A DNA stretch of 64,000 nt from Candidatus Anaerostipes avistercoris (GTDB taxonomy: Bacteria; Bacillota; Clostridia; Lachnospirales; Lachnospiraceae), in assembly GCA_019119895.1 (NCBI GenBank), contig DWWD01000048.1, positions 124,001-188,000 of the forward strand, in the 5' to 3' direction. Both the position numbers and the translations under genes were made by a program. The notes beneath the pieces were generated by a model. The model ran no database searches. It worked only from the letters and a program-made list of their open reading frames with translations, and was not told where the DNA came from. Below, piece by piece: positions 1-64,000 of this stretch (positions are counted from its first letter, which is position 1; each line of letters opens with the position of its first letter).

Positions 1-810
1 CTCCGGAGCATAAGATTTTTTCTCTCTGCGCTGTACTTTTGTAATGGTGATGTTCTGTCCCTTTAGTTTTTTCCCGACAGCCTGAGCGGTTTCCTTTTTA
101 AAGATTCGCTGATTTCCGTTTTTCCCTTCCCAGACAAAACTCATGCCCAGAGCCGGCACCTTCCACCCATAATATTTCTCAGGACGGAATTTCCGGATCT
201 CTTCTTCCCTCTCTGCAATCATAGCTAGAGTTGGAGTCTGCACCCTGCCGCAGGATAACTGGGCGTTGTATTTACAGGTCAGGGCTCTGGTGGCGTTGAT
301 TCCAACCAGCCAGTCAGCCTCAGCTCTGGAACGTGCCGCCCGGTAAAGATTGTCATAATCCTGTCCTTTTTTCAGATGGGCAAACCCGTCTTTGATGGCT
401 TTATCTGTCACAGAAGAAATCCAGAGACGATAAAGAGGCTTCTTGTTTCCGGCCATCTGAAGGATCCATCTTGCCACCAGTTCTCCTTCCCTTCCGGCGT
501 CGGTGGCAATGATAATACCGGAAATATCATTTCTGTGGATCAGCTTTTTCACTGCCTGAAACTGTCCGGATGTTTTGCGGAGCACCGTTAGTTTCCATTG
601 TTTCGGCATCATCGGAAGTGTATCCATATTCCATGTTTTATATTCTTTGCCGTACTGTTCCGGATCCGCCAGAGAGACCAGATGACCCAGAGCCCAGGTC
701 ACGACATAATTCTTTCCTTCGATGTAACTTTTTGTTTTATTGTGACAGCCTAATACCCTGGCAATGTCTCTTGCCACGGAAGGCTTTTCTGCTAAAACCA
801 GCTGTTTCAT
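1..810 (-). CDS. topB: DNA topoisomerase III, N-terminal part (runs off the window)
   Basis: Type IA topoisomerase that relaxes and decatenates DNA through a 5'-phosphotyrosine intermediate. The first 270 codons are visible. They begin MKQLVLAEKPSVARDIA, the TOPRIM opening with its catalytic glutamate in AEKPS, and continue to an ATDAGREGE block carrying the Mg-binding acidic residues. The Arg-rich RVQTPTL segment typical of the next domain follows. The catalytic tyrosine lies beyond the window edge. The start at 810 is supported by a GGAAGGAA ribosome site just upstream. The family is usually about 700 residues, so roughly 60% of the gene is missing here. A chromosomal TopB is common in Lachnospiraceae, although mobile elements also carry homologues. 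Nothing in the sequence decides between the two. Confidence 0.9.
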   Translation of the reverse strand, partial: MKQLVLAEKPSVARDIARVLGCHNKTKSYIEGKNYVVTWALGHLVSLADPEQYGKEYKTWNMDTLPMMPKQWKLTVLRKTSGQFQAVKKLIHRNDISGIIIATDAGREGELVARWILQMAGNKKPLYRLWISSVTDKAIKDGFAHLKKGQDYDNLYRAARSRAEADWLVGINATRALTCKYNAQLSCGRVQTPTLAMIAEREEEIRKFRPEKYYGWKVPALGMSFVWEGKNGNQRIFKKETAQAVGKKLKGQNITITKVQRREKKSYAPE

Positions 811-831
811 AAATCTGTTCCTTCCTAATGT

Positions 832-859
832 TTGATTCTTCTTTCTTCTATACTATAAT
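832..859 (+). promoter_or_regulatory. Promoter for the YfcE-type phosphodiesterase
   Basis: TTGATT (832-837) and TATAAT (854-859) are separated by 16 bp and lie 40 bp before the ATG at 900. This fits a sigma-A promoter with a short leader. Confidence 0.6.
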
Positions 860-899
860 GGAAATATCCAAAATAATCTACGAAAGAAGGGAAATTTTT

Positions 900-1445
900 A
901 TGAAATTAATGATTGCTTCCGATATCCACGGCTCTGCTTATTACTGCCGTCAGATGTTTGACGCCATGAAAAAAGAGCAGCCGGAAAAACTCCTGCTGCT
1001 GGGGGATCTTCTGTATCACGGCCCGAGAAATGACCTGCCGGAGAAATATGATCCAAAAGCCGTGATTTCCATGCTCAATCAATATAGAGATATGATTTTG
1101 TGTGTCCGGGGAAACTGTGACGCCGAAGTAGATCAGATGGTTCTGGATTTTCCAATCCAAAGCGACTCCTGTATTCTGTTTCTGAACGGGCGGACCTTTT
1201 TTGCCTCCCACGGACATATTGATTCTGAAAATCAGCCTCCAAAGCTGCACAAAGGAGACATTTTGCTCAATGGACATACCCACATTCCGGCATGGAGAGA
1301 ACATGAGGATTTTCTTTATTTAAACCCTGGTTCTGTTTCGATTCCGAAAGAAGGGTCTCCTCATAGTTATATGATTCTGGACGATCAGACCCTTTACTGG
1401 AAAGAATTAAACGGCAGTACCTATCACACGCTGAAGCTGGAATAA
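900..1445 (+). CDS. YfcE/MJ0936-type metallophosphodiesterase
   Basis: Calcineurin-like phosphoesterase of 181 residues. The metal-binding motifs appear in the family order: SDIHG near the N terminus, GDLLYHGPRN, GNCD, SHGHI and NGHTHIP. This arrangement, including GDLLYHGPRN, matches the YfcE class, which hydrolyses phosphodiesters in vitro. The physiological substrate is not settled. An in-frame codon at 828 would extend the protein by 24 residues. I chose the ATG at 900 because AGAAGGGA sits directly upstream, the leader promoter lies inside the extension, and the family starts with M-K-L-M-I-A-S-D. It stands alone, convergent with the YczE gene. Confidence 0.88.
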   Translation: MKLMIASDIHGSAYYCRQMFDAMKKEQPEKLLLLGDLLYHGPRNDLPEKYDPKAVISMLNQYRDMILCVRGNCDAEVDQMVLDFPIQSDSCILFLNGRTFFASHGHIDSENQPPKLHKGDILLNGHTHIPAWREHEDFLYLNPGSVSIPKEGSPHSYMILDDQTLYWKELNGSTYHTLKLE

Positions 1446-1463
1446 GAGCTGCCGCTCAGATCA

Positions 1464-2123
1464 TTAAGAAAGAAAAACGGCTTCGATTCCTCTGGCGACT
1501 TTATTGGTCTGTTTTGTGACCTGGCCGACAAACAGTGCTGCCGCAATGGTTCCTTCTCTCACGCCGTCCAGAGTTCCGAGAAAAATCAGAGATAAAACAA
1601 TGGCAATGCATACCAGCGTCACATCAAAAATGACCTTCATGTTTCCAAACCGGATCGGAGCTTTTTTGCAGATGGCAAGGACAATGCCCTCCCCTGCTGT
1701 GGTCACAAGGTCTGCCATAACCTCAACGCTGACGCCAAGGGCGATTAGGACAATTCCGATGATGCACAAAAGCCACTGCTGTACGTAATTGGAAAAATGA
1801 AGAGGCTCAATGACATATTCCGCTACATCGATCATGGTTCCGAATACAATGGCTGCCGGAATCTGCAAAAGCTGAAACCATTCATAGTCCCTGCGCAGAA
1901 TCCCGATCTGGATCAGTACAAACAGGATATTCATAATGATCGTGGTCGTTCCCACAGACAGACCGGAAATAACAGATGTGACATAGGGAACACTGGAAAT
2001 CGGAGAGGTTCCGAGGGCTGCTTTGATGGAAAAAGCCACGCCGAAAGCCATGATGCTCAGACCAAGGCACAAAAAAAGAAAGCGCCGGATTGGATAGTCA
2101 ATATTTCTTCTTTTCTGACTCAT
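1464..2123 (-). CDS. YczE/YyaS/YitT-family integral membrane protein
   Basis: A 219-residue membrane protein with about five hydrophobic segments. It carries the family signature region KAALGTSPISSVPYV near residues 35-50, then GTTTIIMN. Relatives such as B. subtilis YczE are membrane proteins of unknown biochemical function, one of them linked to non-ribosomal peptide production. Its ATG overlaps the stop of the upstream MarR gene by four bases (ATGA). The pair is therefore translationally coupled, and the membrane protein is probably the MarR target. It may act as an exporter or permease, but the sequence does not show a substrate. Confidence 0.8.
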   Translation of the reverse strand: MSQKRRNIDYPIRRFLFLCLGLSIMAFGVAFSIKAALGTSPISSVPYVTSVISGLSVGTTTIIMNILFVLIQIGILRRDYEWFQLLQIPAAIVFGTMIDVAEYVIEPLHFSNYVQQWLLCIIGIVLIALGVSVEVMADLVTTAGEGIVLAICKKAPIRFGNMKVIFDVTLVCIAIVLSLIFLGTLDGVREGTIAAALFVGQVTKQTNKVARGIEAVFLS

Positions 2124-2560
2124 TTTCCCGCCTCCTTTTCTGCAGCCTGTGTCTGCATGGAATCACACAATTTTGTAAGAAGTTCTTTTAAGGCCGTCAC
2201 TTCGTTCTCTGACAGTTCACTGGCGGCGTTCGCTTCCACGCTCTGGAAAATACCAGTCAGCTGCTGTGCAGCTTTTTCTCCTTTTTCTGTCATGGAAACA
2301 TATAAGGACCGGCGGTTTCCTTCCTTCTGGCGGCGGACAACCAGTCCGGCGGTTTCCATGCGCAGCAAAATACTTCCCACTGTTGCCTGTTCGATTTCAC
2401 AATAAGATGCGATTGTCTTCTGATCGGCCTCTTTGTATTTCTGTAAAAATTCTAAAATTTTAGGCTGTCCGGAGGTCAGACCGATTTTCCCGATTTCGGC
2501 CTGAATTTTCCGGTAAAACATCGCATGCGTCTTCATTAAAAGATAATGCAGGCTTTCCAT
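2120..2560 (-). CDS. MarR-family transcriptional regulator
   Basis: A winged-helix regulator of 146 residues. The recognition region reads DQKTIASYCEIEQATVGSIL. It is followed by the wing RRQKEGNRRSLYV, the usual MarR D/E-x-R-R pattern. Longer in-frame versions reach 2800 but run through the structured intergenic block. The ATG at 2560 has TAAGGAG seven bases upstream and is preceded by a consensus promoter, so I use it. The gene overlaps the following YczE-family gene by four bases. A near-perfect 24-bp palindrome lies between promoter and ribosome site, so autorepression is likely. Confidence 0.88.
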   Translation of the reverse strand: MESLHYLLMKTHAMFYRKIQAEIGKIGLTSGQPKILEFLQKYKEADQKTIASYCEIEQATVGSILLRMETAGLVVRRQKEGNRRSLYVSMTEKGEKAAQQLTGIFQSVEANAASELSENEVTALKELLTKLCDSMQTQAAEKEAGK

Positions 2561-2574
2561 AATTCTAACACTCC

Positions 2575-2598
2575 TTATTATAAGAATTCTTATTATAA
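2575..2598 (-). promoter_or_regulatory. Candidate MarR operator
   Basis: A 24-bp palindrome centred on GAATTC, with arms of TTATnATAA and only one mismatched pair. It covers about +2 to +25 of the predicted transcript and touches the ribosome site. Binding here would block transcription of the MarR/YczE operon. Confidence 0.65.
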
Positions 2599-2606
2599 CA
2601 GAACTT

Positions 2607-2635
2607 ATTGTAATCTGGATACGCTGCAATGTCAA
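2607..2635 (-). promoter_or_regulatory. Promoter of the MarR-YczE operon
   Basis: On the minus strand, TTGACA (2630-2635) and TACAAT (2607-2612) are separated by exactly 17 bp. The palindromic operator follows immediately downstream. Confidence 0.8.
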
Positions 2636-2640
2636 GCATA

Positions 2641-2767
2641 CAAGAAAGAATCCTGCTTTGCAGGATTCTCCGCCTGCGGAGGGGCGCATGAGCGGCATCT
2701 TCCGTTCCGCCGCAGTGCGATCCTCGCGGAGCGTTTTTATTTCATAGAAACGAAGGTTCCTATGAAA
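2641..2767. repeat. Structured intergenic block, possible dispersed repeat
   Basis: Between the MarR promoter and the next terminator lie three consecutive dyads. The first is a 9-bp stem AGAATCCTG/CAGGATTCT (2648-2670). The second is a GC-rich stretch with CCGCCTGCGG-type self-complementarity. The third is an 8-bp stem TTTCATAG/CTATGAAA (2740-2767). Local base composition is much more GC-rich than the flanks. I recall similar modules between genes in Lachnospiraceae, but copy number cannot be checked here. No gene is convincing in it. Confidence 0.4.
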
Positions 2768-2800
2768 CAAAAATGCCAGCCGAATCATAGCGGCTGGCAC
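2764..2800 (-). terminator. Terminator after the 84-residue hypothetical gene
   Basis: A 9-bp stem (GCCAGCCG core, 2774-2782 with 2791-2799) has an 8-nt loop. On the minus strand it is followed by ATTTTTGTTTC. It lies just after the stop at 2814. Confidence 0.85.
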
Positions 2801-2813
2801 GGAATCTGAAATT

Positions 2814-3068
2814 TTATTCTTTGATCACATCGTCAATGGTATCAAAAGGAATTCCTTCATTTTCTCCATTGTCCTTGTGCATATATAAGATATCATCTTC
2901 TTCGGTATACCGGGCAAATTCAATCTGCATAAAGGTTCCTTTTCTCTCGATTCCATCTAAGGTTTTTACCCGAATGCGGTCATTCTGAGAGATAAATAAT
3001 ACTTCTCTGCCGCCTTCCGGATCTTCTTTTTCCAGACGCACGCCCGGGAGTACACTGATAAATTCCAT
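2814..3068 (-). CDS. Small hypothetical protein (84 aa)
   Basis: I do not recognise a family. The 84-residue product begins MEFISVLPGVRLEKED and is acidic, with many Glu and Asp. It alternates short hydrophobic stretches (REVLFI, DRIRVKTLDG) in a way that suggests a small beta-rich, SH3-like fold. There is no signal peptide or membrane segment. The ATG at 3068 is preceded by GAGAAGGAG at good spacing. Longer versions would run back across the ribosome site into the macrodomain gene. It follows the macrodomain gene by about 75 bases and is closed by a strong terminator, so it may be the last gene of the sirtuin-macrodomain transcript. Confidence 0.6.
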   Translation of the reverse strand: MEFISVLPGVRLEKEDPEGGREVLFISQNDRIRVKTLDGIERKGTFMQIEFARYTEEDDILYMHKDNGENEGIPFDTIDDVIKE

Positions 3069-3142
3069 AACGCTTCTCCTTCTCTTAAGATGGATACATT
3101 TTACTGCAAATGACAGCAAAATGCAACGCCGGAGAGACCGGA

Positions 3143-3976
3143 TCAAATCAACAGTTCTTTGTAATACTGCTCATCGATATCCTTAAACACATTGAAAATC
3201 ACCCGGTCAAAATCTCCGGCATGGTGATCCAGAAAGTCAGAAACGGTTTTTACCGCGATTTTCGCCGCCTCGTCATTTGGAAAATGAAATTCTCCTGTGG
3301 AAATACAGCAAAAGGCCACAGAGCGGATGTTGTTTTCCACACAGCATTTCAGGACGCTTTCATAACAGTTTTTCAGGTCATTTTTCAGTTTCCGGTTCAG
3401 ACGGTATCCCACAATCGGGCCTACCGTATGGATCACATGCTCTGCCGGAAGATTATATCCTTTTGTCAGCATTGCCCGGCCTGTCGGTTCCTCATACTGC
3501 TGACCGAAACGGACTCTCTTCTGATTCATACGGCAGTTACACTCTTCCCGCAGTTCGATTCCTGCCGCGCTGTGAATGGCGTTGTCAATGCACCGGTGAC
3601 ATGGAATGAAGCACCCGAGCATCTGGGAATTTGCCGCATTTACGATGGCGCCTGCCGCAAGTCTCGTAATATCTCCTTTCCAGATAGAAATTTTGTCCGC
3701 ATACGGATGAGAACTCTGATATTCTTCCTGTATGGTCTGAATATCAGATAAAGTTACGATGCCTTTTTTCTTTGCCTCTTCCTCCAGAAATTCATCCTGG
3801 ACTTTCAGGACTTCTTCCGGCATTTCTCCCGGCATCCGGATATTCATCAGAGAGCGGAGCGCCATCCGCCTGCTGTCATAATCGTCGTCTACTTCCAGAT
3901 CTCTGTACTGTACAGAATCTTCTTTGAACTCTTTCAGAAGATAATCCAGACGTTCTTCCTGATCAGAAAATTTCAT
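3143..3976 (-). CDS. Zinc-type macrodomain ADP-ribosyl hydrolase
   Basis: A macrodomain protein of 277 residues, expected to remove ADP-ribose from target proteins. A helical N-terminal extension of about 90 residues precedes the macrodomain, which starts near DKISIWKGDITRLAAGAIVNAANSQM. The insert CFIPCHRCIDNAIHSAAG gives the Cys/His set that holds the zinc in this subclass. It is followed by the substrate-loop region FGQQYEEPTGRAMLT and HTVGP, then CISTGEFHFP. The start is the ATG at 3976, ten bases after GGAGG. A GTG three codons earlier is too close to that site. It lies 18 bases downstream of the SirTM sirtuin. In known pairs the two enzymes write and erase the same mark. Confidence 0.88.
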   Translation of the reverse strand: MKFSDQEERLDYLLKEFKEDSVQYRDLEVDDDYDSRRMALRSLMNIRMPGEMPEEVLKVQDEFLEEEAKKKGIVTLSDIQTIQEEYQSSHPYADKISIWKGDITRLAAGAIVNAANSQMLGCFIPCHRCIDNAIHSAAGIELREECNCRMNQKRVRFGQQYEEPTGRAMLTKGYNLPAEHVIHTVGPIVGYRLNRKLKNDLKNCYESVLKCCVENNIRSVAFCCISTGEFHFPNDEAAKIAVKTVSDFLDHHAGDFDRVIFNVFKDIDEQYYKELLI

Positions 3977-3994
3977 TACTATCACTCCTCCTTT

Positions 3995-4939
3995 TTACTG
4001 ATGTTCCACCGCATGCAGCAGATCGGACACACTTTGTTTCATATCGGCGTTAATTCCAATGGCCCGGTTTCCGAGACTTTCCGGGACAACGGCTTCGTCC
4101 AGGTTCAGCCGGATCAGGGTCATATTTTTATGTTCCCGGGCAAGTTTCTCAAAAGGAAATCTTACAATCACCGGCGTATTAAATCCAATGCCCAGCTCCA
4201 GAAGAACGGTCTTTCCGTTTTTGCACTGTTCCACAAAACTGCCGAACCGTTTTTCTGCCTCATGCCACTGCTCATCTTCCACAAAAGAATCATCGCACCG
4301 CAGGTTCATTGCCATAGGTCCGCCGCATACCGGGCATTTCGGAACCATATGAGAAGGGATCAGGCAGTCTTTTCTTGCGGCATTCATCTGTTTCATCATT
4401 TCCACATCATCATACGTCTTTGGATGGCAGCCTCTCATGCACTGGATCCTTCCATAGTCTCCCTGGGTGGCAAAAATATGCTCAGCGCCGAAATCCGCCT
4501 TATAAAACTGACGGTCTGTATTGGTGGTAAGAACAAAATATTCCTTATCTTTTACGATCTCCTTCAGCTGCCGGTAAAGAGGAAGAGCCGGCGGGGCGAT
4601 ACGGTTTACATATACATGTTTGGACCAGTATCCCCAGCGGGCTTCTTCACTTGGAAACGGATAAAATCCCGCGCTGTACATATCCGTCATACCGTATTTA
4701 TCAATGAATTCCGCGAAATTGCTCTGAAATCGTTCGCCGCTGTAAGTTAATCCGGCTGCCGCTGAAAGGCCTGCTCCGGCTCCGATGAAAATCCGGTCCG
4801 CCTGCCGGATTACATCGGCCGCAGACTGAATCTGTTCATCATACGGAATTTTCTGAAATACATAGTCACTGGCAGGAACTCCGCAGAGGAAATTCTGAAA
4901 AGTAACTTTTGGTTTTCTGGATTTCAATTTTTCAAACAT
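3995..4939 (-). CDS. Class M sirtuin (SirTM), likely protein ADP-ribosyltransferase
   Basis: An NAD-dependent sirtuin-fold enzyme of 314 residues. The NAD-binding GAGAGLSAAAGLTYSGERF block sits near residue 55, TTNTDRQF corresponds to the usual TQNID region, and zinc-type cysteines occur in MRGCHPK and KCPVCGGPM. The normal catalytic histidine motif is replaced by FATQGDYGRIQC. In the SirTM class such proteins lack ordinary deacetylase activity and ADP-ribosylate partners. In staphylococci and streptococci the partner is a lipoylated GcvH-like protein. No lipoyl-carrier or lipoate ligase gene is adjacent here, so the substrate is unknown. The start has AAAGGAG upstream. It is the first gene of an operon with the macrodomain hydrolase. 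Confidence 0.85.
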   Translation of the reverse strand: MFEKLKSRKPKVTFQNFLCGVPASDYVFQKIPYDEQIQSAADVIRQADRIFIGAGAGLSAAAGLTYSGERFQSNFAEFIDKYGMTDMYSAGFYPFPSEEARWGYWSKHVYVNRIAPPALPLYRQLKEIVKDKEYFVLTTNTDRQFYKADFGAEHIFATQGDYGRIQCMRGCHPKTYDDVEMMKQMNAARKDCLIPSHMVPKCPVCGGPMAMNLRCDDSFVEDEQWHEAEKRFGSFVEQCKNGKTVLLELGIGFNTPVIVRFPFEKLAREHKNMTLIRLNLDEAVVPESLGNRAIGINADMKQSVSDLLHAVEHQ

Positions 4940-4964
4940 TCCTTTTGCACTCCTTTATAATCTT

Positions 4965-4980
4965 AACAAAAGATTTTGTT
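4965..4980 (-). promoter_or_regulatory. Inverted repeat in the SirTM leader, candidate operator
   Basis: AACAAAA, two bases, TTTTGTT: a perfect 7-2-7 dyad 25 bases before the SirTM start, between the predicted promoter and ribosome site. A second TTGTTGTAA copy lies about 45 bp further upstream. No regulator gene is adjacent. Confidence 0.4.
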
Positions 4981-5003
4981 GTAACTTCTTTAATTACTTC
5001 TTG

Positions 5004-5031
5004 ATTATAATATAGCGCAGTCTTGTTGTAA
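5004..5031 (-). promoter_or_regulatory. Likely promoter for SirTM-macrodomain
   Basis: On the minus strand, TATAAT (5004-5009) has TTACAA (5026-5031) 16 bp upstream. The -35 is weak, so the position is tentative. Confidence 0.45.
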
Positions 5032-5107
5032 TGCCAATAGTTATAATTAAAAAAGGAGACAACATCTTGTACATGTGACATTATCTATGTATTCATTATT
5101 ACAATTT

Positions 5108-5374
5108 TTAATTCAGGTTCTCTCCGTTTGATGTAATTACCTTTCGGATGATTTTTTCAAATTTCATAGGTGTATATCTCATTCCGTCTGCCAATTGTTC
5201 CGTATCTGTATCAGAAAATCCCAGTTTATGATAGACAGGTACAGCATAAGGAGAAGAATTAACAGTAAATACATTTCTTTCACTGTGGTTTAAAACATAC
5301 TCCCAAAGTTTTCTTCCAATTCCCTGTCTATGATATTTTGCTTTTACAAAGAAACAGCAGAGTCGAATTTCCAT
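5108..5374 (-). pseudogene. Truncated GNAT acetyltransferase (C-terminal half)
   Basis: The 88 codons encode only the back half of a GNAT N-acetyltransferase. They begin at the strand leading into acetyl-CoA motif A (VKAKYHRQGIGRKLW), continue with FTVNSSPYAVPVYHKLGF and end with the usual C-terminal strand. The roughly 65 N-terminal residues normally needed for the acceptor site are missing, and an in-frame stop lies a few codons upstream. A GAGGTG sequence does precede the ATG, so a short product could still be made. It follows the alpha/beta hydrolase by 29 bases in an AT-rich patch. I read it as a remnant left when the 5' part was lost. Confidence 0.65.
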
Positions 5375-5403
5375 GTATTCACCTCACTTTGTTAAATTTG
5401 AAA

Positions 5404-6168
5404 TTATATAATAGCTTGAAGAATATCATAAAATTCTTCTTTTGCATATTTTTCCATAAATGGATTATGACCGCATTTTTCAAAAATATAAGTTTTGCAT
5501 GGAATACCGTTTTCTTTCAGCGGTTTCATGACTCCCTCTATAGGGTGAGGATCGCAAACTCCCTGTACTAAAAATAGTTTGCTCTGAATGTTTTTAAATA
5601 CTGTCAATAACTCTCCGCTGGTTCTCAACTCAATCGCTTCATTCCAAATTCTGTTATACATTTCATGGTCTGCTTTGTCTGCCATGAGTTTTTCACTGCT
5701 TTCCAGGCAATAATTATCTGATTTTTCTAAAATACCAGGTACCTTTTTCATGTCTTCACCAGCAGCCACATTATCTATTACTCTCTGAAAGATTTTTCTT
5801 TCTTCGCCTGAAAGACTGCGCAATCTTCGTAAAGATATTTCTTTGACATATTGATCTGCAAGCGGCGGGCAGCCGACTAAGACAATATTTTTACATATCT
5901 TTGGATATTTTCCTGCAAATAGTACAGCTAACCATGCACCCCATGAATGACCAATTAAAGTCAATCTGTCTTGACAATGTTCTGTAATTTGCATGTGTAA
6001 CTCTTCAATCAATTCAGCTATGGAATACTTGGATTGCAACGCTTCAACAATCCCTTTTCCCGTTAATCTATTTAATTCTTCTGCGCAGCTATTTAAAGAA
6101 TCTATTGCACCGGGACCGCCATGAATTAAAACGGTCTTATACGGTGTGTTTCCATGTAATTCAACCAT
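5404..6168 (-). CDS. Alpha/beta hydrolase, proline iminopeptidase-like
   Basis: A serine hydrolase of 254 residues. It shows LIHGGPG (oxyanion loop), the nucleophile elbow GHSWGAW, an Asp in QGVCDPHP and the catalytic His in EKCGHNPF. HGGPG is typical of the S33 aminopeptidase/epoxide-hydrolase-like group, but the substrate cannot be read. A GTG codon at 6198 is in frame, but it overlaps the TATAAT of the promoter. The ATG at 6168, with TGAGG upstream, is therefore the likely start. The gene and the truncated GNAT behind it are much richer in A+T than the neighbours, which suggests acquisition by transfer. Confidence 0.75.
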   Translation of the reverse strand: MVELHGNTPYKTVLIHGGPGAIDSLNSCAEELNRLTGKGIVEALQSKYSIAELIEELHMQITEHCQDRLTLIGHSWGAWLAVLFAGKYPKICKNIVLVGCPPLADQYVKEISLRRLRSLSGEERKIFQRVIDNVAAGEDMKKVPGILEKSDNYCLESSEKLMADKADHEMYNRIWNEAIELRTSGELLTVFKNIQSKLFLVQGVCDPHPIEGVMKPLKENGIPCKTYIFEKCGHNPFMEKYAKEEFYDILQAII

Positions 6169-6198
6169 TTTTACCTTTACCTCAATTTCTATACCCAC

Positions 6199-6227
6199 AT
6201 TATATCAGCCATATTTCAGCCATTCAA
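6199..6227 (-). promoter_or_regulatory. Promoter of the alpha/beta hydrolase
   Basis: On the minus strand, an extended -10 TGATATAAT (6199-6207) has TTGAAT 17 bp upstream of its TATAAT. It leads into the ATG at 6168. Confidence 0.65.
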
Positions 6228-6294
6228 TGAAATAAAGACTTACCTTACATTTATCTGACATTTCCGATAGAATTCGCAAAATCGTCCTGGCCGA

Positions 6295-6303
6295 TGCTAT
6301 AAT
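6295..6303 (+). promoter_or_regulatory. Extended -10 for the VanZ-RDD gene
   Basis: TGCTATAAT lies 23 bp before the ATG at 6326. No good -35 is seen. Confidence 0.4.
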
Positions 6304-6325
6304 CAGGGTGAAAGGAAGTGATTGT

Positions 6326-7435
6326 ATGGAACTGTATGCTGACATCATCAAAGAAGCACTGCTCTTCTTCCCTGTGCTTGCTTTCTTTGTAACCATCCCT
6401 TATATCATTCATAATTACCGGAAGTTTGGCTCTGTCCTCAGTCTGAGGATTCTTATTGTCTATTCCTTTGTCCTGTATCTTCTCTGTGCGTATTTCCTTG
6501 TAATACTGCCGCTTCCTTCCCGGCAGGAAGCAGCTCTTATGACCGGTCCGAGACTGCAGATGATTCCGTTTCATTTTGTGGCGGATATCATCAAAGAAGC
6601 CGGTTCCGGAGGCATTTTCTCTTATATCAATAATCCGGCATTGTTCCAGATGCTGTTTAATGTCGCCATGACCATTCCTTTTGGAATGTATCTTCGGTAT
6701 TATTTTCAATGGTCACGAAAAAAGACGCTGACCGCGTCTTTCCTGCTTTCTCTCTTTTTTGAATTTACTCAGCTTTCCGGATTATATTTTTATTATCCGA
6801 GAAGCTATCGTCTTTTTGATGTAGATGATCTTATGGCAAATACACTGGGCGGGATATCCGGCTACTATCTTGTGGGGCCTTTTCTGAATGTTCTCCCGGA
6901 CAGACGGCAGATGGATGAAGTCAGTTTCCGCAGGGGACAGGAAGTCTCACTTGCAAGGAGACTGACCGCCATTGTCATTGATATTACCGCGGCTGTATTT
7001 CTCGGAGGCGCCGCCGCTGTTTTATGCCGGATCTGTTCTGTCACTGTGCCATATCTCTCATGGATCATCTGCTTCGGATACTTTATTCTTCTTCCGGTCT
7101 TTTATGGCGGACAGACCTTTGGAAAACGCCTGACCGGAACAAAAATCGCTGCCGTCAGCAGACGCAATGCCGCCTGGTACCAGTATGTGATCCGCAGCGT
7201 TTCTATCTTCCTGGGCCTGTATGGAATCCCGAGGCTTGTCTACGAGTTCCTGGATTTCTGCGCCCGGTATCATGTTATAACAGAGTACGGGACCCTATTT
7301 CTCTCCGGTCTGTTTGCCGCCGGATACTGCTTTTACTTTGTGTTCGCAGCTGTTATGATGGCTCTTCACAAGCCTTTGTTTTACGAAAAAATGTCCCGCA
7401 CCCGGGTGATCAGCACCGTCCGGCGTCATTTATGA
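6326..7435 (+). CDS. VanZ-domain / RDD-domain fusion membrane protein
   Basis: A membrane protein of 369 residues with two recognisable parts. The first 190 residues form a VanZ-like domain: several membrane spans, the MIPFHFVADI region, FNVAMTIPFGMYLRYYF, FEFTQL and DVDDLMANTLGG. The rest is an RDD domain of three or four spans, containing RRLTAIVIDITAA, FYGGQTFGKRLTGTKI and a final hydrophobic pair. VanZ confers low-level teicoplanin resistance in enterococci, while RDD proteins are a broad membrane family. What the fusion does is unknown. The ATG at 6326 follows AAAGGAAG at proper spacing; an upstream GTG lies before that site. It converges with the aldehyde dehydrogenase, overlapping it by 10 bases. 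Confidence 0.8.
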   Translation: MELYADIIKEALLFFPVLAFFVTIPYIIHNYRKFGSVLSLRILIVYSFVLYLLCAYFLVILPLPSRQEAALMTGPRLQMIPFHFVADIIKEAGSGGIFSYINNPALFQMLFNVAMTIPFGMYLRYYFQWSRKKTLTASFLLSLFFEFTQLSGLYFYYPRSYRLFDVDDLMANTLGGISGYYLVGPFLNVLPDRRQMDEVSFRRGQEVSLARRLTAIVIDITAAVFLGGAAAVLCRICSVTVPYLSWIICFGYFILLPVFYGGQTFGKRLTGTKIAAVSRRNAAWYQYVIRSVSIFLGLYGIPRLVYEFLDFCARYHVITEYGTLFLSGLFAAGYCFYFVFAAVMMALHKPLFYEKMSRTRVISTVRRHL

Positions 7436-8808
7436 CTGCAGAGAAAGAGCCGGATCATTTTCTCTTTCACTGCATCGTAGGGCATATAGCGGACCGGAAG
7501 ATCGATACGGTCCGATTTCTTCAGGATGCTTTTCCTGTGGGAAAAGGTTTCAAAACTATCTTTCCCATGGTAAGATCCCATGCCGCTCTCTCCGACTCCG
7601 CCAAATCCCATGGAAGAAGACGCAAGTTGCATGATTGTATCGTTGACGCATCCTCCGCCGTAAGACAGCCCGTCCATGATGTTTCTTTCTGACTGACGGT
7701 CTCTGGTAAACAGATAAAGGGCAAGGGGCTTTGGCCGTTTCGCGATAAATGCTTTCGCATCTTCCAGGGTTTCATAAGACAGGACCGGCAGCAGCGGACC
7801 GAAAATCTCTTCTTCCATCAGAGGAGCCTTAAGATCCGGATTTCGCAGGATCGTCGGCGCGATTTTTCTTGTTTTTTCATCACCGTATCCACCGAATACA
7901 ATCTCTCCCTGATTTATCATTTCCATCAGTCTCTTGTAATGGCGTCTGCTTACAATGGACGGATAGTCCGGATGGGTGACAGGATTTTCTCCGTACATCA
8001 CACGAATCCAGTATTTCAGATACATGATCAGTTCTTTTTCCACAGTCTTATCCATCAGAATATAGTCGGGAGCCACACATACCTGTCCGGCGTTTAACAG
8101 TTTCCCGAACACGATCCGTTTTGCCGCCATTTTGATATTGGCGCTTTTTTCCACAACGCAGGGACTTTTGCCGCCCAGTTCCAGTGTGACCGGAGTCAGA
8201 TGGGCCGCCGCTTTCTGCATAACGATTCTTCCCACAGGCACACTTCCGGTAAAGAAAATGTAATCGAATGTCTCATCCAGAAGCTTCTGGCTTGTCTCCT
8301 TTCCGCCGGGTATGACACAGACATATTTAGGCGGGAATACCGCACGCAGAATCTTTCTCAAAACTCTGGCAGATTCTGGTGCGTACTCGGACGGTTTGAT
8401 AACACAGCAGTTTCCGGCGGCTATGGCTCCGGCCAGTGGCTGCAGGGACAGTAAAAATGGGAAATTCCATGGAGCCGTGATCAGTACAATGCCGTAAGGC
8501 TCTGTGATCTGAAAGCATTTGGAAGGGAACTGCGCCAGAGGCGCTCTGATTTTCTTTGGTTCCATCCATTTCTTTAAATGACGTTTCAGATAAGAAATCT
8601 CCTCTAATATCATTCCGATTTCTGTCATATAAGACTCCACAGGAGACTTATTCAGATCTTGTTTCAAGGCTTGTTTTATCTGGATTTCATAGCCGGAAAC
8701 GGCTTGTTCCAGGCGGGTCAGCGCCTTCATTCGAAATGCGAAAGACCGGGTCTTCCCAGTGTTATAAAATTGTCTTTGATTTTTTAAAATTTCTGTCATA
8801 TCATTCAT
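7426..8808 (-). CDS. NAD(P)-dependent aldehyde dehydrogenase, class 3 type
   Basis: Oxidises aldehydes to acids. The 460-residue length, shorter than the usual 490, and the sequence style fit the class 3 / fatty-aldehyde group. Seen in order: the cofactor segment LITAPWNFPF, KPSEYAPES, FFTGSVPVGR, VTLELGGKSPCVV with the general-base Glu, and GQVCVAPDYI with the nucleophilic Cys. The C-terminal SYHGKDSFETFSHRK is also typical of class 3 enzymes. It stands alone on the minus strand. No strong ribosome site lies before the ATG at 8808. A second ATG at the fourth codon is possible. Confidence 0.88.
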   Translation of the reverse strand: MNDMTEILKNQRQFYNTGKTRSFAFRMKALTRLEQAVSGYEIQIKQALKQDLNKSPVESYMTEIGMILEEISYLKRHLKKWMEPKKIRAPLAQFPSKCFQITEPYGIVLITAPWNFPFLLSLQPLAGAIAAGNCCVIKPSEYAPESARVLRKILRAVFPPKYVCVIPGGKETSQKLLDETFDYIFFTGSVPVGRIVMQKAAAHLTPVTLELGGKSPCVVEKSANIKMAAKRIVFGKLLNAGQVCVAPDYILMDKTVEKELIMYLKYWIRVMYGENPVTHPDYPSIVSRRHYKRLMEMINQGEIVFGGYGDEKTRKIAPTILRNPDLKAPLMEEEIFGPLLPVLSYETLEDAKAFIAKRPKPLALYLFTRDRQSERNIMDGLSYGGGCVNDTIMQLASSSMGFGGVGESGMGSYHGKDSFETFSHRKSILKKSDRIDLPVRYMPYDAVKEKMIRLFLCSHK

Positions 8809-8874
8809 AGCATCATTTTACTGCAAATATAAGGGGAATGCAACGGACCTCCTGCGTCAAAATCTGTGAAAATT

Positions 8875-8903
8875 TTGCATATTTCCGGGGGCTGTGATAA
8901 GAT
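8875..8903 (+). promoter_or_regulatory. Promoter of truA
   Basis: TTGCAT (8875-8880), a 17-bp spacer and an extended TGATAAGAT ending at 8903. The truA start is 30 bp downstream. Confidence 0.6.
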
Positions 8904-8932
8904 GAGGAAAATTGTCATGAAAGGATTACCAT

Positions 8933-9679
8933 ATGAAACGAAACATTCGATTATTAATAGAATATGACGGCGCCCGCTACCGGGGCTGGCAGAAACAGGG
9001 AAAGAACGCCGGTGCCGATACCATTCAGGGCCGCCTGGAGCAGGTACTGTCTAAAATGACGGGAGAAGATGTCCAGCTGATCGGTTCCGGACGGACTGAC
9101 GCCGGAGTACACGCCCTGGGACAGGTGGCAAATTTTCATACGGACTGCGGCATGTCCTGTGGAGAAATCAGGGATTATCTGACCCGGTATCTGCCTGCAG
9201 ACATTGGCATTCTGAAAGTCTCTGATGCGGGAGAAAGATTTCACAGCCGGTTAAACGCAGCCGAAAAAACCTACTGCTACCGGATTGCAGTTCCGGGCGT
9301 TTCCCATGTATTTGACCGGAAATACCTCTGGCATTTTCCGGAGCCTCTGGATATTCAGAAAATGGAGCAGGCAGCCTCGTTTCTGATCGGAACCCATGAT
9401 TTCAAGGGCTTTTCTTCCATCAGACGGACGAAAAAGTCAACGGTACGAGAACTTTACGCCATTGAGATTGAAAAAAAGGAAAAAGAAATCCTGATTTCCT
9501 TTACGGGAAATGGATTTCTTCACAACATGGTCAGAATTTTAACCGGCACTCTGGCTGAGGTCGGATGCGGAAAGAAAAAACCAGAAGATGTTCTTACGGT
9601 TTTCCAGACAAAAGACCGGCAGGATGCGGGAATGACGGCTCCGCCCCAGGGATTGTTCCTTGTGTCAGTGAAATATTAA
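8933..9679 (+). CDS. truA: tRNA pseudouridine(38-40) synthase TruA
   Basis: Converts uridines 38-40 of the tRNA anticodon arm to pseudouridine. The 248 residues match the family length. The catalytic Asp lies in GSGRTDAGVHALGQVANF. Other landmarks are YDGARYRGWQ at the N terminus, YRIAV..F.R.YLWHF, GTHDFKGFSS and NGFLHNMVRILTGTL. It is monocistronic, with its own promoter and AAAGGA before the ATG. The second half of the operon often seen in Firmicutes (ecf-ecfT-truA) is absent. This is probably a second, stand-alone TruA copy; the rest of the genome would show that. Confidence 0.93.
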   Translation: MKRNIRLLIEYDGARYRGWQKQGKNAGADTIQGRLEQVLSKMTGEDVQLIGSGRTDAGVHALGQVANFHTDCGMSCGEIRDYLTRYLPADIGILKVSDAGERFHSRLNAAEKTYCYRIAVPGVSHVFDRKYLWHFPEPLDIQKMEQAASFLIGTHDFKGFSSIRRTKKSTVRELYAIEIEKKEKEILISFTGNGFLHNMVRILTGTLAEVGCGKKKPEDVLTVFQTKDRQDAGMTAPPQGLFLVSVKY

Positions 9680-9693
9680 ATGCAGACTCCTGT

Positions 9694-9744
9694 GAAAAAA
9701 GAGGATGAACGCAGGCAGAATCTTCTGCAGATACGTTCATCCTC
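9694..9744 (-). terminator. Terminator of the membrane protein/aldo-keto reductase operon
   Basis: An 11-bp stem GAGGATGAACG/CGTTCATCCTC has an inner 6-bp stem GCAGAA/TTCTGC. On the minus strand it is followed by TTTTTT (9695-9700). On the plus strand the hairpin lacks a T-run, so it chiefly serves the minus operon. Confidence 0.8.
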
Positions 9745-9761
9745 AAAGTGGGTTGGCAGTG

Positions 9762-10436
9762 TTATGATTTCTTCCTGCATTTTGAAAGAAGCAGGCTGAT
9801 CTGGCTGGAAATGAAGATAAAACATCCCATCATCGCCAGATAATCGATATAAAATGATACCATCGGTTCTCCGAAATCCAGGAAAACGAACATGGTGCGC
9901 AGCAGCATATAATCTAATAATCTTCTCTGGAAGAAGACATACAGACCGTAAATGGCAATGCCGGCGCCAATAATATATTTTACGATGGTGGTTCCTGTGG
10001 ATGGTTTGCTGCCCTTCTTCCGGAACATATTCATGATCATTCTCCAGTGGAGTCCGATATGGAGGGACATGATAACGAATCCCCAGTAATTGGACGCCAT
10101 ATGAAGCTGTCTTGCAAAAGACATGCTTCCTTCAATTCCCAGGAATGCGAACACATGACGTGACATCAAGATTCCGCTTACCATCAGGCCGATCATGGCT
10201 GCAAACAGCAGGATATTGATGATCAGCCGGAACATCCGCTCCGGCGTATATTTCCCCTTTGGCAGATTCTTATGCCACTGAATGTTCAGAACATGATGAA
10301 TGATAAACAAAAGAAACATGGCCGCTCCGAACCATTCATGAAGATAATCTCCAAAATAATGATATCCCATCAGCAGCAAAAGCAGGATGGTCATTAAAAT
10401 ATCGACAATAATCTTAATTACAGTTGTTCTGGTCAT
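9762..10436 (-). CDS. Cytochrome b561-like / DUF4405 membrane protein
   Basis: A membrane protein of 224 residues with about five or six spans. Conserved histidines sit at span edges (LLMGYHYFGDYLHEW, FIIHHVLNIQWH, MASNYWGFVIMSLHIGLHW), as in proteins that bind two b hemes. This resembles the DUF4405/cytochrome b561 group, which shuttles electrons across or within the membrane. It lies 24 bases after a reductase carrying two iron-sulfur clusters, so an electron route from the soluble reductase to a membrane acceptor is plausible. That is inference from context. The gene ends at a strong terminator. Confidence 0.7.
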   Translation of the reverse strand: MTRTTVIKIIVDILMTILLLLLMGYHYFGDYLHEWFGAAMFLLFIIHHVLNIQWHKNLPKGKYTPERMFRLIINILLFAAMIGLMVSGILMSRHVFAFLGIEGSMSFARQLHMASNYWGFVIMSLHIGLHWRMIMNMFRKKGSKPSTGTTIVKYIIGAGIAIYGLYVFFQRRLLDYMLLRTMFVFLDFGEPMVSFYIDYLAMMGCFIFISSQISLLLSKCRKKS

Positions 10437-10460
10437 AGATTCTCCTTTTCATATTACATA

Positions 10461-11603
10461 TTACGGCTGATTCACCGGCTGTCTCAGTAGTTCCGCGAAG
10501 TCAGCCATAGCCTCTGAAATTTTTAACTGCTGCGGACAGACAGCCTCACAGCTTCTGCATCCGATGCAGGCATCCGGACGTTTGTCTTCCTCCATGGCGT
10601 CCACAGCATTCCGAGTAATAAAGCCTGCATGATAACGGCTTTCATTATACAGAGATAAGAGAGTCGGAATATCTAGATGTTTCGGACATTTACTGGTGCA
10701 GTAGCGGCAGGCGGTGCATGGAAGAATATCCAGCATACTGTCGGTCACTTCCATCAAAGCCTTCATTTCCTCATCTGTCAATGGTTTATTTTCCTCATAA
10801 GTTTTGATGTTGTCTTTTAACTGCTGCATATCAGACATACCAGACAATACCATGGTCACACCCGGTATGCTCTGCAGGAACCGGAAGCCCCATGCCGGAT
10901 CATCTTCGTCCGGGCGGAGCGCTTTCAGTCTGCGGCTGTTTTCATCGGATAATTTTGCAAGTTTTCCGCCCCGCAGCGGTTCCATGACCCAGATTGGAAT
11001 CTGCCGTTCATTGAGAAGTTCCACTTTTGCTTCGGCATCCTGAAGTTTCCAGTCCAGATAGTTCAACTGAATCTGGCAGAATTCCATATGTTCTCCGTAA
11101 GCATCCAGAAAACGCTGTAATGTATCATAGCGTCCATGACAGGAAAATCCCAGATGACGGATTCTTCCGTTTTCTTTCTGCTGAAGCAGGTATTTTAAAA
11201 TACCGTTCTTCTCATCCAGGTACGGATCAATGTTCTTCTCGTATACATTGTGGAACAGATAGAAATCAAAGTATTCTACACCGCATTTGCGGATTTGATT
11301 CTCGAAAATCTCTTCTACTTTTCCCATATTGGACAAATCATATCCCGGAAATTTCGTCGCCAGATAATAGCTGTCCCTTGGATAATTTCCCAGAATCCGT
11401 CCGGTTACGATCTCTGACTGACCGTTATGATAGCCATAGGCAGTATCGTAGTAATTGATGCCCTGCTTCATGGCATAATCAATCATTTCCGCAGCGGCTT
11501 TCTCATCAATATCTGCATCGGAGCCGCCTTCTGTCAGCGGGAGACGCATGGCTCCCAGTCCCAGAGCAGATAATTTCATTCCCTGAAAATCTTTATATAT
11601 CAT
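10461..11603 (-). CDS. Aldo/keto reductase with C-terminal double 4Fe-4S domain
   Basis: A 380-residue protein. The first 280 residues are an aldo/keto reductase barrel: YDTAYGYHNGQSE with the catalytic Asp/Tyr, YYLATKFPGYD with the Lys, and HLGFSCHG. A ferredoxin-like tail follows with two cysteine sets, CTACRYCTSKCPKH and CIGCRSCEAVCPQ, enough for two 4Fe-4S clusters. Such fused reductases are common in anaerobic Clostridia, and their substrates are mostly unknown. The start is preceded by GAAGGAG. The promoter upstream has a 19-bp spacer with a dyad, typical of MerR-family activation. It shares its transcript with the cytochrome-like protein. Confidence 0.88.
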   Translation of the reverse strand: MIYKDFQGMKLSALGLGAMRLPLTEGGSDADIDEKAAAEMIDYAMKQGINYYDTAYGYHNGQSEIVTGRILGNYPRDSYYLATKFPGYDLSNMGKVEEIFENQIRKCGVEYFDFYLFHNVYEKNIDPYLDEKNGILKYLLQQKENGRIRHLGFSCHGRYDTLQRFLDAYGEHMEFCQIQLNYLDWKLQDAEAKVELLNERQIPIWVMEPLRGGKLAKLSDENSRRLKALRPDEDDPAWGFRFLQSIPGVTMVLSGMSDMQQLKDNIKTYEENKPLTDEEMKALMEVTDSMLDILPCTACRYCTSKCPKHLDIPTLLSLYNESRYHAGFITRNAVDAMEEDKRPDACIGCRSCEAVCPQQLKISEAMADFAELLRQPVNQP

Positions 11604-11651
11604 AATGTTTTCTCCTTCCTTTTGTCCTCATATCTGTAAATATTTAATAAT

Positions 11652-11682
11652 AACATACCACCTGAACTTTACTTCAAGTCAA
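11652..11682 (-). promoter_or_regulatory. MerR-type promoter of the aldo/keto reductase operon
   Basis: On the minus strand, TTGACT (11677-11682) and TATGTT (11652-11657) have a long 19-bp spacer. Inside it lies a dyad with half-sites ACTTGAA and TTCAGGT. Long spacers with a central dyad are the hallmark of promoters that MerR-family proteins activate by untwisting. No MerR gene is in the window. Confidence 0.65.
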
Positions 11683-11701
11683 GGACAAAATGAAAAAAGA
11701 A

Positions 11702-12666
11702 TCAGCTTCTGACAGGGAATGCATTTCCGGTTTCAAATTTTTCCGCTGCATCTTTTAAATATTTCCGGATCGGAAGGTGCTGCGGACATGCTTTTTCACA
11801 CTGACCGCATCCGATACACTGGCTGCTTTCCATATGATATCATACTCTTCTTCTGTCAAAGGCTTAAATTCCCGGAATGTCTTCATGTTATCTTCCAGCT
11901 GGCTTTCATCATTCATACCGCTTAAGACACGAAATACTCCTTCCTGACTGGCGGCAAACCGCATGGCCCAGCTGGCCGCGAAAGCCTCCGGATCATAATC
12001 TCTGAACAGCTTTTCGACTTCTTCCGGCACTTTTGCCAGCATTCCGCCTTTACATGGTTCCATGACAACCACCGGTTTATGATAACGGCGGGCAATTTCA
12101 AGACATTTTTTTGACTGAACATTTGGCTGCTCCCAGTCCAGATAATTGATTTGAAGCTGAACGAAATCCAGCGCATCTCCATATGTTTCCAGAATCTCTT
12201 CCAGCAGCTCCGGCATATCGTGGAATGACATACCGGCTTCTCTTATCTTTCCTTCTTTTTTCTTTCTCTGAACAAAGTCAAAGACATGGTATTTACAGCA
12301 TTTTTCATACACGTTTTGTCCCATGTTGTGGAGCAGATAGGAATCAAAGAAATCAACGCCGCAGTGATCCAGCTGCTCCTGAAAGACACGTTCCAGGTCT
12401 TCTTCATCCTTAAAATCCCGGAGCGGCATTTTGGTCGCAAGCCGGAACGTATCCCGGGGATGACGCTCCACCAGAGCTTTCTTTACAGCCTCTTCCGCGT
12501 GATATCCATGATAAGTGTATGCAGTATCAAAATATTGAAATCCCTGTTCCAGATACCGGTCGAAAAGAGCCTCGATTTTCTGAAAATCAAAAGAGGTATT
12601 GTCTTCCGGATCCAGCAGCGGCATTCTCATACATCCAAACCCAAGTTCCAACTGTTTCAAATCCAT
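11702..12666 (-). pseudogene. Aldo/keto reductase with broken ferredoxin tail
   Basis: A paralogue of the neighbouring reductase. The barrel is intact for about 280 residues (FDTAYTYHGYHAEE, RLATKMPLRD, REAGMSFHD). Just after LTEEEYDIIWKAA the frame changes. The reading frame that continues from the barrel stops at 11755 with a nonsense tail. Two bases over, the next codons give CIGCGQCEKACPQ and a normal ending to a stop at 11702-11704. Compared with the neighbour, the first cysteine set and about 60 residues between barrel and second cluster are missing. An out-of-frame deletion explains this better than a single-base error. A tail-less reductase of 303 residues could still fold. Confidence 0.78.
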
Positions 12667-12702
12667 TGTTTGTCTCCCTTCTGTCTGGTCTTTTCATTTT
12701 GC

Positions 12703-12733
12703 ATTTTATCATCCGGTTGTTACAATCGGTCAA
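12703..12733 (-). promoter_or_regulatory. Second MerR-type promoter with 19-bp spacer
   Basis: On the minus strand, TTGACC (12728-12733) and TAAAAT (12703-12708) are separated by 19 bp. A 17-bp near-perfect dyad CCGgTTGTtACAAtCGG (12713-12729) fills the spacer. It precedes the broken aldo/keto reductase. Confidence 0.55.
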
Positions 12734-12747
12734 GATGATTTTGGTAT

Positions 12748-13171
12748 TTAATCATAATAATAAGGAGCGTGCTTCATGGACTTCCACTGTTCCATATCAT
12801 GACTTAAGATGACCCGGCAGTGAAATGCATTTGACGCCCGGACATATTTCGTAATCTCCGCTGATCAGCGTATATTTGTCAACCGGAGTCGTAATGTCTC
12901 TTCTCATATAAAGGGTATGTTCATTCTGATCCAGCTGCTCAAACGCATAGGTAAAAGCAGCAGCAAATTCTTTTTCCTGAACGATGATTTCCGCATGCGG
13001 GAACAAATAAAGGTAACCAGTGTGATCCACATGCATATGGGATAAAACAACCGTGCGGATATCTTCCGGTTTAGAACGGGTCGCTGTTACGCTGCCGCAG
13101 GCGACCAGATTAATGTCAGATTTCATGATGCCAAGATCCAGAATAGAAAAACGAATCCCGTGCTGATTCAT
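12748..13171 (-). pseudogene. Metallo-beta-lactamase-fold lactonase-like gene with internal deletions
   Basis: The N terminus (SILDLGIMKSDINLVACGSV) and the zinc motif HMHVDHTGY are those of the N-acyl-homoserine-lactonase-like MBL family. The section expected between ATRS and KPEDIRTVVLS, which normally carries an ILFDTG-type strand, is missing. After SLPGH the frame ends at a stop at 12797. The recognisable family C terminus SHDMEQWKSMKHAPYYYD follows in another frame, ending at 12748. At least two deletions are needed, one of them out of frame. Zinc ligands after the PGH histidine are lost, so activity is unlikely. GGAGGTC precedes the start. Confidence 0.72.
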
Positions 13172-13307
13172 ACATAAGACCTCCTTTGGATCAGTTTTCT
13201 GTTATTGTCCTAAGTATAAATCTTTCCGGGATTCGCTGGAAGTTCCATTTGGTTGGGCAGTATATACCCTGATATTTATGCTGAATATTTGCTTTTTCAG
13301 TATATTT

Positions 13308-13586
13308 CTATCTAAAAAGATCTGAATGCGTTCCTGTACGAAATAAGAATAATTCCAATGCATTTCCATCTATACGATATATCAAAAGCCAGTCAGGCTC
13401 AATATGACATTCACGAAAGCCTTGATATACACCTGTCAAATTATGATCTCTATACCGATCTTCCAACTTTTTCTGTTGAGCCAGTGTATTGACAGCATCT
13501 CGTAAATGATTTAAATTAAGACCACGTTTTTTCGCCAGCTTTAAATCTTTTTTAAATTGATTAGACGGAACAATTTCAAGCATCAT
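13308..13586 (-). CDS. yafQ: YafQ-family toxin (RelE-type mRNA interferase)
   Basis: A ribosome-dependent endoribonuclease toxin of 92 residues. The residues needed by E. coli YafQ can be matched at nearly the same positions: His48, His61, Asp65, Trp66, His87 and Phe91 (RDHNL, CHIEPDW, TGTHSDLF). Its start overlaps the end of the antitoxin gene by 11 bases, so translation is coupled. The gene lies at the edge of an AT-rich island. Such modules often stabilise or mark mobile regions. The catalytic set is complete, so the toxin is probably active. Confidence 0.9.
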   Translation of the reverse strand: MMLEIVPSNQFKKDLKLAKKRGLNLNHLRDAVNTLAQQKKLEDRYRDHNLTGVYQGFRECHIEPDWLLIYRIDGNALELFLFRTGTHSDLFR

Positions 13587-13863
13587 CTAATACCTCTTTC
13601 ATTAAGTCATCAAAAGACTGGTAACGTTTGTAACTTGCAGGATCTTCCCGCATACTGTTATATTCGGCAAGTGCAGCTTTCGTTTCAGTATTTGGTATAT
13701 TATGCTGCCGTTTGATTTCAAAAGGTATTCCATCATACGCCACAGCATTTTTCAGAAACATTGTAATTGCTGTAGACATATTTAAACCAAGATCATTAAA
13801 CAATGTCTCCGCAGATTTCTTCAATTCAGAATCAACACGAACATTAATATTTGTTGTCGCCAT
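13576..13863 (-). CDS. RelB/DinJ-family antitoxin
   Basis: A 95-residue antitoxin. The ribbon-helix-helix N terminus (MATTNINVRVDSELKKSAETLFNDLG) binds DNA as a dimer. The acidic tail beginning near NIPNTETKAA wraps the toxin. I start it at the ATG at 13863, which has AAAGGAG upstream. A longer frame runs back through the promoter. The promoter is consensus, and a dyad occupies its spacer, so antitoxin-mediated autorepression is expected. It is paired with the YafQ toxin by an 11-base overlap. Confidence 0.9.
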   Translation of the reverse strand: MATTNINVRVDSELKKSAETLFNDLGLNMSTAITMFLKNAVAYDGIPFEIKRQHNIPNTETKAALAEYNSMREDPASYKRYQSFDDLMKEVLDDA

Positions 13864-13888
13864 ATATTTCACTCCTTTCGTTAATTTT

Positions 13889-13917
13889 ATTATATGCAAA
13901 ATTATGCACAATGTCAA
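13889..13917 (-). promoter_or_regulatory. Toxin-antitoxin promoter with operator in its spacer
   Basis: Perfect TTGACA (13912-13917) and TATAAT (13889-13894) boxes with a 17-bp spacer on the minus strand. Within the spacer, TGCAaAATTaTGCA (13895-13908) is a 14-bp palindrome with one mismatched pair. RelB-type dimers binding here would block RNA polymerase. Confidence 0.8.
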
Positions 13918-13934
13918 TATATCAAATGACATTG
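13909..13934. promoter_or_regulatory. Second inverted repeat upstream of the antitoxin
   Basis: CAATGTCA and TGACATTG form perfect 8-bp arms 10 bp apart. They overlap the -35 box and continue upstream of it. It may be a second antitoxin or toxin-antitoxin complex site. Confidence 0.45.
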
Positions 13935-13948
13935 TATTGACATCATAC

Positions 13949-13983
13949 TGCTAATATAAACGATTGTACATCTTTTATAAAAC
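13949..13983. repeat. Left copy of an imperfect direct repeat
   Basis: TGCTAATAT, 11 bases, then CATCTTTTATAAAAC. The same two blocks recur in the same order, 10 bases apart, at 16986-17019. Between the copies lie the cyclophilin-like, MarR remnant, MATE, cupin and recombinase-like sequences. Confidence 0.5.
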
Positions 13984-14111
13984 AATCTTCAAATGGATTC
14001 TTAACTGCTAAAAATTTATTTCAGGCATTTTTAAAAATCCAGTTTAAGCATTAGACACAGTTTTATTTCAAGACTACAATAAAATTATAAATTATTTGGG
14101 AGGTATTATTT

Positions 14112-14456
14112 ATGAAGATTACAATTGGAGATACGGTACTCACCGCAACACTGGAAAACAATTCATCTGCAGAAGCACTGAAAGACCGACTGTCTCAGGG
14201 TCCTGTTACCATCCATATGGAGGACTACGCTTCTATGGAAAAAGTCGGCGATCTCGGTTTCCGTCTTCCTGCAAATGATAAGCAGACCACCACAAAAGCC
14301 GGCGATCTGATTCTCTATCTTGGCAGTTCTTTTGTCATCTACTATGACAGAAACAGCTGGAGGTTTACACGTCTCGGCTCTATTGATGACATTTCAGCGA
14401 AAGAATTGAAACAAATACTCGGCCGCGGTGATGTAACTGTTACGTTATCTCTGTAG
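14112..14456 (+). CDS. Cyclophilin-like fold protein
   Basis: A protein of 114 residues resembling the bacterial cyclophilin-like family (small beta-barrel proteins without proven isomerase activity). The family pattern is visible as MKITIGDTVLTATLENNSSA, MEDYASMEKVGDLGF, then AGDLILYLGSSFVIYYD and FTRLGSIDD. No signal peptide is present. TTGGGAGG precedes the ATG at good spacing. Family members are often found beside flavodoxins or aldo/keto reductases in Clostridia. Here it sits alone at the start of an AT-rich island, and I see no partner. Confidence 0.75.
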   Translation: MKITIGDTVLTATLENNSSAEALKDRLSQGPVTIHMEDYASMEKVGDLGFRLPANDKQTTTKAGDLILYLGSSFVIYYDRNSWRFTRLGSIDDISAKELKQILGRGDVTVTLSL

Positions 14457-14494
14457 AAAGGGAAAAACAAACTGATGTATGTTTGTTCTAAATT

Positions 14495-14650
14495 TCATTC
14501 TGCCACTTCAAACGCCACATCAACATCACCAGTAGTTTCAAATATTTCTACTCCAGATTCGATATGTCCCAAATACTGACGTTCAAATTGTTCTCCATAT
14601 CCGCTTCTATCTTTTCCAAAAAAGCAGCAGTTTTTTGTATTTATGTCGTA
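14495..14650 (-). pseudogene. Unidentified coding fragment (C-terminal piece)
   Basis: The 310-bp stretch from 14457 to 14766 has no complete gene. On the minus strand, about 50 codons stay open and read like coding sequence: NTKNCCFFGKDRSGYGEQF, then an acidic end, ETTGDVDVAFEVAE, and a stop at 14495-14497. No start codon with a ribosome site lies in front of it. I cannot assign a family. It is probably the tail of a lost gene. Confidence 0.3.
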
Positions 14651-14766
14651 TTATTAAGTTACCACACTTATTGACACATTGTACAGCAAGCTGTATATTT
14701 GAGGGCATACAGAATCAAGCAGAAATAATGATATATCAAAAAACATGTAAGGAGAATAGGAAGCGA

Positions 14767-14883
14767 GTGAACAAAGAACTAAATTTAGCAAGGCTCATTT
14801 TAAATTTATCAAATACGATTATCAATAACCGTAATAAGCACTTGGAAGCACTTGAACTTACGACTTCACAGGCAGATGATTAA
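14767..14883 (+). pseudogene. N-terminal remnant of a MepR-like MarR regulator
   Basis: AAGGAG precedes a GTG at 14767 that starts a 38-residue frame. It reads like the dimerisation helix of a MarR regulator (NKELNLARLILNLSNTIIN, then HLEALELTTSQADD) and stops before any DNA-binding helix. Full-length relatives run to about 145 residues. Its stop overlaps the start of the MepA-like exporter by eight bases. In S. aureus, MepR sits directly upstream of and represses mepA. The body of this regulator appears to have been deleted, so the exporter would be derepressed or only translationally coupled to the stub. Confidence 0.6.
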
Positions 14884-16279
14884 AGTGGCAAAGACAGCAG
14901 ACAGAGCTTATTTATTTGAGAACATGCCTGTTAAAAGGGCAGTATTGAAGCAAATTATTCCGGCAGTATTCAGTCAGATAATTGTACTGATCTACAATTT
15001 AGCTGATACTTATTTTGTAGGTATGCTGAACGATCCTATTCAAACAGCGGCAGTAACTGTTTCGTATCCGGCATTTGTTATGCTTACTGCAATTTCCAAT
15101 CTTTTTGCAATTGGTGGTGCAAGCCTTTTAGCCCGATCACTTGGACAAAAGAATGAGAAAAAAGCAAAAAGTGTCTCCGTTATCTCTTTTTGGGGTGGAT
15201 TGGTTTGTGCAGTTCTATTTTCACTTTTGTTTTGGCTTTTAGCAGCTCCAGTGCTACATTTATGTGGTGCAACAGCGGAAACTTATGATGCTGCTTTTCG
15301 ATATTCAAAATGGGTAATTATCATTGGTGGTGCCGGAACAATTCTGAATGTCCTCCTTTCTAATCTTGTTCGAGCAGAAGGTAATGCAGTAATGGCCGCC
15401 ATCGGCGTTACACTTGGTGGATTTACTAATATCATTCTTGATCCATTTTTTGCTTTGCCTCAGTTTTTGGGATTTGGTGCGGAGGGTGCCGGTATGGCAA
15501 CCGCCATTTCCAATCTGACAGCAACTCTATTCTTTCTAATTTATATTTGCGCAAGAAGGAAACATACAATAATTACAATCAGCCCCAGGCATTTAAAAGA
15601 TACGCCAAAATATATAGCTGGTATTATATCTATCGGTATCCCTTCTGCAATACAGTATGCATTGACTGTTGTGTCGGTAGCTGCCCTTTCGAAGTTTGTG
15701 TCTGGATACGAAACTGCGGCAGTCGCCGGGCTTGGCATTGTAAAAAAGTTAGATCAGCTTCCGCTTTACTTTTCTATCGGCGTTGCAAATGGTCTATTAC
15801 CTTTTCTTGCTTATAACTTCTCATCGGGTAATCAGAAACGCAGACACAATGCATTTGTGTTCGGTGCTGCAATATCATTTGTTTTTTCTATTCTTTGCCT
15901 GGTTTGTTATGAAGCATTTGCACCAGTATTAACAGGACTATTTATCAAAGATGCTGCAACAATTGCATATAGTTCAAAATTTTTAAGGATTATGGTGGTC
16001 GCAATGCCTATGATGTCCTTATGCTATCCAATGATAATCCAATTTCAAGCAATGGGAAAGGTCAGGGAATCTCTTATTTGCTCTATTCTGCGAAAGGGAG
16101 TGCTTGATATTCCGCTGCTGTTTATTATGAACACTATGATACCATTGTACGGTTGTATGGCCGTTCAGCCGATTGTAGACGGTATTTCATTGGTCGCTGC
16201 CTGGTACTTCTACCAAAAAATAAATAAAAGTATGGCAATAACCAATGCCACTGAGCCAGTCAATGGTCAAAATGAATAA
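14876..16279 (+). CDS. MepA-type MATE multidrug exporter
   Basis: A MATE-family Na+ or H+ coupled drug exporter of 467 residues with 12 predicted spans in two similar halves. FENMPVKRAVLKQIIPAVFSQII, the NLADTYFVGML motif and GGASLLARSLGQKNEKKA in the first half are typical. The second half repeats them with QYALTVVSVAALSKFV and GLLPFLAYNFSSGNQKR. It resembles the MepA branch, which pumps dyes, biocides and fluoroquinolones. The ATG at 14876 lies within the end of the MarR remnant, and TTG or ATG codons nearby could also serve. It is richer in A+T than the flanks and probably horizontally acquired. Confidence 0.85.
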   Translation: MIKVAKTADRAYLFENMPVKRAVLKQIIPAVFSQIIVLIYNLADTYFVGMLNDPIQTAAVTVSYPAFVMLTAISNLFAIGGASLLARSLGQKNEKKAKSVSVISFWGGLVCAVLFSLLFWLLAAPVLHLCGATAETYDAAFRYSKWVIIIGGAGTILNVLLSNLVRAEGNAVMAAIGVTLGGFTNIILDPFFALPQFLGFGAEGAGMATAISNLTATLFFLIYICARRKHTIITISPRHLKDTPKYIAGIISIGIPSAIQYALTVVSVAALSKFVSGYETAAVAGLGIVKKLDQLPLYFSIGVANGLLPFLAYNFSSGNQKRRHNAFVFGAAISFVFSILCLVCYEAFAPVLTGLFIKDAATIAYSSKFLRIMVVAMPMMSLCYPMIIQFQAMGKVRESLICSILRKGVLDIPLLFIMNTMIPLYGCMAVQPIVDGISLVAAWYFYQKINKSMAITNATEPVNGQNE

Positions 16280-16365
16280 TGCGATTTCTTTTTCAGAGCT
16301 TCGTACCTGAAATCCGGTGAAGGATTGCCACGCTTTCAATATCCTGGAGTATAAAAAATTATAAT

Positions 16366-16638
16366 TTGATATACAGTTACAAAAAGGTGCGTACTTGTGT
16401 CCCATTTGTTCATTCCCACAAGCAGAATGAGGAAATCTATGGGATTCTTTCCGGCAAAGGCAAAGTGGTAATCGATGGTGAAGAAATCTTACTTACCACA
16501 GGTGACTGGCTGAAAATTTCACCGGCAGCTAAACGCCAGTTCTTTGCTGCCAGCGATTCTGGAATCACGTATGTCTGCATTCAGGTAAAAGAACACTCTC
16601 TTGAGAACTTTACCGCAACCGATGCTGTAATGTATTGA
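16366..16638 (+). pseudogene. Cupin-domain protein lacking its N terminus
   Basis: A single cupin: VPFVHSHKQNEEIYGILSGKG supplies the two His and Glu ligands of motif 1, and RQFFAASDSGITYVCIQV is motif 2. The family normally begins some 30 residues earlier, with a strand absent here. The frame opens only with a TTG and has no ribosome site. Codons before it look unrelated. It was probably truncated when the island formed. A metal-binding product could in principle persist if a start existed. It ends at a bidirectional terminator. Confidence 0.6.
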
Positions 16639-16656
16639 TCCAAATTTCTCGTTTAT

Positions 16657-16710
16657 AAAAACAGTGGGCAGAATATCCGGGAATTCCCGGAATCTGCCCG
16701 CTGTTTTCTT
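16657..16710. terminator. Strong bidirectional terminator
   Basis: A long hairpin. The outer stem is AAAACAG/CTGTTTT (16658-16664 with 16701-16707), then GGGCAGA/TCTGCCC, then a palindromic tip built on TCCGGGAATTCCCGGA. T-rich sequence follows on both strands. It separates the cupin remnant from the minus-strand fragment. Confidence 0.8.
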
Positions 16711-16860
16711 TCAAATCTTTATGTTGACTTCCGTCGCATTGCGGAAGGTGAACACCACCTTGTCGTCTGGATAAACCATAGCGAAATCAACTAACTGGTA
16801 GAACATCCGGTCATCAAAGGTAAGCGGCAATTCATGGATTTTTCCAAGCTCAAACAGCAT
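16711..16860 (-). pseudogene. C-terminal fragment, possibly of a site-specific recombinase
   Basis: The gap between cupin and permease (16639-17018) holds no complete gene. On the minus strand, about 50 codons are open, ending at a stop at 16711-16713. They include GKIHELPLTFDDRMFYQLVD and VYPDDKVVFTFRNATEV. An ending of the type V-x-F-x-F-K/R-N/D-G-T-E-I is common at the C terminus of large serine recombinases from Clostridia. No resolvase catalytic domain is present. The assignment is tentative; it fits the idea that the surrounding island is a worn mobile element. Confidence 0.35.
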
Positions 16861-16985
16861 TCCTATGTGAAGATAAAATGGGGTAAATATACGGTACTAT
16901 CCAGGAATAAGGGCTGCATACTTTTCCAAGAATGGCAACAATGTCAATTCCAAAAGATAACATTATAAGATATTTTATTTCTTGC

Positions 16986-17019
16986 TGCTAATATGATGAT
17001 GATGCATCTTTTATAAAAC
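16986..17019. repeat. Right copy of the imperfect direct repeat
   Basis: TGCTAATAT, 10 bases, then CATCTTTTATAAAAC, matching 13949-13983. This copy abuts the stop codon of the ABC permease gene. Confidence 0.5.
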
Positions 17020-19442
17020 TATCCCTGATACCGGATTCTTTCCACAATGGATTCTTTCTTCACGTTCCGGCTTAAGAGCCAGGATAAGATCAGCTGCAGA
17101 GCGATGACGACGATGGTCATGGCAAGAATCTGTATCCATGGGAAATGGTAAATATTCATGCCAAAATAACTGTGGGTCTTTGCGTAATGAAATATTACAT
17201 ATCCTGCCGGAATTCCGATGACAAAGGATACCAGAAGCGTTCCGATGCTGAAGAATAACCCCTCCATTTGCAGCATCCGGTTTAACTGTCCGCTGGTCAT
17301 TCCAATGGCCTGAAGGATTCCAAGTTCCTGTTTTCTCGTGATAATGCTGATGATCATGGTGTTTGCCATATTCATAAAACTGATGATGCCGATGACTGCC
17401 ATGAATGCATAGACTGCAAACTGCAGAGCACGGCTGGACATCCTTGAAATATTCAGCTGATTTTCATAAGAATCCATGGAAATATGATCATTTTCATCCG
17501 TCAGATTCTCCAGAGAAGAGGCTACTTTGTCAAGATCCTCCTGGCTGCAGTCCACCCAGATGGTTCCGTTGGCATTTACATTCTCAAGCCCCAGTTTGTG
17601 ATAAGTATCTTCTGTAATGGCCCAGTCTGCATCCAGATTTCCGAAAGACCCCATAATGACTGCTTCATAATCTTTATTCGTACTGCCGTCTTCCAGATTC
17701 GCAGAAATCTTCTGGCCTGTATGATATCCGGAATCTTCTATGAAACTGGACCATCCATAGAAAATTCCATTTTCCCGGGAGGCTTTTTCATAGTCCATAT
17801 CCCCGAGGATTCCGCCTTCGCCGGCCTGTTTTTCAAAATCTTCTCTGTCAAGAACTAAGACGGAATGTGTATGATTTCCTACTGTCATGTACAGATATTT
17901 TCTGGAAGTCACATCGGTAACGCCGTCCATCTTTTTGATTTTCTCTATGGTTTCCTGACCAAGAGGATTATGTCTCAGGATATTGTCCAGATTATTTTCC
18001 GGATAAGCGGTATCGTTCATGGAGTAATCCAGAGACAGCACAAACTGACCGTGTTCTACTTCTTTTCTTGCGTTGTATTCGTTGTCAATATTGCCGGCAA
18101 AGCTTGAGAGAGCCACAAACAGGACACAGGATAAGCCCATGGCAAGAATGGTTTTCAGCGTTCGTTTCCTGTAGGCGGTTAAGTTGGACTTGGTAAGTCC
18201 CCATACGGACAAAGCTTTCCCGCTCCGGCGCATTTTCTTCGGGCTGCTGTTTTCCTGGTATCTCATGGCCTCCATCGGGGAGATTTTCGCCACGATCCGC
18301 ATGGGCCGTTTCAGGGCAATCCATACAGATGCCAGCGACAAAGCACCGCAGAAAATCAGGAGAGGCAGGTTGAAACAGGACACCATTTCAAGAGGCGGCA
18401 TGCCCGGCTGTGCAGAGGAAGATTCCATCATAAGAACACGAGTTAATGCGCTGCCAATTCCATATCCAGCAATAACGCCAAACGGAGCGGCAGTCAGAGC
18501 CAGAAGCATTCCTTCCCGGAAGACCAGTTTCTTCATCTGCCGTCTGGTTGCGCCCAGTGCCTTGATTTTTCCGTATTCCTGTACTTTCTGGGCAATTCCC
18601 ACCTGGAAAATATGGTAAATGACAACGACAGAAAACAAAATGACCAGCAGCGCGATTCCTGCGCATATGGTAATGTTTTCGATGCCCGGATCCAGTTTCC
18701 ACATAAGATAATAATCATTGATAGAAACTCCCTCCGGATCAATATCACATTGCTGCGCCAGATCTTTCATCGTTTCTTCTGCCGTGTCATAACTGATACT
18801 GACAGAATCACTCAGCTGAAAATACGCAGTATAGACATGGCTGTCATCGGGAATGACAGAGTTATAATATGCCCTGGAAACCAGTCCGTAAAATGATGTC
18901 CCTTTTATATTTGATTCATAATCCTTTAATACCCCGCTGACTACAAATTCCCTTTCCTTATATTTCTGAGACATATTTTCCCGGCTGTTTAAAGTAATCC
19001 GGTCGCCCGGTTTTACAGAGTCATACCCCAGCTGACGAAAGAAATCCGGAGATGCCGTTATTTCATTTTCCTTTTCAGGAAAACTGCCCTGATCCAGATT
19101 CCGTTTCTGATTGGTCATTTCCAGCACATTGCTGTCAGAATAAATCAGAGAAATATCGGCTCGGTTTTCTACCTCTCCCGCCGTGGCCATCGCCCCGATT
19201 TTCTGAAATTCGCCCCGCTGCTCCATCCTGGCAAGCTGGGCTTCCCCAACGCCGGTATATGCGCCGTAGTAGGTGCCATAGAATCTTCCGGCATTGGCCT
19301 TCTGGGACTGCAGCATCCCATATCCGCAGGTGGCGATCACCGTCAAAAGCAGTGTCGTAAAAAATACCGCGGCCATCACCAGAATGCTTCTGACTTTGTT
19401 TTTCTTATCGTTGGCTGCCGCAAGGGTTGTTATCATTTTCAT
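17019..19442 (-). CDS. FtsX-type ABC transporter permease
   Basis: An 807-residue permease with two FtsX-type repeats. There is one N-terminal span (VRSILVMAAVFFTTLLL), a large extracytoplasmic part of about 210 residues, three spans near 260-375, a fifth near residue 430, a second external part to about 670, and three final spans (FMAVIGIISFMNMANTMII onward). The cytoplasmic sequences KIKALGATRRQMKKLVF and ELGILQAIGMTSGQLNRML are the coupling regions of the MacB/LolC superfamily. Substrates of such systems are usually peptides, lipoproteins or membrane-active antibiotics. It shares a base with the ATPase stop (TAATG) and lies downstream of a two-component system, which suggests inducible defence against an envelope-active compound. 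Confidence 0.87.
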   Translation of the reverse strand: MKMITTLAAANDKKNKVRSILVMAAVFFTTLLLTVIATCGYGMLQSQKANAGRFYGTYYGAYTGVGEAQLARMEQRGEFQKIGAMATAGEVENRADISLIYSDSNVLEMTNQKRNLDQGSFPEKENEITASPDFFRQLGYDSVKPGDRITLNSRENMSQKYKEREFVVSGVLKDYESNIKGTSFYGLVSRAYYNSVIPDDSHVYTAYFQLSDSVSISYDTAEETMKDLAQQCDIDPEGVSINDYYLMWKLDPGIENITICAGIALLVILFSVVVIYHIFQVGIAQKVQEYGKIKALGATRRQMKKLVFREGMLLALTAAPFGVIAGYGIGSALTRVLMMESSSAQPGMPPLEMVSCFNLPLLIFCGALSLASVWIALKRPMRIVAKISPMEAMRYQENSSPKKMRRSGKALSVWGLTKSNLTAYRKRTLKTILAMGLSCVLFVALSSFAGNIDNEYNARKEVEHGQFVLSLDYSMNDTAYPENNLDNILRHNPLGQETIEKIKKMDGVTDVTSRKYLYMTVGNHTHSVLVLDREDFEKQAGEGGILGDMDYEKASRENGIFYGWSSFIEDSGYHTGQKISANLEDGSTNKDYEAVIMGSFGNLDADWAITEDTYHKLGLENVNANGTIWVDCSQEDLDKVASSLENLTDENDHISMDSYENQLNISRMSSRALQFAVYAFMAVIGIISFMNMANTMIISIITRKQELGILQAIGMTSGQLNRMLQMEGLFFSIGTLLVSFVIGIPAGYVIFHYAKTHSYFGMNIYHFPWIQILAMTIVVIALQLILSWLLSRNVKKESIVERIRYQG

Positions 19443-20113
19443 TATATCTCCGCCACCTTTCCGTCTTCGATTACCAGAACACGATCGGCAATCTGTGCGA
19501 TTTCATCGTCATGAGTGATCATGACCAGCGTCTGTCCGTATTTTTCCACGGACAATTTCAGCAGTCCGATGACTTCATCGCTGGTTTTGGAATCCAGGTT
19601 TCCGGTTGGTTCATCGGCAAAAATGATATCCGGTTTGGACGCCAGGGCTCTCGCAATGGCCACTCTCTGCTGCTGCCCTCCGGAAAGGGTGTTGGGGAGA
19701 TTCTGGAGTTTGTCTTCGATTCCCAGGGTCTGTATGATATCCCGGACAAAATTTTCTTCCGGCTGTCTTCCATCCAGGCCGATGGGGAGCACGATATTTT
19801 CCCACACATTAATGGAAGAAACCAGATTAAATGTCTGAAAGATAAATCCGATTTTTCTGCGGCGGAATACTGCCAGAGCATCTTCTTTCAGGGAGAAAAT
19901 ATCTTTGCCTTTCATCCAGACCGTTCCGGATGTAGGAGTATCCAGCCCTCCCAGCATATGCAGCAGGGTGCTTTTACCGGATCCGGATTTTCCGACGATG
20001 GCCGCAAATTCCCCCTGATGGATGGAAATACTGGCGTGATCCACTGCCTTTACCTGATTTTCGCCGGTTCCATAATATTTGCATAAATCCTGTGATCTTA
20101 AGATTTCGTTCAT
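19442..20113 (-). CDS. ABC transporter ATP-binding protein (MacB/LolD type)
   Basis: A cytoplasmic ATPase for the FtsX-type permease. Walker A is GKSGSGKSTLL, the Q-loop lies in FIFQTFNLV, the signature is LSGGQQQRVAIARAL, Walker B is PDIIFADEPTGNLD and the switch His is in MITHDDEIA. The length of 223 residues is normal. The ATG at 20113 is nine bases after AAAGGA. The ATG at 20122 abuts that site and is less likely. Its own promoter lies in the 112-bp gap after the kinase gene, so the transporter can be controlled separately from the regulators. Confidence 0.92.
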   Translation of the reverse strand: MNEILRSQDLCKYYGTGENQVKAVDHASISIHQGEFAAIVGKSGSGKSTLLHMLGGLDTPTSGTVWMKGKDIFSLKEDALAVFRRRKIGFIFQTFNLVSSINVWENIVLPIGLDGRQPEENFVRDIIQTLGIEDKLQNLPNTLSGGQQQRVAIARALASKPDIIFADEPTGNLDSKTSDEVIGLLKLSVEKYGQTLVMITHDDEIAQIADRVLVIEDGKVAEI

Positions 20114-20149
20114 ATCGATCATTCCTTTCTCTGATTTTCTTTCAATTTA

Positions 20150-20177
20150 CTTATAGTCTACAGGCGCACTCTTTCAA
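20150..20177 (-). promoter_or_regulatory. Promoter of the ABC exporter genes
   Basis: On the minus strand, TTGAAA (20172-20177) and TATAAG (20150-20155) are 16 bp apart. Upstream, the AT-rich stretch 20180-20220 contains repeated ATTGT motifs that could bind the adjacent response regulator. Confidence 0.55.
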
Positions 20178-20225
20178 AACAATGACAATCAAAAAAAGAA
20201 ATCTTACAATTTTGTCAGAAACCAG

Positions 20226-21464
20226 TCATGATCCGGCAACTGGCAGCTGAATCTGGAAAAGGGAACCTTTTGGTTTCTTTTTGCCGCCTGAAATTACTTT
20301 GATGGTTCCGCAGTGACGGTCAATGATTTCCCTTGTCAGAAACAGACCAATGCCGCTTCCCTGCTGGCGGCGGACTTCTCCGGCGCCGCCCCGGTAAAAC
20401 CGCTGGAAGACTTTATGCTGCTCTTCTTTCGGGATTCCGATTCCCTCATCTTCCACACAGATATGGATAAAATTGATCCACTGGTCCATGGAAACCCGGA
20501 TCCGGCTGCCTGCCGGGCTGTATTTTACCGCATTGTCCATAAGATTGATCAGAGCCTCTGCCATCCACTTGGTATCATGAGGCAGAATGAGAGTCTGCAG
20601 CGGTTCCGGAATTTCCAGTTCAATTTCAATCTTTTTATCTTCTGCTTTGGGAATGATCCGGTTTACGGCAAGGAGCACCGTGTCAAAGATTCTCTTTTCT
20701 TCCATATGAAGTGTGATCATGCCGGTTTCCATTCTGGAAATCTGGATCAGCGCGGAGGATAATTGTTCCAATCCGGTCATCTGATCCCGGCACCGCCGCA
20801 GAAATTCCTTTCGCTCTTCTTCCGTCAGATCTTCCTGATCCAGGATTTCGAGACATGCTTTCAGCGCCGCCATGGGAGTCTTCAGCTGGTGAGAAATATC
20901 GGTTACCATGGATTTTGTATTCTCTTTCTCTCTGGCGGCAGCCTCCTTCAGCTGTTCGAAATAACTTCCCAAAGATTCCATCTGCATGTAAATATCTTTG
21001 ATGCGGGATGCATCATCTTCCAGATGCTTCCAGAGAAGATCCGTCCGGAAATTTCCGCTTCGAAAATCTTCCAGCATGGCCGAGATTTCTTCCAGAAGCG
21101 ATTCAAAGTCTTTTCTCTGCCTGTACCAGACATAAAACAAGATCAGCACGATTCCGAGAAAACAGATCACGGATCCGATGATGATCCAGAAACAGTGCCG
21201 GATCAATTCTTCTCCAAAGAATGTGGAACGGATGGATTCATATCCGTATTGGGACAACATTTCTTCTGCTTCTTTCAGGGAAGGAAGATTTTCGTTTTTA
21301 AGAATCTGCAGATCCGTCCGGTCTTCTTCCAGAAGAAGGGCCGCCATCTGATATTTCTGCTGATAATGACCATATTCCATAAAGATCAGAAAACCGTCCA
21401 GCAGCAGAAAAAGAATCCCGGCAGCAAGCAGCGCCGGGAAAATCCGTCGTTTTTCTGAAGTCAT
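20226..21464 (-). CDS. Sensor histidine kinase
   Basis: A membrane kinase of 412 residues. One span near residues 10-28 and a second near 85-105 enclose about 55 external residues, too few for a classical ligand-binding domain. The H-box is MVTDISHQLKTPMAALK. The ATPase part shows NLMDNAVKYSPAG, DEGIGIP and GSGIGLFLTREI. A short external loop beside an FtsX-type ABC system fits kinases that sense the transporter's state rather than free drug. The ATG at 21464 follows AAGGAGG and overlaps the response regulator stop by four bases. Confidence 0.9.
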   Translation of the reverse strand: MTSEKRRIFPALLAAGILFLLLDGFLIFMEYGHYQQKYQMAALLLEEDRTDLQILKNENLPSLKEAEEMLSQYGYESIRSTFFGEELIRHCFWIIIGSVICFLGIVLILFYVWYRQRKDFESLLEEISAMLEDFRSGNFRTDLLWKHLEDDASRIKDIYMQMESLGSYFEQLKEAAAREKENTKSMVTDISHQLKTPMAALKACLEILDQEDLTEEERKEFLRRCRDQMTGLEQLSSALIQISRMETGMITLHMEEKRIFDTVLLAVNRIIPKAEDKKIEIELEIPEPLQTLILPHDTKWMAEALINLMDNAVKYSPAGSRIRVSMDQWINFIHICVEDEGIGIPKEEQHKVFQRFYRGGAGEVRRQQGSGIGLFLTREIIDRHCGTIKVISGGKKKPKGSLFQIQLPVAGS

Positions 21465-22171
21465 CTTCCGCCTCCTTGTCTGGCACAGGACTGATTCCAT
21501 ATGTATCCGATGCCGCGGATGTTTTTGATATATTCCGGATGGGAAGGATCCGGCTCGATCTTGCCTCTCAGTCTGCGTATATAAACGGCAAGGGTGTTTT
21601 CGTCCACAAAATCCCCTTCCATATCAAAAAGCTGCTCCAGAATCTGTGCTTTGGACAAAATCTGTTTTGGATGTTTTACAAACATGGAAAACATCTTCCA
21701 TTCATTTTTTGTCAGTGAAATTTCCTCTTCATCACGGTATAACTTCATGGCGTCCAGATCTGCCTTCAAATTTCCTGACCGGATATAATTTCCGGATTCT
21801 CCGTTTTGCTGTTTTCTGAAATACGCATTAACTTTCAGCAGTAAAACAGAAAGACTGAATGGTTTAGTAATATAATCGTCGGCGCCTGCTTCATATCCAA
21901 GCACCTGATCCATCTCCTGGTCCAGAGCCGTCAGACAAATGATATGCATGTTCTGATTCGTCCTGCGAATGTCGGAAATCAGACTGGTCCCGTTTCCGTC
22001 CGGAAGGTTAACGTCACAGATCAGCATGGGAATTTCAGGATTTTGATCAAAAAATTTTTTTGCCTGGGAAATGGTGCCTGCCGAAGCCACCTGATATCCG
22101 GCTTTTTGAAGAGTAAATTCGATGCCCCGGTTTACGCTTTCATCATCTTCCAATAGTAAAATGTCCGTCAT
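21461..22171 (-). CDS. OmpR-family response regulator
   Basis: A 236-residue regulator. The receiver domain (1-115) has acidic residues in LLLEDDESV, the phospho-acceptor Asp in LICDVNLPDGNG, and the Thr and Lys positions in CLTALDQ and ITKPFSL. A winged-helix domain (about 130-230) includes LTKNEWKMF, DENTLAVYIRRLRGKIE and IRGIGYIW. The start is the ATG at 22171, five bases after AAAGGAG. It forms a coupled pair with the kinase and probably drives the exporter promoter at 20150. It starts 10 bases after the deleted dehydrogenase, hinting that the two were once co-transcribed. Confidence 0.92.
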   Translation of the reverse strand: MTDILLLEDDESVNRGIEFTLQKAGYQVASAGTISQAKKFFDQNPEIPMLICDVNLPDGNGTSLISDIRRTNQNMHIICLTALDQEMDQVLGYEAGADDYITKPFSLSVLLLKVNAYFRKQQNGESGNYIRSGNLKADLDAMKLYRDEEEISLTKNEWKMFSMFVKHPKQILSKAQILEQLFDMEGDFVDENTLAVYIRRLRGKIEPDPSHPEYIKNIRGIGYIWNQSCARQGGGR

Positions 22172-22181
22172 AATATCTCCT

Positions 22182-22799
22182 TTAACATATTCTTCTCGGG
22201 TCTTCTTTTCCTTCGATTTCCGCAATACAGCTTTCCAGGGAATAACGGATCATGTCTCCCGCCGCCTCATCCGTGAAAAATGCGGTATGGGGCGTCATCA
22301 GTACATTGGGCATAGCGTTTAAAACTGCCATATCATGATTCCCGGTTCCTACGACTCCGACCGTCATATTTCTTAATTCTTTTCCTCTGACGTCCGTCAG
22401 AGAATAATCCTGTACCTGGTACCGGGTGAGAATGGTTTTCATCCGCCGTATGGCCATTAATATGGTCATAACCGTGTATTCTGCCACAGTATGGGGCGTG
22501 TAGCTTACATTTGATATGGGAATATTCAGTTTTTTCGCGGTTTCCAGATCAATATGGTCGTATCCCACGGTCCTGGTGGAAATTGCCCGGATTCCTGCTT
22601 CTTTCCAGGCACGCAGAAGTTCTCCGTCAATGGGCGTCGTAATGACGCTGACTGCCTGACAGCCCTGTACAAAGGAATAATTTTCCACCGTCGGAGCCTC
22701 TGTTGTAATCTTTAATTCAATCTGATACTTCTTTTTGTAAAATTCAAAAAGGCCGCGTTCATCCGGCCTGCAATTAAATACTGCGATTTTCATTGTCAT
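22182..22799 (-). pseudogene. D-lactate dehydrogenase-like gene with in-frame internal deletion
   Basis: A D-2-hydroxyacid dehydrogenase resembling the VanH/LdhA group, but only 205 residues instead of about 330. The substrate-domain half is intact (VSVITTPIDGELLR, STRTVGYDHIDL, ISNVSYTPHTVAEYTV) up to VGVVGTG. There the reading jumps directly to NHDMAVLNAMPNVLMTPHTAF. The missing 120 or so residues contain the rest of the NAD-binding fold and the catalytic Arg. The catalytic His region TPHTAF remains. The frame is preserved, so a protein could be made, but it should not bind NAD. The start at 22799 follows AAAGG. Confidence 0.78.
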
Positions 22800-22918
22800 T
22801 CCAGCCTTTCTGTCTGTTATTTCTTCCCGGCTATTATATCATTTCTCAAGAAATGGCACAATGTACTGCGTCTGCGCACAGTCGTTTGCGAAAAAAAGAC
22901 ATTTTTTCACAGGATTCA

Positions 22919-22947
22919 TTGACGCGTTCCTTGAAAATCATTATAAT
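22919..22947 (+). promoter_or_regulatory. Promoter of sstT
   Basis: TTGACG (22919-22924) and TATAAT (22942-22947) with a 17-bp spacer, 70 bp before the gene. Confidence 0.75.
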
Positions 22948-23016
22948 AGCAAAGTATTGTCTTTTTTATCGAGAGAAAAGGCACAATGAAAATAAGAAAT
23001 GAAAGAAGGAAATATC

Positions 23017-24261
23017 ATGAAAAACCTGATCTCAAAATGGAGCAGTTTAAGCCTGATCACCAGGATCGTGATCGGACTGATCTTAGGCGCCATTCTTGGA
23101 ATCGCGGCCCCTAAAGCGGCGGCTATCGCCATTCTCGGTGATTTATTTGTAGGCGCGCTCCGCGCGGTTGCGCCGGTTCTTGTGTTTGTACTGGTCATGT
23201 CTTCTCTTGCCAATGCGAAAGAAGGCGGAGCAAGGAACATGAGAACTGTGATCATCCTGTATATTGTCAGTACATTTCTGGGCGCTTTTGTGGCTGTTGC
23301 CGGAAGTTTTCTGTTCCCGCAGACACTGACTCTCACAGAGGCGGCCGCTGATGTAACTCCGCCGAGCGGCGTCGCTGAAGTTCTGGAAAATCTGCTGATG
23401 AATGTTGTGGCTAATCCGGTGGATGCCCTTGCCAACGCCAATTATATTGGAATTCTTGCGTGGGCTGTTATGTTCGGCATTGCCCTGAAGTTTGCTTCCG
23501 ATTCTACCAAACAGTTCCTTCAGGATGTCTCCGATGCGGTTACAAAGGCGGTTCACTGGATCATCGCCTGTGCGCCGTTTGGTATCATGGGACTGGTATT
23601 TGATACGGTTTCTTCCAACGGACTTTCTATTTTTACCGATTATGGAAGACTGCTGGTCCTGCTGATCGGATGCATGATTGTGTGCGCACTGGTTACCAAC
23701 CCGCTTCTGGTGTTTGTCTGCCTCAGAAAGAATCCATATCCTCTGGTATTCAAATGCTTAAAAGAAAGCGGAATCACAGCGTTCTTTACAAGAAGTTCTG
23801 CGGCAAATATTCCGATGAACATGGCTTTATGTGAGCGGCTCGGATTAAATAAAGACAGCTATTCTGTCTCTATCCCGCTGGGGGCTACCATTAATATGGA
23901 TGGAGCTGCCGTTACGATTACCGTCATGTCTCTGGCAGCAGCTCATACTCTCGGTATTTCAGTGGACATTCCGACCGCTGTGATCTTAAGTGTTCTTGCC
24001 ACGGCATCTGCATGTGGCGCATCCGGAGTAGCCGGCGGATCTCTGCTTCTGATTCCTCTGGCATGTTCTCTGTTTGGAATTCCAAACGATATGGCCATGC
24101 AGGTGGTCGGCGTCGGCTTTATCATCGGCGTCATCCAGGATTCCATGGAAACTGCCCTGAATTCATCTTCTGATGTATTGATGACAGCCACGGCAGAACT
24201 GTACCACAGGCGAAAAGACGGAGAACATATTGTCCTGGTACCAAAGCAGGCAGCAAAATAA
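23017..24261 (+). CDS. sstT: Serine/threonine:Na+ symporter SstT
   Basis: A dicarboxylate/amino acid:cation symporter family protein of 414 residues. Matches to SstT include [31 protein letters not shown], the hairpin region [39 protein letters not shown] with the Na+-binding NMDGA motif, and [18 protein letters not shown]. It imports serine and threonine with sodium. The ATG at 23017 follows AGAAGGA; a TTG or GTG six codons earlier is less likely. It is monocistronic, with its own promoter and a strong terminator. Confidence 0.92.
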
Positions 24262-24270
24262 GACAAAAAG

Positions 24271-24335
24271 AAAGAACGAATCCGAAGTTATCCATGATGA
24301 TATCGTGGTAACAAGTATTCGTTCTTTTTTTATTT
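24271..24335. terminator. Terminator between sstT and the molybdenum operon
   Basis: An 11-bp stem AAAGAACGAAT/ATTCGTTCTTT with an inner GTTA-CC/GG-TAAC stem, followed by TTTTTTTATTTT. An A-run before it lets it act on the opposing operon as well. Confidence 0.85.
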
Positions 24336-24361
24336 TACAGAAACATATCTCTCTATGGATT

Positions 24362-25768
24362 TTATGGATAAACCGGAACAAACAGAACCTGATTGCTTCC
24401 GCCGCAGATCATGCCCAGATTGGCGCTTTCTTCATTGGATAATGAGAAATCCATCACGGTGATTTCTCTGATCTCCGGCGCCGTCCGGATCACTTCATGT
24501 TCCATAGCTCCACCGCCTATACTTCCGATAACCTTATCTTCGCACACCAGCATCATGCTGCCAACCCCTCTTGGAGATGATCCGTTTTTCTTTGTGATAA
24601 TACATAAGACACCATTTTCTTTTGCCTCCAGAAGCTCCTTTGTCATTGTACTGACGGTTCCCTGATTCTTGATCTGGATCAGTTCCGCGGCAATACTGAC
24701 GGCAATTTCTTCCGGTGTCCTTGCTCCGATGGGCAGTCCGATCGGGGCGTGGATCCCTTCCACCGTTTCCTTGGAAAATCCCTGTGCCTCCAGAGATTCA
24801 AAAGTCGCTTTTACCTTTTTTCTGCTTCCGATCATGCCCAGATACGCATAAGATCTGGCAAGCACTTTCTTTACGCAGACTTCATCGCCTGTATGTCCTC
24901 TTGTAACGACCACGTAATAATGCTGATCCCCCTCCGGAAGATATGCTTCTGCTTTCTGAAAATCACAGCAGTGCACTTCATCGGCTTCCGGCAGCCTTTC
25001 AGGATTGGCAAATTCTTCCCGGTCATCCAGAATGATGGTGTAAAAATCCAGAAATTTTGCCAGTTTCAAAAGCTGCAGCGCCACATGGCCCGCTCCGAAA
25101 ATCATCAGTTTCGGCTGGGAAGAAAACCAATCTTCCTGAATCACGGACACATCCTTTTCTTCTCTGAAAAAACGGGCGATGGTCTTTTCATATAATGTAT
25201 TGACCTGTCCCGGACATACCGTTACTTTTACATTCGGAAATTTTTCCCGCAGCGGCCTCACATACCCTTCTGTCACCAGTTTCTGAAGGTGTTCCGGTTT
25301 CAGTATGTTATCTTCGCTGATTCTCAGACAGTCAAGCACCAATTCCTTTCGATGAGCCGTTTCCCGGCAGGTCTTTCCCAGAGCGGACAGTCCTGTCACC
25401 ACCTGAATTTCATCTGTTATATCCGGAATGACCGGCTCGTAATCTGCCGGATATTTTACAGGCAGACCTTTGGATCCATCGGCTTCTATCAAGGTAATGT
25501 CTGCGGATTCCGAAGCCTGTTTCAGAACCTCTTCCTTCAACGGTCCCATCTTTTCTGTCCCCGGCATGCTGGTCCCTGCCATGCAGTATCCTTTCGCTTT
25601 CAGCTGCGCTATGATATCTTCTGCAGAAGGATCCAGTAGTGTATCCTCTTCTGCCAGCATATGCGTTGTTGTGGCAGCAAGGACCGTTTTCCCCTGTGCC
25701 ATATATTGGTCTCGTAGTGTATGAATCCTGGTCGTTTTTCCGCCGGATCCGACAACTGCAATTACCAT
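24362..25768 (-). CDS. YqeC-XdhC fusion, molybdenum hydroxylase maturation protein
   Basis: A 468-residue protein joining modules that are usually separate genes. Residues 1 to about 225 match YqeC, with a P-loop-like GSGGKTT and LIEADGSKGLPVKYPADYEPV. This family always accompanies selenium-dependent molybdenum hydroxylases. Residues about 230-365 are the XdhC Rossmann domain (LMIFGAGHVALQL, VVTRGHTGDE, LGMIGSRKK). Residues about 375-468 are the XdhC/CoxI domain (CIITKKNGSSPRGVGSMMLV, IGGGAMEHEVI), here placed after rather than before the Rossmann part. XdhC binds molybdopterin and promotes insertion of the terminal sulfur. It is the last gene of the operon. Confidence 0.85.
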   Translation of the reverse strand: MVIAVVGSGGKTTRIHTLRDQYMAQGKTVLAATTTHMLAEEDTLLDPSAEDIIAQLKAKGYCMAGTSMPGTEKMGPLKEEVLKQASESADITLIEADGSKGLPVKYPADYEPVIPDITDEIQVVTGLSALGKTCRETAHRKELVLDCLRISEDNILKPEHLQKLVTEGYVRPLREKFPNVKVTVCPGQVNTLYEKTIARFFREEKDVSVIQEDWFSSQPKLMIFGAGHVALQLLKLAKFLDFYTIILDDREEFANPERLPEADEVHCCDFQKAEAYLPEGDQHYYVVVTRGHTGDEVCVKKVLARSYAYLGMIGSRKKVKATFESLEAQGFSKETVEGIHAPIGLPIGARTPEEIAVSIAAELIQIKNQGTVSTMTKELLEAKENGVLCIITKKNGSSPRGVGSMMLVCEDKVIGSIGGGAMEHEVIRTAPEIREITVMDFSLSNEESANLGMICGGSNQVLFVPVYP

Positions 25769-25782
25769 AAATGAAATTCCTC

Positions 25783-27729
25783 CTAATCTTCCGCGGTCTG
25801 TTTCAGAGCATCTGCCGCAAATCGAATCTGCTGTTCAGACACATCGTATCCGAAACTGAATCTTACCATTCCCTGTTCTCTGGTCTGATAATGCTCATGG
25901 ACCAGCGGCGCGCAGTGGGCGCCGGACCGGGTCTGGACGCCGAAACGTTCTGCCAGTTCATCACTGACTGCGGAAGAATCATAACCCTCCAGATTGCAGG
26001 ACAAAACAGCCGTACGTTTCGTAAAATCTGAATGTTCATCTATACCGTAAATTTTGATTCCCGGAATATCCCGGATCAGCTGATAAAACAGCCGGATATG
26101 GTTCTGCTCATGTTTCCGGATCCGATCCAGCCCGGCGGACATCAGCCAGCGGATACCGGCTTCCAGCCCGGCAATGCCTGGACCGTTCAGGGTTCCCGCT
26201 TCCAGAGCCTCCGGCATACGGTCCGGATGTGTTTTGGAAAAAGAATCAAATCCGCTGCCGCCGGTAAGAAGCGAACGGATGTGGATTCCTTCCCGCAGAC
26301 ACAGTCCGCCGACTCCCTGAGGTCCCAGAAGTCCTTTATGCCCTGCGAAACATAAAATATCAATCCTGTCTTCTTCCATGGAAATCGGAAAAACTCCTGC
26401 TGTCTGAGCGCTGTCAACGATAAAAAGAATTCCCCGCTCCCGGCATATCTGCCCAACTCTGCGGATATCGAATACTTCTCCTGTTACGTTGGATCCGTGC
26501 GTCATCACAACTGCCTTGGTATTATTACGGATTTCTCCGGCAACTGCCTCCGGATCCGGCGCTGTAATGGAAAGAGAGACTCCTTTTTGTTCCAATTCAT
26601 ACAGCGGCCGCAGGACGCTGTTATGTTCCATATAAGTAGTGATAACATGATCTCCCGGATTCAGTGTTCCTTTCAGCGCCATATTTAGGCTTGCAGTGAT
26701 CCCGCTGGTAAAAGACACCTGTTCCGGACAGCTGCATCCGAAAAAGTCACAGACTGTCTGCCGGGCCCGGTAAATATTTCTTGCCGCACCAAGAGAAGCC
26801 CTGTGCACGCCTCTTCCTGCATTCCCGCAGGACAGAGACCTGCATACGGCTTCTTTCACCTGTGGCGGCTTTGACGGATTTGTCGCTGCATAATCCGCAT
26901 ATAAGCCATCTCTGGCCGTTTCACCCTCTGCCTGAAGCATTAAAATTGCCTCCAGCACGCCGCCTCCAATGCAGCGCGCTTTGTCAGAAATCGTAAAACA
27001 GTTATCATATTCCTCAATTCTCGGGTCGATATCCGCAATTTTAAATCCCTTGGTCACCGGATAACGGTCACGGATCAGTCCCCGCAGAAGTCCGTCGATT
27101 GTAGCAGGAATCTCTAAGATTCCATGGTCTGTCTCGAGATATGCAATGGTCTGCCCCTTTTTTACGGTATCCGTAATATGGCAGACATTATGAAGGATTC
27201 CCGCTTCCGGAGAATGGAGAACCCTGTCTTTTCCAACACCTGCGATGATACCGGGAATCCCGGTATTGGCGATAGCCGCTCCTTCCCGGATCACTCTTCC
27301 CAGCTGATGTCCCCTTTTCGTCTCGATTACTGCGTCAACATCTTCTCCCGCTGTAAATCCGGGACCGAGAGCAATGGTAATCGGCGCCATATCACGGCGG
27401 GTTCCGAGATTTTTTTTCGCTAAAATGGCGTCTACCAGCGCCAGAGGCTTCCAGCATTCCAGGCATTTCCCTTCCGGGTCGATCATAAGCGCAGGTTCCC
27501 CACGACTCATGATCTGTTCTGCTTCCTCACAGGATCCCGCCATCCGGCAGGTCATATCTTCTACTTTGGCCGTTCCATCATAAACTGCCTCGGAAAACGC
27601 CACATTCCTCCGGATGGCAGACGGAGCTGCGGTTTCCAGCACAAGAACGCGGAAACCACTTTTTACCAATTTATAAATAGTGCCGGTGGCAATATCTCCT
27701 CCGCCCCGCACGATGACTAGTTCTTTCAT
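25783..27729 (-). CDS. YqeB-cysteine desulfurase fusion
   Basis: A 648-residue, two-part protein. Residues 1 to about 265 match YqeB/EF2563 of the selenium-dependent molybdenum hydroxylase system (VRGGGDIATGTIYKL, ITIALGPGFTAGEDVD, GRVIREGAAIANTGIPG). From about residue 275 a class V aminotransferase begins (YADYAATNPSKPPQV), with the PLP lysine in CFAGHKGLLGPQG and the active-site Cys in TRSGAHCAPLVHEH. Cysteine desulfurases mobilise sulfur or selenium from (seleno)cysteine. The fusion would place the donor beside the insertion factor. The ATG at 27729 has AAGGAG upstream. A class V enzyme is known near such loci in enterococci as a separate gene. Confidence 0.87.
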   Translation of the reverse strand: MKELVIVRGGGDIATGTIYKLVKSGFRVLVLETAAPSAIRRNVAFSEAVYDGTAKVEDMTCRMAGSCEEAEQIMSRGEPALMIDPEGKCLECWKPLALVDAILAKKNLGTRRDMAPITIALGPGFTAGEDVDAVIETKRGHQLGRVIREGAAIANTGIPGIIAGVGKDRVLHSPEAGILHNVCHITDTVKKGQTIAYLETDHGILEIPATIDGLLRGLIRDRYPVTKGFKIADIDPRIEEYDNCFTISDKARCIGGGVLEAILMLQAEGETARDGLYADYAATNPSKPPQVKEAVCRSLSCGNAGRGVHRASLGAARNIYRARQTVCDFFGCSCPEQVSFTSGITASLNMALKGTLNPGDHVITTYMEHNSVLRPLYELEQKGVSLSITAPDPEAVAGEIRNNTKAVVMTHGSNVTGEVFDIRRVGQICRERGILFIVDSAQTAGVFPISMEEDRIDILCFAGHKGLLGPQGVGGLCLREGIHIRSLLTGGSGFDSFSKTHPDRMPEALEAGTLNGPGIAGLEAGIRWLMSAGLDRIRKHEQNHIRLFYQLIRDIPGIKIYGIDEHSDFTKRTAVLSCNLEGYDSSAVSDELAERFGVQTRSGAHCAPLVHEHYQTREQGMVRFSFGYDVSEQQIRFAADALKQTAED

Positions 27730-27746
27730 TGAATACTCCTTCAGAT

Positions 27747-28121
27747 TCATAGATTTTCCTCTATTGTATCATGATTTCCGAAATGTTTCACGAAAGATTG
27801 TCTGGCAGCTTCTGTTACCTCCTCCTGGAACTTTTCATACCGCTCCAGGAAATCTTCGCCTTCCGGCGTCAGACGGGAATATCCACCCGATTTTCCTCCG
27901 GACACACTTTCCATCAGGGGAAATCCAAGATCTGCTTCCGCCCGGCGTACAATTTTCCACGCTTTGCTGGCAGCCATTCCCATTTCCTTATAAGCAGCAG
28001 ACAGGGATCCTTTCTGAGCCACCAGGCGCATCAGCTGTGCGATGCCTTTTCCAAATGCTGGGTCTTCACAGAAAACCCGCAGCCGGATATCAAATTTTGC
28101 AGGAATCTGTTGCTTTTTCAT
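27747..28121 (-). CDS. ModE-like DNA-binding protein without molybdate-binding domain
   Basis: A 124-residue protein consisting only of the ModE-type winged helix-turn-helix (GIAQLMRLVAQKGSLSAAY, AASKAWKIVRRAEADLG, GGKSGGYSRLTPEGEDFL). E. coli ModE has a further 140 residues with two Mop domains that bind molybdate; they are missing. The protein probably represses or tunes the operon. A dyad with ModE-box geometry lies at 32317-32340, upstream of the MOSC-MogA gene of the same operon. How it would sense molybdate is unclear. The start at 28121 follows AAAGGGAT and is one base after the preceding stop. Confidence 0.8.
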   Translation of the reverse strand: MKKQQIPAKFDIRLRVFCEDPAFGKGIAQLMRLVAQKGSLSAAYKEMGMAASKAWKIVRRAEADLGFPLMESVSGGKSGGYSRLTPEGEDFLERYEKFQEEVTEAARQSFVKHFGNHDTIEENL

Positions 28122-28122
28122 C

Positions 28123-29151
28123 CTACCATCCCTTTCCAAATCCGCAGTTCGGATAGGTGCAGATTTCACATCCCAGACAGAATCCTCCTTCTCCCAGGGA
28201 TGCGAGTTCTTCTGCAGTGACCAGGTCATCTGCCATGATCCGCGGCAGAACCAGATCGAAAATAGTCCTTCTGGAATACATGACGCATCCAGGAAGTCCC
28301 ATAACCGGAATCCGCTGATCGCCGTAATAAGCCAGAAGGAACATGGCTCCCGGCAGCACCGGCGCCCCATAGGAAACAATGTCCGCGCCAGTGTTCTTTA
28401 TAGCCAGCGGCGTCTGGTCATCCGGATCCACACTCATTCCTCCTGTGCAGATGACCATCTGAGCGCCGTGATCCAGGGCTTTTAAAACAGCCTGCGTCAC
28501 CTGGTCATGATCATCCGGCAGTATGGTATGTTCAGTAATTTCCGTACCATATTCCGCCAGTTTATCATTGATTACCGGAGTGAACGTATCTTTGATCCTG
28601 CCGTGATATACTTCATTTCCCGTAGTAATTACCGCAGCCTTCTTCGGATGATAAGGAAGAAGAGAAAAAATCGGACCTTCATCGGCAATGTCTTCCACCG
28701 GCGTCATTTTTTCTTTTTCGATCACCAGAGGTATGATACGTGTTCCTGCCAGCTTGTCTCCTTTTTTCACCGGCGTATTTCCATGTCTGGAAGCAATCAT
28801 CATCTGTCCCAGGGAATTGATTTTACAAAGTCTCTGTTTATCGACTTTAAAGAGACCGTTGTATTCAGCGGACAGCTCAATCTTTCCCTCTTTTACTTCA
28901 GATTGTGCCATACCGTCGTTTTTGCAGGCCCTGCAGAGAATCTCTGCCGCATCATTTTCATGGAGCATATCGTCTCCTGCTTCCCATACATAAAGATGAT
29001 CTTTTCCGAGAGATAACAGGACAGGAATATCCTCTTCTGTCACTACATGTCCTTTCCGGAATCTGGCGTCTTTGGTCACACCCCGGATAATCTGTGTAAT
29101 ATCGTGGCACAAAACTGCGCCTGCTGCGTTTTTTGTTTCTATCAGTTTCAT
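28123..29151 (-). CDS. MoeA-like molybdopterin-binding protein
   Basis: A 342-residue protein with a MoaB/MogA-type molybdopterin-binding fold in its second half: AVITTGNEVYHGRIKDTF, ICTGGMSVDPDDQTPLAI and the GLPGCVM loop. The N-terminal half resembles a MoeA-like hinge domain. A short Cys-rich tail (GGFCLGCEICTYPNCGFG) is typical of the version found with molybdenum hydroxylase maturation genes and may carry metal or the cofactor. It probably handles molybdate insertion or cofactor editing. It sits in the same-strand run between modA and the ModE-like gene. Confidence 0.83.
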   Translation of the reverse strand: MKLIETKNAAGAVLCHDITQIIRGVTKDARFRKGHVVTEEDIPVLLSLGKDHLYVWEAGDDMLHENDAAEILCRACKNDGMAQSEVKEGKIELSAEYNGLFKVDKQRLCKINSLGQMMIASRHGNTPVKKGDKLAGTRIIPLVIEKEKMTPVEDIADEGPIFSLLPYHPKKAAVITTGNEVYHGRIKDTFTPVINDKLAEYGTEITEHTILPDDHDQVTQAVLKALDHGAQMVICTGGMSVDPDDQTPLAIKNTGADIVSYGAPVLPGAMFLLAYYGDQRIPVMGLPGCVMYSRRTIFDLVLPRIMADDLVTAEELASLGEGGFCLGCEICTYPNCGFGKGW

Positions 29152-29165
29152 ATTCTCATGTCCTT

Positions 29166-29981
29166 TTACTCGTTGACTGTGAATCCGTAAGATTTAAATA
29201 CATCCAGCGCCTCGTCTGTCTGAAGGAATTTTACGAATTCATCTGCCATCTCTTTGTTTTTGCTGTTCTTTAAAGATGCTACAGGGTAAATGACAGGCGT
29301 TTTCAAAACATCCTGCGAAGCTTCTGCCACTACTTTGACGTCATCTGTGCCTGCGGCATCTGTCGCATATACAACGCCGCACTCAGCGCTTCCTTTTGCC
29401 ACCCAGTTTAAAACTTCCGTTACATTGGTTCCAAAACTTGCTTTGCTGTTGACATCATCCCACATATCAAGACTGGAAAATGCTTCCTGGGCATACTGAC
29501 CGGCTGGAACGCTTTCCGGGTCTCCCACCGCAATGGTTTCTGCCTTTGTCGCTGTTTCGAATGAAGTGATGTCCTTATTGGCATTTTCCGCCGGAACGAT
29601 AAGAACCAGTTTGTTCTCCAGCAGATCTACTACATCATCCTCGGAAATGTAATCTCCATCTACCAGATTATCCATCTGTTCGGCTGCCGCAGACATAAAT
29701 ACATCGGCGTCCATACCCTGTTCAATCTGAGTCTGGAGTTTTCCGGAACTGTCATAAGTACCTTCGATCTTTACATTGGAATGTTCCTTCTCAAACATAG
29801 GAATCAGCTTCTCTGTATAACATTTCTCCAGACTGGCTGCCGCCGCAATGGATAATGTTACGGATTTCTCACTGGAAGTATCCTCCGAGGAAGCTCCCCC
29901 GCTCTGACATCCCACAGCTCCCAGTGCCATAACCGCAGCCAGGATTCCGGCTGTCATCACATTTCTCAGCTTTCTCATCAT
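29166..29981 (-). CDS. modA: Molybdate-binding lipoprotein ModA
   Basis: The solute-binding part of the molybdate importer, 271 residues. A lipoprotein signal peptide ends at the lipobox LGAVGC near residue 24. It is followed by a Ser-rich linker and a periplasmic-binding fold with LSIAAAASLEKCY, DVFMSAAAEQMDNLV and VGDPESVPAGQYAQEAF, the last being characteristic of ModA. As expected in a Gram-positive, it should be anchored to the outer face of the membrane. The ATG at 29981 shares a base with the modC stop and follows AGGAAGG. A second ATG directly follows. Confidence 0.92.
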   Translation of the reverse strand: MMRKLRNVMTAGILAAVMALGAVGCQSGGASSEDTSSEKSVTLSIAAAASLEKCYTEKLIPMFEKEHSNVKIEGTYDSSGKLQTQIEQGMDADVFMSAAAEQMDNLVDGDYISEDDVVDLLENKLVLIVPAENANKDITSFETATKAETIAVGDPESVPAGQYAQEAFSSLDMWDDVNSKASFGTNVTEVLNWVAKGSAECGVVYATDAAGTDDVKVVAEASQDVLKTPVIYPVASLKNSKNKEMADEFVKFLQTDEALDVFKSYGFTVNE

Positions 29982-30661
29982 TATAACCTTCCTTTCTTGT
30001 ACGGGAAATCTGCATATGGCTGAATGCATCCCTCCCTGATTGTATATTGTTTCCGGCAAAGCCGCCTCACTTCCTCTGCATCATGGCTTACAAGGATGGA
30101 CGGCTTCTGAAAATCTGCAAACATTCCGGATAATTCCTGCTGCAGTTCTTCTCTTAATTCTTCATCCAGCGCAGACAACGGCTCATCCAGGAGAATAACT
30201 TCCGGCTCATAGGCCATCAGTCTCGCGATGGCTGTCCTCTGTTTTTGTCCGCCGGACAGCTGTCTCGGATATCTTTTTGCCAGTTCCCGGATCTGAAACC
30301 GCTCCAGCATTTCTTCAGTCCGCTCTTTTATCTGCCTTTTTGGCATTTTTTTTGCCTTCAGGCCGCACTGTATATTTTCTTCTACCGTCATATTTGGAAA
30401 CAGGGCATATCCCTGAAACAGATAGCCGATTTTCCTTTTCTGAGGCGGCAGGTTGATTTTCTCTGCAGAATCAAACAAAGGCTTCCCGTCCAAAAGAATC
30501 CGTCCCTCATCCGGTGTTTCAATCCCTGCAATGCATTTCAGCGTCATGCTTTTTCCGCTTCCGGAAGGTCCCATCAGCCCGGTGCATCCGTTGTCAATGG
30601 CAAACTCCGCCTCCAGAACAAATTCTTTTAACTTTTTTCGTATTCCAATCTCTAATTTCAT
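29981..30661 (-). CDS. modC: Molybdate ABC transporter ATPase ModC (short form)
   Basis: The ATPase of the molybdate importer, 226 residues. Walker A is GPSGSGKSMTLK, the Q-loop lies in YLFQGYALF, the signature is LSGGQKQRTAIARLM, Walker B is PEVILLDEPLSALD and the switch is LVSHDAEEVRR. E. coli ModC carries an extra C-terminal Mop domain of about 120 residues. This one stops after the ATPase fold, so molybdate feedback on transport is probably absent. It lies 11 bases after modB and overlaps modA by one base. Confidence 0.88.
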   Translation of the reverse strand: MKLEIGIRKKLKEFVLEAEFAIDNGCTGLMGPSGSGKSMTLKCIAGIETPDEGRILLDGKPLFDSAEKINLPPQKRKIGYLFQGYALFPNMTVEENIQCGLKAKKMPKRQIKERTEEMLERFQIRELAKRYPRQLSGGQKQRTAIARLMAYEPEVILLDEPLSALDEELREELQQELSGMFADFQKPSILVSHDAEEVRRLCRKQYTIREGCIQPYADFPYKKGRL

Positions 30662-30672
30662 CCTTTATTCCC

Positions 30673-31350
30673 TTATATTTCATTCTGTTTCTTCTTCTCC
30701 CATAACAGATAAACATTCATTCCGATGACCATGACAAAACAGATGACAACAATGACCATAACATACTGGTAGGCTTCATCCATATTCCCCGCGGCTACCT
30801 CAGAATACACCGCCAGAGGAAGGGTTCTGGTCTTCCCCGGAATGTTTCCGGCGATCATGGCTGTGGCGCCGAATTCTCCCAGACCCCTGGCGAAAGCCAG
30901 TACACCGCCGGAAATAATACCCGGCAGAGCGTTTGGTATCATGATTTTGAAGAAAATGCTCCACTCGCTCATTCCAAGTGTCCTTGCCGCGAAAATCAGA
31001 TCCTGATCGATCTGTTCCAGAGCTCCCCTGGCCGACCGGTACATGAGAGGAAAAGATATCACAACTGCGGCCAGTACCGTTGCTCCCCAGGAGAAAGCAA
31101 TTTTTATTCCGAAAGCGTCCTGAAAAAACCTACCAACCAGGCCATAAGATCCGAAAATATAGAGCAGAAAAAATCCGGCCACTGTAGGAGGAAGAACCAG
31201 CGGCATGGTAAAAATGCCATCCCACAGGATTTTGGATGCTTCCCTCTTTCGGTAAAAAACACCTCTGGCCGCCAGCAGCCCTAGAACAAATGTGATTAGA
31301 ATCGTGACCGCAGCGGTTTTCATTGATATGATAATTGGTGAAGAGTCCAT
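30673..31350 (-). CDS. modB: Molybdate ABC transporter permease ModB
   Basis: A membrane permease of 225 residues with five spans. It has the ABC-coupling sequence EFGATAMIAGNIPGKTRTLPLA, diagnostic for ModB, and LPPTVAGFFLLYIFG in the first half. It starts three bases after the MOSC-MogA stop and is followed closely by modC. Together with ModA it brings molybdate into the cell at the cost of ATP. Confidence 0.92.
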   Translation of the reverse strand: MDSSPIIISMKTAAVTILITFVLGLLAARGVFYRKREASKILWDGIFTMPLVLPPTVAGFFLLYIFGSYGLVGRFFQDAFGIKIAFSWGATVLAAVVISFPLMYRSARGALEQIDQDLIFAARTLGMSEWSIFFKIMIPNALPGIISGGVLAFARGLGEFGATAMIAGNIPGKTRTLPLAVYSEVAAGNMDEAYQYVMVIVVICFVMVIGMNVYLLWEKKKQNEI

Positions 31351-31353
31351 AGG

Positions 31354-32304
31354 CTATTTCTCCTTAAAGGCCGTTCCGCATTCGGATGCCGTGCCTCTTA
31401 AAATCTTGATTCCGTGTTCCAGGCTGTCCATGATAAAAGACAGAGACTCCGCTACTGCCTTCTCGCTTCCCGGCAGATTTATGATCAGTGTCCGCCCGCG
31501 AATGACAGACACACCGCGGGAAAGCATGGCCCGCGGTGTGATCTCCATGGAGCCGGCGCGGATTGCTTCGGCGATACCAGGAGCCTGCCGGTCCGCCACT
31601 GCCAGAGTTGCCTCCGGGGTACAGTCTCTCATGGAAAATCCGGTACCTCCGGTCGTAAGAATCAGGCTGATCTGACGACTGTCGCTTAAACGGATCAGTT
31701 CTTTCTCAATCTTTTTCTGTTCATCCGGCAGCAGAACCTCTTCCACTACTTCATATCCATATTCCCGCAGGATTTTGGCGGCTCTCGGACCGCTGGTATC
31801 CCTGCGCTCTCCTGCAAATCCCTTATCACTTAATGTAATGACTGCGGCCGTCAGCGGATCATCTTCTTCCTGAGGCAGAACCCGGATCTGATCACCCACC
31901 GCGATTTTCCCTCCAGACAGGACTTCCGCGAAGATTCCTTCCCGGGGCATGATGCAGTCTCCCACTCTCTGATAAATCTGGCAGTGATGATGACATTCTT
32001 TTCCAATCTGAGTGATCTTAAGTCTGACTGTGCCGCACTCCAGAATTGTTCCAACAGGAAGTGCCGCCAGATCGATTCCTTCCAGGAGAATATTTTCTCC
32101 GAAATCTCCCGGACCTGCCATGCCGCCCCTCTGATTAAATTCTTCTACCTTGTCCTGACTCAGCAGGCTGACCTGCCGGTGCCAGGTGCCGGCATGCGCG
32201 TCGCCTTCCAGCCCATGCTGCGGGATCAGAACAGCTTCCTGCACATTTTGTTTTATGGTTCCGCGTTCTCTGCTGATGCAGACTGCTTTAATATATCCTT
32301 TCAT
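31354..32304 (-). CDS. MOSC-domain / MogA fusion (molybdopterin adenylyltransferase)
   Basis: A 316-residue protein with two parts. Residues 1 to about 150 form a MOSC domain (GLEGDAHAGTWHRQVSLLS, FGENILLEGIDL, IGKECHHHCQIYQ with the reactive Cys), a sulfur-carrier fold related to the Moco sulfurase C-terminus. Residues about 155-316 are MogA/MoaB (AVITLSDKGFAGERRDTSGP, ILTTGGTGFSMRDCTPEAT, INLPGSEKAV), which adenylates molybdopterin before molybdenum insertion. The ATG at 32304 follows AAAAGGAGG; an upstream ATG at 32328 lies inside the candidate ModE operator. The fusion recurs in anaerobes. Confidence 0.9.
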   Translation of the reverse strand: MKGYIKAVCISRERGTIKQNVQEAVLIPQHGLEGDAHAGTWHRQVSLLSQDKVEEFNQRGGMAGPGDFGENILLEGIDLAALPVGTILECGTVRLKITQIGKECHHHCQIYQRVGDCIMPREGIFAEVLSGGKIAVGDQIRVLPQEEDDPLTAAVITLSDKGFAGERRDTSGPRAAKILREYGYEVVEEVLLPDEQKKIEKELIRLSDSRQISLILTTGGTGFSMRDCTPEATLAVADRQAPGIAEAIRAGSMEITPRAMLSRGVSVIRGRTLIINLPGSEKAVAESLSFIMDSLEHGIKILRGTASECGTAFKEK

Positions 32305-32316
32305 ATTCCTCCTTTT

Positions 32317-32340
32317 CGTTATTCTCATTTGAGAATAACG
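32317..32340. promoter_or_regulatory. Candidate ModE box
   Basis: A perfect dyad: CGTTATTCTCA, two bases, then its exact reverse complement. CGTTAT and ATAACG are 12 bp apart, the same ends and total length (24 bp) that I recall for the E. coli modABCD operator. It lies between promoter and start of the MOSC-MogA gene, about 55-78 bases into the transcript. As RNA it could also form an 11-bp hairpin beside the ribosome site. Confidence 0.65.
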
Positions 32341-32352
32341 ACTTCTTGAAAC

Positions 32353-32373
32353 AAAGCGGTCAGAAACCGCTTT
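32353..32373 (-). other. Leader hairpin upstream of MOSC-MogA
   Basis: AAAGCGGT/ACCGCTTT is an 8-bp stem with a 5-nt loop, inside the predicted leader and before the ModE-like dyad. The following sequence on the minus strand is GTTTC, a poor T-run, so termination would be weak. It could be an attenuator or simply a processing element. Confidence 0.4.
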
Positions 32374-32401
32374 ATTTCGTACTTATTTATTTCCTGGTCA
32401 T

Positions 32402-32430
32402 ATTATATCAATCTTTCAGTATGAATACAA
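32402..32430 (-). promoter_or_regulatory. Promoter of the MOSC-MogA-modBCA operon
   Basis: On the minus strand, an extended -10 TGATATAAT (core 32402-32407) has TTGTAT 17 bp upstream. It lies downstream of moaA, so moaA need not be part of the regulated transcript. Confidence 0.65.
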
Positions 32431-32460
32431 GTTAAACAGAGCCTGTTTCAGCAGAATCTC

Positions 32461-33420
32461 TCATCCTCCAATCCGGTACATTTCTTCACTGGACGGTTTT
32501 TCCAAAAAATGATGAGACGGAGGTTTACAAAAAATTTCTGTCCGGGCCTTCTCAAGCAGCTCGTCCTGGGACAGACCTTCCAGGAGCAGATTTTTCATAT
32601 TAAGCCTCGGCGGTTCATACAGACAGGTTTTTAAGGAACCGTCCGACAGCAGCCGGACGCGGTTGCAGTCCTTGCAGAAATTATGGTGGACTGCCTCGAT
32701 CAGTCCCAGGTATCCCCGGATTCCCGCTGCTTTATAATAGGAAGCTGGTCCATTTCCCAGCGACTGGGAAACCGGTTTCATATGCCACCCTTTCTGCTCC
32801 AGTTCTCTCAAAATCCGGTCGCCTGTGAGTTTCGGCTCCACATACTGACTGGATCCCAGAGGCATTTTTTCAATCATGCGCACGGGAATGCCGGATTTTC
32901 TCATAAACTCAAAAAATGGCCATATATCTTCCATTTCTTCATCCGGCAGGATCACTTTATTGATTTTTACCAGCAGCCCCTCTTCCTTCGCGGCTCTGAT
33001 ACCGTTAAGTACATCATTCAGGCAGTCTTTCCCGGTAATGTTCGCATATGTTTCCGAATCCAGAGAGTCCACACTGACATTAACACCATCAATGCCTGTC
33101 TGTGCCAGCTGCCGGGCAGAATCTCCGAGGAGTGTTCCATTGGTGGTCAGTGTAACCTGGGAAATGCCGGGAAGATTTTTTATCTGTTCCAGAAATTCCA
33201 GAATTCCGGGACGCACCAGCGGCTCGCCTCCGGTAATCTTGTATTTATGGATGCCCAGCCGGATAAAGATACGGCAGAGTCTCAGAATCTCAGCATAGGA
33301 CAAAATCTCCGAACCGGTACAGCTTCCGGACTTCGGCCGGCAGTAATGGCACCAGAGATTGCAGTTTTCTGTGACCGATATTCTCATATAATCAATTTCT
33401 CTTTGAAAACGATCTTTCAT
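32461..33420 (-). CDS. moaA: GTP 3',8-cyclase MoaA
   Basis: A radical SAM enzyme that starts molybdopterin synthesis by rearranging GTP. Its 319 residues carry the SAM cluster motif CNLWCHYC at the N terminus, KITGGEPLVRPG, TTNGTLL and NVSVDSLD. The C-terminal cluster ligands lie in NFCKDCNRVRLLSDGSLKTC, and the C terminus ends with the conserved Gly-Gly (YRIGG) needed to position Arg residues in the active site. moaC and moaE are not here and must be elsewhere. It follows a MATE gene by 33 bases and precedes the molybdenum operon, though a separate promoter intervenes. Confidence 0.94.
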   Translation of the reverse strand: MKDRFQREIDYMRISVTENCNLWCHYCRPKSGSCTGSEILSYAEILRLCRIFIRLGIHKYKITGGEPLVRPGILEFLEQIKNLPGISQVTLTTNGTLLGDSARQLAQTGIDGVNVSVDSLDSETYANITGKDCLNDVLNGIRAAKEEGLLVKINKVILPDEEMEDIWPFFEFMRKSGIPVRMIEKMPLGSSQYVEPKLTGDRILRELEQKGWHMKPVSQSLGNGPASYYKAAGIRGYLGLIEAVHHNFCKDCNRVRLLSDGSLKTCLYEPPRLNMKNLLLEGLSQDELLEKARTEIFCKPPSHHFLEKPSSEEMYRIGG

Positions 33421-33453
33421 CTTATTTCTTCTCTCCTGTCAGTAACTTTTTGA

Positions 33454-34848
33454 TTATTCGATGTTCGTTCTTGTTACATTCTTAAGCCAGATATATTTAC
33501 GGTACCGGATGGTTGTAATCGGCACTTTCATAAGTTCATCACTCATCAAAAGCACATAGACTGCGGGAATACTCCAGTTCCACACGAAAGCCGCAATGGC
33601 TCCGAGAAGAATCGAGCATCCCCACATCGTTGAAACATCCAGAATCAGCCCGAATCTGGTATCGCCTCCCGCCCGGAAAATTCCGACTACCATCGTTGTA
33701 TTATAAGACTGAGCAATGACAAAATACGACATGACAAGAAACATGATTTTTAGATATTCTTTGGCCTGGGCTGTCAGCGACAGAACAGACACGGCCAGAG
33801 AAGTCGCCGCCAGAATCATCAGGCCGCCGGCAAGCCCCATAACAACGCTCAGAACAATAAAGCGTTTGGAATATGCCTTTGCCAGTTCCATTTTCTGTTC
33901 ACCGATGGTTTTTCCAAGATAAATCGCTGTGGCATTGGAAAGCCCGAAGGCGACAACCGTTGCCAGCTGTCTTGCGACCTGCGCCACAGAATTAGCCGCG
34001 ACAGCAGCACTTCCCAGATGTCCCAGCACTGCAGTATTGGCGGAAGTTCCAAATCCCCACATCACTTCATTGAGCACGACCGGGATAGAATAAATCAGGA
34101 AATCCCGGATCAGCACTTTTTCCGTGTGCAGCAGATAACGGACTCTGACCCGGATTTCCCGGTTATAAAATCTGGCGTAGAAAACAACCAGAAGAAGTTC
34201 CAGACACCTTGATATAAGAGTGGCCAGTGCCGCTCCCCGAATTCCCATGGCAGGGAACCCCAGCAGTCCGAAAATAAATACGGAGTTTAATATAATGTTA
34301 CAGATGAGTGAACACAAATATACGACCGTCGCGATCATGACTCGCTCCACGCTCCGCATGGTATAAAGATAAACCTGCGTAATTCCGATGAGAATATAGG
34401 ACCAGGCAACAATCCGAAGATATTTGATTCCCTCTGCGATCACCTGAGGATCATTGGTAAATATTTTCAGGAGAAGCCCAGGAACTGCCAGCGCAGCGGC
34501 CATGAATACAGCCGTTACAATAACGGAAGCCTTCATGCCCAGGGCAAGAATCTTTTCTATGGTCCTGCGGTCTCCTTTTCCCCAGTACTGGGCAGTCAGC
34601 ACGGTAGCTCCCGAGGTCAGCCCGAACAGAAACAGGGTCATGATATACTGAATCTGCCCCGCGAGAGAAGCTCCGGACAAAACCTTTTCTCCGACTCTTC
34701 CAAGCATGACTACGTCGGCAGCAGTAACTCCCACATTGATCAGATTCTGGAGAGCCAAGGGAACAACCAGCGCAAACACCGCCCTGTAAAAATGTCCCCA
34801 CTGTGATTTTGTTTCTTTTTTCTTTTGTCTCTTTAACATCTTTTTCAT
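33454..34848 (-). CDS. MATE-family exporter
   Basis: A 464-residue multidrug/toxic compound exporter with 12 predicted spans. The first half includes VPLALQNLINVGVTAADVVMLGRVGEKVLSG with the family's Asp, QYIMTLFLFGLTSGATVLTAQYWGKGDRRTIEK and a central MRSVERVMIATVVYL. The second half includes NEVMWGFGTSANTAVLGHLG, typical of the NorM/DinF-like branch in Firmicutes. Either of two start codons is possible: 34848, which abuts AGAAGGA, or 34839, with better spacing. It lies just upstream of moaA, but nothing shows a functional link. Confidence 0.88.
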   Translation of the reverse strand: MKKMLKRQKKKETKSQWGHFYRAVFALVVPLALQNLINVGVTAADVVMLGRVGEKVLSGASLAGQIQYIMTLFLFGLTSGATVLTAQYWGKGDRRTIEKILALGMKASVIVTAVFMAAALAVPGLLLKIFTNDPQVIAEGIKYLRIVAWSYILIGITQVYLYTMRSVERVMIATVVYLCSLICNIILNSVFIFGLLGFPAMGIRGAALATLISRCLELLLVVFYARFYNREIRVRVRYLLHTEKVLIRDFLIYSIPVVLNEVMWGFGTSANTAVLGHLGSAAVAANSVAQVARQLATVVAFGLSNATAIYLGKTIGEQKMELAKAYSKRFIVLSVVMGLAGGLMILAATSLAVSVLSLTAQAKEYLKIMFLVMSYFVIAQSYNTTMVVGIFRAGGDTRFGLILDVSTMWGCSILLGAIAAFVWNWSIPAVYVLLMSDELMKVPITTIRYRKYIWLKNVTRTNIE

Positions 34849-35077
34849 TCCTTCTCTTTTTGTATCATTACTATTATATACAAAACCAGCAAAAAGGGAA
34901 GAGAAATTAAAGAGGATGGACCTGGTAATTCATCATTCTCTGTTCCGTTATTGAAATTCCTCGTATGAGTCGTAAAAGGATGGCAGGATTCTGATATCAT
35001 CTGGCAGAAAAGAAATAGTTTCTGCTTCTTTCCGCTTTTATAATAATCATTACAAAGAACCTAAGGAGAAAACATGT

Positions 35078-35884
35078 ATGCAAAATAAAATCAAAATGGT
35101 TGCTGTCGATATCGATGGAACATTTATGAGAAATGATTATACTTATGATATTCCCCGTTTTCAGAAAATCCTGGCTCGTATGACCAGTGCCGGATGCCGG
35201 TTTGTCATCGCCAGCGGAAACCAGTATTATCAGCTCAGAGATCTGTTCCCGGAGTGCCATGAAGAACTGGCATTTGTAGCTGAGAACGGTGCCTATGTAA
35301 AAGACCGGAACGAGCTTATTTTTTCCGCAGACATACCAAAGTCCATTGTATGGGAAGTGATCGATATCTGCCGGGAACATCCGGAAATCAAAATGGTCCT
35401 GTGCGGAGCTGACAGCGCCTACTGTCAGAGAGGAACGGTGAGTCAGGATTTTTATGATCTGACCGCGATTTACTATCATCATTTGAAATGGGTGGATGAT
35501 TTTAAGGAGGTGGACGATCAGATTCTTAAATTCGCCCCGACGGTTCCGGAGGAAAAGACATATTTCTATTACGATATGTTCCGGGAAACGCTGAAAGGGA
35601 AGATAGAACCAACCACAAGCGGCCACGGCTCTGTTGACTTGATTCTGCCGGGCTGTCATAAAGCTTCCGGTCTGGACCGTCTCGCAAAACGATGGGGTAT
35701 CACGCCGGATCAGTGTGCTGCCTTCGGAGACAGCGGCAACGATATTGAAATGCTGAAATACTGCGGTTACAGTTACGCCATGGCCAATGCGGATCCGGAA
35801 ACGAAAAAAGCTGCCCGCTTTACCTGCCTGTCCAACGAAGAAGACGGCGTTTTGACCGCCTTAGAAGAACTCTTCCCGGCTTAG
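35078..35884 (+). CDS. Cof-type HAD-family hydrolase
   Basis: A sugar-phosphate phosphatase-like protein of 268 residues. The nucleophile Asp lies in VAVDIDGTFM, motif II in VIASGN, the Lys in the CHKASGLDRLA region and the acidic pair in FGDSGNDIEML, as in the IIB (Cof/YbjI) group with a cap domain inserted mid-sequence. Substrate specificity cannot be deduced. AAGGAG precedes the ATG, and a TATAAT lies some 40 bases upstream. It ends within a terminator hairpin that also overlaps the end of the convergent ytvI-like gene. Confidence 0.88.
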   Translation: MQNKIKMVAVDIDGTFMRNDYTYDIPRFQKILARMTSAGCRFVIASGNQYYQLRDLFPECHEELAFVAENGAYVKDRNELIFSADIPKSIVWEVIDICREHPEIKMVLCGADSAYCQRGTVSQDFYDLTAIYYHHLKWVDDFKEVDDQILKFAPTVPEEKTYFYYDMFRETLKGKIEPTTSGHGSVDLILPGCHKASGLDRLAKRWGITPDQCAAFGDSGNDIEMLKYCGYSYAMANADPETKKAARFTCLSNEEDGVLTALEELFPA

Positions 35885-35900
35885 TTCCGGGAAGTTTTTT
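35872..35900 (+). terminator. Terminator overlapping two stop codons
   Basis: An 8-bp stem CTTCCCGG/CCGGGAAG (35872-35879 with 35887-35894), then TTTTTT. The TAG of the HAD gene lies in the loop, and the convergent YtvI-like gene ends at 35881 inside the same hairpin. Confidence 0.85.
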
Positions 35901-36942
35901 CATTTCTGATATGCATCCACAAAATCAGTGCGATGGGGAAAAGGAACAGTCCGGTGACTCCGGCAAGTCTGGCTCCCGCAAACATGGAAATCAAGGCCGC
36001 CAGAGGAGGCAGTCCGATTTGTTTTCCGACAATCTTTGGTTCCAGAATGTTGCGGATCACCGTGATCACAAGATATAATGTCAGAATACCCGCCGCCAGG
36101 GAATAATTGCCCAGAAAGCCGCTGACCGCCGCCCATGGCAGGAGTATACCTCCGGTTCCCACGATCGGGAGGATATCGAATACTGCGATTCCAAAAGAAA
36201 TCCATCCCGCATAAGGAATCCGAAGCAGCCACAAACCTGCCCATAGTTCCACCAAGGTCAGCAGCATCAGCAGAGCATAAGATTTCAGATAAGCGGCGAT
36301 GGTGTGAAGCCCGCATTTTTTCACTTTGCAGCACAGATTCCACCCTTTTTCCGGAAGATTTCTCTTTAAAAACCGTATGATCTGATCATAATCCGCGGCA
36401 ATAAAATAGGTAGAAATGATCATAACAACCCATTGAATGAGCAGAGCCGGGATTCTGGTCATGTATTTTGGCAGACTGCGCATGATACCGGCAGACGCCT
36501 CCGTAAACCCCTGTCCCAGTTTTTCCAGCATCCGGTCTACAGCTTTGCCAATCTGTGCCGCTGCTGCCGGATCTTTGCGAAACGCCATCCGTTCAATTCG
36601 GGCTGATACTGCTTCCACCGCCGGCATCATTTTATCCTGATAAAATTCAGGCAGTTTGACCAGGAAGTCTCCTGCCATCGGAAGGAACAGTTTTACAGCC
36701 AGAATCACTATTCCGATGATCAGTCCGTATCCTGCTGTAACCAGCAGAAGCATCGTATGTTTTCTGGAAAAAGGCACCCATCGGAAAAACTTCTGATGAA
36801 TTCGGCTCAAAATGCACGCGATCACGGCCGCTGCCGCAAAGGGTAGGAAAACCGGCAGAAAATATTTTACGCTCAAAAACAGGATCAGTCCGATCGTCCC
36901 ATAATAAGCCATATTCAAAAGAAACTGTTTTTTTCTGTCCAT
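35881..36942 (-). CDS. YtvI-like membrane protein (AI-2E transporter family)
   Basis: A membrane protein of 353 residues in the AI-2E/PerM superfamily, closest in style to the sporulation protein YtvI. It has two or three N-terminal spans, a hydrophilic stretch of about 100 residues (LPEFYQDKMMPAVEAVSAR onward) and a C-terminal membrane block with GWISFGIAVFDILPIVGTGG and NILEPKIVGKQIGLPPLAALISMF, the family signature. Family members move small molecules or ions, but the YtvI branch has no proven substrate. The ATG at 36942 follows AAGGAG. It converges with the HAD gene, overlapping by four bases. Confidence 0.82.
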   Translation of the reverse strand: MDRKKQFLLNMAYYGTIGLILFLSVKYFLPVFLPFAAAAVIACILSRIHQKFFRWVPFSRKHTMLLLVTAGYGLIIGIVILAVKLFLPMAGDFLVKLPEFYQDKMMPAVEAVSARIERMAFRKDPAAAAQIGKAVDRMLEKLGQGFTEASAGIMRSLPKYMTRIPALLIQWVVMIISTYFIAADYDQIIRFLKRNLPEKGWNLCCKVKKCGLHTIAAYLKSYALLMLLTLVELWAGLWLLRIPYAGWISFGIAVFDILPIVGTGGILLPWAAVSGFLGNYSLAAGILTLYLVITVIRNILEPKIVGKQIGLPPLAALISMFAGARLAGVTGLFLFPIALILWMHIRNEKTSRN

Positions 36943-37015
36943 AAATCCGCTCTCCTTCTTTTTCTTACTATTATGGACAGATTTCATCCTTTTGTATTCT
37001 TATCCGCAGATGATT

Positions 37016-37369
37016 TTAAATCAAAATTTCTCCATTGGAATCCGCTGTCTCCCTCCGGACAGCATACAGATCGTCCAGAGGGATTTCCGTGTGAACGATT
37101 GTCAATTTTCTCTTGCTTTTGTCAATTTTTGAGACAAGACCGGTTATTTTTCTGTATTCGCCATGGCAGAAATAAATCACACTTATCATATCGTTTTTCC
37201 GGATCTTCTTAAATTCCCGGTCCAGTTCCTCCTGGTAGTCCGGCGCCAGCTCTTTCCTTGGCACCAGGATTTTTTCTTTTCTGCGGAGCGCCTCCGTATA
37301 TCCTTTTAACGCCGCAAAGGGCATAAACTGTTTTGCCCTGTCCTGACGGCACATTTTCCTATGCTCCAC
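37016..37369 (-). CDS. YolD-like protein, polymerase partner
   Basis: A 117-residue cytoplasmic protein with the YolD pattern: RAKQFMPFAALKGYTEALRRKE, then IRKNDMISVIYFCHGEYRKITGLVSKID and a final strand TIVHTEIPLDDLYAV. YolD-like genes regularly follow Y-family polymerases of the UvrX/YqjW type in Firmicutes and are thought to act as UmuD-like companions. The likely start is a GTG at 37369, seven bases after GGAGGT. An ATG five codons later is possible. It overlaps the polymerase gene by 11 bases, so the two are co-translated. Confidence 0.83.
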   Translation of the reverse strand: MEHRKMCRQDRAKQFMPFAALKGYTEALRRKEKILVPRKELAPDYQEELDREFKKIRKNDMISVIYFCHGEYRKITGLVSKIDKSKRKLTIVHTEIPLDDLYAVRRETADSNGEILI

Positions 37370-38627
37370 TCTTATGACCTCCAATCTGCCGGTTTCTCTC
37401 CAGGGCTGTGGCTCCCTCCTGCAGATCCATCCCCCGGAACAAAGCGTTCTTCCCAAACCGTTTTTTAATCTCCAGTACGGTTTTCTGGATCCGGTATTCT
37501 TTCTCTGATTCTTCCGCATCATAAAACAGATCATACTGGCGGCAGTCCCTGTCGGACACCCGGTTAAATGTCAGGGTAATCCTCCGGACCGGAATATGCG
37601 GATTTACGATCTGTTCATATAGACTGGAAGCGGCGTCCATGATCTGCCGGGAAGAATCGGTGGCAGTTCTCAAAGATACGGTTCCATGAGCTGACCTGTG
37701 TTCCATACGATTGGTATATCCCACATGGAGTGTGACAGATTCCGTCAGCAGGTTCCCAGCGATCAGCTCCAGACAGAGAGCGTCTGCCATCTCTCTTACG
37801 ATCATTCGTCCTTCCCCGAATTCATAATCCCGGCTCAAAACCTGTCCGCTGGAAACAGAGGAAGCCTTCGGCTGATATGTCTTAATGTCTCTCATCGTAA
37901 CTGTCTCTTTTCCCCAGGCGTGATCGATCAGCAGCTCCGCGTCGATCCCAAACATCCGGTACAGCATATCCACATCTGCGCAGGCAATATCTTTCATGGT
38001 CATAATTCCGATTCTCTCCAGTTTCCGGGATGTTCCGGAGCCAATCCTCCAGAAATCCGTCAGAGGCCGGTGATTCCACAGCTGCCGGCAGTATGTTTCC
38101 TCATCCAGAATACCGATCCGGTCCGCCGTATGTTTGCCGGTGATGTCCATGGCAATCTTTGCCAGGTACAGATTGGAACCGATTCCCGCAGCCGCCGGGA
38201 TTCCCGTCGTTTTCAGAACATCTTCCATGATTCTGAGGGTCAGTTCTTTTGCTGTCATCTGATACAGGGAGAGATAATCCGTGACATCCATAAAAACTTC
38301 ATCGATGCTGTATACGTGAATATCTTCTTTTGCGACATATTTAAGATAGACAGAATAAATCTCCGCAGAATAATCAATATACAGCTGCATCCGGGGAGGC
38401 GCCATTACATAAGAAATCCCGGCCGGAATCTCGAATACCCGGCATCTTCCCGGCACGCCCAGAGCCTTCATTGACGGCGACACGGCAAGACAGATGGTTT
38501 TCTCTGTCCGCTCCGGATCTGCTACTACAAGATTCGTTTTCATGGGATCCAGATTCCGTTCGTGACACTCCACGGAAGCATAAAAAGATTTCAGATCGAT
38601 ACAGATATAAGTTCTTGTCCTTCCCAT
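37359..38627 (-). CDS. Y-family DNA polymerase (UvrX/UmuC-like)
   Basis: A lesion-bypass polymerase of 422 residues. Catalytic acids lie in YICIDLKSFYASVEC and VYSIDEVFMDVTDYL. The finger region is TICLAVSPSMKALGV, the helix-hairpin-helix part includes WRIGSGTSRKLERIGIMTMKDIA, and a little-finger domain follows. The C terminus has QYDLFYDAEESEKE in place of a clear beta-clamp motif, though QYDLF itself could serve as one. The ATG at 38627 follows GAGGGAAG. The promoter carries two LexA-type boxes, so it should be induced by DNA damage, and the YolD-like gene is coupled behind it. Confidence 0.9.
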   Translation of the reverse strand: MGRTRTYICIDLKSFYASVECHERNLDPMKTNLVVADPERTEKTICLAVSPSMKALGVPGRCRVFEIPAGISYVMAPPRMQLYIDYSAEIYSVYLKYVAKEDIHVYSIDEVFMDVTDYLSLYQMTAKELTLRIMEDVLKTTGIPAAAGIGSNLYLAKIAMDITGKHTADRIGILDEETYCRQLWNHRPLTDFWRIGSGTSRKLERIGIMTMKDIACADVDMLYRMFGIDAELLIDHAWGKETVTMRDIKTYQPKASSVSSGQVLSRDYEFGEGRMIVREMADALCLELIAGNLLTESVTLHVGYTNRMEHRSAHGTVSLRTATDSSRQIMDAASSLYEQIVNPHIPVRRITLTFNRVSDRDCRQYDLFYDAEESEKEYRIQKTVLEIKKRFGKNALFRGMDLQEGATALERNRQIGGHKSGA

Positions 38628-38647
38628 ATTTTCTTCCCTCCACAGTG

Positions 38648-38693
38648 AACAAACGTATGTTCTGATTTTATTGTAACAGAACATACGTTTGTT
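38648..38693. promoter_or_regulatory. Paired SOS (LexA-type) operators
   Basis: AACAAACGTATGTTCTG (38648-38664) and its exact reverse complement (38677-38693) are 12 bp apart. Each contains GAACATACGTTTG, close to the Gram-positive LexA box GAAC-N4-GTTC. One copy lies in the promoter spacer and the other just after the -10. Confidence 0.8.
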
Positions 38694-38698
38694 TTCAA
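38670..38698 (-). promoter_or_regulatory. SOS promoter of the polymerase-YolD operon
   Basis: On the minus strand, TTGAAA (38693-38698) and TACAAT (38670-38675) are 17 bp apart and overlapped by the paired LexA-type operators. Confidence 0.75.
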
Positions 38699-38700
38699 TG

Positions 38701-39759
38701 TTATTTTATGGAAGTATGATGGGCTCTGATAAACTCTGCCGCCTCATCCAGCGCATCTTTTGCCTGATCAATGATTCCTGTCAGGCTGACAAAGGCGTGA
38801 TTCATTCCGCCGTACCGTATGGCTTTCACACGGCATCCGGTGCCTCCGGCTTTTGCGGCAAATGCTTCCACCTGCGGCCGCAGATAATCATACTCTGCGC
38901 TGACGATCAGCATATCCGGATATATCGTATCATCCGGCGTCACGATCGGTGAAACCAGAGGATCATCTTTCTCCGTATTTTCCTGAACATACAGTTTTAT
39001 GATCTGCGTCTCAAATCCCCGCAGACTCTGCGCGCAGTGACATTCCATCTCCCGTTCTGTCCCGCTGTAATCCTCCAGATTCCATTTCCATCCCTGATCT
39101 TCCATTGTCAGGTCAACCACCGGATAATATAGAATCAGACCTTTCAGATACTGAAATCCCGTCCTTTGATACTCTTTCTGAGCGCAGGCAAGCGCGATGT
39201 TTCCGCCTGCGCTGTCACCGCTGATATACATTTGTTCTCTGTCAAAATGATACGTTTTGTCTTCACGGATTTTATGGATCACCCTGAGACAGTCATTGAT
39301 ATTTCCCGGAAATGCAGTCTCCGGAGCCAGGCGGTAATCAATATTCATGACCAGCGCATGTGTCTGGCAGCTTAAATACCGGCAGAGATTCTGAAATGCC
39401 TGTGCGCTTCCCCCGACAAATCCTCCGCCGTGTATGTATATGATACATGGTCTGTGTTTTTTCTCTTCTTCTGACTGCTGATCCGGCTCGGAAATCCATA
39501 CACCCACGCCTTCTATTTCTTTTTCCAGATCAGAAATCCCTTCACTGATATCCACAGACGGCTGATCCATGTTGTCTCTCATGTCACCGATCGGTTCCCC
39601 AAGAACATAATACGGATTTCCTGTGGTTTTCGGAGGTCTGCCATTGCGGAATTTTACGAGTTCTTTGTCCAGATATCCGACACTCCCAGGATCCGATACC
39701 GGTTTATATAAAATAGAAAAGTTCGTTTCATTTTCGCTGATATATTCTGCTTTTCTCAA
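38701..39759 (-). CDS. HSL-family alpha/beta hydrolase (esterase)
   Basis: An esterase of 352 residues of the hormone-sensitive-lipase family: IIYIHGGGFVGGSA forms the oxyanion hole, ISGDSAGGNIALA holds the nucleophilic Ser, and the remaining triad members lie in VSAEYDYLRP and YGGMNHAF. There is no signal peptide, so it acts inside the cell. The frame starts at a TTG seven bases after GGGGGT. It is the last of four genes with a PTS permease, an SGNH hydrolase and a NodB deacetylase. The set suggests removal of acyl groups from an imported sugar. Confidence 0.85.
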   Translation of the reverse strand: MRKAEYISENETNFSILYKPVSDPGSVGYLDKELVKFRNGRPPKTTGNPYYVLGEPIGDMRDNMDQPSVDISEGISDLEKEIEGVGVWISEPDQQSEEEKKHRPCIIYIHGGGFVGGSAQAFQNLCRYLSCQTHALVMNIDYRLAPETAFPGNINDCLRVIHKIREDKTYHFDREQMYISGDSAGGNIALACAQKEYQRTGFQYLKGLILYYPVVDLTMEDQGWKWNLEDYSGTEREMECHCAQSLRGFETQIIKLYVQENTEKDDPLVSPIVTPDDTIYPDMLIVSAEYDYLRPQVEAFAAKAGGTGCRVKAIRYGGMNHAFVSLTGIIDQAKDALDEAAEFIRAHHTSIK

Positions 39760-39777
39760 TGATCTTACCCCCTGTTT

Positions 39778-40590
39778 TTAAAATAAATGCGTCTCTCCGC
39801 TTCTGATTCGATGGATTTCTCCATTTACAGAAAGCCATACGTCTCCGGAACCTGGATTATAAACACCCCGCATATCCGCAAAATAGATCAGATTCTCCGC
39901 ACATTTAAGGTAATCATAAATCTCGATATTAGACGCATACCAGACATCATCCCTGCCGCCGGCTTCCCGTGCAAATTCTTCTATCAAATCCCAGTTCCCA
40001 TCCCGGTCAAACTCGTAACTGTGTCCCCATACATAAAACAGCATCAGTCTCTGGTCATATTGTGTATGGAGAAACTGATCCAAATGCTCCATCAGCCGGT
40101 CGTTGTGATGACAGGTTGGATTCCAGGCATAAAAGTTATCCGGAAGATCGAACCGGTGAGTCGCTGCTGTCGTCCTTCCATAGGCAATTCCGCAGTGTTT
40201 CAGCAGACTGTATATTTCTCTGCTGTGAACGCCGTTCGGATAGGAAAATCCCCGGACCGGATATCCGCAGATTTCTTCCAAAGCGCGCCGGTCAGATAAG
40301 ACTTCCCGGACATTTTCCTCCGCAGGCATCCTTGTCATGGTCGGATGAGTACTTGTGTGTGATGCAATTTCATGGCCGCAGTACAGTTTTCCTGCATCCT
40401 CCTTCGTAATATAAGGAAGACTGTGTCCCTCCGTCTGCCCCAGATATTCTGAATTCAGGTGAAAAGTTCCCCTGATTCCATTTTGATTGAGAATATCAAT
40501 CAGCCTTCTGTCTGTGATTTTCCCGTCATCATAACTAAGTGTCAGCGCTTTGTAATTTCCTTCCGGAAAACAGATATAGATTCGTTTCAT
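39778..40590 (-). CDS. NodB-type polysaccharide deacetylase
   Basis: A carbohydrate esterase family 4-like deacetylase of 270 residues. The metal-binding Asp pair is in LSYDDGKITD, the His pair in HEIASHTSTHPTM, and the catalytic Arg region in GFSYPNG. Later motifs are degenerate but HSYEFDRDG remains. No signal peptide or membrane anchor is seen, unlike cell-wall deacetylases, so the substrate is probably intracellular. Its ATG overlaps the SGNH gene by four bases, and the esterase follows 18 bases later. Confidence 0.83.
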   Translation of the reverse strand: MKRIYICFPEGNYKALTLSYDDGKITDRRLIDILNQNGIRGTFHLNSEYLGQTEGHSLPYITKEDAGKLYCGHEIASHTSTHPTMTRMPAEENVREVLSDRRALEEICGYPVRGFSYPNGVHSREIYSLLKHCGIAYGRTTAATHRFDLPDNFYAWNPTCHHNDRLMEHLDQFLHTQYDQRLMLFYVWGHSYEFDRDGNWDLIEEFAREAGGRDDVWYASNIEIYDYLKCAENLIYFADMRGVYNPGSGDVWLSVNGEIHRIRSGETHLF

Positions 40591-41774
40591 ACTGCTGTCT
40601 CCTTTTCCATTATTTTTTTCAGGACAGGGATTGCTTCCGCTGATATCACATCTCCTGCAAGAGCATTCAGATGCAGGTGATCCCCGATATCATATTTTGA
40701 ATCCAGGCAGGAAGCATCGAACCGGCTTCGCACACAGGCATCAACATCCAGAAAATACGGCATGTGCCGGATCCATTCATTTACCTTCTGCCGGATTTCT
40801 TCTCTCTGTCTGTCTTTTATCTCATTATATCCTAAAAATGGAGAAATCGTTGCAATAAGTGGAATGCTTCCATTCTTTTCTGTCATGCCGCACAATTTTT
40901 CTAAACCCCCGATCAGATCTCCGGCTGTCACCATCTCACTCAGCGGTGAACCATTTCCCGGATGAACCAGATCATTGACGCCTTCCGCGATCATTACAAT
41001 ATCCGGATGACAGCTTGAAAATACATCTTTTTCAAACCTCCGGATCCCGGCTTTTCCAAAAATCGGATTCAGTTCAGAAGAAGAATGATTATTATAAAGA
41101 ACGCGATTTCCTGATATCCCTTCATTATACAAAAGCCAGTTTGGCATAAACTCCGCAAATTTTCTCTGCAGCGCTCCCGCCCAGTATCCCTGCTGCACGA
41201 TGGAATCTCCAAAAGCTGCCAGGATTACAGGCTTTTCCCTGCTGGCAGCCTCGATGCTTCTGATTCCAAACACGACATGAGGGCTGAAATTTTTTGCTGC
41301 CGCCCGGCTGATTTCTGCAGCTTCTATCCTGTCTTTTTTCTCTTGAAACATAACGTTTCCTATATTTTCACTGTGAAATCCACAGCATCCGCTGATATGG
41401 CATTTTCCGGGAAATGTCATTCTGACTGTGACCAGTTCTCCGGCTTTTACCGGCAGAAAAACCGGGTCTGTCATACATTCTTCCCCGGGAGACAGAATAA
41501 TCCCGGGAGAAGAATTCACTGTCATTGTGCGGACAGCGTCCGCTTTTTTGTCTGTAAAAAAATTTATCTTTTTTTCTGATACGGTCACCTGAAGATCAGA
41601 AATCGGCAGTGGCTCCTTTCCATATAAATTGGAAAGCCGGATACGGATGCTTTCTCCATCGAGGTTATTTCTAAATGTCATCTGCTGTGTTAAATCTGAC
41701 GTGTCTGCTCCGAGCGGAGCGTAATCCTGCACATGGCATCTCCAAATGGGATACCATCTTATTTTGTCCTGCAT
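40587..41774 (-). CDS. SGNH/GDSL hydrolase with N-terminal beta-sandwich
   Basis: A hydrolase of 395 residues. The first 170 residues are beta-rich (DLTQQMTFRNNLDGESIRIR), as in multi-domain acetylxylan-esterase-like enzymes. The second half is the SGNH domain with the nucleophile in AAFGDSIVQQGYW, the Gly/Asn blocks in NEGISGNRVLYN and AEGVNDLVHPGN, and the Asp-His pair in YDIGDHLHLNALAG. It probably removes acetyl or other acyl groups from sugars. No signal peptide is present. The ATG at 41774 follows AAAGGA. It lies 24 bases after the PTS permease gene. Confidence 0.85.
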   Translation of the reverse strand: MQDKIRWYPIWRCHVQDYAPLGADTSDLTQQMTFRNNLDGESIRIRLSNLYGKEPLPISDLQVTVSEKKINFFTDKKADAVRTMTVNSSPGIILSPGEECMTDPVFLPVKAGELVTVRMTFPGKCHISGCCGFHSENIGNVMFQEKKDRIEAAEISRAAAKNFSPHVVFGIRSIEAASREKPVILAAFGDSIVQQGYWAGALQRKFAEFMPNWLLYNEGISGNRVLYNNHSSSELNPIFGKAGIRRFEKDVFSSCHPDIVMIAEGVNDLVHPGNGSPLSEMVTAGDLIGGLEKLCGMTEKNGSIPLIATISPFLGYNEIKDRQREEIRQKVNEWIRHMPYFLDVDACVRSRFDASCLDSKYDIGDHLHLNALAGDVISAEAIPVLKKIMEKETAV

Positions 41775-41798
41775 CGATCCGTTTCCTTTTTTCTGCAT

Positions 41799-43226
41799 TT
41801 ACGCCACATCCAATCCTTTTTTCTGTCTTGCTTTCCCAATGAGCAGTGTGGAAACAAACGCAAGAACAAAGGCCAGTGCCATGCAGAAATAGTGCTGCGG
41901 CCAGAACTGTGCCGGGATGATCGTAAAGGCCAGTGGTCCGCTCGGTCCAAGAGAAACCGCATAGATTTTAAAGATCATAATCAAAACTCCTGCGACTCCG
42001 GAACTTAAGATAGAGCAGATGAAAGGATATCTTGCGGCTATGGTCACACCGAACATGGATGGTTCTGTAACGCCCAGAAGCGCCGCCGTTCCTGCAGAAA
42101 TTGCGATTCCTTTCTGGTTTTTGCTCTTCATGAGCCTTGACATGGCAAAAACTGCTCCTGCTTCTGCCACACATGTAATCGTGATAATGGAAAGCATATA
42201 ACTTTGCTGCGTAGCAGCGACCAGCTGGATATTTAATGCAATAAACGCATGATGCATTCCTGTCACAACCAGCGGCTCCCATAGTACTCCGAAAAGGAAT
42301 CCCGCAAGAATCGGAACTTTGTCAAAAGCAAATACAATGGCGTCAGTAATCCATGTCGCTACCTGATTCATTGCCGGTCCGATACAGAGGAAAGTAAGGA
42401 AAGAAGTCACAAAAATAGAAATCGGAGCAACGAAGATCAGCTGCACGGAATCAGGCAGATGCTTTTTCAGCCATTTTTCCAGAAGTACAAGAACCCATGA
42501 TGCCGCCAGTGCAGGCAGAACAGAATTCTGATAACCGATTTTCAAAATGTCGATTCCGAAAATATTCCAATACTGAGGCTCAACAGCACCTGAAATAACA
42601 GAAGACATCTGAGAGCCCGGAATCAGATCTCCGTTTATGAGAACCAGACCTAACAGAACACCCAGCATAGGACTTCCGCCAAAACGTTTGACCGCAGACC
42701 ATGCCACCAGGACCGGAATATATGTAAATGCAGTATTGGCAACCATTGTGATCATATCGGCCAGCCCGGCAATGGCAGGATACATGACAACCAGGGATTC
42801 TTTTCCGAAAATTCCCGCATTGGTCAGGATATTACTGATTCCAAGAAGCAGACCTGCTCCTACGATAGCCGGGAGAATCGGGTAAAACACATCAGAAAAG
42901 AGCTTCAGGGCTTTCTGCAGCGGATTCATGGCCTTATCTTCCACATCTTTCAATTCACTGCTATCCGCCTCTTTGGCACCGGTTTCTTCTAATACAAGAT
43001 CATATACCTGATCGACAAGTCCCGGTCCGATAATGACCTGATACTGTCCTTTCACAGAAAAACATCCTTTTACCAGGGAATTCTCCTTCAGGGCTTTTTC
43101 ATTGATCTTTGATTCGTCCTTCAAAACAAATCGAAGTCTTGTAACACAGTGGGTCAGCAGAGAAATGTTGTCTTTTCCACCTACATTTTGAATGATATCT
43201 AAAATATCGTTCTGATTGATTTTCAT
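41799..43226 (-). CDS. PTS EIIBC sugar permease (glucose/sucrose/trehalose type)
   Basis: A phosphotransferase permease of 475 residues. The EIIB domain (1-90) carries the phosphocysteine in LTHCVTRLRFVLKD. The EIIC domain (about 105-460) has ten or so spans with FYPILPAIVGAGLL, GVLWEPLVVTGMHHAF and the substrate loop GTAALLGVTEPSMFGV, all usual for the TreP/ScrA/BglF group. No EIIA domain is attached, so it must borrow one. Unusually, no phosphoglycosidase follows. Three acyl hydrolases do. It is the first gene of that operon, divergent from a GntR regulator, with AGGAG before the ATG. Confidence 0.88.
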   Translation of the reverse strand: MKINQNDILDIIQNVGGKDNISLLTHCVTRLRFVLKDESKINEKALKENSLVKGCFSVKGQYQVIIGPGLVDQVYDLVLEETGAKEADSSELKDVEDKAMNPLQKALKLFSDVFYPILPAIVGAGLLLGISNILTNAGIFGKESLVVMYPAIAGLADMITMVANTAFTYIPVLVAWSAVKRFGGSPMLGVLLGLVLINGDLIPGSQMSSVISGAVEPQYWNIFGIDILKIGYQNSVLPALAASWVLVLLEKWLKKHLPDSVQLIFVAPISIFVTSFLTFLCIGPAMNQVATWITDAIVFAFDKVPILAGFLFGVLWEPLVVTGMHHAFIALNIQLVAATQQSYMLSIITITCVAEAGAVFAMSRLMKSKNQKGIAISAGTAALLGVTEPSMFGVTIAARYPFICSILSSGVAGVLIMIFKIYAVSLGPSGPLAFTIIPAQFWPQHYFCMALAFVLAFVSTLLIGKARQKKGLDVA

Positions 43227-43256
43227 TTTAATCTCCTCCAGAATTATTTTTTTGTT

Positions 43257-43271
43257 CGGTACCGTTTACAT
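43257..43271 (-). promoter_or_regulatory. cre-like site before the PTS operon
   Basis: ATGTAAACGGTACCG on the minus strand matches the catabolite-responsive element pattern WTGNAANCGNWNNCW at all but the last position. It would place the operon under CcpA control. Confidence 0.4.
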
Positions 43272-43280
43272 TTCAAATTA

Positions 43281-43298
43281 TATATGTTTAAACATATA
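43281..43298. promoter_or_regulatory. Palindromic operator between PTS and GntR genes
   Basis: TATATGTTTAAACATATA is a perfect 18-bp palindrome midway between the divergent genes. It is a natural target for the adjacent GntR/UTRA regulator. Confidence 0.65.
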
Positions 43299-43304
43299 AA
43301 ATTA

Positions 43305-43333
43305 TTGCAACAAAATTTACGCTGTTGTAAAAT
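43305..43333 (+). promoter_or_regulatory. Promoter of the GntR gene
   Basis: TTGCAA (43305-43310) and TAAAAT (43328-43333) with a 17-bp spacer, directly beside the palindrome. Confidence 0.6.
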
Positions 43334-43362
43334 AAGAGTGTTAAAAAGAAGGAGGAACTGTC

Positions 43363-44085
43363 ATGCCGAAGATTAAGTTCGATCAGATATATGAAACATT
43401 AAAAGATAATATTCTAAACGACAGATATCCGGAGCATATGCTCCCGCGGGAAGTGGAGCTTGCCGAAGAGTTTCAATGCAGCCGAAATACCATACACCGG
43501 GCCATCGCACAGCTGAATGATGAAGGATATGTGCAGAGCATCAAGGGAAAAGGAACCGTGATCCTTCAGGCTCTTCCAATCCAAAATGACCGGTTTTTCC
43601 TGAATCTGCGAAGTTACGGAAGCACTCCTGCGATTACCCAGTATCACAAAGCCGATGTGGCAACCAGTGTTATGGCTTTCCGGGAAATGACCGTTGATGA
43701 AGAAATAAGTTCCTTCACGGGGTTTCAGCCCGGCACAGAAGTATACTATATCCAGCGGCTCCGATATCTGGACAATAAGCCTCTGCTTCTGGATGTAAAT
43801 TATTTCCGCAAAGATGTGGTAACCGGACTGAATGTAAATATCGCGCAGAAATCCATCTATGATTATATTACCAATACCTTACATAAAAAAATCCTTGCGG
43901 CAAGACGTATCGTACGCATAAAAAAAGCCGAGGAGAAAGATAAAGAATATCTTTCTCTCGGCGATTATGATTGTGTGGGCGTTATTTATAACTATGTTTA
44001 TATTAATGACGGAACCCTGTTCGAATATACAGAGTCTCATTTCGTTCCAGACAATTTCGGATTTTCAGAATTTGTGCAGTATTAG
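43363..44085 (+). CDS. GntR-family regulator with UTRA sugar-sensing domain
   Basis: A 240-residue regulator. The N-terminal winged helix (1-70) reads FDQIYETLKDNIL, LPREVELAEEFQCSRNTIHRAIAQL and GYVQSIKGKGTVI. The UTRA ligand domain (80-235) carries EVYYIQRLRYLDNKPLLLDVNYF and ends with FEYTESHFVPDNFGF. UTRA proteins such as TreR bind sugar phosphates made by a PTS. Its divergent placement beside the PTS operon, with a shared palindrome, makes it the likely local repressor. AGGAGG precedes the ATG. It converges with the next gene by a four-base overlap. Confidence 0.9.
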   Translation: MPKIKFDQIYETLKDNILNDRYPEHMLPREVELAEEFQCSRNTIHRAIAQLNDEGYVQSIKGKGTVILQALPIQNDRFFLNLRSYGSTPAITQYHKADVATSVMAFREMTVDEEISSFTGFQPGTEVYYIQRLRYLDNKPLLLDVNYFRKDVVTGLNVNIAQKSIYDYITNTLHKKILAARRIVRIKKAEEKDKEYLSLGDYDCVGVIYNYVYINDGTLFEYTESHFVPDNFGFSEFVQY

Positions 44086-44855
44086 AATGGGCGCCGTCCC
44101 TCCAGATATTTTCGGAGTTCCTCCAGCGCATTTTCATAGCATCTGGACTGGAGTTTCGGGAAAGCCCGGAGGAGTCTTCGGTTGATTCTGGAAGGCTTCT
44201 CCAGCAGAACCCTGTATTTTTCCTTCATTTCTTTTAATTTTTCCTGCTTTTCTCTGCCCTCCATCATGTTCTGATAGATATTTTCCCCGATCTGATCGGA
44301 TAACTTCCGAAGATCTTTTGCAATGTCTTCCATACGCTCCAGTCTCCGGTTCAACTTAAAGATTCCATTTACAGTAACATAAATATCAGCAAACAGCGTT
44401 ACACAAAAAAGAATCAGAAATGTGACGCCGATCCATTTTGGAATCCAGGCAATGCACCGTGCGATCAGCGGATGGAGAAAACGTACAACAATGACACAGG
44501 CAATTCCCCAGACGGCGGAAAAAAGCGGGCATACATATCCGCCGATATTAAGCGGCATTTCGGAATAATCCCACCATCTGTGGTGAAACATTTTCTCCAG
44601 CAGAACGCCGGTGACCCATTCCAGAAGCGTAACCAGCACCGTGGATACAAGGTACAGAATGATCATCTGATCTTTGCATCCGTCAAGAAGCGTTATGATC
44701 AAACTGATGCCAATTCCGTAAATAGGACAGATCGGACCATTTAAGAATCCTCTGTTTACAAATTTTCTCTGCCGGACGGCGGCGAATGCAACTTCCGCGC
44801 ACCATCCGGCAAATCCATAGAAAAAGAAACTGGATAGTATTTCATAAAACGTCAT
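44082..44855 (-). CDS. PF06541-type putative ABC permease membrane protein
   Basis: A 257-residue membrane protein with five spans in its first 165 residues and a charged coiled-coil-like tail. The family signature is seen as FFYGFAGWCAEVAFAAV near the N terminus, then NRGFLNGPICPIYGIG, and WWDYSEMPLNIGGYVCPLFSAVWG. The family is annotated as a putative ABC-transporter type IV but has no demonstrated transport role. It follows the FtsH gene by 10 bases on the same strand, so membrane-protein quality control may be its context. Confidence 0.72.
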   Translation of the reverse strand: MTFYEILSSFFFYGFAGWCAEVAFAAVRQRKFVNRGFLNGPICPIYGIGISLIITLLDGCKDQMIILYLVSTVLVTLLEWVTGVLLEKMFHHRWWDYSEMPLNIGGYVCPLFSAVWGIACVIVVRFLHPLIARCIAWIPKWIGVTFLILFCVTLFADIYVTVNGIFKLNRRLERMEDIAKDLRKLSDQIGENIYQNMMEGREKQEKLKEMKEKYRVLLEKPSRINRRLLRAFPKLQSRCYENALEELRKYLEGRRPF

Positions 44856-44865
44856 ATTTCCTCCC

Positions 44866-46680
44866 TTATGAATTCAGAATTTTCATAAATTCTCCGCCGG
44901 TTATTGTTTCCTTTTGATACAGATGCTGGGATAATTCGTCCAGTTTTTCCCGGTTATCCAGAAGAATCTGGGCTGCTTTTTCATGCTGGCGTCTGACCAG
45001 TTCCACGACTTTCTGATCAATCTCCGCCTGGGTCTGGGCAGAACAAGTCAGAGAAGCGTCACCGCCAAGATACTGATTGGTCTGAGTCTCCATTGCCACC
45101 ATATCGAAATCTTTGCTCATACCGTATTGTGTGATCATGGCTCTTGCCAGTTTGGTCGCCTGTTCGATATCATTGGAAGCTCCGGTTGTAATGGAACCGA
45201 ATACGATTTCCTCTGCCGCTCTTCCTCCGGTATATGTGGCGATTTTATTTTCCAGTTCTTCTTTGCTCATCAGATAATGATTTCCTTCATCTACCTGCAT
45301 CGTATATCCAAGAGCTCCGGATGTCCTCGGAACAATGGTGATTTTCTGCACCGGAGCGGAATCCGTCTGTTTTGCCGCTACCAGCGCGTGGCCGATTTCA
45401 TGATATGCAACCACTAACTTTTCTCTGTCCGTAAGGATTGCGTTTTTCTTCTGATATCCTGCAATTACGACCTCAATGCTTTCTTCCAAATCTGCCTGCG
45501 TCGCATATTTCCGGCCGTCTCTGACTGCCCGAAGCGCCGCTTCATTGACAATGTTGGCAAGTTCAGCTCCGGATGCTCCGGATGCCATTCTGGCAATTTT
45601 ATTAAAATCAACATTGACATCAACTTTGATTTTTTTCGCATGGACTTTTAAGATGTCTTCTCTTCCTTTCAGATCCGGAAGTTCTACCGGTACCCGGCGG
45701 TCGAAACGTCCCGGTCTTAAAAGTGCGGGATCAAGAGATTCCGGACGGTTGGTAGCCGCCAGAATAATGACGCCGTTGTTTCCGGTAAATCCGTCCATTT
45801 CTGTCAGCAGCTGATTCAGCGTCTGTTCTCTCTCGTCATTCCCGCCGATCCGTCCGTCTCTCTTCTTTCCTATGGCATCAATCTCATCGATGAATACGAT
45901 ACATGGAGCCTTTTCCTTGGCCTGCTGAAACAGATCGCGGACTTTGGAAGCACCCATACCAACGAACATTTCAACGAATTCGGAACCTGACATGGAGAAG
46001 AACGGGACATCCGCTTCACCGGCAACTGCCTTGGCGAGCATCGTCTTTCCTGTTCCCGGAGGGCCTACTAACAGAATTCCCTTCGGCATAGACGCCCCGA
46101 TTTCTTTATATTTCCCCGGATTGTGCAGATAATCTACAATTTCCGCCAGATTTTCTTTCGCTTCATCTTCGCCGGCAACATCAGAAAACTTAATGCCCTC
46201 AGAAGATTTCACATAAATTTTGGCGTTGCTTTTTCCCATTCCAAAGGCCATGGAGTTCTTACCTCCCGCCTTTTCCATGAGTTTTCTGGACATATACTGT
46301 CCGATTCCGATAAAAATTAACAGCGGCAGAATCCAGGTAAGGAACGCTGTCAAAATCGGAGACGTCTGCTGAATCTCTTCCCCATAGAAGGAAACCCCTG
46401 CGCCATACAGCCGGTCTGTAAGATCCGGATCCTCTACTTTCGCCGTTTTATAAACATTTTCATCCTTGTCCGTAAATAAGATCGTATTATCCTGATCCTG
46501 GATATCTACACGACTGATCTGTTTCTTTTCCGTCATGGAAATGAACGTTCCATAATCAACTTCTTCCACCTGCCGCTCCATGATCCACGGCGTTACAAAC
46601 GCATTAAACAGCAGGAGAGCTAATACCACGATAATATAATAATATATCATCGGCTTTTTTGGTTTTTTCACCTCATTCAT
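44866..46680 (-). CDS. ftsH: ATP-dependent zinc metalloprotease FtsH
   Basis: A membrane-anchored AAA+ protease of 604 residues. Two spans (near residues 10-28 and 105-125) flank an external domain. The AAA module has [18 protein letters not shown] (Walker A), CIVFIDEID (Walker B), [10 protein letters not shown] and the SRH with RPGRFDRRV. The zinc site is YHEIGHALV with the third ligand in the later [13 protein letters not shown] region. It degrades unassembled membrane proteins and some regulators. The ATG at 46680 has GGAGG seven bases upstream and lies inside the end of the upstream gene. It is slightly shorter at the C terminus than the main cellular FtsH of Firmicutes, so it may be a second copy. 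Confidence 0.9.
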
Positions 46681-47107
46681 CTTCATTCCTCCATTCTTCT
46701 AAATTCATCTGTTCATCCAGAGCGGACAACACTGCCATCAGAGCAGACTGGACTGCCTGAATGGCAAAATCAATGCTGTACTCCGCATAGAGGGCTCTGG
46801 CCTCGGCTTTTGCTTCCTGCCGGTCCTCTCCCCTTATGTAATGCGGCATATCTTTTTGCATGATTTCTTTTATTTTGGAATCATAAACAATCTGTGCCTC
46901 ATTCAGGGCTTTAACAGCCGGAGAACGGCAGCCTCTGGTATTTTCACGAAGCAGCTGCATTGTTTTATCATAGGCCTCTTCCATCTTTTTTAATTCCTGC
47001 TTAATGGCCTCATGGTCATCCTGCTGCATCAGATAAATTTTGCTTCTCATATCCCGGTACTGCTCTTCCAGCTGGCAGAGTTTCACGGCAAACAGTTCAT
47101 GATCCAT
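46673..47107 (-). CDS. Hypothetical helical protein before ftsH
   Basis: I do not recognise a family. The 144-residue product is highly charged and looks entirely alpha-helical, with a heptad-like stretch from MRSKIYLMQQDDHEAIKQEL to about residue 60 and a weakly hydrophobic C-terminal helix (DFAIQAVQSALMAVLSALDEQ). There is no signal peptide, membrane span or cysteine pair. Its stop overlaps the FtsH start by eight bases, so the two are co-translated. An adaptor or substrate role for FtsH would fit, but it is only a suggestion from context. An AAAGGAGGC ribosome site lies upstream. Confidence 0.7.
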   Translation of the reverse strand: MDHELFAVKLCQLEEQYRDMRSKIYLMQQDDHEAIKQELKKMEEAYDKTMQLLRENTRGCRSPAVKALNEAQIVYDSKIKEIMQKDMPHYIRGEDRQEAKAEARALYAEYSIDFAIQAVQSALMAVLSALDEQMNLEEWRNEDE

Positions 47108-47209
47108 ACCTGCAGCCTCCTTTCCTTTTCCTTCTGATATTACTCTAACAAAAACGAAAGGGGGATACCATTTGCAATGTTTCTGATTTGTCCTGACACT
47201 TTTTTGAAT

Positions 47210-47239
47210 TTGTCAAAAACCGGCATTCTGTGATATGAT
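47210..47239 (+). promoter_or_regulatory. Promoter of the TetR-family gene
   Basis: TTGTCA (47210-47215), an 18-bp spacer and an extended -10 TGATATGAT ending at 47239, 24 bp before the ATG. Confidence 0.5.
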
Positions 47240-47263
47240 GGTAAAAATATGGAGGTAAATGAT

Positions 47264-47791
47264 ATGGCTGACACAACCAAAGACAAGATTGCGGATACCC
47301 TGGAACGGCTCCTGGAGCATCAGAGTCTGGACAAGATTACGATCAAACTGCTGGTAACGGAATGCGGCATTTCCCGCCAGAGTTTTTACTATTATTTTAA
47401 AGACATTTTAGATGTGATTGAATGGACCGCTCACCGTAAACTCCAGGAACTCCTGCAGGAAAGCCTTCAAAAAGATAATTATGAAGAGGGCATCCTTCTT
47501 TTTATTGATTTTGCGTTTGAAAACCATTATTTTATCATGCGTCTGCTGGATTCCAAACACAGGGGATTCATTGAAAAGGTCATTGTATCTTCTCTGCGCT
47601 CATTTCTGGAAGACGTCATCAGCCGCAGAAAAGACCTTATATCCGTCAGCTACGGAGATATGGACGCAGTCCTTAATTTCTGCACCTACGGACTGACCGG
47701 TCTGCTTCTGGAAGCTTCGAGAAACAAAAATGATAATAAAGAACAATTGGCCAGACAAATGCACGACCTTCTTCTGAAAGTTCTTACGTAG
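47264..47791 (+). CDS. TetR-family regulator (DhaS-like)
   Basis: A 175-residue regulator. The N-terminal helix-turn-helix reads KIADTLERLLEHQSLDKITIKLLVTECGISRQSFYYYFKD, the form used in the dihydroxyacetone kinase regulator (DhaS) subgroup. The C-terminal ligand domain follows, ending LARQMHDLLLKVL. No dha or transporter gene lies beside it. The start at 47264 follows ATGGAGGT; a more upstream ATG would overlap the ribosome site. It stands alone, convergent with the RibD-like remnant, so its target is elsewhere or unknown. Confidence 0.85.
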   Translation: MADTTKDKIADTLERLLEHQSLDKITIKLLVTECGISRQSFYYYFKDILDVIEWTAHRKLQELLQESLQKDNYEEGILLFIDFAFENHYFIMRLLDSKHRGFIEKVIVSSLRSFLEDVISRRKDLISVSYGDMDAVLNFCTYGLTGLLLEASRNKNDNKEQLARQMHDLLLKVLT

Positions 47792-47820
47792 CCTTTGCCT
47801 GACCAAACTTATTTATGCTG

Positions 47821-48120
47821 TCACTTTCCCCGTATATTTTTCGGCCGATATCGAAGCCAGAGAGTGTCTTCATCCAGTTTCTGTACATCCAGCAGAGAAA
47901 ATGCCGCTGGGATATTCTCACTGCAGTAAGGAGACCGGTCAAAAACCGCCGCGGTTACCGTTCCATATAAAATACCGTCGCAGTCGAATTCGCTCCTGAT
48001 CCTTCCAAAAGCGGATCTTGCCGGCTGAAGCTCAGAAAGCCTGAAAAAATCCCCGCTGATTCTGCCGTCAATAGAACTTAACATATGACAGATGATATAA
48101 GGTCTGTTCTTTCCAGTCAT
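47821..48120 (-). pseudogene. RibD-type reductase with large in-frame deletion
   Basis: The start (NRPYIICHMLSSIDGRISGDF, then FGRIRSEFDCDGILYGTVTAA) is the N-terminal third of a dihydrofolate-reductase-fold protein related to the RibD reductase domain. The end (FDRSPYCSENIPAAFSL, LDEDTLWLRYRPKN) is its normal C terminus. Relatives have about 230-250 residues; this one has 99, so about 125-130 residues between GTVTAA and FDRSPY are missing in frame. The NADPH-binding glycines and second half of the sheet are lost, and activity is unlikely. The ATG at 48120 has GGTGGAAGAG in front. Confidence 0.72.
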
Positions 48121-48184
48121 CTCTTCCACCGTCCTTTCATAAAGCAAGGCAGCAAAACGACTGCGTCCTGCTGCCTTTGGGTTT

Positions 48185-48745
48185 CTATTTCAGTTTATTT
48201 CCATCCTGGAATGCATTTCCGACTTTTTCGCCAATCTTAAGATAAGCGCTGTTGGCCGCATCAAAAGTGATCGGTTCCAGCTTTGAGGGATCAATGTTTC
48301 CATCTTCATCGAGAATCTTCTCATCTGCGCATACGTTGATGATTTCTCCCACCATGCGGCAGGATTCTGCGTCATAGCTTACCAGACGGCATTCCAGCGC
48401 CAGCGGCAGCTCATCGATCAGCGGAGCGTCCACAAACTCACTCTTTGTCGTATGGAAGCCTGCTTTTTCCAATTTGTCCGGCACGTCATTCCCGGATACA
48501 AGTCCCACATAGTCACATTCTGTTACGTGGGCTGTATCTGCCACGCTTACCGTAAATGCTTCTTTCATTAAGATATTCTGTACGGTTTTATGTCCGGCGC
48601 TCAGACACATGGAAATCTGATTTGCCTCACTGATGCCGCCCCATGCGGCATTCATGGCGTCCGCTGTTCCATTTTCATCATAAGATGCTATGATCAGCAC
48701 CGGCTGCGGATATAAATATGCTTTCGCTCCAAAATTTTTTCTCAT
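48185..48745 (-). CDS. Flavin reductase-like FMN-binding protein
   Basis: A flavoprotein of 186 residues, split-barrel fold: YPQPVLIIASYDENGTADAMNAAWGGI, then SMCLSAGHKTVQNILMKEAFTVSV and PLALECRLVSYDAE. Members use FMN to reduce flavins or small electron acceptors. Others are electron-transfer partners of anaerobic reductases. It lies 29 bases downstream of two aldo/keto reductase genes and could be co-transcribed with them. GGAGGTG precedes the ATG. Confidence 0.85.
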   Translation of the reverse strand: MRKNFGAKAYLYPQPVLIIASYDENGTADAMNAAWGGISEANQISMCLSAGHKTVQNILMKEAFTVSVADTAHVTECDYVGLVSGNDVPDKLEKAGFHTTKSEFVDAPLIDELPLALECRLVSYDAESCRMVGEIINVCADEKILDEDGNIDPSKLEPITFDAANSAYLKIGEKVGNAFQDGNKLK

Positions 48746-48774
48746 TAGGATACACCTCCGGATTTTTTCTTTTT

Positions 48775-49638
<864 letters not shown>

Positions 49639-50490
49639 TTAATCATGAATCTTAATACTGTTTAACTGTCTGGCCGTGCAGAAACAGCGGTGATCGATGA
49701 TCTCACTGTGTCCGATATCCATGGCCTCGATTTCCTTCATATCTTTCTGTGTCAGTTCAAAATCCCAGATGTCCATATTTTCTTTCATCCTTTCTTTGTG
49801 AACGGTCTTTGGGATCGTAACAATCCCCCGCTGAAAATGCCATCTTAAAATCACCTGCGCCGTGGTTTTCCCATGTCTCTGAGCGATTTTCTGAAGAGTT
49901 CTGTGGTGGAAAATATCCTTCTGTCCTTCTGACAGAGGTCCCCATGCTTCCGGAACAATATCATACGACCGCATGACCCGCAGCGCCTCTTCCTGCTGAT
50001 AAAATGGATGGATTTCAATCTGGTTGACAGACGGCTTTATCTCATGGTTCATACAGAGATCCACAATCCGCTCCGGCGAAAAATTGCTGACGCCAATGGC
50101 TTTCACTATGCCTTCCCGGTATAAATCTTCCATGGCTCTCCAGGCTCCGTAATAATCCCCGAAAGGCTGATGGATCAAATACAGATCCACATAATCCAGC
50201 CCCAGATTCTTCCTGGACTGTTCAAACGCAGCCAGGGTCTGGTCATATCCCGCATCCTGCACCCAGAGTTTCGTGGTAATAAATATTTCATCCCTCGGAA
50301 TCCCGGATTCCCGGACGGCCCGTCCCACTGCCGCCTCATTGTAATAAGCCGCGGCTGTGTCAAACAGACGATATCCTGTCTCCAGAGCATCCAGCACGCA
50401 CTGCTCACACTGTGCTTCATCACTGATCTGGAAAACTCCGTATCCTTCCACCGGCATTTTCACACCATTATTTAGCAGGATCTGTTTCAA
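49639..50490 (-). CDS. Aldo/keto reductase (2,5-diketo-D-gluconate reductase type), copy 1
   Basis: A paralogue of the next gene, also 283 residues. Tetrad: [28 protein letters not shown] and LYLIHQPFGDY. NADP end: VTIPKTVHKERMKENMDIWDF. The last 15 residues differ (DHRCFCTARQLNSIKIHD here), so the copies are not recent. It is the promoter-proximal gene of the pair and divergent from a LysR regulator 167 bases away, which probably controls it. GGGAGGGAAAG lies before the ATG. Confidence 0.9.
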   Translation of the reverse strand: MKQILLNNGVKMPVEGYGVFQISDEAQCEQCVLDALETGYRLFDTAAAYYNEAAVGRAVRESGIPRDEIFITTKLWVQDAGYDQTLAAFEQSRKNLGLDYVDLYLIHQPFGDYYGAWRAMEDLYREGIVKAIGVSNFSPERIVDLCMNHEIKPSVNQIEIHPFYQQEEALRVMRSYDIVPEAWGPLSEGQKDIFHHRTLQKIAQRHGKTTAQVILRWHFQRGIVTIPKTVHKERMKENMDIWDFELTQKDMKEIEAMDIGHSEIIDHRCFCTARQLNSIKIHD

Positions 50491-50516
50491 CTTTCCTTCC
50501 CTCCTTTTCTACTTAA

Positions 50517-50546
50517 ACTATACCCTGTTTTTTCTTGAAAGTACAA
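50517..50546 (-). promoter_or_regulatory. Promoter of the tandem aldo/keto reductases
   Basis: On the minus strand, TTGTAC (50541-50546), an 18-bp spacer and TATAGT (50517-50522). The weak -35 fits activation by the divergent LysR protein. Confidence 0.45.
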
Positions 50547-50589
50547 TGCTAAATCCGCAGGACGCTATAACTAAAACACATAGTGAGAC

Positions 50590-50618
50590 TTGAAGGGCGT
50601 TTTTGGGTATGATACAAT
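50590..50618 (+). promoter_or_regulatory. Promoter of the LysR gene
   Basis: TTGAAG (50590-50595), a 17-bp spacer and an extended TGATACAAT ending at 50618, 40 bp before the ATG. Confidence 0.6.
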
Positions 50619-50657
50619 AATGAAAGATATACAGAAATTTACAGAAAGGAAATTGAA

Positions 50658-51515
50658 ATGTTTGAATTACACCAGCTGGAGCAGCTGATTGCTGTTGCCA
50701 AATGCGGCACCCTGTCACGGGCAGCCGAAGAACTTCATATTTCTCAGCCGGCTTTAAGCCGCTCCATGCAGAAACTGGAGTCCGAGCTGCAGGTAGAATT
50801 GTTTCTCCGCTCAAAGAATAAAATCGAACTGAATGACAATGGAAGGCTGACCGTGGAATATGCCCGGAAAGTCATGGGACAGGCGAATGATATGATGGAA
50901 CAGGTACGCTCTTACGACCGAAACCAGAGAACAATCTTCATTGGTTCCTGTGCGCCGGCACCTCTGTGGGAACTGACTCCTGTTCTTTCCACTCTTTATC
51001 CGAACAAAGCTGTCTCATCTGAGATGAAGGACCCGGATGTTCTGCTGCAGGGACTGATGCGCAATGATTACCAGATCATTATTCTTCCGGAGCCTGTGGA
51101 ATCAGAAGAATTATACTGCACCCGCTGGGGCGAAGAACACTTGTTGTTTTCTCTTCCGCCGGCCCATCCTCTGTCCGGGAGCAAGGGCCTCCATCTGAGT
51201 GACATGGACGGCGAAACCATGCTGCTGTTTTCACAAATCGGATTCTGGAAAAGAATTCCTTCTGAAAAAATGAAATCCTCTCATTTTCTGGTGCAGAAGG
51301 AATCCTATGATTTTGAAGAATTGATCCGTCACTCTGCCCTTCCGTACTTTTCTTCCGACCTTGCGGTCAGACAGCAGGGGACGATACCAAACCGGATCTT
51401 TATCCCGATTCTGGATCCGGAAGCCAACATTACTTATTATTTTGTGACAAAAAAACAAAGCAGGAATCGCTTCTCTGCTTTGCTGGAACGGATCCGGAAA
51501 CAGAATGCTTCTTAG
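50658..51515 (+). CDS. LysR-family transcriptional regulator
   Basis: A 285-residue regulator. The N-terminal helix-turn-helix (LEQLIAVAKCGTLSRAAEELHISQPALSRSMQKLE) is followed by a substrate-binding domain from about residue 90. The inducer pocket cannot be read from sequence. The region before it, shared with the divergent aldo/keto reductase pair, is where LysR proteins normally bind, so those genes are the probable targets. GAAAGGAAA precedes the ATG. It converges with the PAP2 gene, overlapping by four bases. Confidence 0.88.
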   Translation: MFELHQLEQLIAVAKCGTLSRAAEELHISQPALSRSMQKLESELQVELFLRSKNKIELNDNGRLTVEYARKVMGQANDMMEQVRSYDRNQRTIFIGSCAPAPLWELTPVLSTLYPNKAVSSEMKDPDVLLQGLMRNDYQIIILPEPVESEELYCTRWGEEHLLFSLPPAHPLSGSKGLHLSDMDGETMLLFSQIGFWKRIPSEKMKSSHFLVQKESYDFEELIRHSALPYFSSDLAVRQQGTIPNRIFIPILDPEANITYYFVTKKQSRNRFSALLERIRKQNAS

Positions 51516-52039
51516 TTTCCGGAACGCTCTTGTATACTATTTGTAATCCGGCATCCCAGCCATCCGCACAGAATGCCCAGGAAAATGCCTCCCAGAATAT
51601 CGGTTGGATAATGTACGTACAGATACATCCTGGAAAATGCGATCACCACGGCAAACACCAGGAAAATTTTCCACAGCTTTTTCTCTCCCGCGAAATACAG
51701 GGCGGATACCGCCGCAAAGGAAGCTGCCGTATGACCGGACGGAAATGAATAATCCCGGGGCGCGCTTACCAGAAGCTGAACGGCTGTATTTACGTCAAAA
51801 GGCCGGATTCTTGCGATCATCGGCTTCAGAACCACATTGCACAGCAGAGCATCCACGCACAGAGCAGCTGCCATGATAATGCCTGTCGTGCGGGTCTTTG
51901 GGATACACAGCAGTACAATAGTCAGTACGATCCACAGGATTCCGCCGTTTCCGAGAAACGACGCTCCTTTCATCAGCGCATCTCCCACGGGATTGTGGAG
52001 TGTCTGAAGAAAATCTAAAATCTGAAATTCAAATTCCAT
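51512..52039 (-). CDS. PAP2-family membrane phosphatase
   Basis: A lipid-phosphate phosphatase of 175 residues with about five or six spans. The three PAP2 motifs are present: KPMIARIRPF, PSGHTAASFA with the proton-donor His, and SRMYLYVHYPTDILGG with the nucleophile His. Proteins of this size often dephosphorylate undecaprenyl pyrophosphate or phosphatidylglycerol phosphate. The active site would face outward. It is downstream of the MarR gene on the same strand, 39 bases away, and could share its transcript. Confidence 0.87.
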   Translation of the reverse strand: MEFEFQILDFLQTLHNPVGDALMKGASFLGNGGILWIVLTIVLLCIPKTRTTGIIMAAALCVDALLCNVVLKPMIARIRPFDVNTAVQLLVSAPRDYSFPSGHTAASFAAVSALYFAGEKKLWKIFLVFAVVIAFSRMYLYVHYPTDILGGIFLGILCGWLGCRITNSIQERSGN

Positions 52040-52078
52040 AATGCTTCCCTGCCTTTCTATATTATTGTCTGCAAACGA

Positions 52079-52504
52079 TTATACCTGATTTTCCATCTTT
52101 TCCGTGATCCGCTTAATGATCCTCACCAGCTGGCAGCTGTCTTCCTGTCCGATATCCTGCAGAATACATTCGAAATTCCGAATGGCCGTTTCGTGTTCTC
52201 TCCATGCAAATTTTTTTCCTTTTTCCGTAATATAAACACGGACTTTCCGTCTGTCTTCCGGATCAGAGCTGCGGACAGCATATCCTTTTCTTTCCAGACT
52301 ATTTAAAATAGCGGCTGTCCTGGAAGATCTTACCTGAAATTCTCCTGTCAGTTCTCCCGCCGATGCTCCGTTGTGGCTGAAGAGAAGATAACATAAAACT
52401 GCCATCTCTCCCTGTGACATATCACTTAAACACTGGAGTGCCGCATTTTTCCGCAGTATTTTCATACTTTCCATGAGTTCTTCTGCGCTTTCCCTGTAAT
52501 TCAT
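52079..52504 (-). CDS. MarR-family regulator overlapping the activase gene
   Basis: A 141-residue regulator. The DNA-binding part is ASAGELTGEFQVRSSRTAAILNSLERKGYAVR, followed by the wing RSSDPEDRRKVRVYIT. Its start lies 83 bases inside the end of the activase gene, in a different frame. The ribosome site GAGGAGGAG is within that gene, so the two are tightly linked. A dyad covers the -35 box upstream of the activase, and autorepression of the whole operon is likely. The overlap is unusually long for neighbouring genes, but both frames look coding. Confidence 0.85.
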   Translation of the reverse strand: MNYRESAEELMESMKILRKNAALQCLSDMSQGEMAVLCYLLFSHNGASAGELTGEFQVRSSRTAAILNSLERKGYAVRSSDPEDRRKVRVYITEKGKKFAWREHETAIRNFECILQDIGQEDSCQLVRIIKRITEKMENQV

Positions 52505-55500
52505 TGGCTCCTGACTCCTCCTCTTTTACATTTTCGGCTTTTGCCGTTTCCTTATTGCTCTTCATATTCATGACCAGCATCTGCAGACGATTTTCGACGT
52601 TGGCGAAACTGACATCCGGATCATAATCCAGAGGCAGAATCTGAGCGTCAGGATATATTTCTTTCAGACGTTTTACGACGCCTCTTCCCACCACATGGTT
52701 TGGCAGACATCCAAACGGCTGAAGAATCACAAAGGCTCTGCAGCCATGTTTCGCATGGTGCAGGATCTCTCCAGGAATCAGGACGCCTTCTCCTGCATCA
52801 AAGGTATGATGAATGATCGAATCACTGTCTTTGACCAGTTCCGGCAGCCTGCAGGCTCTCTCATACAGAGGATGTCTTTTGGCAATGCGGTCAGTAAACG
52901 CATGAGCCACGTCAAAGGCTCTGTTGGCAAAATGATACCATGTCTTCTGCACAAATGGTTTTTTCAGATCGAATTCCTGAATCTGAGCATCCCTGCAGAA
53001 ATAGGTTTTCCGGATAACATCCGTCATACGAGCCTCGATGATTTCAAATCCGTTCTGTTCCAGATATTTCTCGATATCATGGTTGGCGCCAGGATGGAAA
53101 TTCAGAAGATACTCTCCCACGATCAGAACGCCCGGACGTTTCTCACTGCGGTCATATGGAATGCTGTTCATAATATCGATTGCTTTTTTGAAGCCTTTTT
53201 TCGCGCCGCGAAGTCCGTGATCGCGCATTCCGTAAATCACCTGGCCAAGAGCCTCTTCAAAGGCTTTGTCCGCGCTTCCCGGTTTCAGTTCATAAGGCCT
53301 TATTTTCCTCAGCAGTTCTTCCAGCACATCGATCATAGGAAGTCCGAAGGCAACCTTGACAGAGGACTGAAGATTCATCTTAAATCCCGGATGAAGATTA
53401 TGAGAATCCTCATCATCGTTGGTCAGAATCGGCACATGGGCGAATCCCGCGTCATCCAGCGCTTTCCGAAGCAGGGCTCCATAATGGGTCAGACGGCAGT
53501 CTCCCACATATTTTGCCATGCAGACAGCAACGTCCGCATCGTCATACTTACCGTGCACCAGCGGTGCCAGCGCTTCCCCGATTACGATCTGCGCCGGGAA
53601 GCAGATATCATTATGTACGTATTTCTTTCCGAGACGGATGGCTTCTTCTCTTCCGATTTCCAGAGGAACCGTCCGGATTCCCTGTCCGCTCAGCGCCGCT
53701 GACATCAGCCGGCTGAAGGCGTGGGATGTATTCGGAATTAATACGATTTTCTCTTTCTTATCTTTCTTTGTAAACTTCACTTTATACGGATCCGTCAGCG
53801 AATGGACGGTTCCTGCACTTTCCCGTTTCTTTCGCATATTGACCGTCTCAATAAAGGATCTGACACGGATCCTTAACGGTCCCTGGATATCACTTTCATC
53901 CAGCTTCAGGATCAGCGGCACTTTACCGGAAATCTCCTTCATGACTCTCTGAATCTCGTCGGAGAGGTAAGCATCATGACCGCAGCCGAAACTTACGATC
54001 TGTATGTATTCCAAATGCTCGTTTCTTGCTGCCATAATAGCGGAAGACAGCATACGGGCATGGTAATTGTTTACGATATCCAGACGGCTCTTCTTAAGGT
54101 CCACTTTCTCTGCCTCAGGAAGTGAGTCTGCCGTCAGCACCGGTATGCCCAGGCTGGTCAGCATTTCCGGAAGATCATGGTTGACCAGAGCGTCATTCTG
54201 ATATGGTCTGGAAGCCAGAACCACTGCGTAGGTTCCGTTTTCTTCCACTTCCTTCAGCACTTTGGCTCCTGCTTCTTTCAGCTGGGAACGAAATTCCTGC
54301 TGTGCCCGGTCTCCGGCTTTCATGGCTTCCTCTGACTGTTTCTGTGTAATCCCAAAGGTTTCTTCCATAAAAGCTGCCAGCTGATGATCTCTGTCTTTCG
54401 GATCCTGCCAGTGGAACAGCGGCGCGTCAAATGGTATGCCCCATTTTCTTTCCGGATCGTCGGAATTGCGGATGACGATCGGATAACCTTTTACGACTGC
54501 GCACATGGATTCACTTGTCTTTTCCTGGTTTTCCGGAACCATCGTTGTGATGGACGGCATGAAAATACGATCCACGCCTTTTTCTTTCAGGTTGCGGATA
54601 TGTCCGTGCACCAGCTTCGCCGGGAAGCAGACCGTATCGGATGTTACCGCAGACAATCCGTTTTCATAAATTTTACGGCTGCTCTTATCGGATAATTTTA
54701 CCTGGAATCCAAGACTCTTGAAAAATGTCGTCCAGAACGGCATCATATCCCAGAAAGACAAGACTCTCGGAATACCGATCACCGTATGCTGATCCGGAGC
54801 CGCCTCAACGGTCGGATAGTTTTGAAACAGTAATTTCTCTCTCAGCTGATACAGGTTCGGAATCCTGTTTTTCTCCTGATTTTTCTTTTTAAGCTGTATC
54901 TGAACATCTTTTTCTTTCGCATCGCCAATGATTTCTCCCCGCTCACATCGGTTATTTGTAACCCATGATTTTCCGTTGGAAAAACGGATGACCGCACGTT
55001 TACAGTGGTTGGTACAGAACGGACAGATGACATTGGCTTCCTGGGTGAAAGAAAAGTCCTTTAATTCCTCCATTGTAATGAAGGTACTTTCTTCCGCCGT
55101 TTCCAGCGCATGTTCTTTTGCCGTCAGAGCGGCTCCGATAGCACCCATGATGCCTGGATACGGTGCTCTCACAACTTCTTTCCCGATATAATTTTCCAAT
55201 GCCCGCAAAACTGCGTCATTCTGGAAAGTTCCTCCCTGAACGACAATTTTGTCTCCCAGAGAGTCGGTGCTGGAAATACGGATTACCTTCGTAAATACAT
55301 TTTCGATAATGGAACGGCAGAGACCTGCCATAATATCCTTGGATCCCTTTCCGTTTCTCTGTTCGGTTACGATGCTGCTGTTCATGAATACCGTACAGCG
55401 GCTTCCCAGAGCCGCAGGATTCTCTGAATCAAAAGCGGCGTCAGCGATTTCCATTACCGGGATATGCAGGGAAGACGCGAAGTTTTCCAGGAAAGAACCG

Positions 55501-56909
55501 CATCCGGAAGAACATGCCTCATTGACCACAATATTGGTAATAATGCCGTTGTCCAGCCAGATGGCTTTCATATCCTGTCCTCCGATGTCCAGGATAAACG
55601 TAGCGTCCGGCACATACTTGCTGGTAGCTCTGGCATGAGCCACAGTTTCCACCATATGACAGTCAGCGCCGAAGCCGTGATAAAACAGCATTTCTCCATA
55701 TCCTGTCGTTCCGGCAGCTTTGATATTTAATTTAACACCCATCCGGCGGTATTTTTCATTCATTTCCAGCAGAGCTTTCTTCGCGATCAGGAGCGGCTCT
55801 CCTTCATTGGACGCGTAGAAAGAATCCACGATATTTTCATTTTCATCGATCAGCACAAATTTGGTCGTTGTACTTCCTGAGTCAATTCCCAGATAAACAG
55901 AGAGTTCCTCTCCCGGATGAAATGTCCGTTTCGGAATTTCCGTGCGGGCGTGCCTCTTCAAAAATGCCTCTTTTTCTTCTTTGGACTGGAAGAAAGGTTT
56001 TTCTTTATGTTCATCTTTTTCCTTCTTCTCCAGCTCTTTTTCAATCCGCTGGCACATCTGGCGGATTGAAAGAGTCCTGGCTTCCTGCTCAAACATCTGC
56101 GGAATGGAAAGAGCCGTTCCGTAAGCGATCATGATCTCCGGATGTTCCGGCAGGATCATGTCTTCTGCGGAAAGGTTCAGACGTTCCGCGAATACTTTCA
56201 CCAGTGTGGGCTGGAATGTCATCGGTCCTCCCTCGAAAGCCACTGGTTTTTCAATATCCAGTCCCTGGGCAAGACCTCCGATGGTCTGCTTCGCGATCGC
56301 GTGAAGAGACGACAGAGCAATGTCTTCTTTGGCAATTCCCTGATTCAGAAGCGGCTGGATATCCGTTTTTGCATACACTCCGCAGCGTCCGGAAATGTCA
56401 TAGACACAGGTTCCTCTGCTGGCAAGATCATCGAACTCTTCCACAGGCACCCGGAGCAGAGACGCGATCTCATCAATGAAGGCTCCGGTTCCGCCGGCAC
56501 AGCTTCCGTTCATCCTCATATCCGCAACGGTCAGGTCGCCGGTATTGGAATCTTTGCGGAAAAAGATCATTTTCGCGTCCTGTCCTCCCAGCTCAATGGC
56601 TGTCCGGACATCGGAATAATTGTCTTTTAACGCAATGGAGTTCGCCACAACTTCCTGAATATAAGGAACCCCCAGTTCCTCTGCCAGAAGTTTGGCTCCG
56701 GATCCTGTCAGCGCCACGCGCACCAGGGCGTCCGGATATTTTTCTTTAAACAAATTTAATGCATCATACACACTTTTTTTCTGTGCTGCATGATGCCTCT
56801 TATAATCAGAATATTGTATCTCATGAGACTCCTGATCAATGGCTGCGATCTTGGTCGTTGTTGACCCCACATCCAGTCCCACGAGAAAGACTTTTTTCGT
56901 TTCGTTCAT
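52422..56909 (-). CDS. Giant acyl-CoA dehydratase activase-like protein (two ATPase heads)
   Basis: A 1495-residue protein. Two ASKHA-type ATPase modules of the BadF/HgdC group lie in tandem: the first (5-285) with LDVGSTTTKIAAID and NGSCAGGTGAFIDE, the second (335-600) with GIDSGSTTTKFVLID and NEACSSGCGSFLE. The cysteines in these loops would hold a shared 4Fe-4S cluster. A DUF2229 region with a CPFCTNHCKR cluster motif follows (about 640-900). The last third resembles the HgdB/C dehydratase subunits (SFGCGHDAYLSDE, NDICFPAQIVIGEAL). Activases power 2-hydroxyacyl-CoA dehydratases by ATP-driven electron injection. No separate dehydratase is adjacent, so the target is unknown. The start follows AAAGGTG. 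Confidence 0.83.
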   Translation of the reverse strand: MNETKKVFLVGLDVGSTTTKIAAIDQESHEIQYSDYKRHHAAQKKSVYDALNLFKEKYPDALVRVALTGSGAKLLAEELGVPYIQEVVANSIALKDNYSDVRTAIELGGQDAKMIFFRKDSNTGDLTVADMRMNGSCAGGTGAFIDEIASLLRVPVEEFDDLASRGTCVYDISGRCGVYAKTDIQPLLNQGIAKEDIALSSLHAIAKQTIGGLAQGLDIEKPVAFEGGPMTFQPTLVKVFAERLNLSAEDMILPEHPEIMIAYGTALSIPQMFEQEARTLSIRQMCQRIEKELEKKEKDEHKEKPFFQSKEEKEAFLKRHARTEIPKRTFHPGEELSVYLGIDSGSTTTKFVLIDENENIVDSFYASNEGEPLLIAKKALLEMNEKYRRMGVKLNIKAAGTTGYGEMLFYHGFGADCHMVETVAHARATSKYVPDATFILDIGGQDMKAIWLDNGIITNIVVNEACSSGCGSFLENFASSLHIPVMEIADAAFDSENPAALGSRCTVFMNSSIVTEQRNGKGSKDIMAGLCRSIIENVFTKVIRISSTDSLGDKIVVQGGTFQNDAVLRALENYIGKEVVRAPYPGIMGAIGAALTAKEHALETAEESTFITMEELKDFSFTQEANVICPFCTNHCKRAVIRFSNGKSWVTNNRCERGEIIGDAKEKDVQIQLKKKNQEKNRIPNLYQLREKLLFQNYPTVEAAPDQHTVIGIPRVLSFWDMMPFWTTFFKSLGFQVKLSDKSSRKIYENGLSAVTSDTVCFPAKLVHGHIRNLKEKGVDRIFMPSITTMVPENQEKTSESMCAVVKGYPIVIRNSDDPERKWGIPFDAPLFHWQDPKDRDHQLAAFMEETFGITQKQSEEAMKAGDRAQQEFRSQLKEAGAKVLKEVEENGTYAVVLASRPYQNDALVNHDLPEMLTSLGIPVLTADSLPEAEKVDLKKSRLDIVNNYHARMLSSAIMAARNEHLEYIQIVSFGCGHDAYLSDEIQRVMKEISGKVPLILKLDESDIQGPLRIRVRSFIETVNMRKKRESAGTVHSLTDPYKVKFTKKDKKEKIVLIPNTSHAFSRLMSAALSGQGIRTVPLEIGREEAIRLGKKYVHNDICFPAQIVIGEALAPLVHGKYDDADVAVCMAKYVGDCRLTHYGALLRKALDDAGFAHVPILTNDDEDSHNLHPGFKMNLQSSVKVAFGLPMIDVLEELLRKIRPYELKPGSADKAFEEALGQVIYGMRDHGLRGAKKGFKKAIDIMNSIPYDRSEKRPGVLIVGEYLLNFHPGANHDIEKYLEQNGFEIIEARMTDVIRKTYFCRDAQIQEFDLKKPFVQKTWYHFANRAFDVAHAFTDRIAKRHPLYERACRLPELVKDSDSIIHHTFDAGEGVLIPGEILHHAKHGCRAFVILQPFGCLPNHVVGRGVVKRLKEIYPDAQILPLDYDPDVSFANVENRLQMLVMNMKSNKETAKAENVKEEESGANELQGKRRRTHGKYENTAEKCGTPVFK

Positions 56910-56942
56910 ATTACTCATCACCTTTATCTCATGCTATGAGCT

Positions 56943-56971
56943 ATTATAATGACACATTTTACATAAGTCAA
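56943..56971 (-). promoter_or_regulatory. Promoter of the activase-MarR operon
   Basis: On the minus strand, TTGACT (56966-56971) and TATAAT (56943-56948) with a 17-bp spacer. Confidence 0.8.
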
Positions 56972-56986
56972 GGAATTCATGTAAAA
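56957..56986. promoter_or_regulatory. Inverted repeat over the -35 box of the activase operon
   Basis: TTTTACAT, 14 bases, ATGTAAAA: perfect 8-bp arms with centres two helical turns apart. It is a likely site for the MarR protein encoded at the end of the operon. Confidence 0.55.
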
Positions 56987-57010
56987 TTCAAATTTTTTAT
57001 CAAAAGTTTA

Positions 57011-57041
57011 GAAAAAGGGAGAAAACGCGGTGTTTTCTCCC
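57011..57041 (-). terminator. Terminator of the csoR-copA operon
   Basis: A 10-bp stem GGGAGAAAAC/GTTTTCTCCC with a 5-nt loop. On the minus strand it is followed by TTTTTC. It lies just after the copA stop. Confidence 0.85.
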
Positions 57042-57081
57042 TGTCCGGCATACTGCCCTGTATTTTTCCCCGGCTGTCAGA

Positions 57082-59640
57082 TTATGAAGCGGAAATAGAC
57101 ACAACCTCATATCCGGCGTCTTCCACTGCTTTCTTCAGTACATCATCACTGACAGAATCATCTGCTTCAATGGAAGCCTGTTTTGCATCCAGATCCACCT
57201 CAGCCTTCACTCCGTCCAGGCCGTTCAATGCTTTTGTGACTGCTGCCTGGCAGTGCGGGCACATCATTCCTTCGATTTTCATGATTCTCATAGGTTTTTC
57301 CTCCTTTAATGGTTTCTTCTTTGATGCTTCTTCTATCGCGGATTCTTCCTGTACTTCTTCTTCATTTTTCTTCAGTACATGGAAGAATCTCAGACGCAGT
57401 GCGTTGGACACTACGAAAAAGCTGCTTAAACTCATGGCCGCCGCTCCAAACATCGGGCTTAAGGTCCATCCGAGGGCATGATAGAACACGCCGGCTGCCA
57501 GCGGGATTCCGCAGGCGTTATAGAAAAATGCCCAGAAAAGATTTTCCTTAATGTTTTTGATGACAGCTTTGCTTAATTTGATCGCCGTTACCACATCCAG
57601 CAGATCGTTTTTCATCAATACCACATCTGCACTTTCAATGGCCACGTCAGTTCCGGCACCGATGGCGATTCCCACATCGGCTCTTGCCAGAGCCGGGGCG
57701 TCATTGAGTCCGTCTCCGACCATTGCCACCCGCTTTCCTGCTTTCTGAAGTCTGGATACTTCCTGCTCTTTATCCTGAGGCAGTACTTCCGCAATTACGG
57801 TGTCGATATTCAGCTGCTTCTGGATAGCCTGAGCGGTCCGTTTATTATCTCCGGTCAGCATAATGACCTCGATTTCCATCTGTTTCAATTCATCGATGGC
57901 CCGTTTGCTGGTTGGTTTCACGATATCCGCCGCACCGATGATCCCTATCAATTTTTTATCCCGGGCAAACAGCAGCGGAGTTTTTCCTTCTTCTGCCATA
58001 CGGTCTGTTACAGGTTCGGTTTCCGTACAGTCAATGCCGTTTTCCTTCATTAATTTCCGGTTTCCGGCATAATACATGGAACCATTGATCCGGGCGCGGA
58101 TTCCTTTTCCCGGCACTGCCTGGAATTCTTCCGTCGGAAGCGGCTGGATTCCTTTCTCTCCGGCCTTTTCCATGATCGCCTCAGCCAGCGGATGCTCACT
58201 TTTTACTTCCAGTGACGCGGCAATCTTCAGAAGTTCGTTTTCCTCCATGGCAGAGGTTTCAATATCTGTCACTACAGGTTTTCCCTGGGTGATCGTTCCT
58301 GTTTTATCCAGAACAATGCTCTGGATGCTGTGAGTAATTTCCAGTGCCTCTCCGGATTTGATCAGAATGCCGTTTTCCGCTCCTTTTCCGGTTCCTACCA
58401 TAATGGCAACCGGCGTTGCCAGACCAAGGGCGCACGGGCAGGAAATCACCAGAACACTGATTGCCCGTGATAAGGCAAATTCAAAAGAGGCGCCAGACAC
58501 AATCCAGACAATGGCCGTAATCAGCGCAATCGTCATAACGACAGGTACAAACACGCCGGCAATCTGATCAGCGATCTTGGCGATCGGCGCTTTGCTGGCG
58601 CTGGCATCTTCCACCAGCCGGATAATCTGTGAAAATGTAGTATCATCCCCCACTTTCGTGGCTTTTGCCTTGAAATAACCGGCTTTGTTGATCGTCGCGG
58701 CAATCACGCTGTCTCCCGGCTGTTTTTCAACCGGAATGCTCTCACCGGTGATGGCAGACTCATCAATGCTCGTAACTCCCTCAAGGATCATGCCGTCCAC
58801 CGGAATGCTCTCACCAGGTTTTACAACCACCAGATCTCCTTTGACAACCTGCTCCACCGGGATTTCCACTGTTTTTCCCTGGCGTTCCACCACAGCTGTT
58901 TTCGGAGCCATATCCATCAGCTTCGTGATTGCTTCGCTGGTTTTTCCTTTTGAACGGGCTTCCAGATATTTTCCTACATTGATCAATGCAAGAATCATAA
59001 CAGCTGATTCAAAATAGAGATCATGCATATACTGATGGACCAGTTCCAGATCCTGTACGCCTAATCCATATCCCATACGGTAAATGGCAAAAATCCCGTA
59101 AACCAGAGAGGCCGTAGAACCAACTGCGATCAGAGTGTCCATATTGGGCGCTCTATGAATCAGAGTCGAAAATCCTTTGGTATAATAAGCGCGGTTGATC
59201 ACAATGACCGGAATGCACAGCAGAAACTGTGTCATGGCGAACCCGACCGCATTTTCTGTTCCTGCAAGGAAGGACGGCAGCGGCAGGCCGGCCATATGCC
59301 CCATGGATACATACATCAGCGGAATCAGGAAGACAAAAGACCAGATGGTTCTTTTCTTCATCTGTTCCAGCTGTTTTTCAATAGGATTTTCCTTTGTCTT
59401 TTCTGCTTTCTGTCCGGTCTTCGCGGCGCTTCCGCTTACGCTGGCGCCGTATCCCGCCTTTTCGACTTCTTCTATAATCTGTTCACTGGACAGTTCCTGT
59501 TCGTCATATTCCACCTGCATGCTGTTGGTCAGAAGATTGACGCTGACCTCTTTGATCCCATCCAAATGGGATACACATTTTTCCACTCTGGAGGAACATG
59601 CGGAACAGGTCATTCCTGTTACATCATATTTTTCTTTCAT
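57082..59640 (-). CDS. copA: Copper-exporting P1B-type ATPase CopA
   Basis: A copper(I) export pump of 852 residues. An N-terminal HMA domain has MTCSACSSRVE. Eight spans follow, with the CPC metal site in ISCPCALGLA, the phosphorylated Asp in DKTGTIT, the ATP domain HP motif in SEHPLAEAI, and GDGLNDAPAL. After the last span and an acidic linker, a second HMA domain with MMCPHCQAAV closes the protein. One HMA at each end is unusual; CopA proteins normally have one or two at the N terminus only. The C-terminal copy resembles CopZ, and no separate copZ gene is present. CsoR sits directly upstream. Confidence 0.93.
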   Translation of the reverse strand: MKEKYDVTGMTCSACSSRVEKCVSHLDGIKEVSVNLLTNSMQVEYDEQELSSEQIIEEVEKAGYGASVSGSAAKTGQKAEKTKENPIEKQLEQMKKRTIWSFVFLIPLMYVSMGHMAGLPLPSFLAGTENAVGFAMTQFLLCIPVIVINRAYYTKGFSTLIHRAPNMDTLIAVGSTASLVYGIFAIYRMGYGLGVQDLELVHQYMHDLYFESAVMILALINVGKYLEARSKGKTSEAITKLMDMAPKTAVVERQGKTVEIPVEQVVKGDLVVVKPGESIPVDGMILEGVTSIDESAITGESIPVEKQPGDSVIAATINKAGYFKAKATKVGDDTTFSQIIRLVEDASASKAPIAKIADQIAGVFVPVVMTIALITAIVWIVSGASFEFALSRAISVLVISCPCALGLATPVAIMVGTGKGAENGILIKSGEALEITHSIQSIVLDKTGTITQGKPVVTDIETSAMEENELLKIAASLEVKSEHPLAEAIMEKAGEKGIQPLPTEEFQAVPGKGIRARINGSMYYAGNRKLMKENGIDCTETEPVTDRMAEEGKTPLLFARDKKLIGIIGAADIVKPTSKRAIDELKQMEIEVIMLTGDNKRTAQAIQKQLNIDTVIAEVLPQDKEQEVSRLQKAGKRVAMVGDGLNDAPALARADVGIAIGAGTDVAIESADVVLMKNDLLDVVTAIKLSKAVIKNIKENLFWAFFYNACGIPLAAGVFYHALGWTLSPMFGAAAMSLSSFFVVSNALRLRFFHVLKKNEEEVQEESAIEEASKKKPLKEEKPMRIMKIEGMMCPHCQAAVTKALNGLDGVKAEVDLDAKQASIEADDSVSDDVLKKAVEDAGYEVVSISAS

Positions 59641-59657
59641 GTTAACGCTCCTTCTGT

Positions 59658-59921
59658 CTATTTCATAATTTTCCCAAGCATGGAAACTAATTCATCAATT
59701 TTCTGTTCCCGCTCTTCATCGGACTCTGCGTTCTTCACACAGGTTTTCAAATGCGCTGTGAGGATCTCTTTGTTTGCCCGGTTTAAAATAGCTTCCGTTG
59801 CCATTAACTGCTGGGCAATTTCCACACAGTACCGGTCTTCTTCCACCATACGAAGAATTCCCTCCAGCTGTCCCCGCGCAGTTTTTAAGAGTCTTGTAAT
59901 CTTTGTTTTCTCTGCCTGCAA
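59658..59921 (-). CDS. csoR: CsoR copper-sensing repressor
   Basis: An all-helical DUF156 repressor of 87 residues. The copper ligands Cys-His-Cys appear in EEDRYCVEIAQQL and ILTAHLKTC, spaced as in CsoR. The preceding RLLKTARGQLEGILRMVEED is the family signature. The start is uncertain: a GTG at 59930 is too close to AAAGGA, while a TTG at 59921 sits eight bases after AAAGGAG, so I use the TTG. It lies 17 bases upstream of copA and just downstream of a CsoR-type operator, so it represses both genes until copper binds. Confidence 0.88.
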   Translation of the reverse strand: MQAEKTKITRLLKTARGQLEGILRMVEEDRYCVEIAQQLMATEAILNRANKEILTAHLKTCVKNAESDEEREQKIDELVSMLGKIMK

Positions 59922-59944
59922 TGTCCCCACTCCTTTCTATTACC

Positions 59945-59961
59945 ACACCCCAGGGGGGTGT
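59945..59961. promoter_or_regulatory. CsoR operator
   Basis: ACACCCC, three bases, GGGGTGT: a perfect G/C-tract dyad as in known CsoR sites. It lies directly after the predicted transcription start of csoR-copA. Confidence 0.75.
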
Positions 59962-59968
59962 TTGTGAT

Positions 59969-59974
59969 ATTATA
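59969..59974 (-). promoter_or_regulatory. -10 box of csoR-copA
   Basis: TATAAT on the minus strand, eight bases before the operator. No clear -35 at 17 bp. Confidence 0.5.
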
Positions 59975-60133
59975 GTAGCACACCCTTTCTCATGAATCAA
60001 GTGTTTTTCTTTTTCTGATACTTTTTCTTATAACCAGATTCGCCATAATCTTCCACCGCCCAGAAGGCCGTCCGGACAAGAAAAATTTCCCTGAAAACTG
60101 CGGCATCACGGCCGCTCTCCGGCTGTATCACAT

Positions 60134-60160
60134 CAAAAAAAGAAAGAATGTCTCCATTCT
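60134..60160 (-). terminator. Terminator of the lipoprotein gene
   Basis: A short stem AGAATG/CATTCT with a 4-nt loop (60145-60160), followed on the minus strand by TTTCTTTTTTT. It lies seven bases after the stop. Confidence 0.65.
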
Positions 60161-60166
60161 CCCTTT

Positions 60167-60814
60167 TTAATCCACTGTAATCTTCGAAATCACCCACTGG
60201 TCATTTTTTTGAATAACCAGAGCTTCTGCCTTCCGTTCTTCTGCTTTCTGACTGTTGATCAATTTCTTCATTTCTCCAAGAACGATTCCCATAGTGTCGC
60301 CCATAATCTTCTTCTCGAAGGCGTCTTCTCCCTGCCGGGTATAAACTTTCTCCAATTCACTTTCATTGTCTTTTACATACTGCTGCAGTTTCTGATTGGC
60401 GGCCACCTGTCCTGTCTCAACATCAATATCACTGATATCCCTGAACTGAATAGTAACAGGTACTGTGTACGCATCCTCCCAGTCTTTGGATTCCTCCGCT
60501 TCGCCGACCTCATAGGATACGATACTGCTTCGGATACAGTAATCAATAAATTCTTCTGTCTGTTTTCTGGTGGATTCGTCCAGATTCATTGTTTTAAACT
60601 GCTCCTGAAAGCCCTGTTTATAACTGTCAAAATCAAATTCATTGTCAATATTGGGAGAACAGTATTTTTTCGCTCCTTCAAGATCCGCTTCCTTTACCGC
60701 GGCAAAATACTGACTGACCGCTTTCTGCGCATCTTCCTTATAAGATTTTGTGCATCCTGTCAGGATAAACGCGGTACACACAGTTATAATGAACGCCAAT
60801 AATAATTTCTTCAT
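60167..60814 (-). CDS. Putative lipoprotein, DUF5105-like
   Basis: A 215-residue exported protein. A lipoprotein signal peptide (MKKLLLAFIITVCTAFILTGC) ends at the Cys at residue 21. The mature part starts with helical AQKAVSQYFAAVKEADLEGAKKY, a pattern seen in many extracellular Lachnospiraceae lipoproteins with a cystatin- or NTF2-like fold, and ends ALVIQKNDQWVISKI. No catalytic motif is visible. It is probably anchored outside the cell; its function is unknown. It is monocistronic with its own terminator. GAGAAGGATC precedes the ATG. Confidence 0.8.
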   Translation of the reverse strand: MKKLLLAFIITVCTAFILTGCTKSYKEDAQKAVSQYFAAVKEADLEGAKKYCSPNIDNEFDFDSYKQGFQEQFKTMNLDESTRKQTEEFIDYCIRSSIVSYEVGEAEESKDWEDAYTVPVTIQFRDISDIDVETGQVAANQKLQQYVKDNESELEKVYTRQGEDAFEKKIMGDTMGIVLGEMKKLINSQKAEERKAEALVIQKNDQWVISKITVD

Positions 60815-60894
60815 GATCCTTCTCCTTTTGCTTTGTTCATTCCTACCTCTGCCATTATCTCATATCCGGAAGGATGACTCAACCTTTTTCTCTG

Positions 60895-62280
60895 TCAGAT
60901 TACCTTAAACTCCTTCCATTTTCCTTTCCGAAATCTTTCATAAAACATAACAGCCCGGATTCCCCAGTCCAGACACATGGCCAGAGCAACTCCGATGACT
61001 CCGAGATTGAAATAAATACCGAAAATAACAGAAAATACAATCCTGCAACCAATGGTTGAAAAAACACTGACAAACATCGTAAACTTCACATCTCCCGCTG
61101 CTCTGAGTCCGTTGGACAGTGCGCCGGACAACGGGTAAAACATGGAATTAAATACATTATGGATCAGGATTAAAATCAGTACCAGTCTTGCAGCTTCCGC
61201 CGACAGGGCATATCCCCGCAGAATCAGAGGTGACAGAATCAAAATCAGTCCATTCCACAAAATAGAAGCTAAAAATGTGATGCGGAGCAGTTTCTTCATA
61301 TAATAATCTGCCGCTTCCCGGTCGCCGGCTCCTATACACTGCCCGATGACTGTGACAAAAGCCAGACCGACGGAAGTTCCCATCAGCGCCGCCACTGACC
61401 AGAAACTCTGGGCTACGCCATTGGCCGCAATCTGCACCGTTCCAAACAGAGCGGTAATACTGCTTAAAGCTACTTTTGCCAGCTGAAATAATCCGTTTTC
61501 AATTCCATTTGGAACCGCAATCCCAAGAATCCGTTTCAACATAGAGCCGCTCCAGCGGAAAATATTCCGAAACCTCAGACAGACCTGATTGCTTTCCTTA
61601 AAACATAAAATGATGATCACAATGGCAGAAAAACTTCTGGCAATCAGAGACGGATACGCCACTCCCGCAACGCCTGCGTGAAAAACAAACACGCCGGCCG
61701 CATTTCCCACAATATTGATCACATTGGCCGCAACCGAAAGATACATGGTAACATCCGTCTTTCCCATACTTCGGTACATGGCAGCGCCTGCGTTATAAAC
61801 CGCGATCGCAGGATAGGAATAAGCAGAAATCCTTAAATAGGTCACACAGGCTTCCATTACCGGCCCGTCAACTTCCCCAAACAAGAGACGAAGCAGACTC
61901 CGGTTGAAAATCAGTACAGCTGCCATGATCAATACAGAAAATACAGCGGAAATCATCACCAGCTGTCCGGAAGAAAAATTGCCATTCTCCCGGTCTCTGC
62001 ATCCAATATACTGACTGATGACGACGGCTCCGCCTGCCGCCAGCGCGGAAAAAAGAAAAATAAAGATCGTATTGAACATGTTGACGAGGGATACGCCGGA
62101 CACAGCGGCTTCTCCCGCATAACTGACCATAAACGTATCCGAAACTCCTACCAGCACCTCCAGAAGCTGTTCGAAAAACAACGGTACGATCAGGACTTTC
62201 AGATCGTGATCAGAAAAAATCTTTCTCGTTTCCTCTAATCCTTTCTTCGGCTCAATCAGCCGCAGTAATTGCTCTTTCAT
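60895..62280 (-). CDS. MATE-family exporter
   Basis: A 461-residue exporter, the third MATE protein in the window and not closely similar to the other two. Typical parts: KVLIVPLFFEQLLEVLVGVSDTFMVSYAGEAAVSG, FSALAAGGAVVISQYIGCRDRE, and in the second half NGIENGLFQLAKVALSSITALFG and SVGLAFVTVIGQCIGAGDREAAD. Twelve spans are predicted. The ATG at 62280 follows TTGGAGG. No regulator is adjacent, so the substrate cannot be inferred. Confidence 0.88.
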   Translation of the reverse strand: MKEQLLRLIEPKKGLEETRKIFSDHDLKVLIVPLFFEQLLEVLVGVSDTFMVSYAGEAAVSGVSLVNMFNTIFIFLFSALAAGGAVVISQYIGCRDRENGNFSSGQLVMISAVFSVLIMAAVLIFNRSLLRLLFGEVDGPVMEACVTYLRISAYSYPAIAVYNAGAAMYRSMGKTDVTMYLSVAANVINIVGNAAGVFVFHAGVAGVAYPSLIARSFSAIVIIILCFKESNQVCLRFRNIFRWSGSMLKRILGIAVPNGIENGLFQLAKVALSSITALFGTVQIAANGVAQSFWSVAALMGTSVGLAFVTVIGQCIGAGDREAADYYMKKLLRITFLASILWNGLILILSPLILRGYALSAEAARLVLILILIHNVFNSMFYPLSGALSNGLRAAGDVKFTMFVSVFSTIGCRIVFSVIFGIYFNLGVIGVALAMCLDWGIRAVMFYERFRKGKWKEFKVI

Positions 62281-62405
62281 ACATTCCTCCAACTCAAAAT
62301 ATTTCAGAAACATCAACGTTTATTTTTTTCTGATATTTATTTTAAGAATGTATACTGAAAAAGTCCAATACTTGTGTTTCATACTCAGGTATGCCTCTGA
62401 AGTAT

Positions 62406-62453
62406 AAGAAACGGCAGCCCGGATTGAGATTTTTCCGGAAACTGCCGTTTCTT
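62406..62453 (-). terminator. Terminator after the glycerol-dehydrogenase-like gene
   Basis: A 12-bp stem AAGAAACGGCAG/CTGCCGTTTCTT with an inner CCGG pair, between this gene and the MATE gene. The T-run is short. Confidence 0.6.
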
Positions 62454-62467
62454 CTTCATGATGATTT

Positions 62468-63571
62468 CTATTTTTCTTTGAAAGCCCGTCCTGCCTGATT
62501 CTGGTCTTTCATGCACTGAATGAATTTTTCCTTCGTTACATCTTTCGGGCGAAACTCCCATTCTGTACTGGTCATGGCTTTCTCAGCCATTGCTTCAAAT
62601 TCCTCTTCTTTGATTCCGAGATCATCAAAGCATACCGGAAATCCCATATCGCTGTTAAACTTCATGATCCGGTCTCTCTGTTCCAGCTGTCCGTCATAGG
62701 CAAGGAGACAGAGAACGCCCAGCGCCACGATTTCTCCGTGAAGATGTTTATGACCTTCTGCTGTCACCGTAGAGCCGTAATATACACAGTGCGCAAGAGA
62801 CGCATTATAATAGTAATTCGGCATCTGCGTTGTCATATTGGATACCAGTCCTGTGGAAATAATAATGTCAAGAACTACCTGCTCCAGCGCTTCTGTTACT
62901 TTCTTTTCTCTGCAGGCTTCCAGCGCTGCTTTTCCGTAATCAACCAGCGGTTCTGTACAGATTTTGCTTAACTGGACTCCCATCAGAGGCGTGTGGGAAA
63001 GATTGGCATTTTTGCTGGAAAAGACAGCTTCACATTCTTTGGAAAGTGCATCTCCGATTCCTGCCCACAATAACTCATAAGGAGAATCCGCTATAATTTC
63101 TGAATTGATAAACGTATGCTCCGCGATCTTCGGATAATAATATTCCCTGAAACTTCCGTCCGGATTGTAGATAACGCAGATGGCTGTCACAGAAGCGCAG
63201 TTGCTTCCGACCGTCGGAAATGTAAACAGTGGTTTGTCCATCTCATTTGCCACGTATTTACAAGTATCGCAGGCTCTTCCGCCTCCGACTCCGAAAATAA
63301 TGTCGGCCTTCTGCACAGTCTCGTTGGCAATCAGGGCATCTCCATTTTCATAAGTGGAGTCTCCTCCATACCAGATAAAATCCATGATCTCGATGTCTGT
63401 GCCGGCAATTCCGTCAAGCAGAGCTGCTTTTGATTTTGCCATGGCTGTCTTTCCGCCGATCACCACTGCCTTCTTTCCATAATATCTTGCAAAATGTCCG
63501 ATTTCCTTGTAACAATCCGCTCCGATGGAGTAGTTTGGCAGACATACATTATAGTGCTTCAATTTATTCAT
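62468..63571 (-). CDS. Iron/zinc-containing alcohol dehydrogenase, glycerol dehydrogenase-like
   Basis: A 367-residue NAD-dependent dehydrogenase of the iron-containing family. The NAD domain has IIFGVGGGRACDTCKYVA and FTFPTVGSNCASVTAICV. Metal ligands lie in WAGIGDALSKECEAV and the paired His region AEGHKHLHGEIVALGVL. The sequence resembles glycerol dehydrogenase and related uncharacterised enzymes. Substrate is not certain. The ATG at 63571 abuts AGAAGG; a TTG three codons later has better spacing. The promoter has an extended -10. Confidence 0.83.
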   Translation of the reverse strand: MNKLKHYNVCLPNYSIGADCYKEIGHFARYYGKKAVVIGGKTAMAKSKAALLDGIAGTDIEIMDFIWYGGDSTYENGDALIANETVQKADIIFGVGGGRACDTCKYVANEMDKPLFTFPTVGSNCASVTAICVIYNPDGSFREYYYPKIAEHTFINSEIIADSPYELLWAGIGDALSKECEAVFSSKNANLSHTPLMGVQLSKICTEPLVDYGKAALEACREKKVTEALEQVVLDIIISTGLVSNMTTQMPNYYYNASLAHCVYYGSTVTAEGHKHLHGEIVALGVLCLLAYDGQLEQRDRIMKFNSDMGFPVCFDDLGIKEEEFEAMAEKAMTSTEWEFRPKDVTKEKFIQCMKDQNQAGRAFKEK

Positions 63572-63601
63572 CCTTCTTTCTGTATCAAGTTGCTGCACTT
63601 T

Positions 63602-63610
63602 ATTATAGCA
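63602..63610 (-). promoter_or_regulatory. Extended -10 of the glycerol-dehydrogenase-like gene
   Basis: TGCTATAAT on the minus strand, about 30 bp before the ATG. The -35 region is poor. Confidence 0.45.
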
Positions 63611-63703
63611 CTGCGCTGCCGCAGAGTAAAGAAGCGGTTTTCTCATAAATTTTTTTCATTCCGGTAAAGATTTTTACAAAGCTCTGTTTTTTCTCCTGCA
63701 GAG

Positions 63704-63712
63704 TGATATAAT
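63704..63712 (+). promoter_or_regulatory. Extended -10 of the SdpI-family gene
   Basis: TGATATAAT ends at 63712, 31 bp before the ATG. The -35 is weak. Confidence 0.45.
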
Positions 63713-63743
63713 TTCATCAAAGAAAGCATGAAGGAGGGATTTT

Positions 63744-64000
63744 ATGGAAACAAATGCTGTTATGTTTTTGACTGTTATACTGATACCGCTGACCATGATC
63801 GGATTCGGCCTCTATTTCATGAAAATAGGGCCAAAACGGATCAATCACATTTTCGGCTACCGCACAAGCCGGTCCATGAAAAACCAGGATACCTGGCAGT
63901 TTGCCCATAAACACTGCGGACGTATCTGGTTTTTATGGGGACTGATTCTGCTGGCATTTTCCCTTGCAGTTGTTATTTACAGCCGGACAGCAAAATCTCC
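63744..64000 (+). CDS. SdpI-family membrane protein, N-terminal part
   Basis: The first 85 codons of a small membrane protein that runs off the window. METNAVMFLTVILIPLTMIG is a first span, followed by FMKIGPKRINHIFGYRTSRSMKNQDTW, the cytoplasmic signature of the SdpI family (K-x-N-x-x-x-G-Y-R-T), and a second span RIWFLWGLILLAFSLAVVI. SdpI gives immunity to the SDP killing peptide in B. subtilis; most relatives have no known ligand. AAGGAGGG precedes the ATG at 63744. Confidence 0.82.
   Translation, partial: METNAVMFLTVILIPLTMIGFGLYFMKIGPKRINHIFGYRTSRSMKNQDTWQFAHKHCGRIWFLWGLILLAFSLAVVIYSRTAKS

Follow-up and report, generated by a model that had tools for sequence, protein, structure and literature searches.

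Candidatus Anaerostipes avistercoris encodes a single polypeptide in which YqeB is joined to a desulfurase of the EF2568 type, and this arrangement, rare and conserved, belongs to a known system, the maturation of selenium-dependent molybdenum hydroxylases (SelD/YqeB/YqeC). We give an even chance to the proposal that it serves as a one-chain donor, handing selenium (or sulfur) from the lyase cysteine to YqeB, for one xanthine-dehydrogenase-like hydroxylase. This view is based on the domains, the frame, the kept catalytic residues, the tree grouping, the gene context, and the occurrence of both a hydroxylase gene and selD in the genome. Within it, we infer the use of selenium rather than sulfur, the acceptor cysteine, and the direct transfer from lyase to YqeB.

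In the window (the whole 64-kb stretch of DNA analysed), open reading frames and family profile matches delimit a run of nine genes, all on the minus strand (24362-33420), from moaA through a YqeC-XdhC fusion, and the first-pass annotation agrees in coordinates, strand and count. The run comprises moaA (32461..33420; TIGR02666, 312.9 bits, above cut-off), a MOSC-MogA fusion (31354..32328; PF03473 and PF00994), the permease gene modB (30673..31350; TIGR02141, 234.2 bits, above cut-off), a modC-like ABC ATPase gene adjoining modA and modB (29981..30661; TIGR02142, 200.3 bits, below the cut-off of 285), modA for the molybdate-binding protein (29166..30059; TIGR01256, 179.3 bits, above cut-off), a gene for a moeA-like molybdopterin-binding protein (28123..29151; PF00994, 94.8 bits), and a gene for a modE-like regulator (27747..28379; TIGR00637, 54.6 bits, below the cut-off of 98.5). 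As called, the modE-like frame starts too early, with homology from about residue 110. The YqeB-desulfurase fusion gene (25783..27750; 655 amino acids) and the YqeC-XdhC fusion gene (24362..25768; 468 amino acids) complete the run. Strand and spacing suggest that the nine genes form one operon. Neither promoter-like consensus sites (11 vs a shuffle mean of 10.6) nor terminator-like sites (11 vs 9.7) were enriched in the region, and no Rfam family reached its gathering score in the 64-kb window. The gene content has the look of a selenium-cofactor maturation operon, in keeping with the earlier label of a molybdenum/selenium maturation operon.

The YqeB-desulfurase gene is a single open frame in which both TIGRFAM models score above cut-off. 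The YqeB domain (residues 12-272; 26935..27717, minus strand; TIGR03309, 342.4 bits, cut-off 220) is separated by a gap of 11 residues from a domain of the EF2568-type class V desulfurase/selenocysteine-lyase family (residues 284-650; 25801..26901, minus strand; TIGR01977), whose score is marginal at 378.5 bits against a cut-off of 377. In the desulfurase half, K472 and C613 are invariant (29/29 aligned desulfurase sequences); in line with class V desulfurases generally, they would be the PLP lysine and the catalytic cysteine. Both residues are present and the frame is uninterrupted, in keeping with the earlier description of a complete desulfurase. The YqeB half carries C251 and C260 in the segment NCFTISDKARC, conserved in 32/33 and 29/33 of the aligned YqeB sequences, respectively; the rows of both alignments were drawn from chosen loci. 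This segment ends shortly before the lyase start and is a candidate acceptor. The selenocysteine lyase model SclA (NF040779) scored the own fusion at 322.2 bits against a cut-off of 525, and all four fusions described below lie at 322-344 bits. A MOSC domain was not matched on the 655-residue protein; the MOSC domain of the operon sits on the MogA fusion.

Foldseek matched the desulfurase half to the SufS/CsdB fold, and the best 50 matches listed for the whole fusion were all of desulfurase type, so that the fold search is uninformative on YqeB. Structure prediction, suggested in the first-pass annotation for the junction between the two domains, modelled the domains mostly with confidence (AlphaFold, mean pLDDT 85.9; alignment of 46 rows: 4 fusions, 25 YqeB and 17 C-terminal desulfurase pieces), with low-confidence residues at 281-286 (the tether), 310-316 and 495-520. 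It gave no interface: the pTM of 0.61 and the low confidence at 281-286 mean that the model fixes none between the domains. The idea that YqeB is a second XdhC Rossmann domain was rejected, with an hhalign probability of only 8%. The middle part of YqeB resembles a biotinyl/lipoyl-like barrel in weak profile matches (best E 0.0055, behind an unrelated match at 0.0024), a hint that agrees with the AccB remark in the accessible part of PMC11448449 and is left as a hint.

The fused frame is open end to end in four of the eleven Anaerostipes genomes, namely the own genome, G397 (taken as Anaerostipes butyraticus), G399 (taken as 'Ca. Anaerostipes excrementavium') and G400, which is a one-contig genome. 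The other three proteins share 82, 75 and 66% identity with the own fusion protein (G397, G399 and G400, respectively), both halves score above cut-off in all four (TIGR01977: 397.3, 383 and 390.9 bits in the other three), and the fused copy is the sole match to the query at E<=1e-50 in each genome. In A. butyraticus, the frame (L055, 649 amino acids) is uninterrupted, the one TAA counted for this genome falling outside it. The earlier report of a continuous frame was thus borne out, and the assembly join it had feared is contradicted by recurrence in four genomes, including the one-contig G400. No in-frame ATG, GTG or TTG lies around the junction in A. butyraticus or 'Ca. A. excrementavium'. 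The own gene and that of G400 each have three in-frame start codons there, one of which, in the own gene, is an ATG at residue 271 preceded by GGAGG, so some free lyase is possible in these two.

Among the matches listed for 397 family and 398 phylum genomes (samples that both include the own genome and overlap slightly), the own genome alone shows an open fusion; top matches were listed at E<=1e-60 with at most three candidates scored per genome, and a full fusion is expected to rank first. Being rare, the fusion is not required for function in general. Separate yqeB and lyase genes occur far apart or on different contigs in the Anaerostipes genomes G398, G401 and G402, and about 6 kb apart in G243. 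Several candidates were rejected: an apparent full fusion in G127 (match 7-653) has a stop between two genes, the 947- and 975-residue frames of G058 and G368, considered as triple fusions, have stops between yqeB, yqeC and lyase, and in three Lachnospiraceae MAGs (L057, L058 and L060) the genes lie in different frames, overlapping or abutting. No description of a YqeB-lyase fusion was found in the literature searched, which consisted mostly of open-access papers.

By their YqeB halves, the four fusions make a single clade (support 96/90; 33 rows), and likewise, more weakly, by their lyase halves (94/82; 60 rows). In the YqeB tree, whose bootstrap is unsettled and in which several rows sit on long branches, the fusions belong to a 12-row group (93/95) with G159, G353, G003, G058, G368 and the MAGs RGIG1917, SUG1894 and SUG199. 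Their lyase halves fall in a 9-row group (98/98) of the lyase tree with G353, RGIG1917, SUG1894 and SUG199, each of which has yqeB next to the lyase gene. The two trees agree incompletely: the nearest YqeB comes from G159 (86/86), a genome whose lyase gene is on a different contig and whose lyase branches elsewhere in its tree, and the same holds for G058 and G368. The unfused Anaerostipes sequences (G398, G401, G402 and G243) are placed apart from the fusions in either tree. Across 23 unfused loci with both genes, which were chosen and are non-random, yqeB lies directly 5' of the lyase gene in 16. Since the genes are often neighbours, the fusion could arise by stop loss, and the simplest account is one joining event in a co-inherited pair of neighbouring genes.

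The second fusion combines a YqeC domain with the GSGGKTT loop (residues 2-169; 25262..25765, minus strand; TIGR03172, 153.1 bits, cut-off 73.05) with both halves of XdhC in swapped order: the Rossmann domain (residues 221-363; 24680..25108, minus strand; PF13478, 149 bits; Foldseek matches to 2we8 and 3on5) precedes the XdhC_CoxI domain (residues 380-432; 24473..24631, minus strand; PF02625, 55.7 bits), and PF19842 is also matched. The profile matches thereby corroborate what had been read from the letters, a YqeC fused to an XdhC with its halves exchanged. Full-length XdhC models stay below cut-off (NF045664, 274.9 vs 350; TIGR02964, 144.3 vs 161.6). The predicted structure (pLDDT 90.2, pTM 0.82) is better than that of the YqeB-desulfurase protein. 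Of 14 XdhC proteins in the annotated loci, 12 are Rossmann-first (the usual order is kept in G102 and G605), and seven are fused to YqeC (four Anaerostipes, G003, SUG1894 and SUG199); these fractions are not a survey, because the loci were picked around yqeB and lyase. Both the swapped order and the YqeC-XdhC fusion thus recur in other Lachnospiraceae, and of the two fusions called unusual in the first-pass annotation, YqeB-desulfurase is indeed rare, whereas YqeC-XdhC with its swapped XdhC is less unusual.

Related fusions are on record in the accessible parts of earlier work. Haft and Self described a YqeB-XdhC fusion as frequent (PMC2276186), so that XdhC-YqeB fusions were in print by 2008 (PMC2276186; Zhang et al.), and Zhang et al. 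reported that some organisms have YqeB or YqeC fused to XdhC, a MobA-related protein or an aldehyde oxidoreductase. In the rows of their Table 1 consulted here, the MobA-related protein is marked as fused to YqeB or to YqeC, and XdhC as fused to YqeB. The YqeC-XdhC pairing was not found described in the literature searched, including those rows, nor was a permuted XdhC in the same literature.

The remark that the operon comes with no target enzyme holds for the window only; elsewhere the genome has a hydroxylase, on contig C14, and selD, on contig C40, and the earlier interpretation, which was to fall if these were missing genome-wide, survives this test. A search of the own genome for PF02738 found a single protein (246.6 bits). 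Its gene is preceded by those for FAD and FeS subunits and followed by a MocA-like gene (109.8 bits, below the cut-off of 186) and then one for xanthine phosphoribosyltransferase. Its best models are xanthine dehydrogenase ones, yet it scores below every listed cut-off, including those of the selenium-dependent xanthine dehydrogenase (TIGR03311; 285.3 vs 830.45) and of XdhA_XDHase (634.8 vs 780), and its best solved-structure match is 4-hydroxybenzoyl-CoA reductase. Judging from the gene context, xanthine would be our guess for the substrate.

The selD gene (397.7 bits vs a cut-off of 125) is flanked by a YedF gene (TIGR03527, 224 bits, cut-off 110) on one side and by a gene for a double-cubane anaerobic reductase on the other. 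Neither SelB above cut-off nor selenouridine synthase was found in the own genome, so that, with these two as the markers searched for the other uses, the cofactor trait is the sole one found of the three known uses of selD; PF00384 enzymes were likewise not found there. The own genome thus holds the markers of the selenium-cofactor trait (YqeB, YqeC and selD, above cut-off) together with a molybdenum hydroxylase. Across the genus, the hydroxylase occurs in 8/11 genomes and selD above cut-off in 7/11, and among the fusion genomes in 4/4 and 3/4, respectively. In G400, both fusions share one same-strand run with selD, yedF and the moa/mod genes (including moaA). In six loci (L039, L040, L046, L119, L123 and L124), relatives of the own-type hydroxylase with 64-76% identity are encoded no more than about 6 kb from yqeB and yqeC. 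Another type, which combines the FeS and Mo parts on a single chain and has 26-30% identity in its Mo part, lies near yqeB in seven others (L038, L044, L049, L114, L118, L125 and L128), and the own type is therefore not the sole possible partner.

The exception among the fusion genomes is 'Ca. A. excrementavium' (G399), a MAG rated 97% complete, which carries the fusion, YqeC-XdhC, the modE-like frame and the hydroxylase; no selD above cut-off and no yedF match were found in it. Neither gene lies at the positions seen in G400, and the contig runs on with other genes where relatives carry them. Either this is a gap in the MAG, or it is a sign of selD-independent or sulfur use. Such a genome, if confirmed, would separate selenophosphate from the selenium-transfer step.

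In the proposed scheme, the operon would import molybdate, help to build molybdopterin, and supply dedicated factors by which the molybdenum of a hydroxylase encoded elsewhere in the genome gains its labile selenium (or sulfur). The lyase half would strip selenium from selenocysteine (or sulfur from cysteine) onto C613, from where the selenium would move to the attached YqeB half, with the C251/C260 segment as the likeliest acceptor. YqeB and YqeC-XdhC could use it on the cofactor before insertion, the cofactor being presumably held with YqeC-XdhC. SelD may act before, beside or instead of the lyase-to-YqeB step, and the scheme allows all three. In C. difficile, according to the accessible part of PMC11448449, yqeB deletion resembles selD deletion, and YqeB may, as its authors suggest, bind the cofactor or a selenium intermediate; yqeC deletion alone was without phenotype, which counts against the proposal. 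In E. faecalis, labile 75Se was carried by a protein of about 30 kDa (PMC2432076, accessible part), roughly the size of YqeB or YqeC. Further points against the proposal are the missed SclA cut-off, the failure to find selD above cut-off or yedF in G399, the junction ATG of the own gene, the rarity of the fusion, the lack of a modelled interface and the other hydroxylase type near yqeB.

One competing account, which we think unlikely, is that the lyase half works upstream only, freeing selenide for SelD, and that the fusion couples operon neighbours without direct transfer. Haft and Self, in the accessible part of PMC2276186, call EF_2568 a probable selenocysteine lyase and place it before selenophosphate synthesis, yqeB and the lyase gene are often neighbours, so that stop loss could give the fusion, and the tether is of low confidence in the predicted structure. 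However, the four fusion proteins have diverged to as little as 66% identity and are still joined, two of their genes offer no start codon at the junction, and G399, in which no selD above cut-off was found, retains the fusion. That same genome, with its hydroxylase and YqeC-XdhC, is consistent with a sulfur system, which we also consider improbable: the desulfurase would supply sulfur from cysteine, YqeB would carry or modify the cofactor, the ligand would be an ordinary Mo=S, and selD would serve another use or be fading. The match of the desulfurase half to SufS/CsdB-type structures, the missed SclA cut-off and the sulfuration of XdhC-bound cofactor by the R. capsulatus desulfurase NifS4 (PMC2997495, accessible part) fit such a system, whereas the own genome has selD with an adjoining YedF gene and no other selD use found, and the likeness of YqeB loss to selD loss in C. 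difficile (PMC11448449) argues for selenium. An assembly or sequencing error is hardly credible as the source of the fused frame, since, although the own assembly is in 49 contigs, the frame is open in 4/11 genus genomes, one of them single-contig, at varied identities and with both domains above cut-off each time.

Little is understood of the route by which selenium reaches the molybdenum of hydroxylases, and the YqeB-lyase chain provides a clue to that step: under the one-chain donor reading, it points to a lyase acting at the YqeB step, beyond selenide supply, and it offers a single purifiable natural protein for direct selenium-transfer tests. A bolder version, which we rate as rather doubtful, would make it a bacterial molybdenum-cofactor 'selenurase', in which selenium from selenocysteine is handed as a perselenide directly to the YqeB carrier, bypassing free selenide and perhaps selenophosphate too; G399 would be the natural selD-less case. 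If true, the fusion would have arisen as a convergent equivalent of ABA3, and the source of the labile selenium would be explained.

Compared with the SelD/YqeB/YqeC maturation system, the Anaerostipes operon is alike in the marker genes and the EF2568-type lyase family, in the partners (XdhC, Mod, ModE and MoeA-like) and in the genomic selD; it differs in that lyase and YqeB are one polypeptide. In the available text of Zhang et al., EF2568 is named one sentence before the list of fusions, in wording that does not strictly exclude a lyase fusion, and the part of their Table 1 consulted here has no lyase column. The fusion matches SclA (NF040779) over nearly the full model length at 322 bits, but lies below the cut-off of 525 and is fused to YqeB. 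The Rossmann domain of YqeC-XdhC resembles the XdhC structures (2we7/2we8 and 3on5; 2we8 with E 5.4e-12), and differs from them in preceding CoxI and in having YqeC in front.

Another likeness is to the eukaryotic molybdenum cofactor sulfurase ABA3, also called MOCOS. Plant ABA3 consists of a NifS-like domain and a cofactor-binding MOSC domain, so that both have a class V desulfurase and a cofactor-maturation module in one chain (PMC2997495 and PMC8931425, accessible parts); in the Anaerostipes fusion, however, the carrier is YqeB, not MOSC, and comes first, which reverses the order. In R. capsulatus, XdhC is bound by NifS4, which sulfurates the cofactor that XdhC carries (PMC2997495, accessible part), and a desulfurase feeding a cofactor-bound maturation factor, seen there, would find its likeness in the transfer proposed here; the R. 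capsulatus partners are separate and the acceptor is XdhC, whereas in Anaerostipes XdhC is fused to YqeC. By analogy, the YqeB-lyase fusion would work like ABA3 without being an ABA3 homologue.

Both the YqeB-desulfurase fusion and a xanthine-dehydrogenase-like molybdenum hydroxylase are present in the Anaerostipes genome G399 (loci L112 and L132), while no selD over the cut-off and no match to yedF were found in this MAG, which is rated 97% complete. In the genome from which the window derives, a gene for a double-cubane-cluster anaerobic reductase (L002:2471-3628, minus strand; NF040772, 499.3 bits, cut-off 350) is followed by selD and yedF. The reductase is kept in G397, another Anaerostipes genome with the fusion (100% identity), and in G399 (96% identity), which retains the gene without a selD over the cut-off or a yedF match.

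Joined or extended frames also occur in two other compared genomes. A single 499-aa frame in G155 (L046:7434-8933, plus strand) joins YqeC to YqeB, each model scoring over its cut-off, and xdh genes lie nearby. In G003, the desulfurase frame (L041:4571-6397, minus strand) has about 200 additional N-terminal residues ahead of its TIGR01977 match, which starts at residue 212. This extension, placed between yqeB and the lyase, matches PF00005 (ABC-ATPase) marginally (25.6 bits vs a cut-off of 25), and represents either a further fusion or open frame upstream.

Within the window, a D-2-hydroxyacid dehydrogenase-like ORF (22182-22799, minus strand) looks internally shortened; its partial PF02826 match covers just positions 2-47 of the 178 in this NAD-binding domain model. 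MOSC and MogA domains share one protein (31354-32328, minus strand); they are likewise fused in several relatives and form separate proteins in others.
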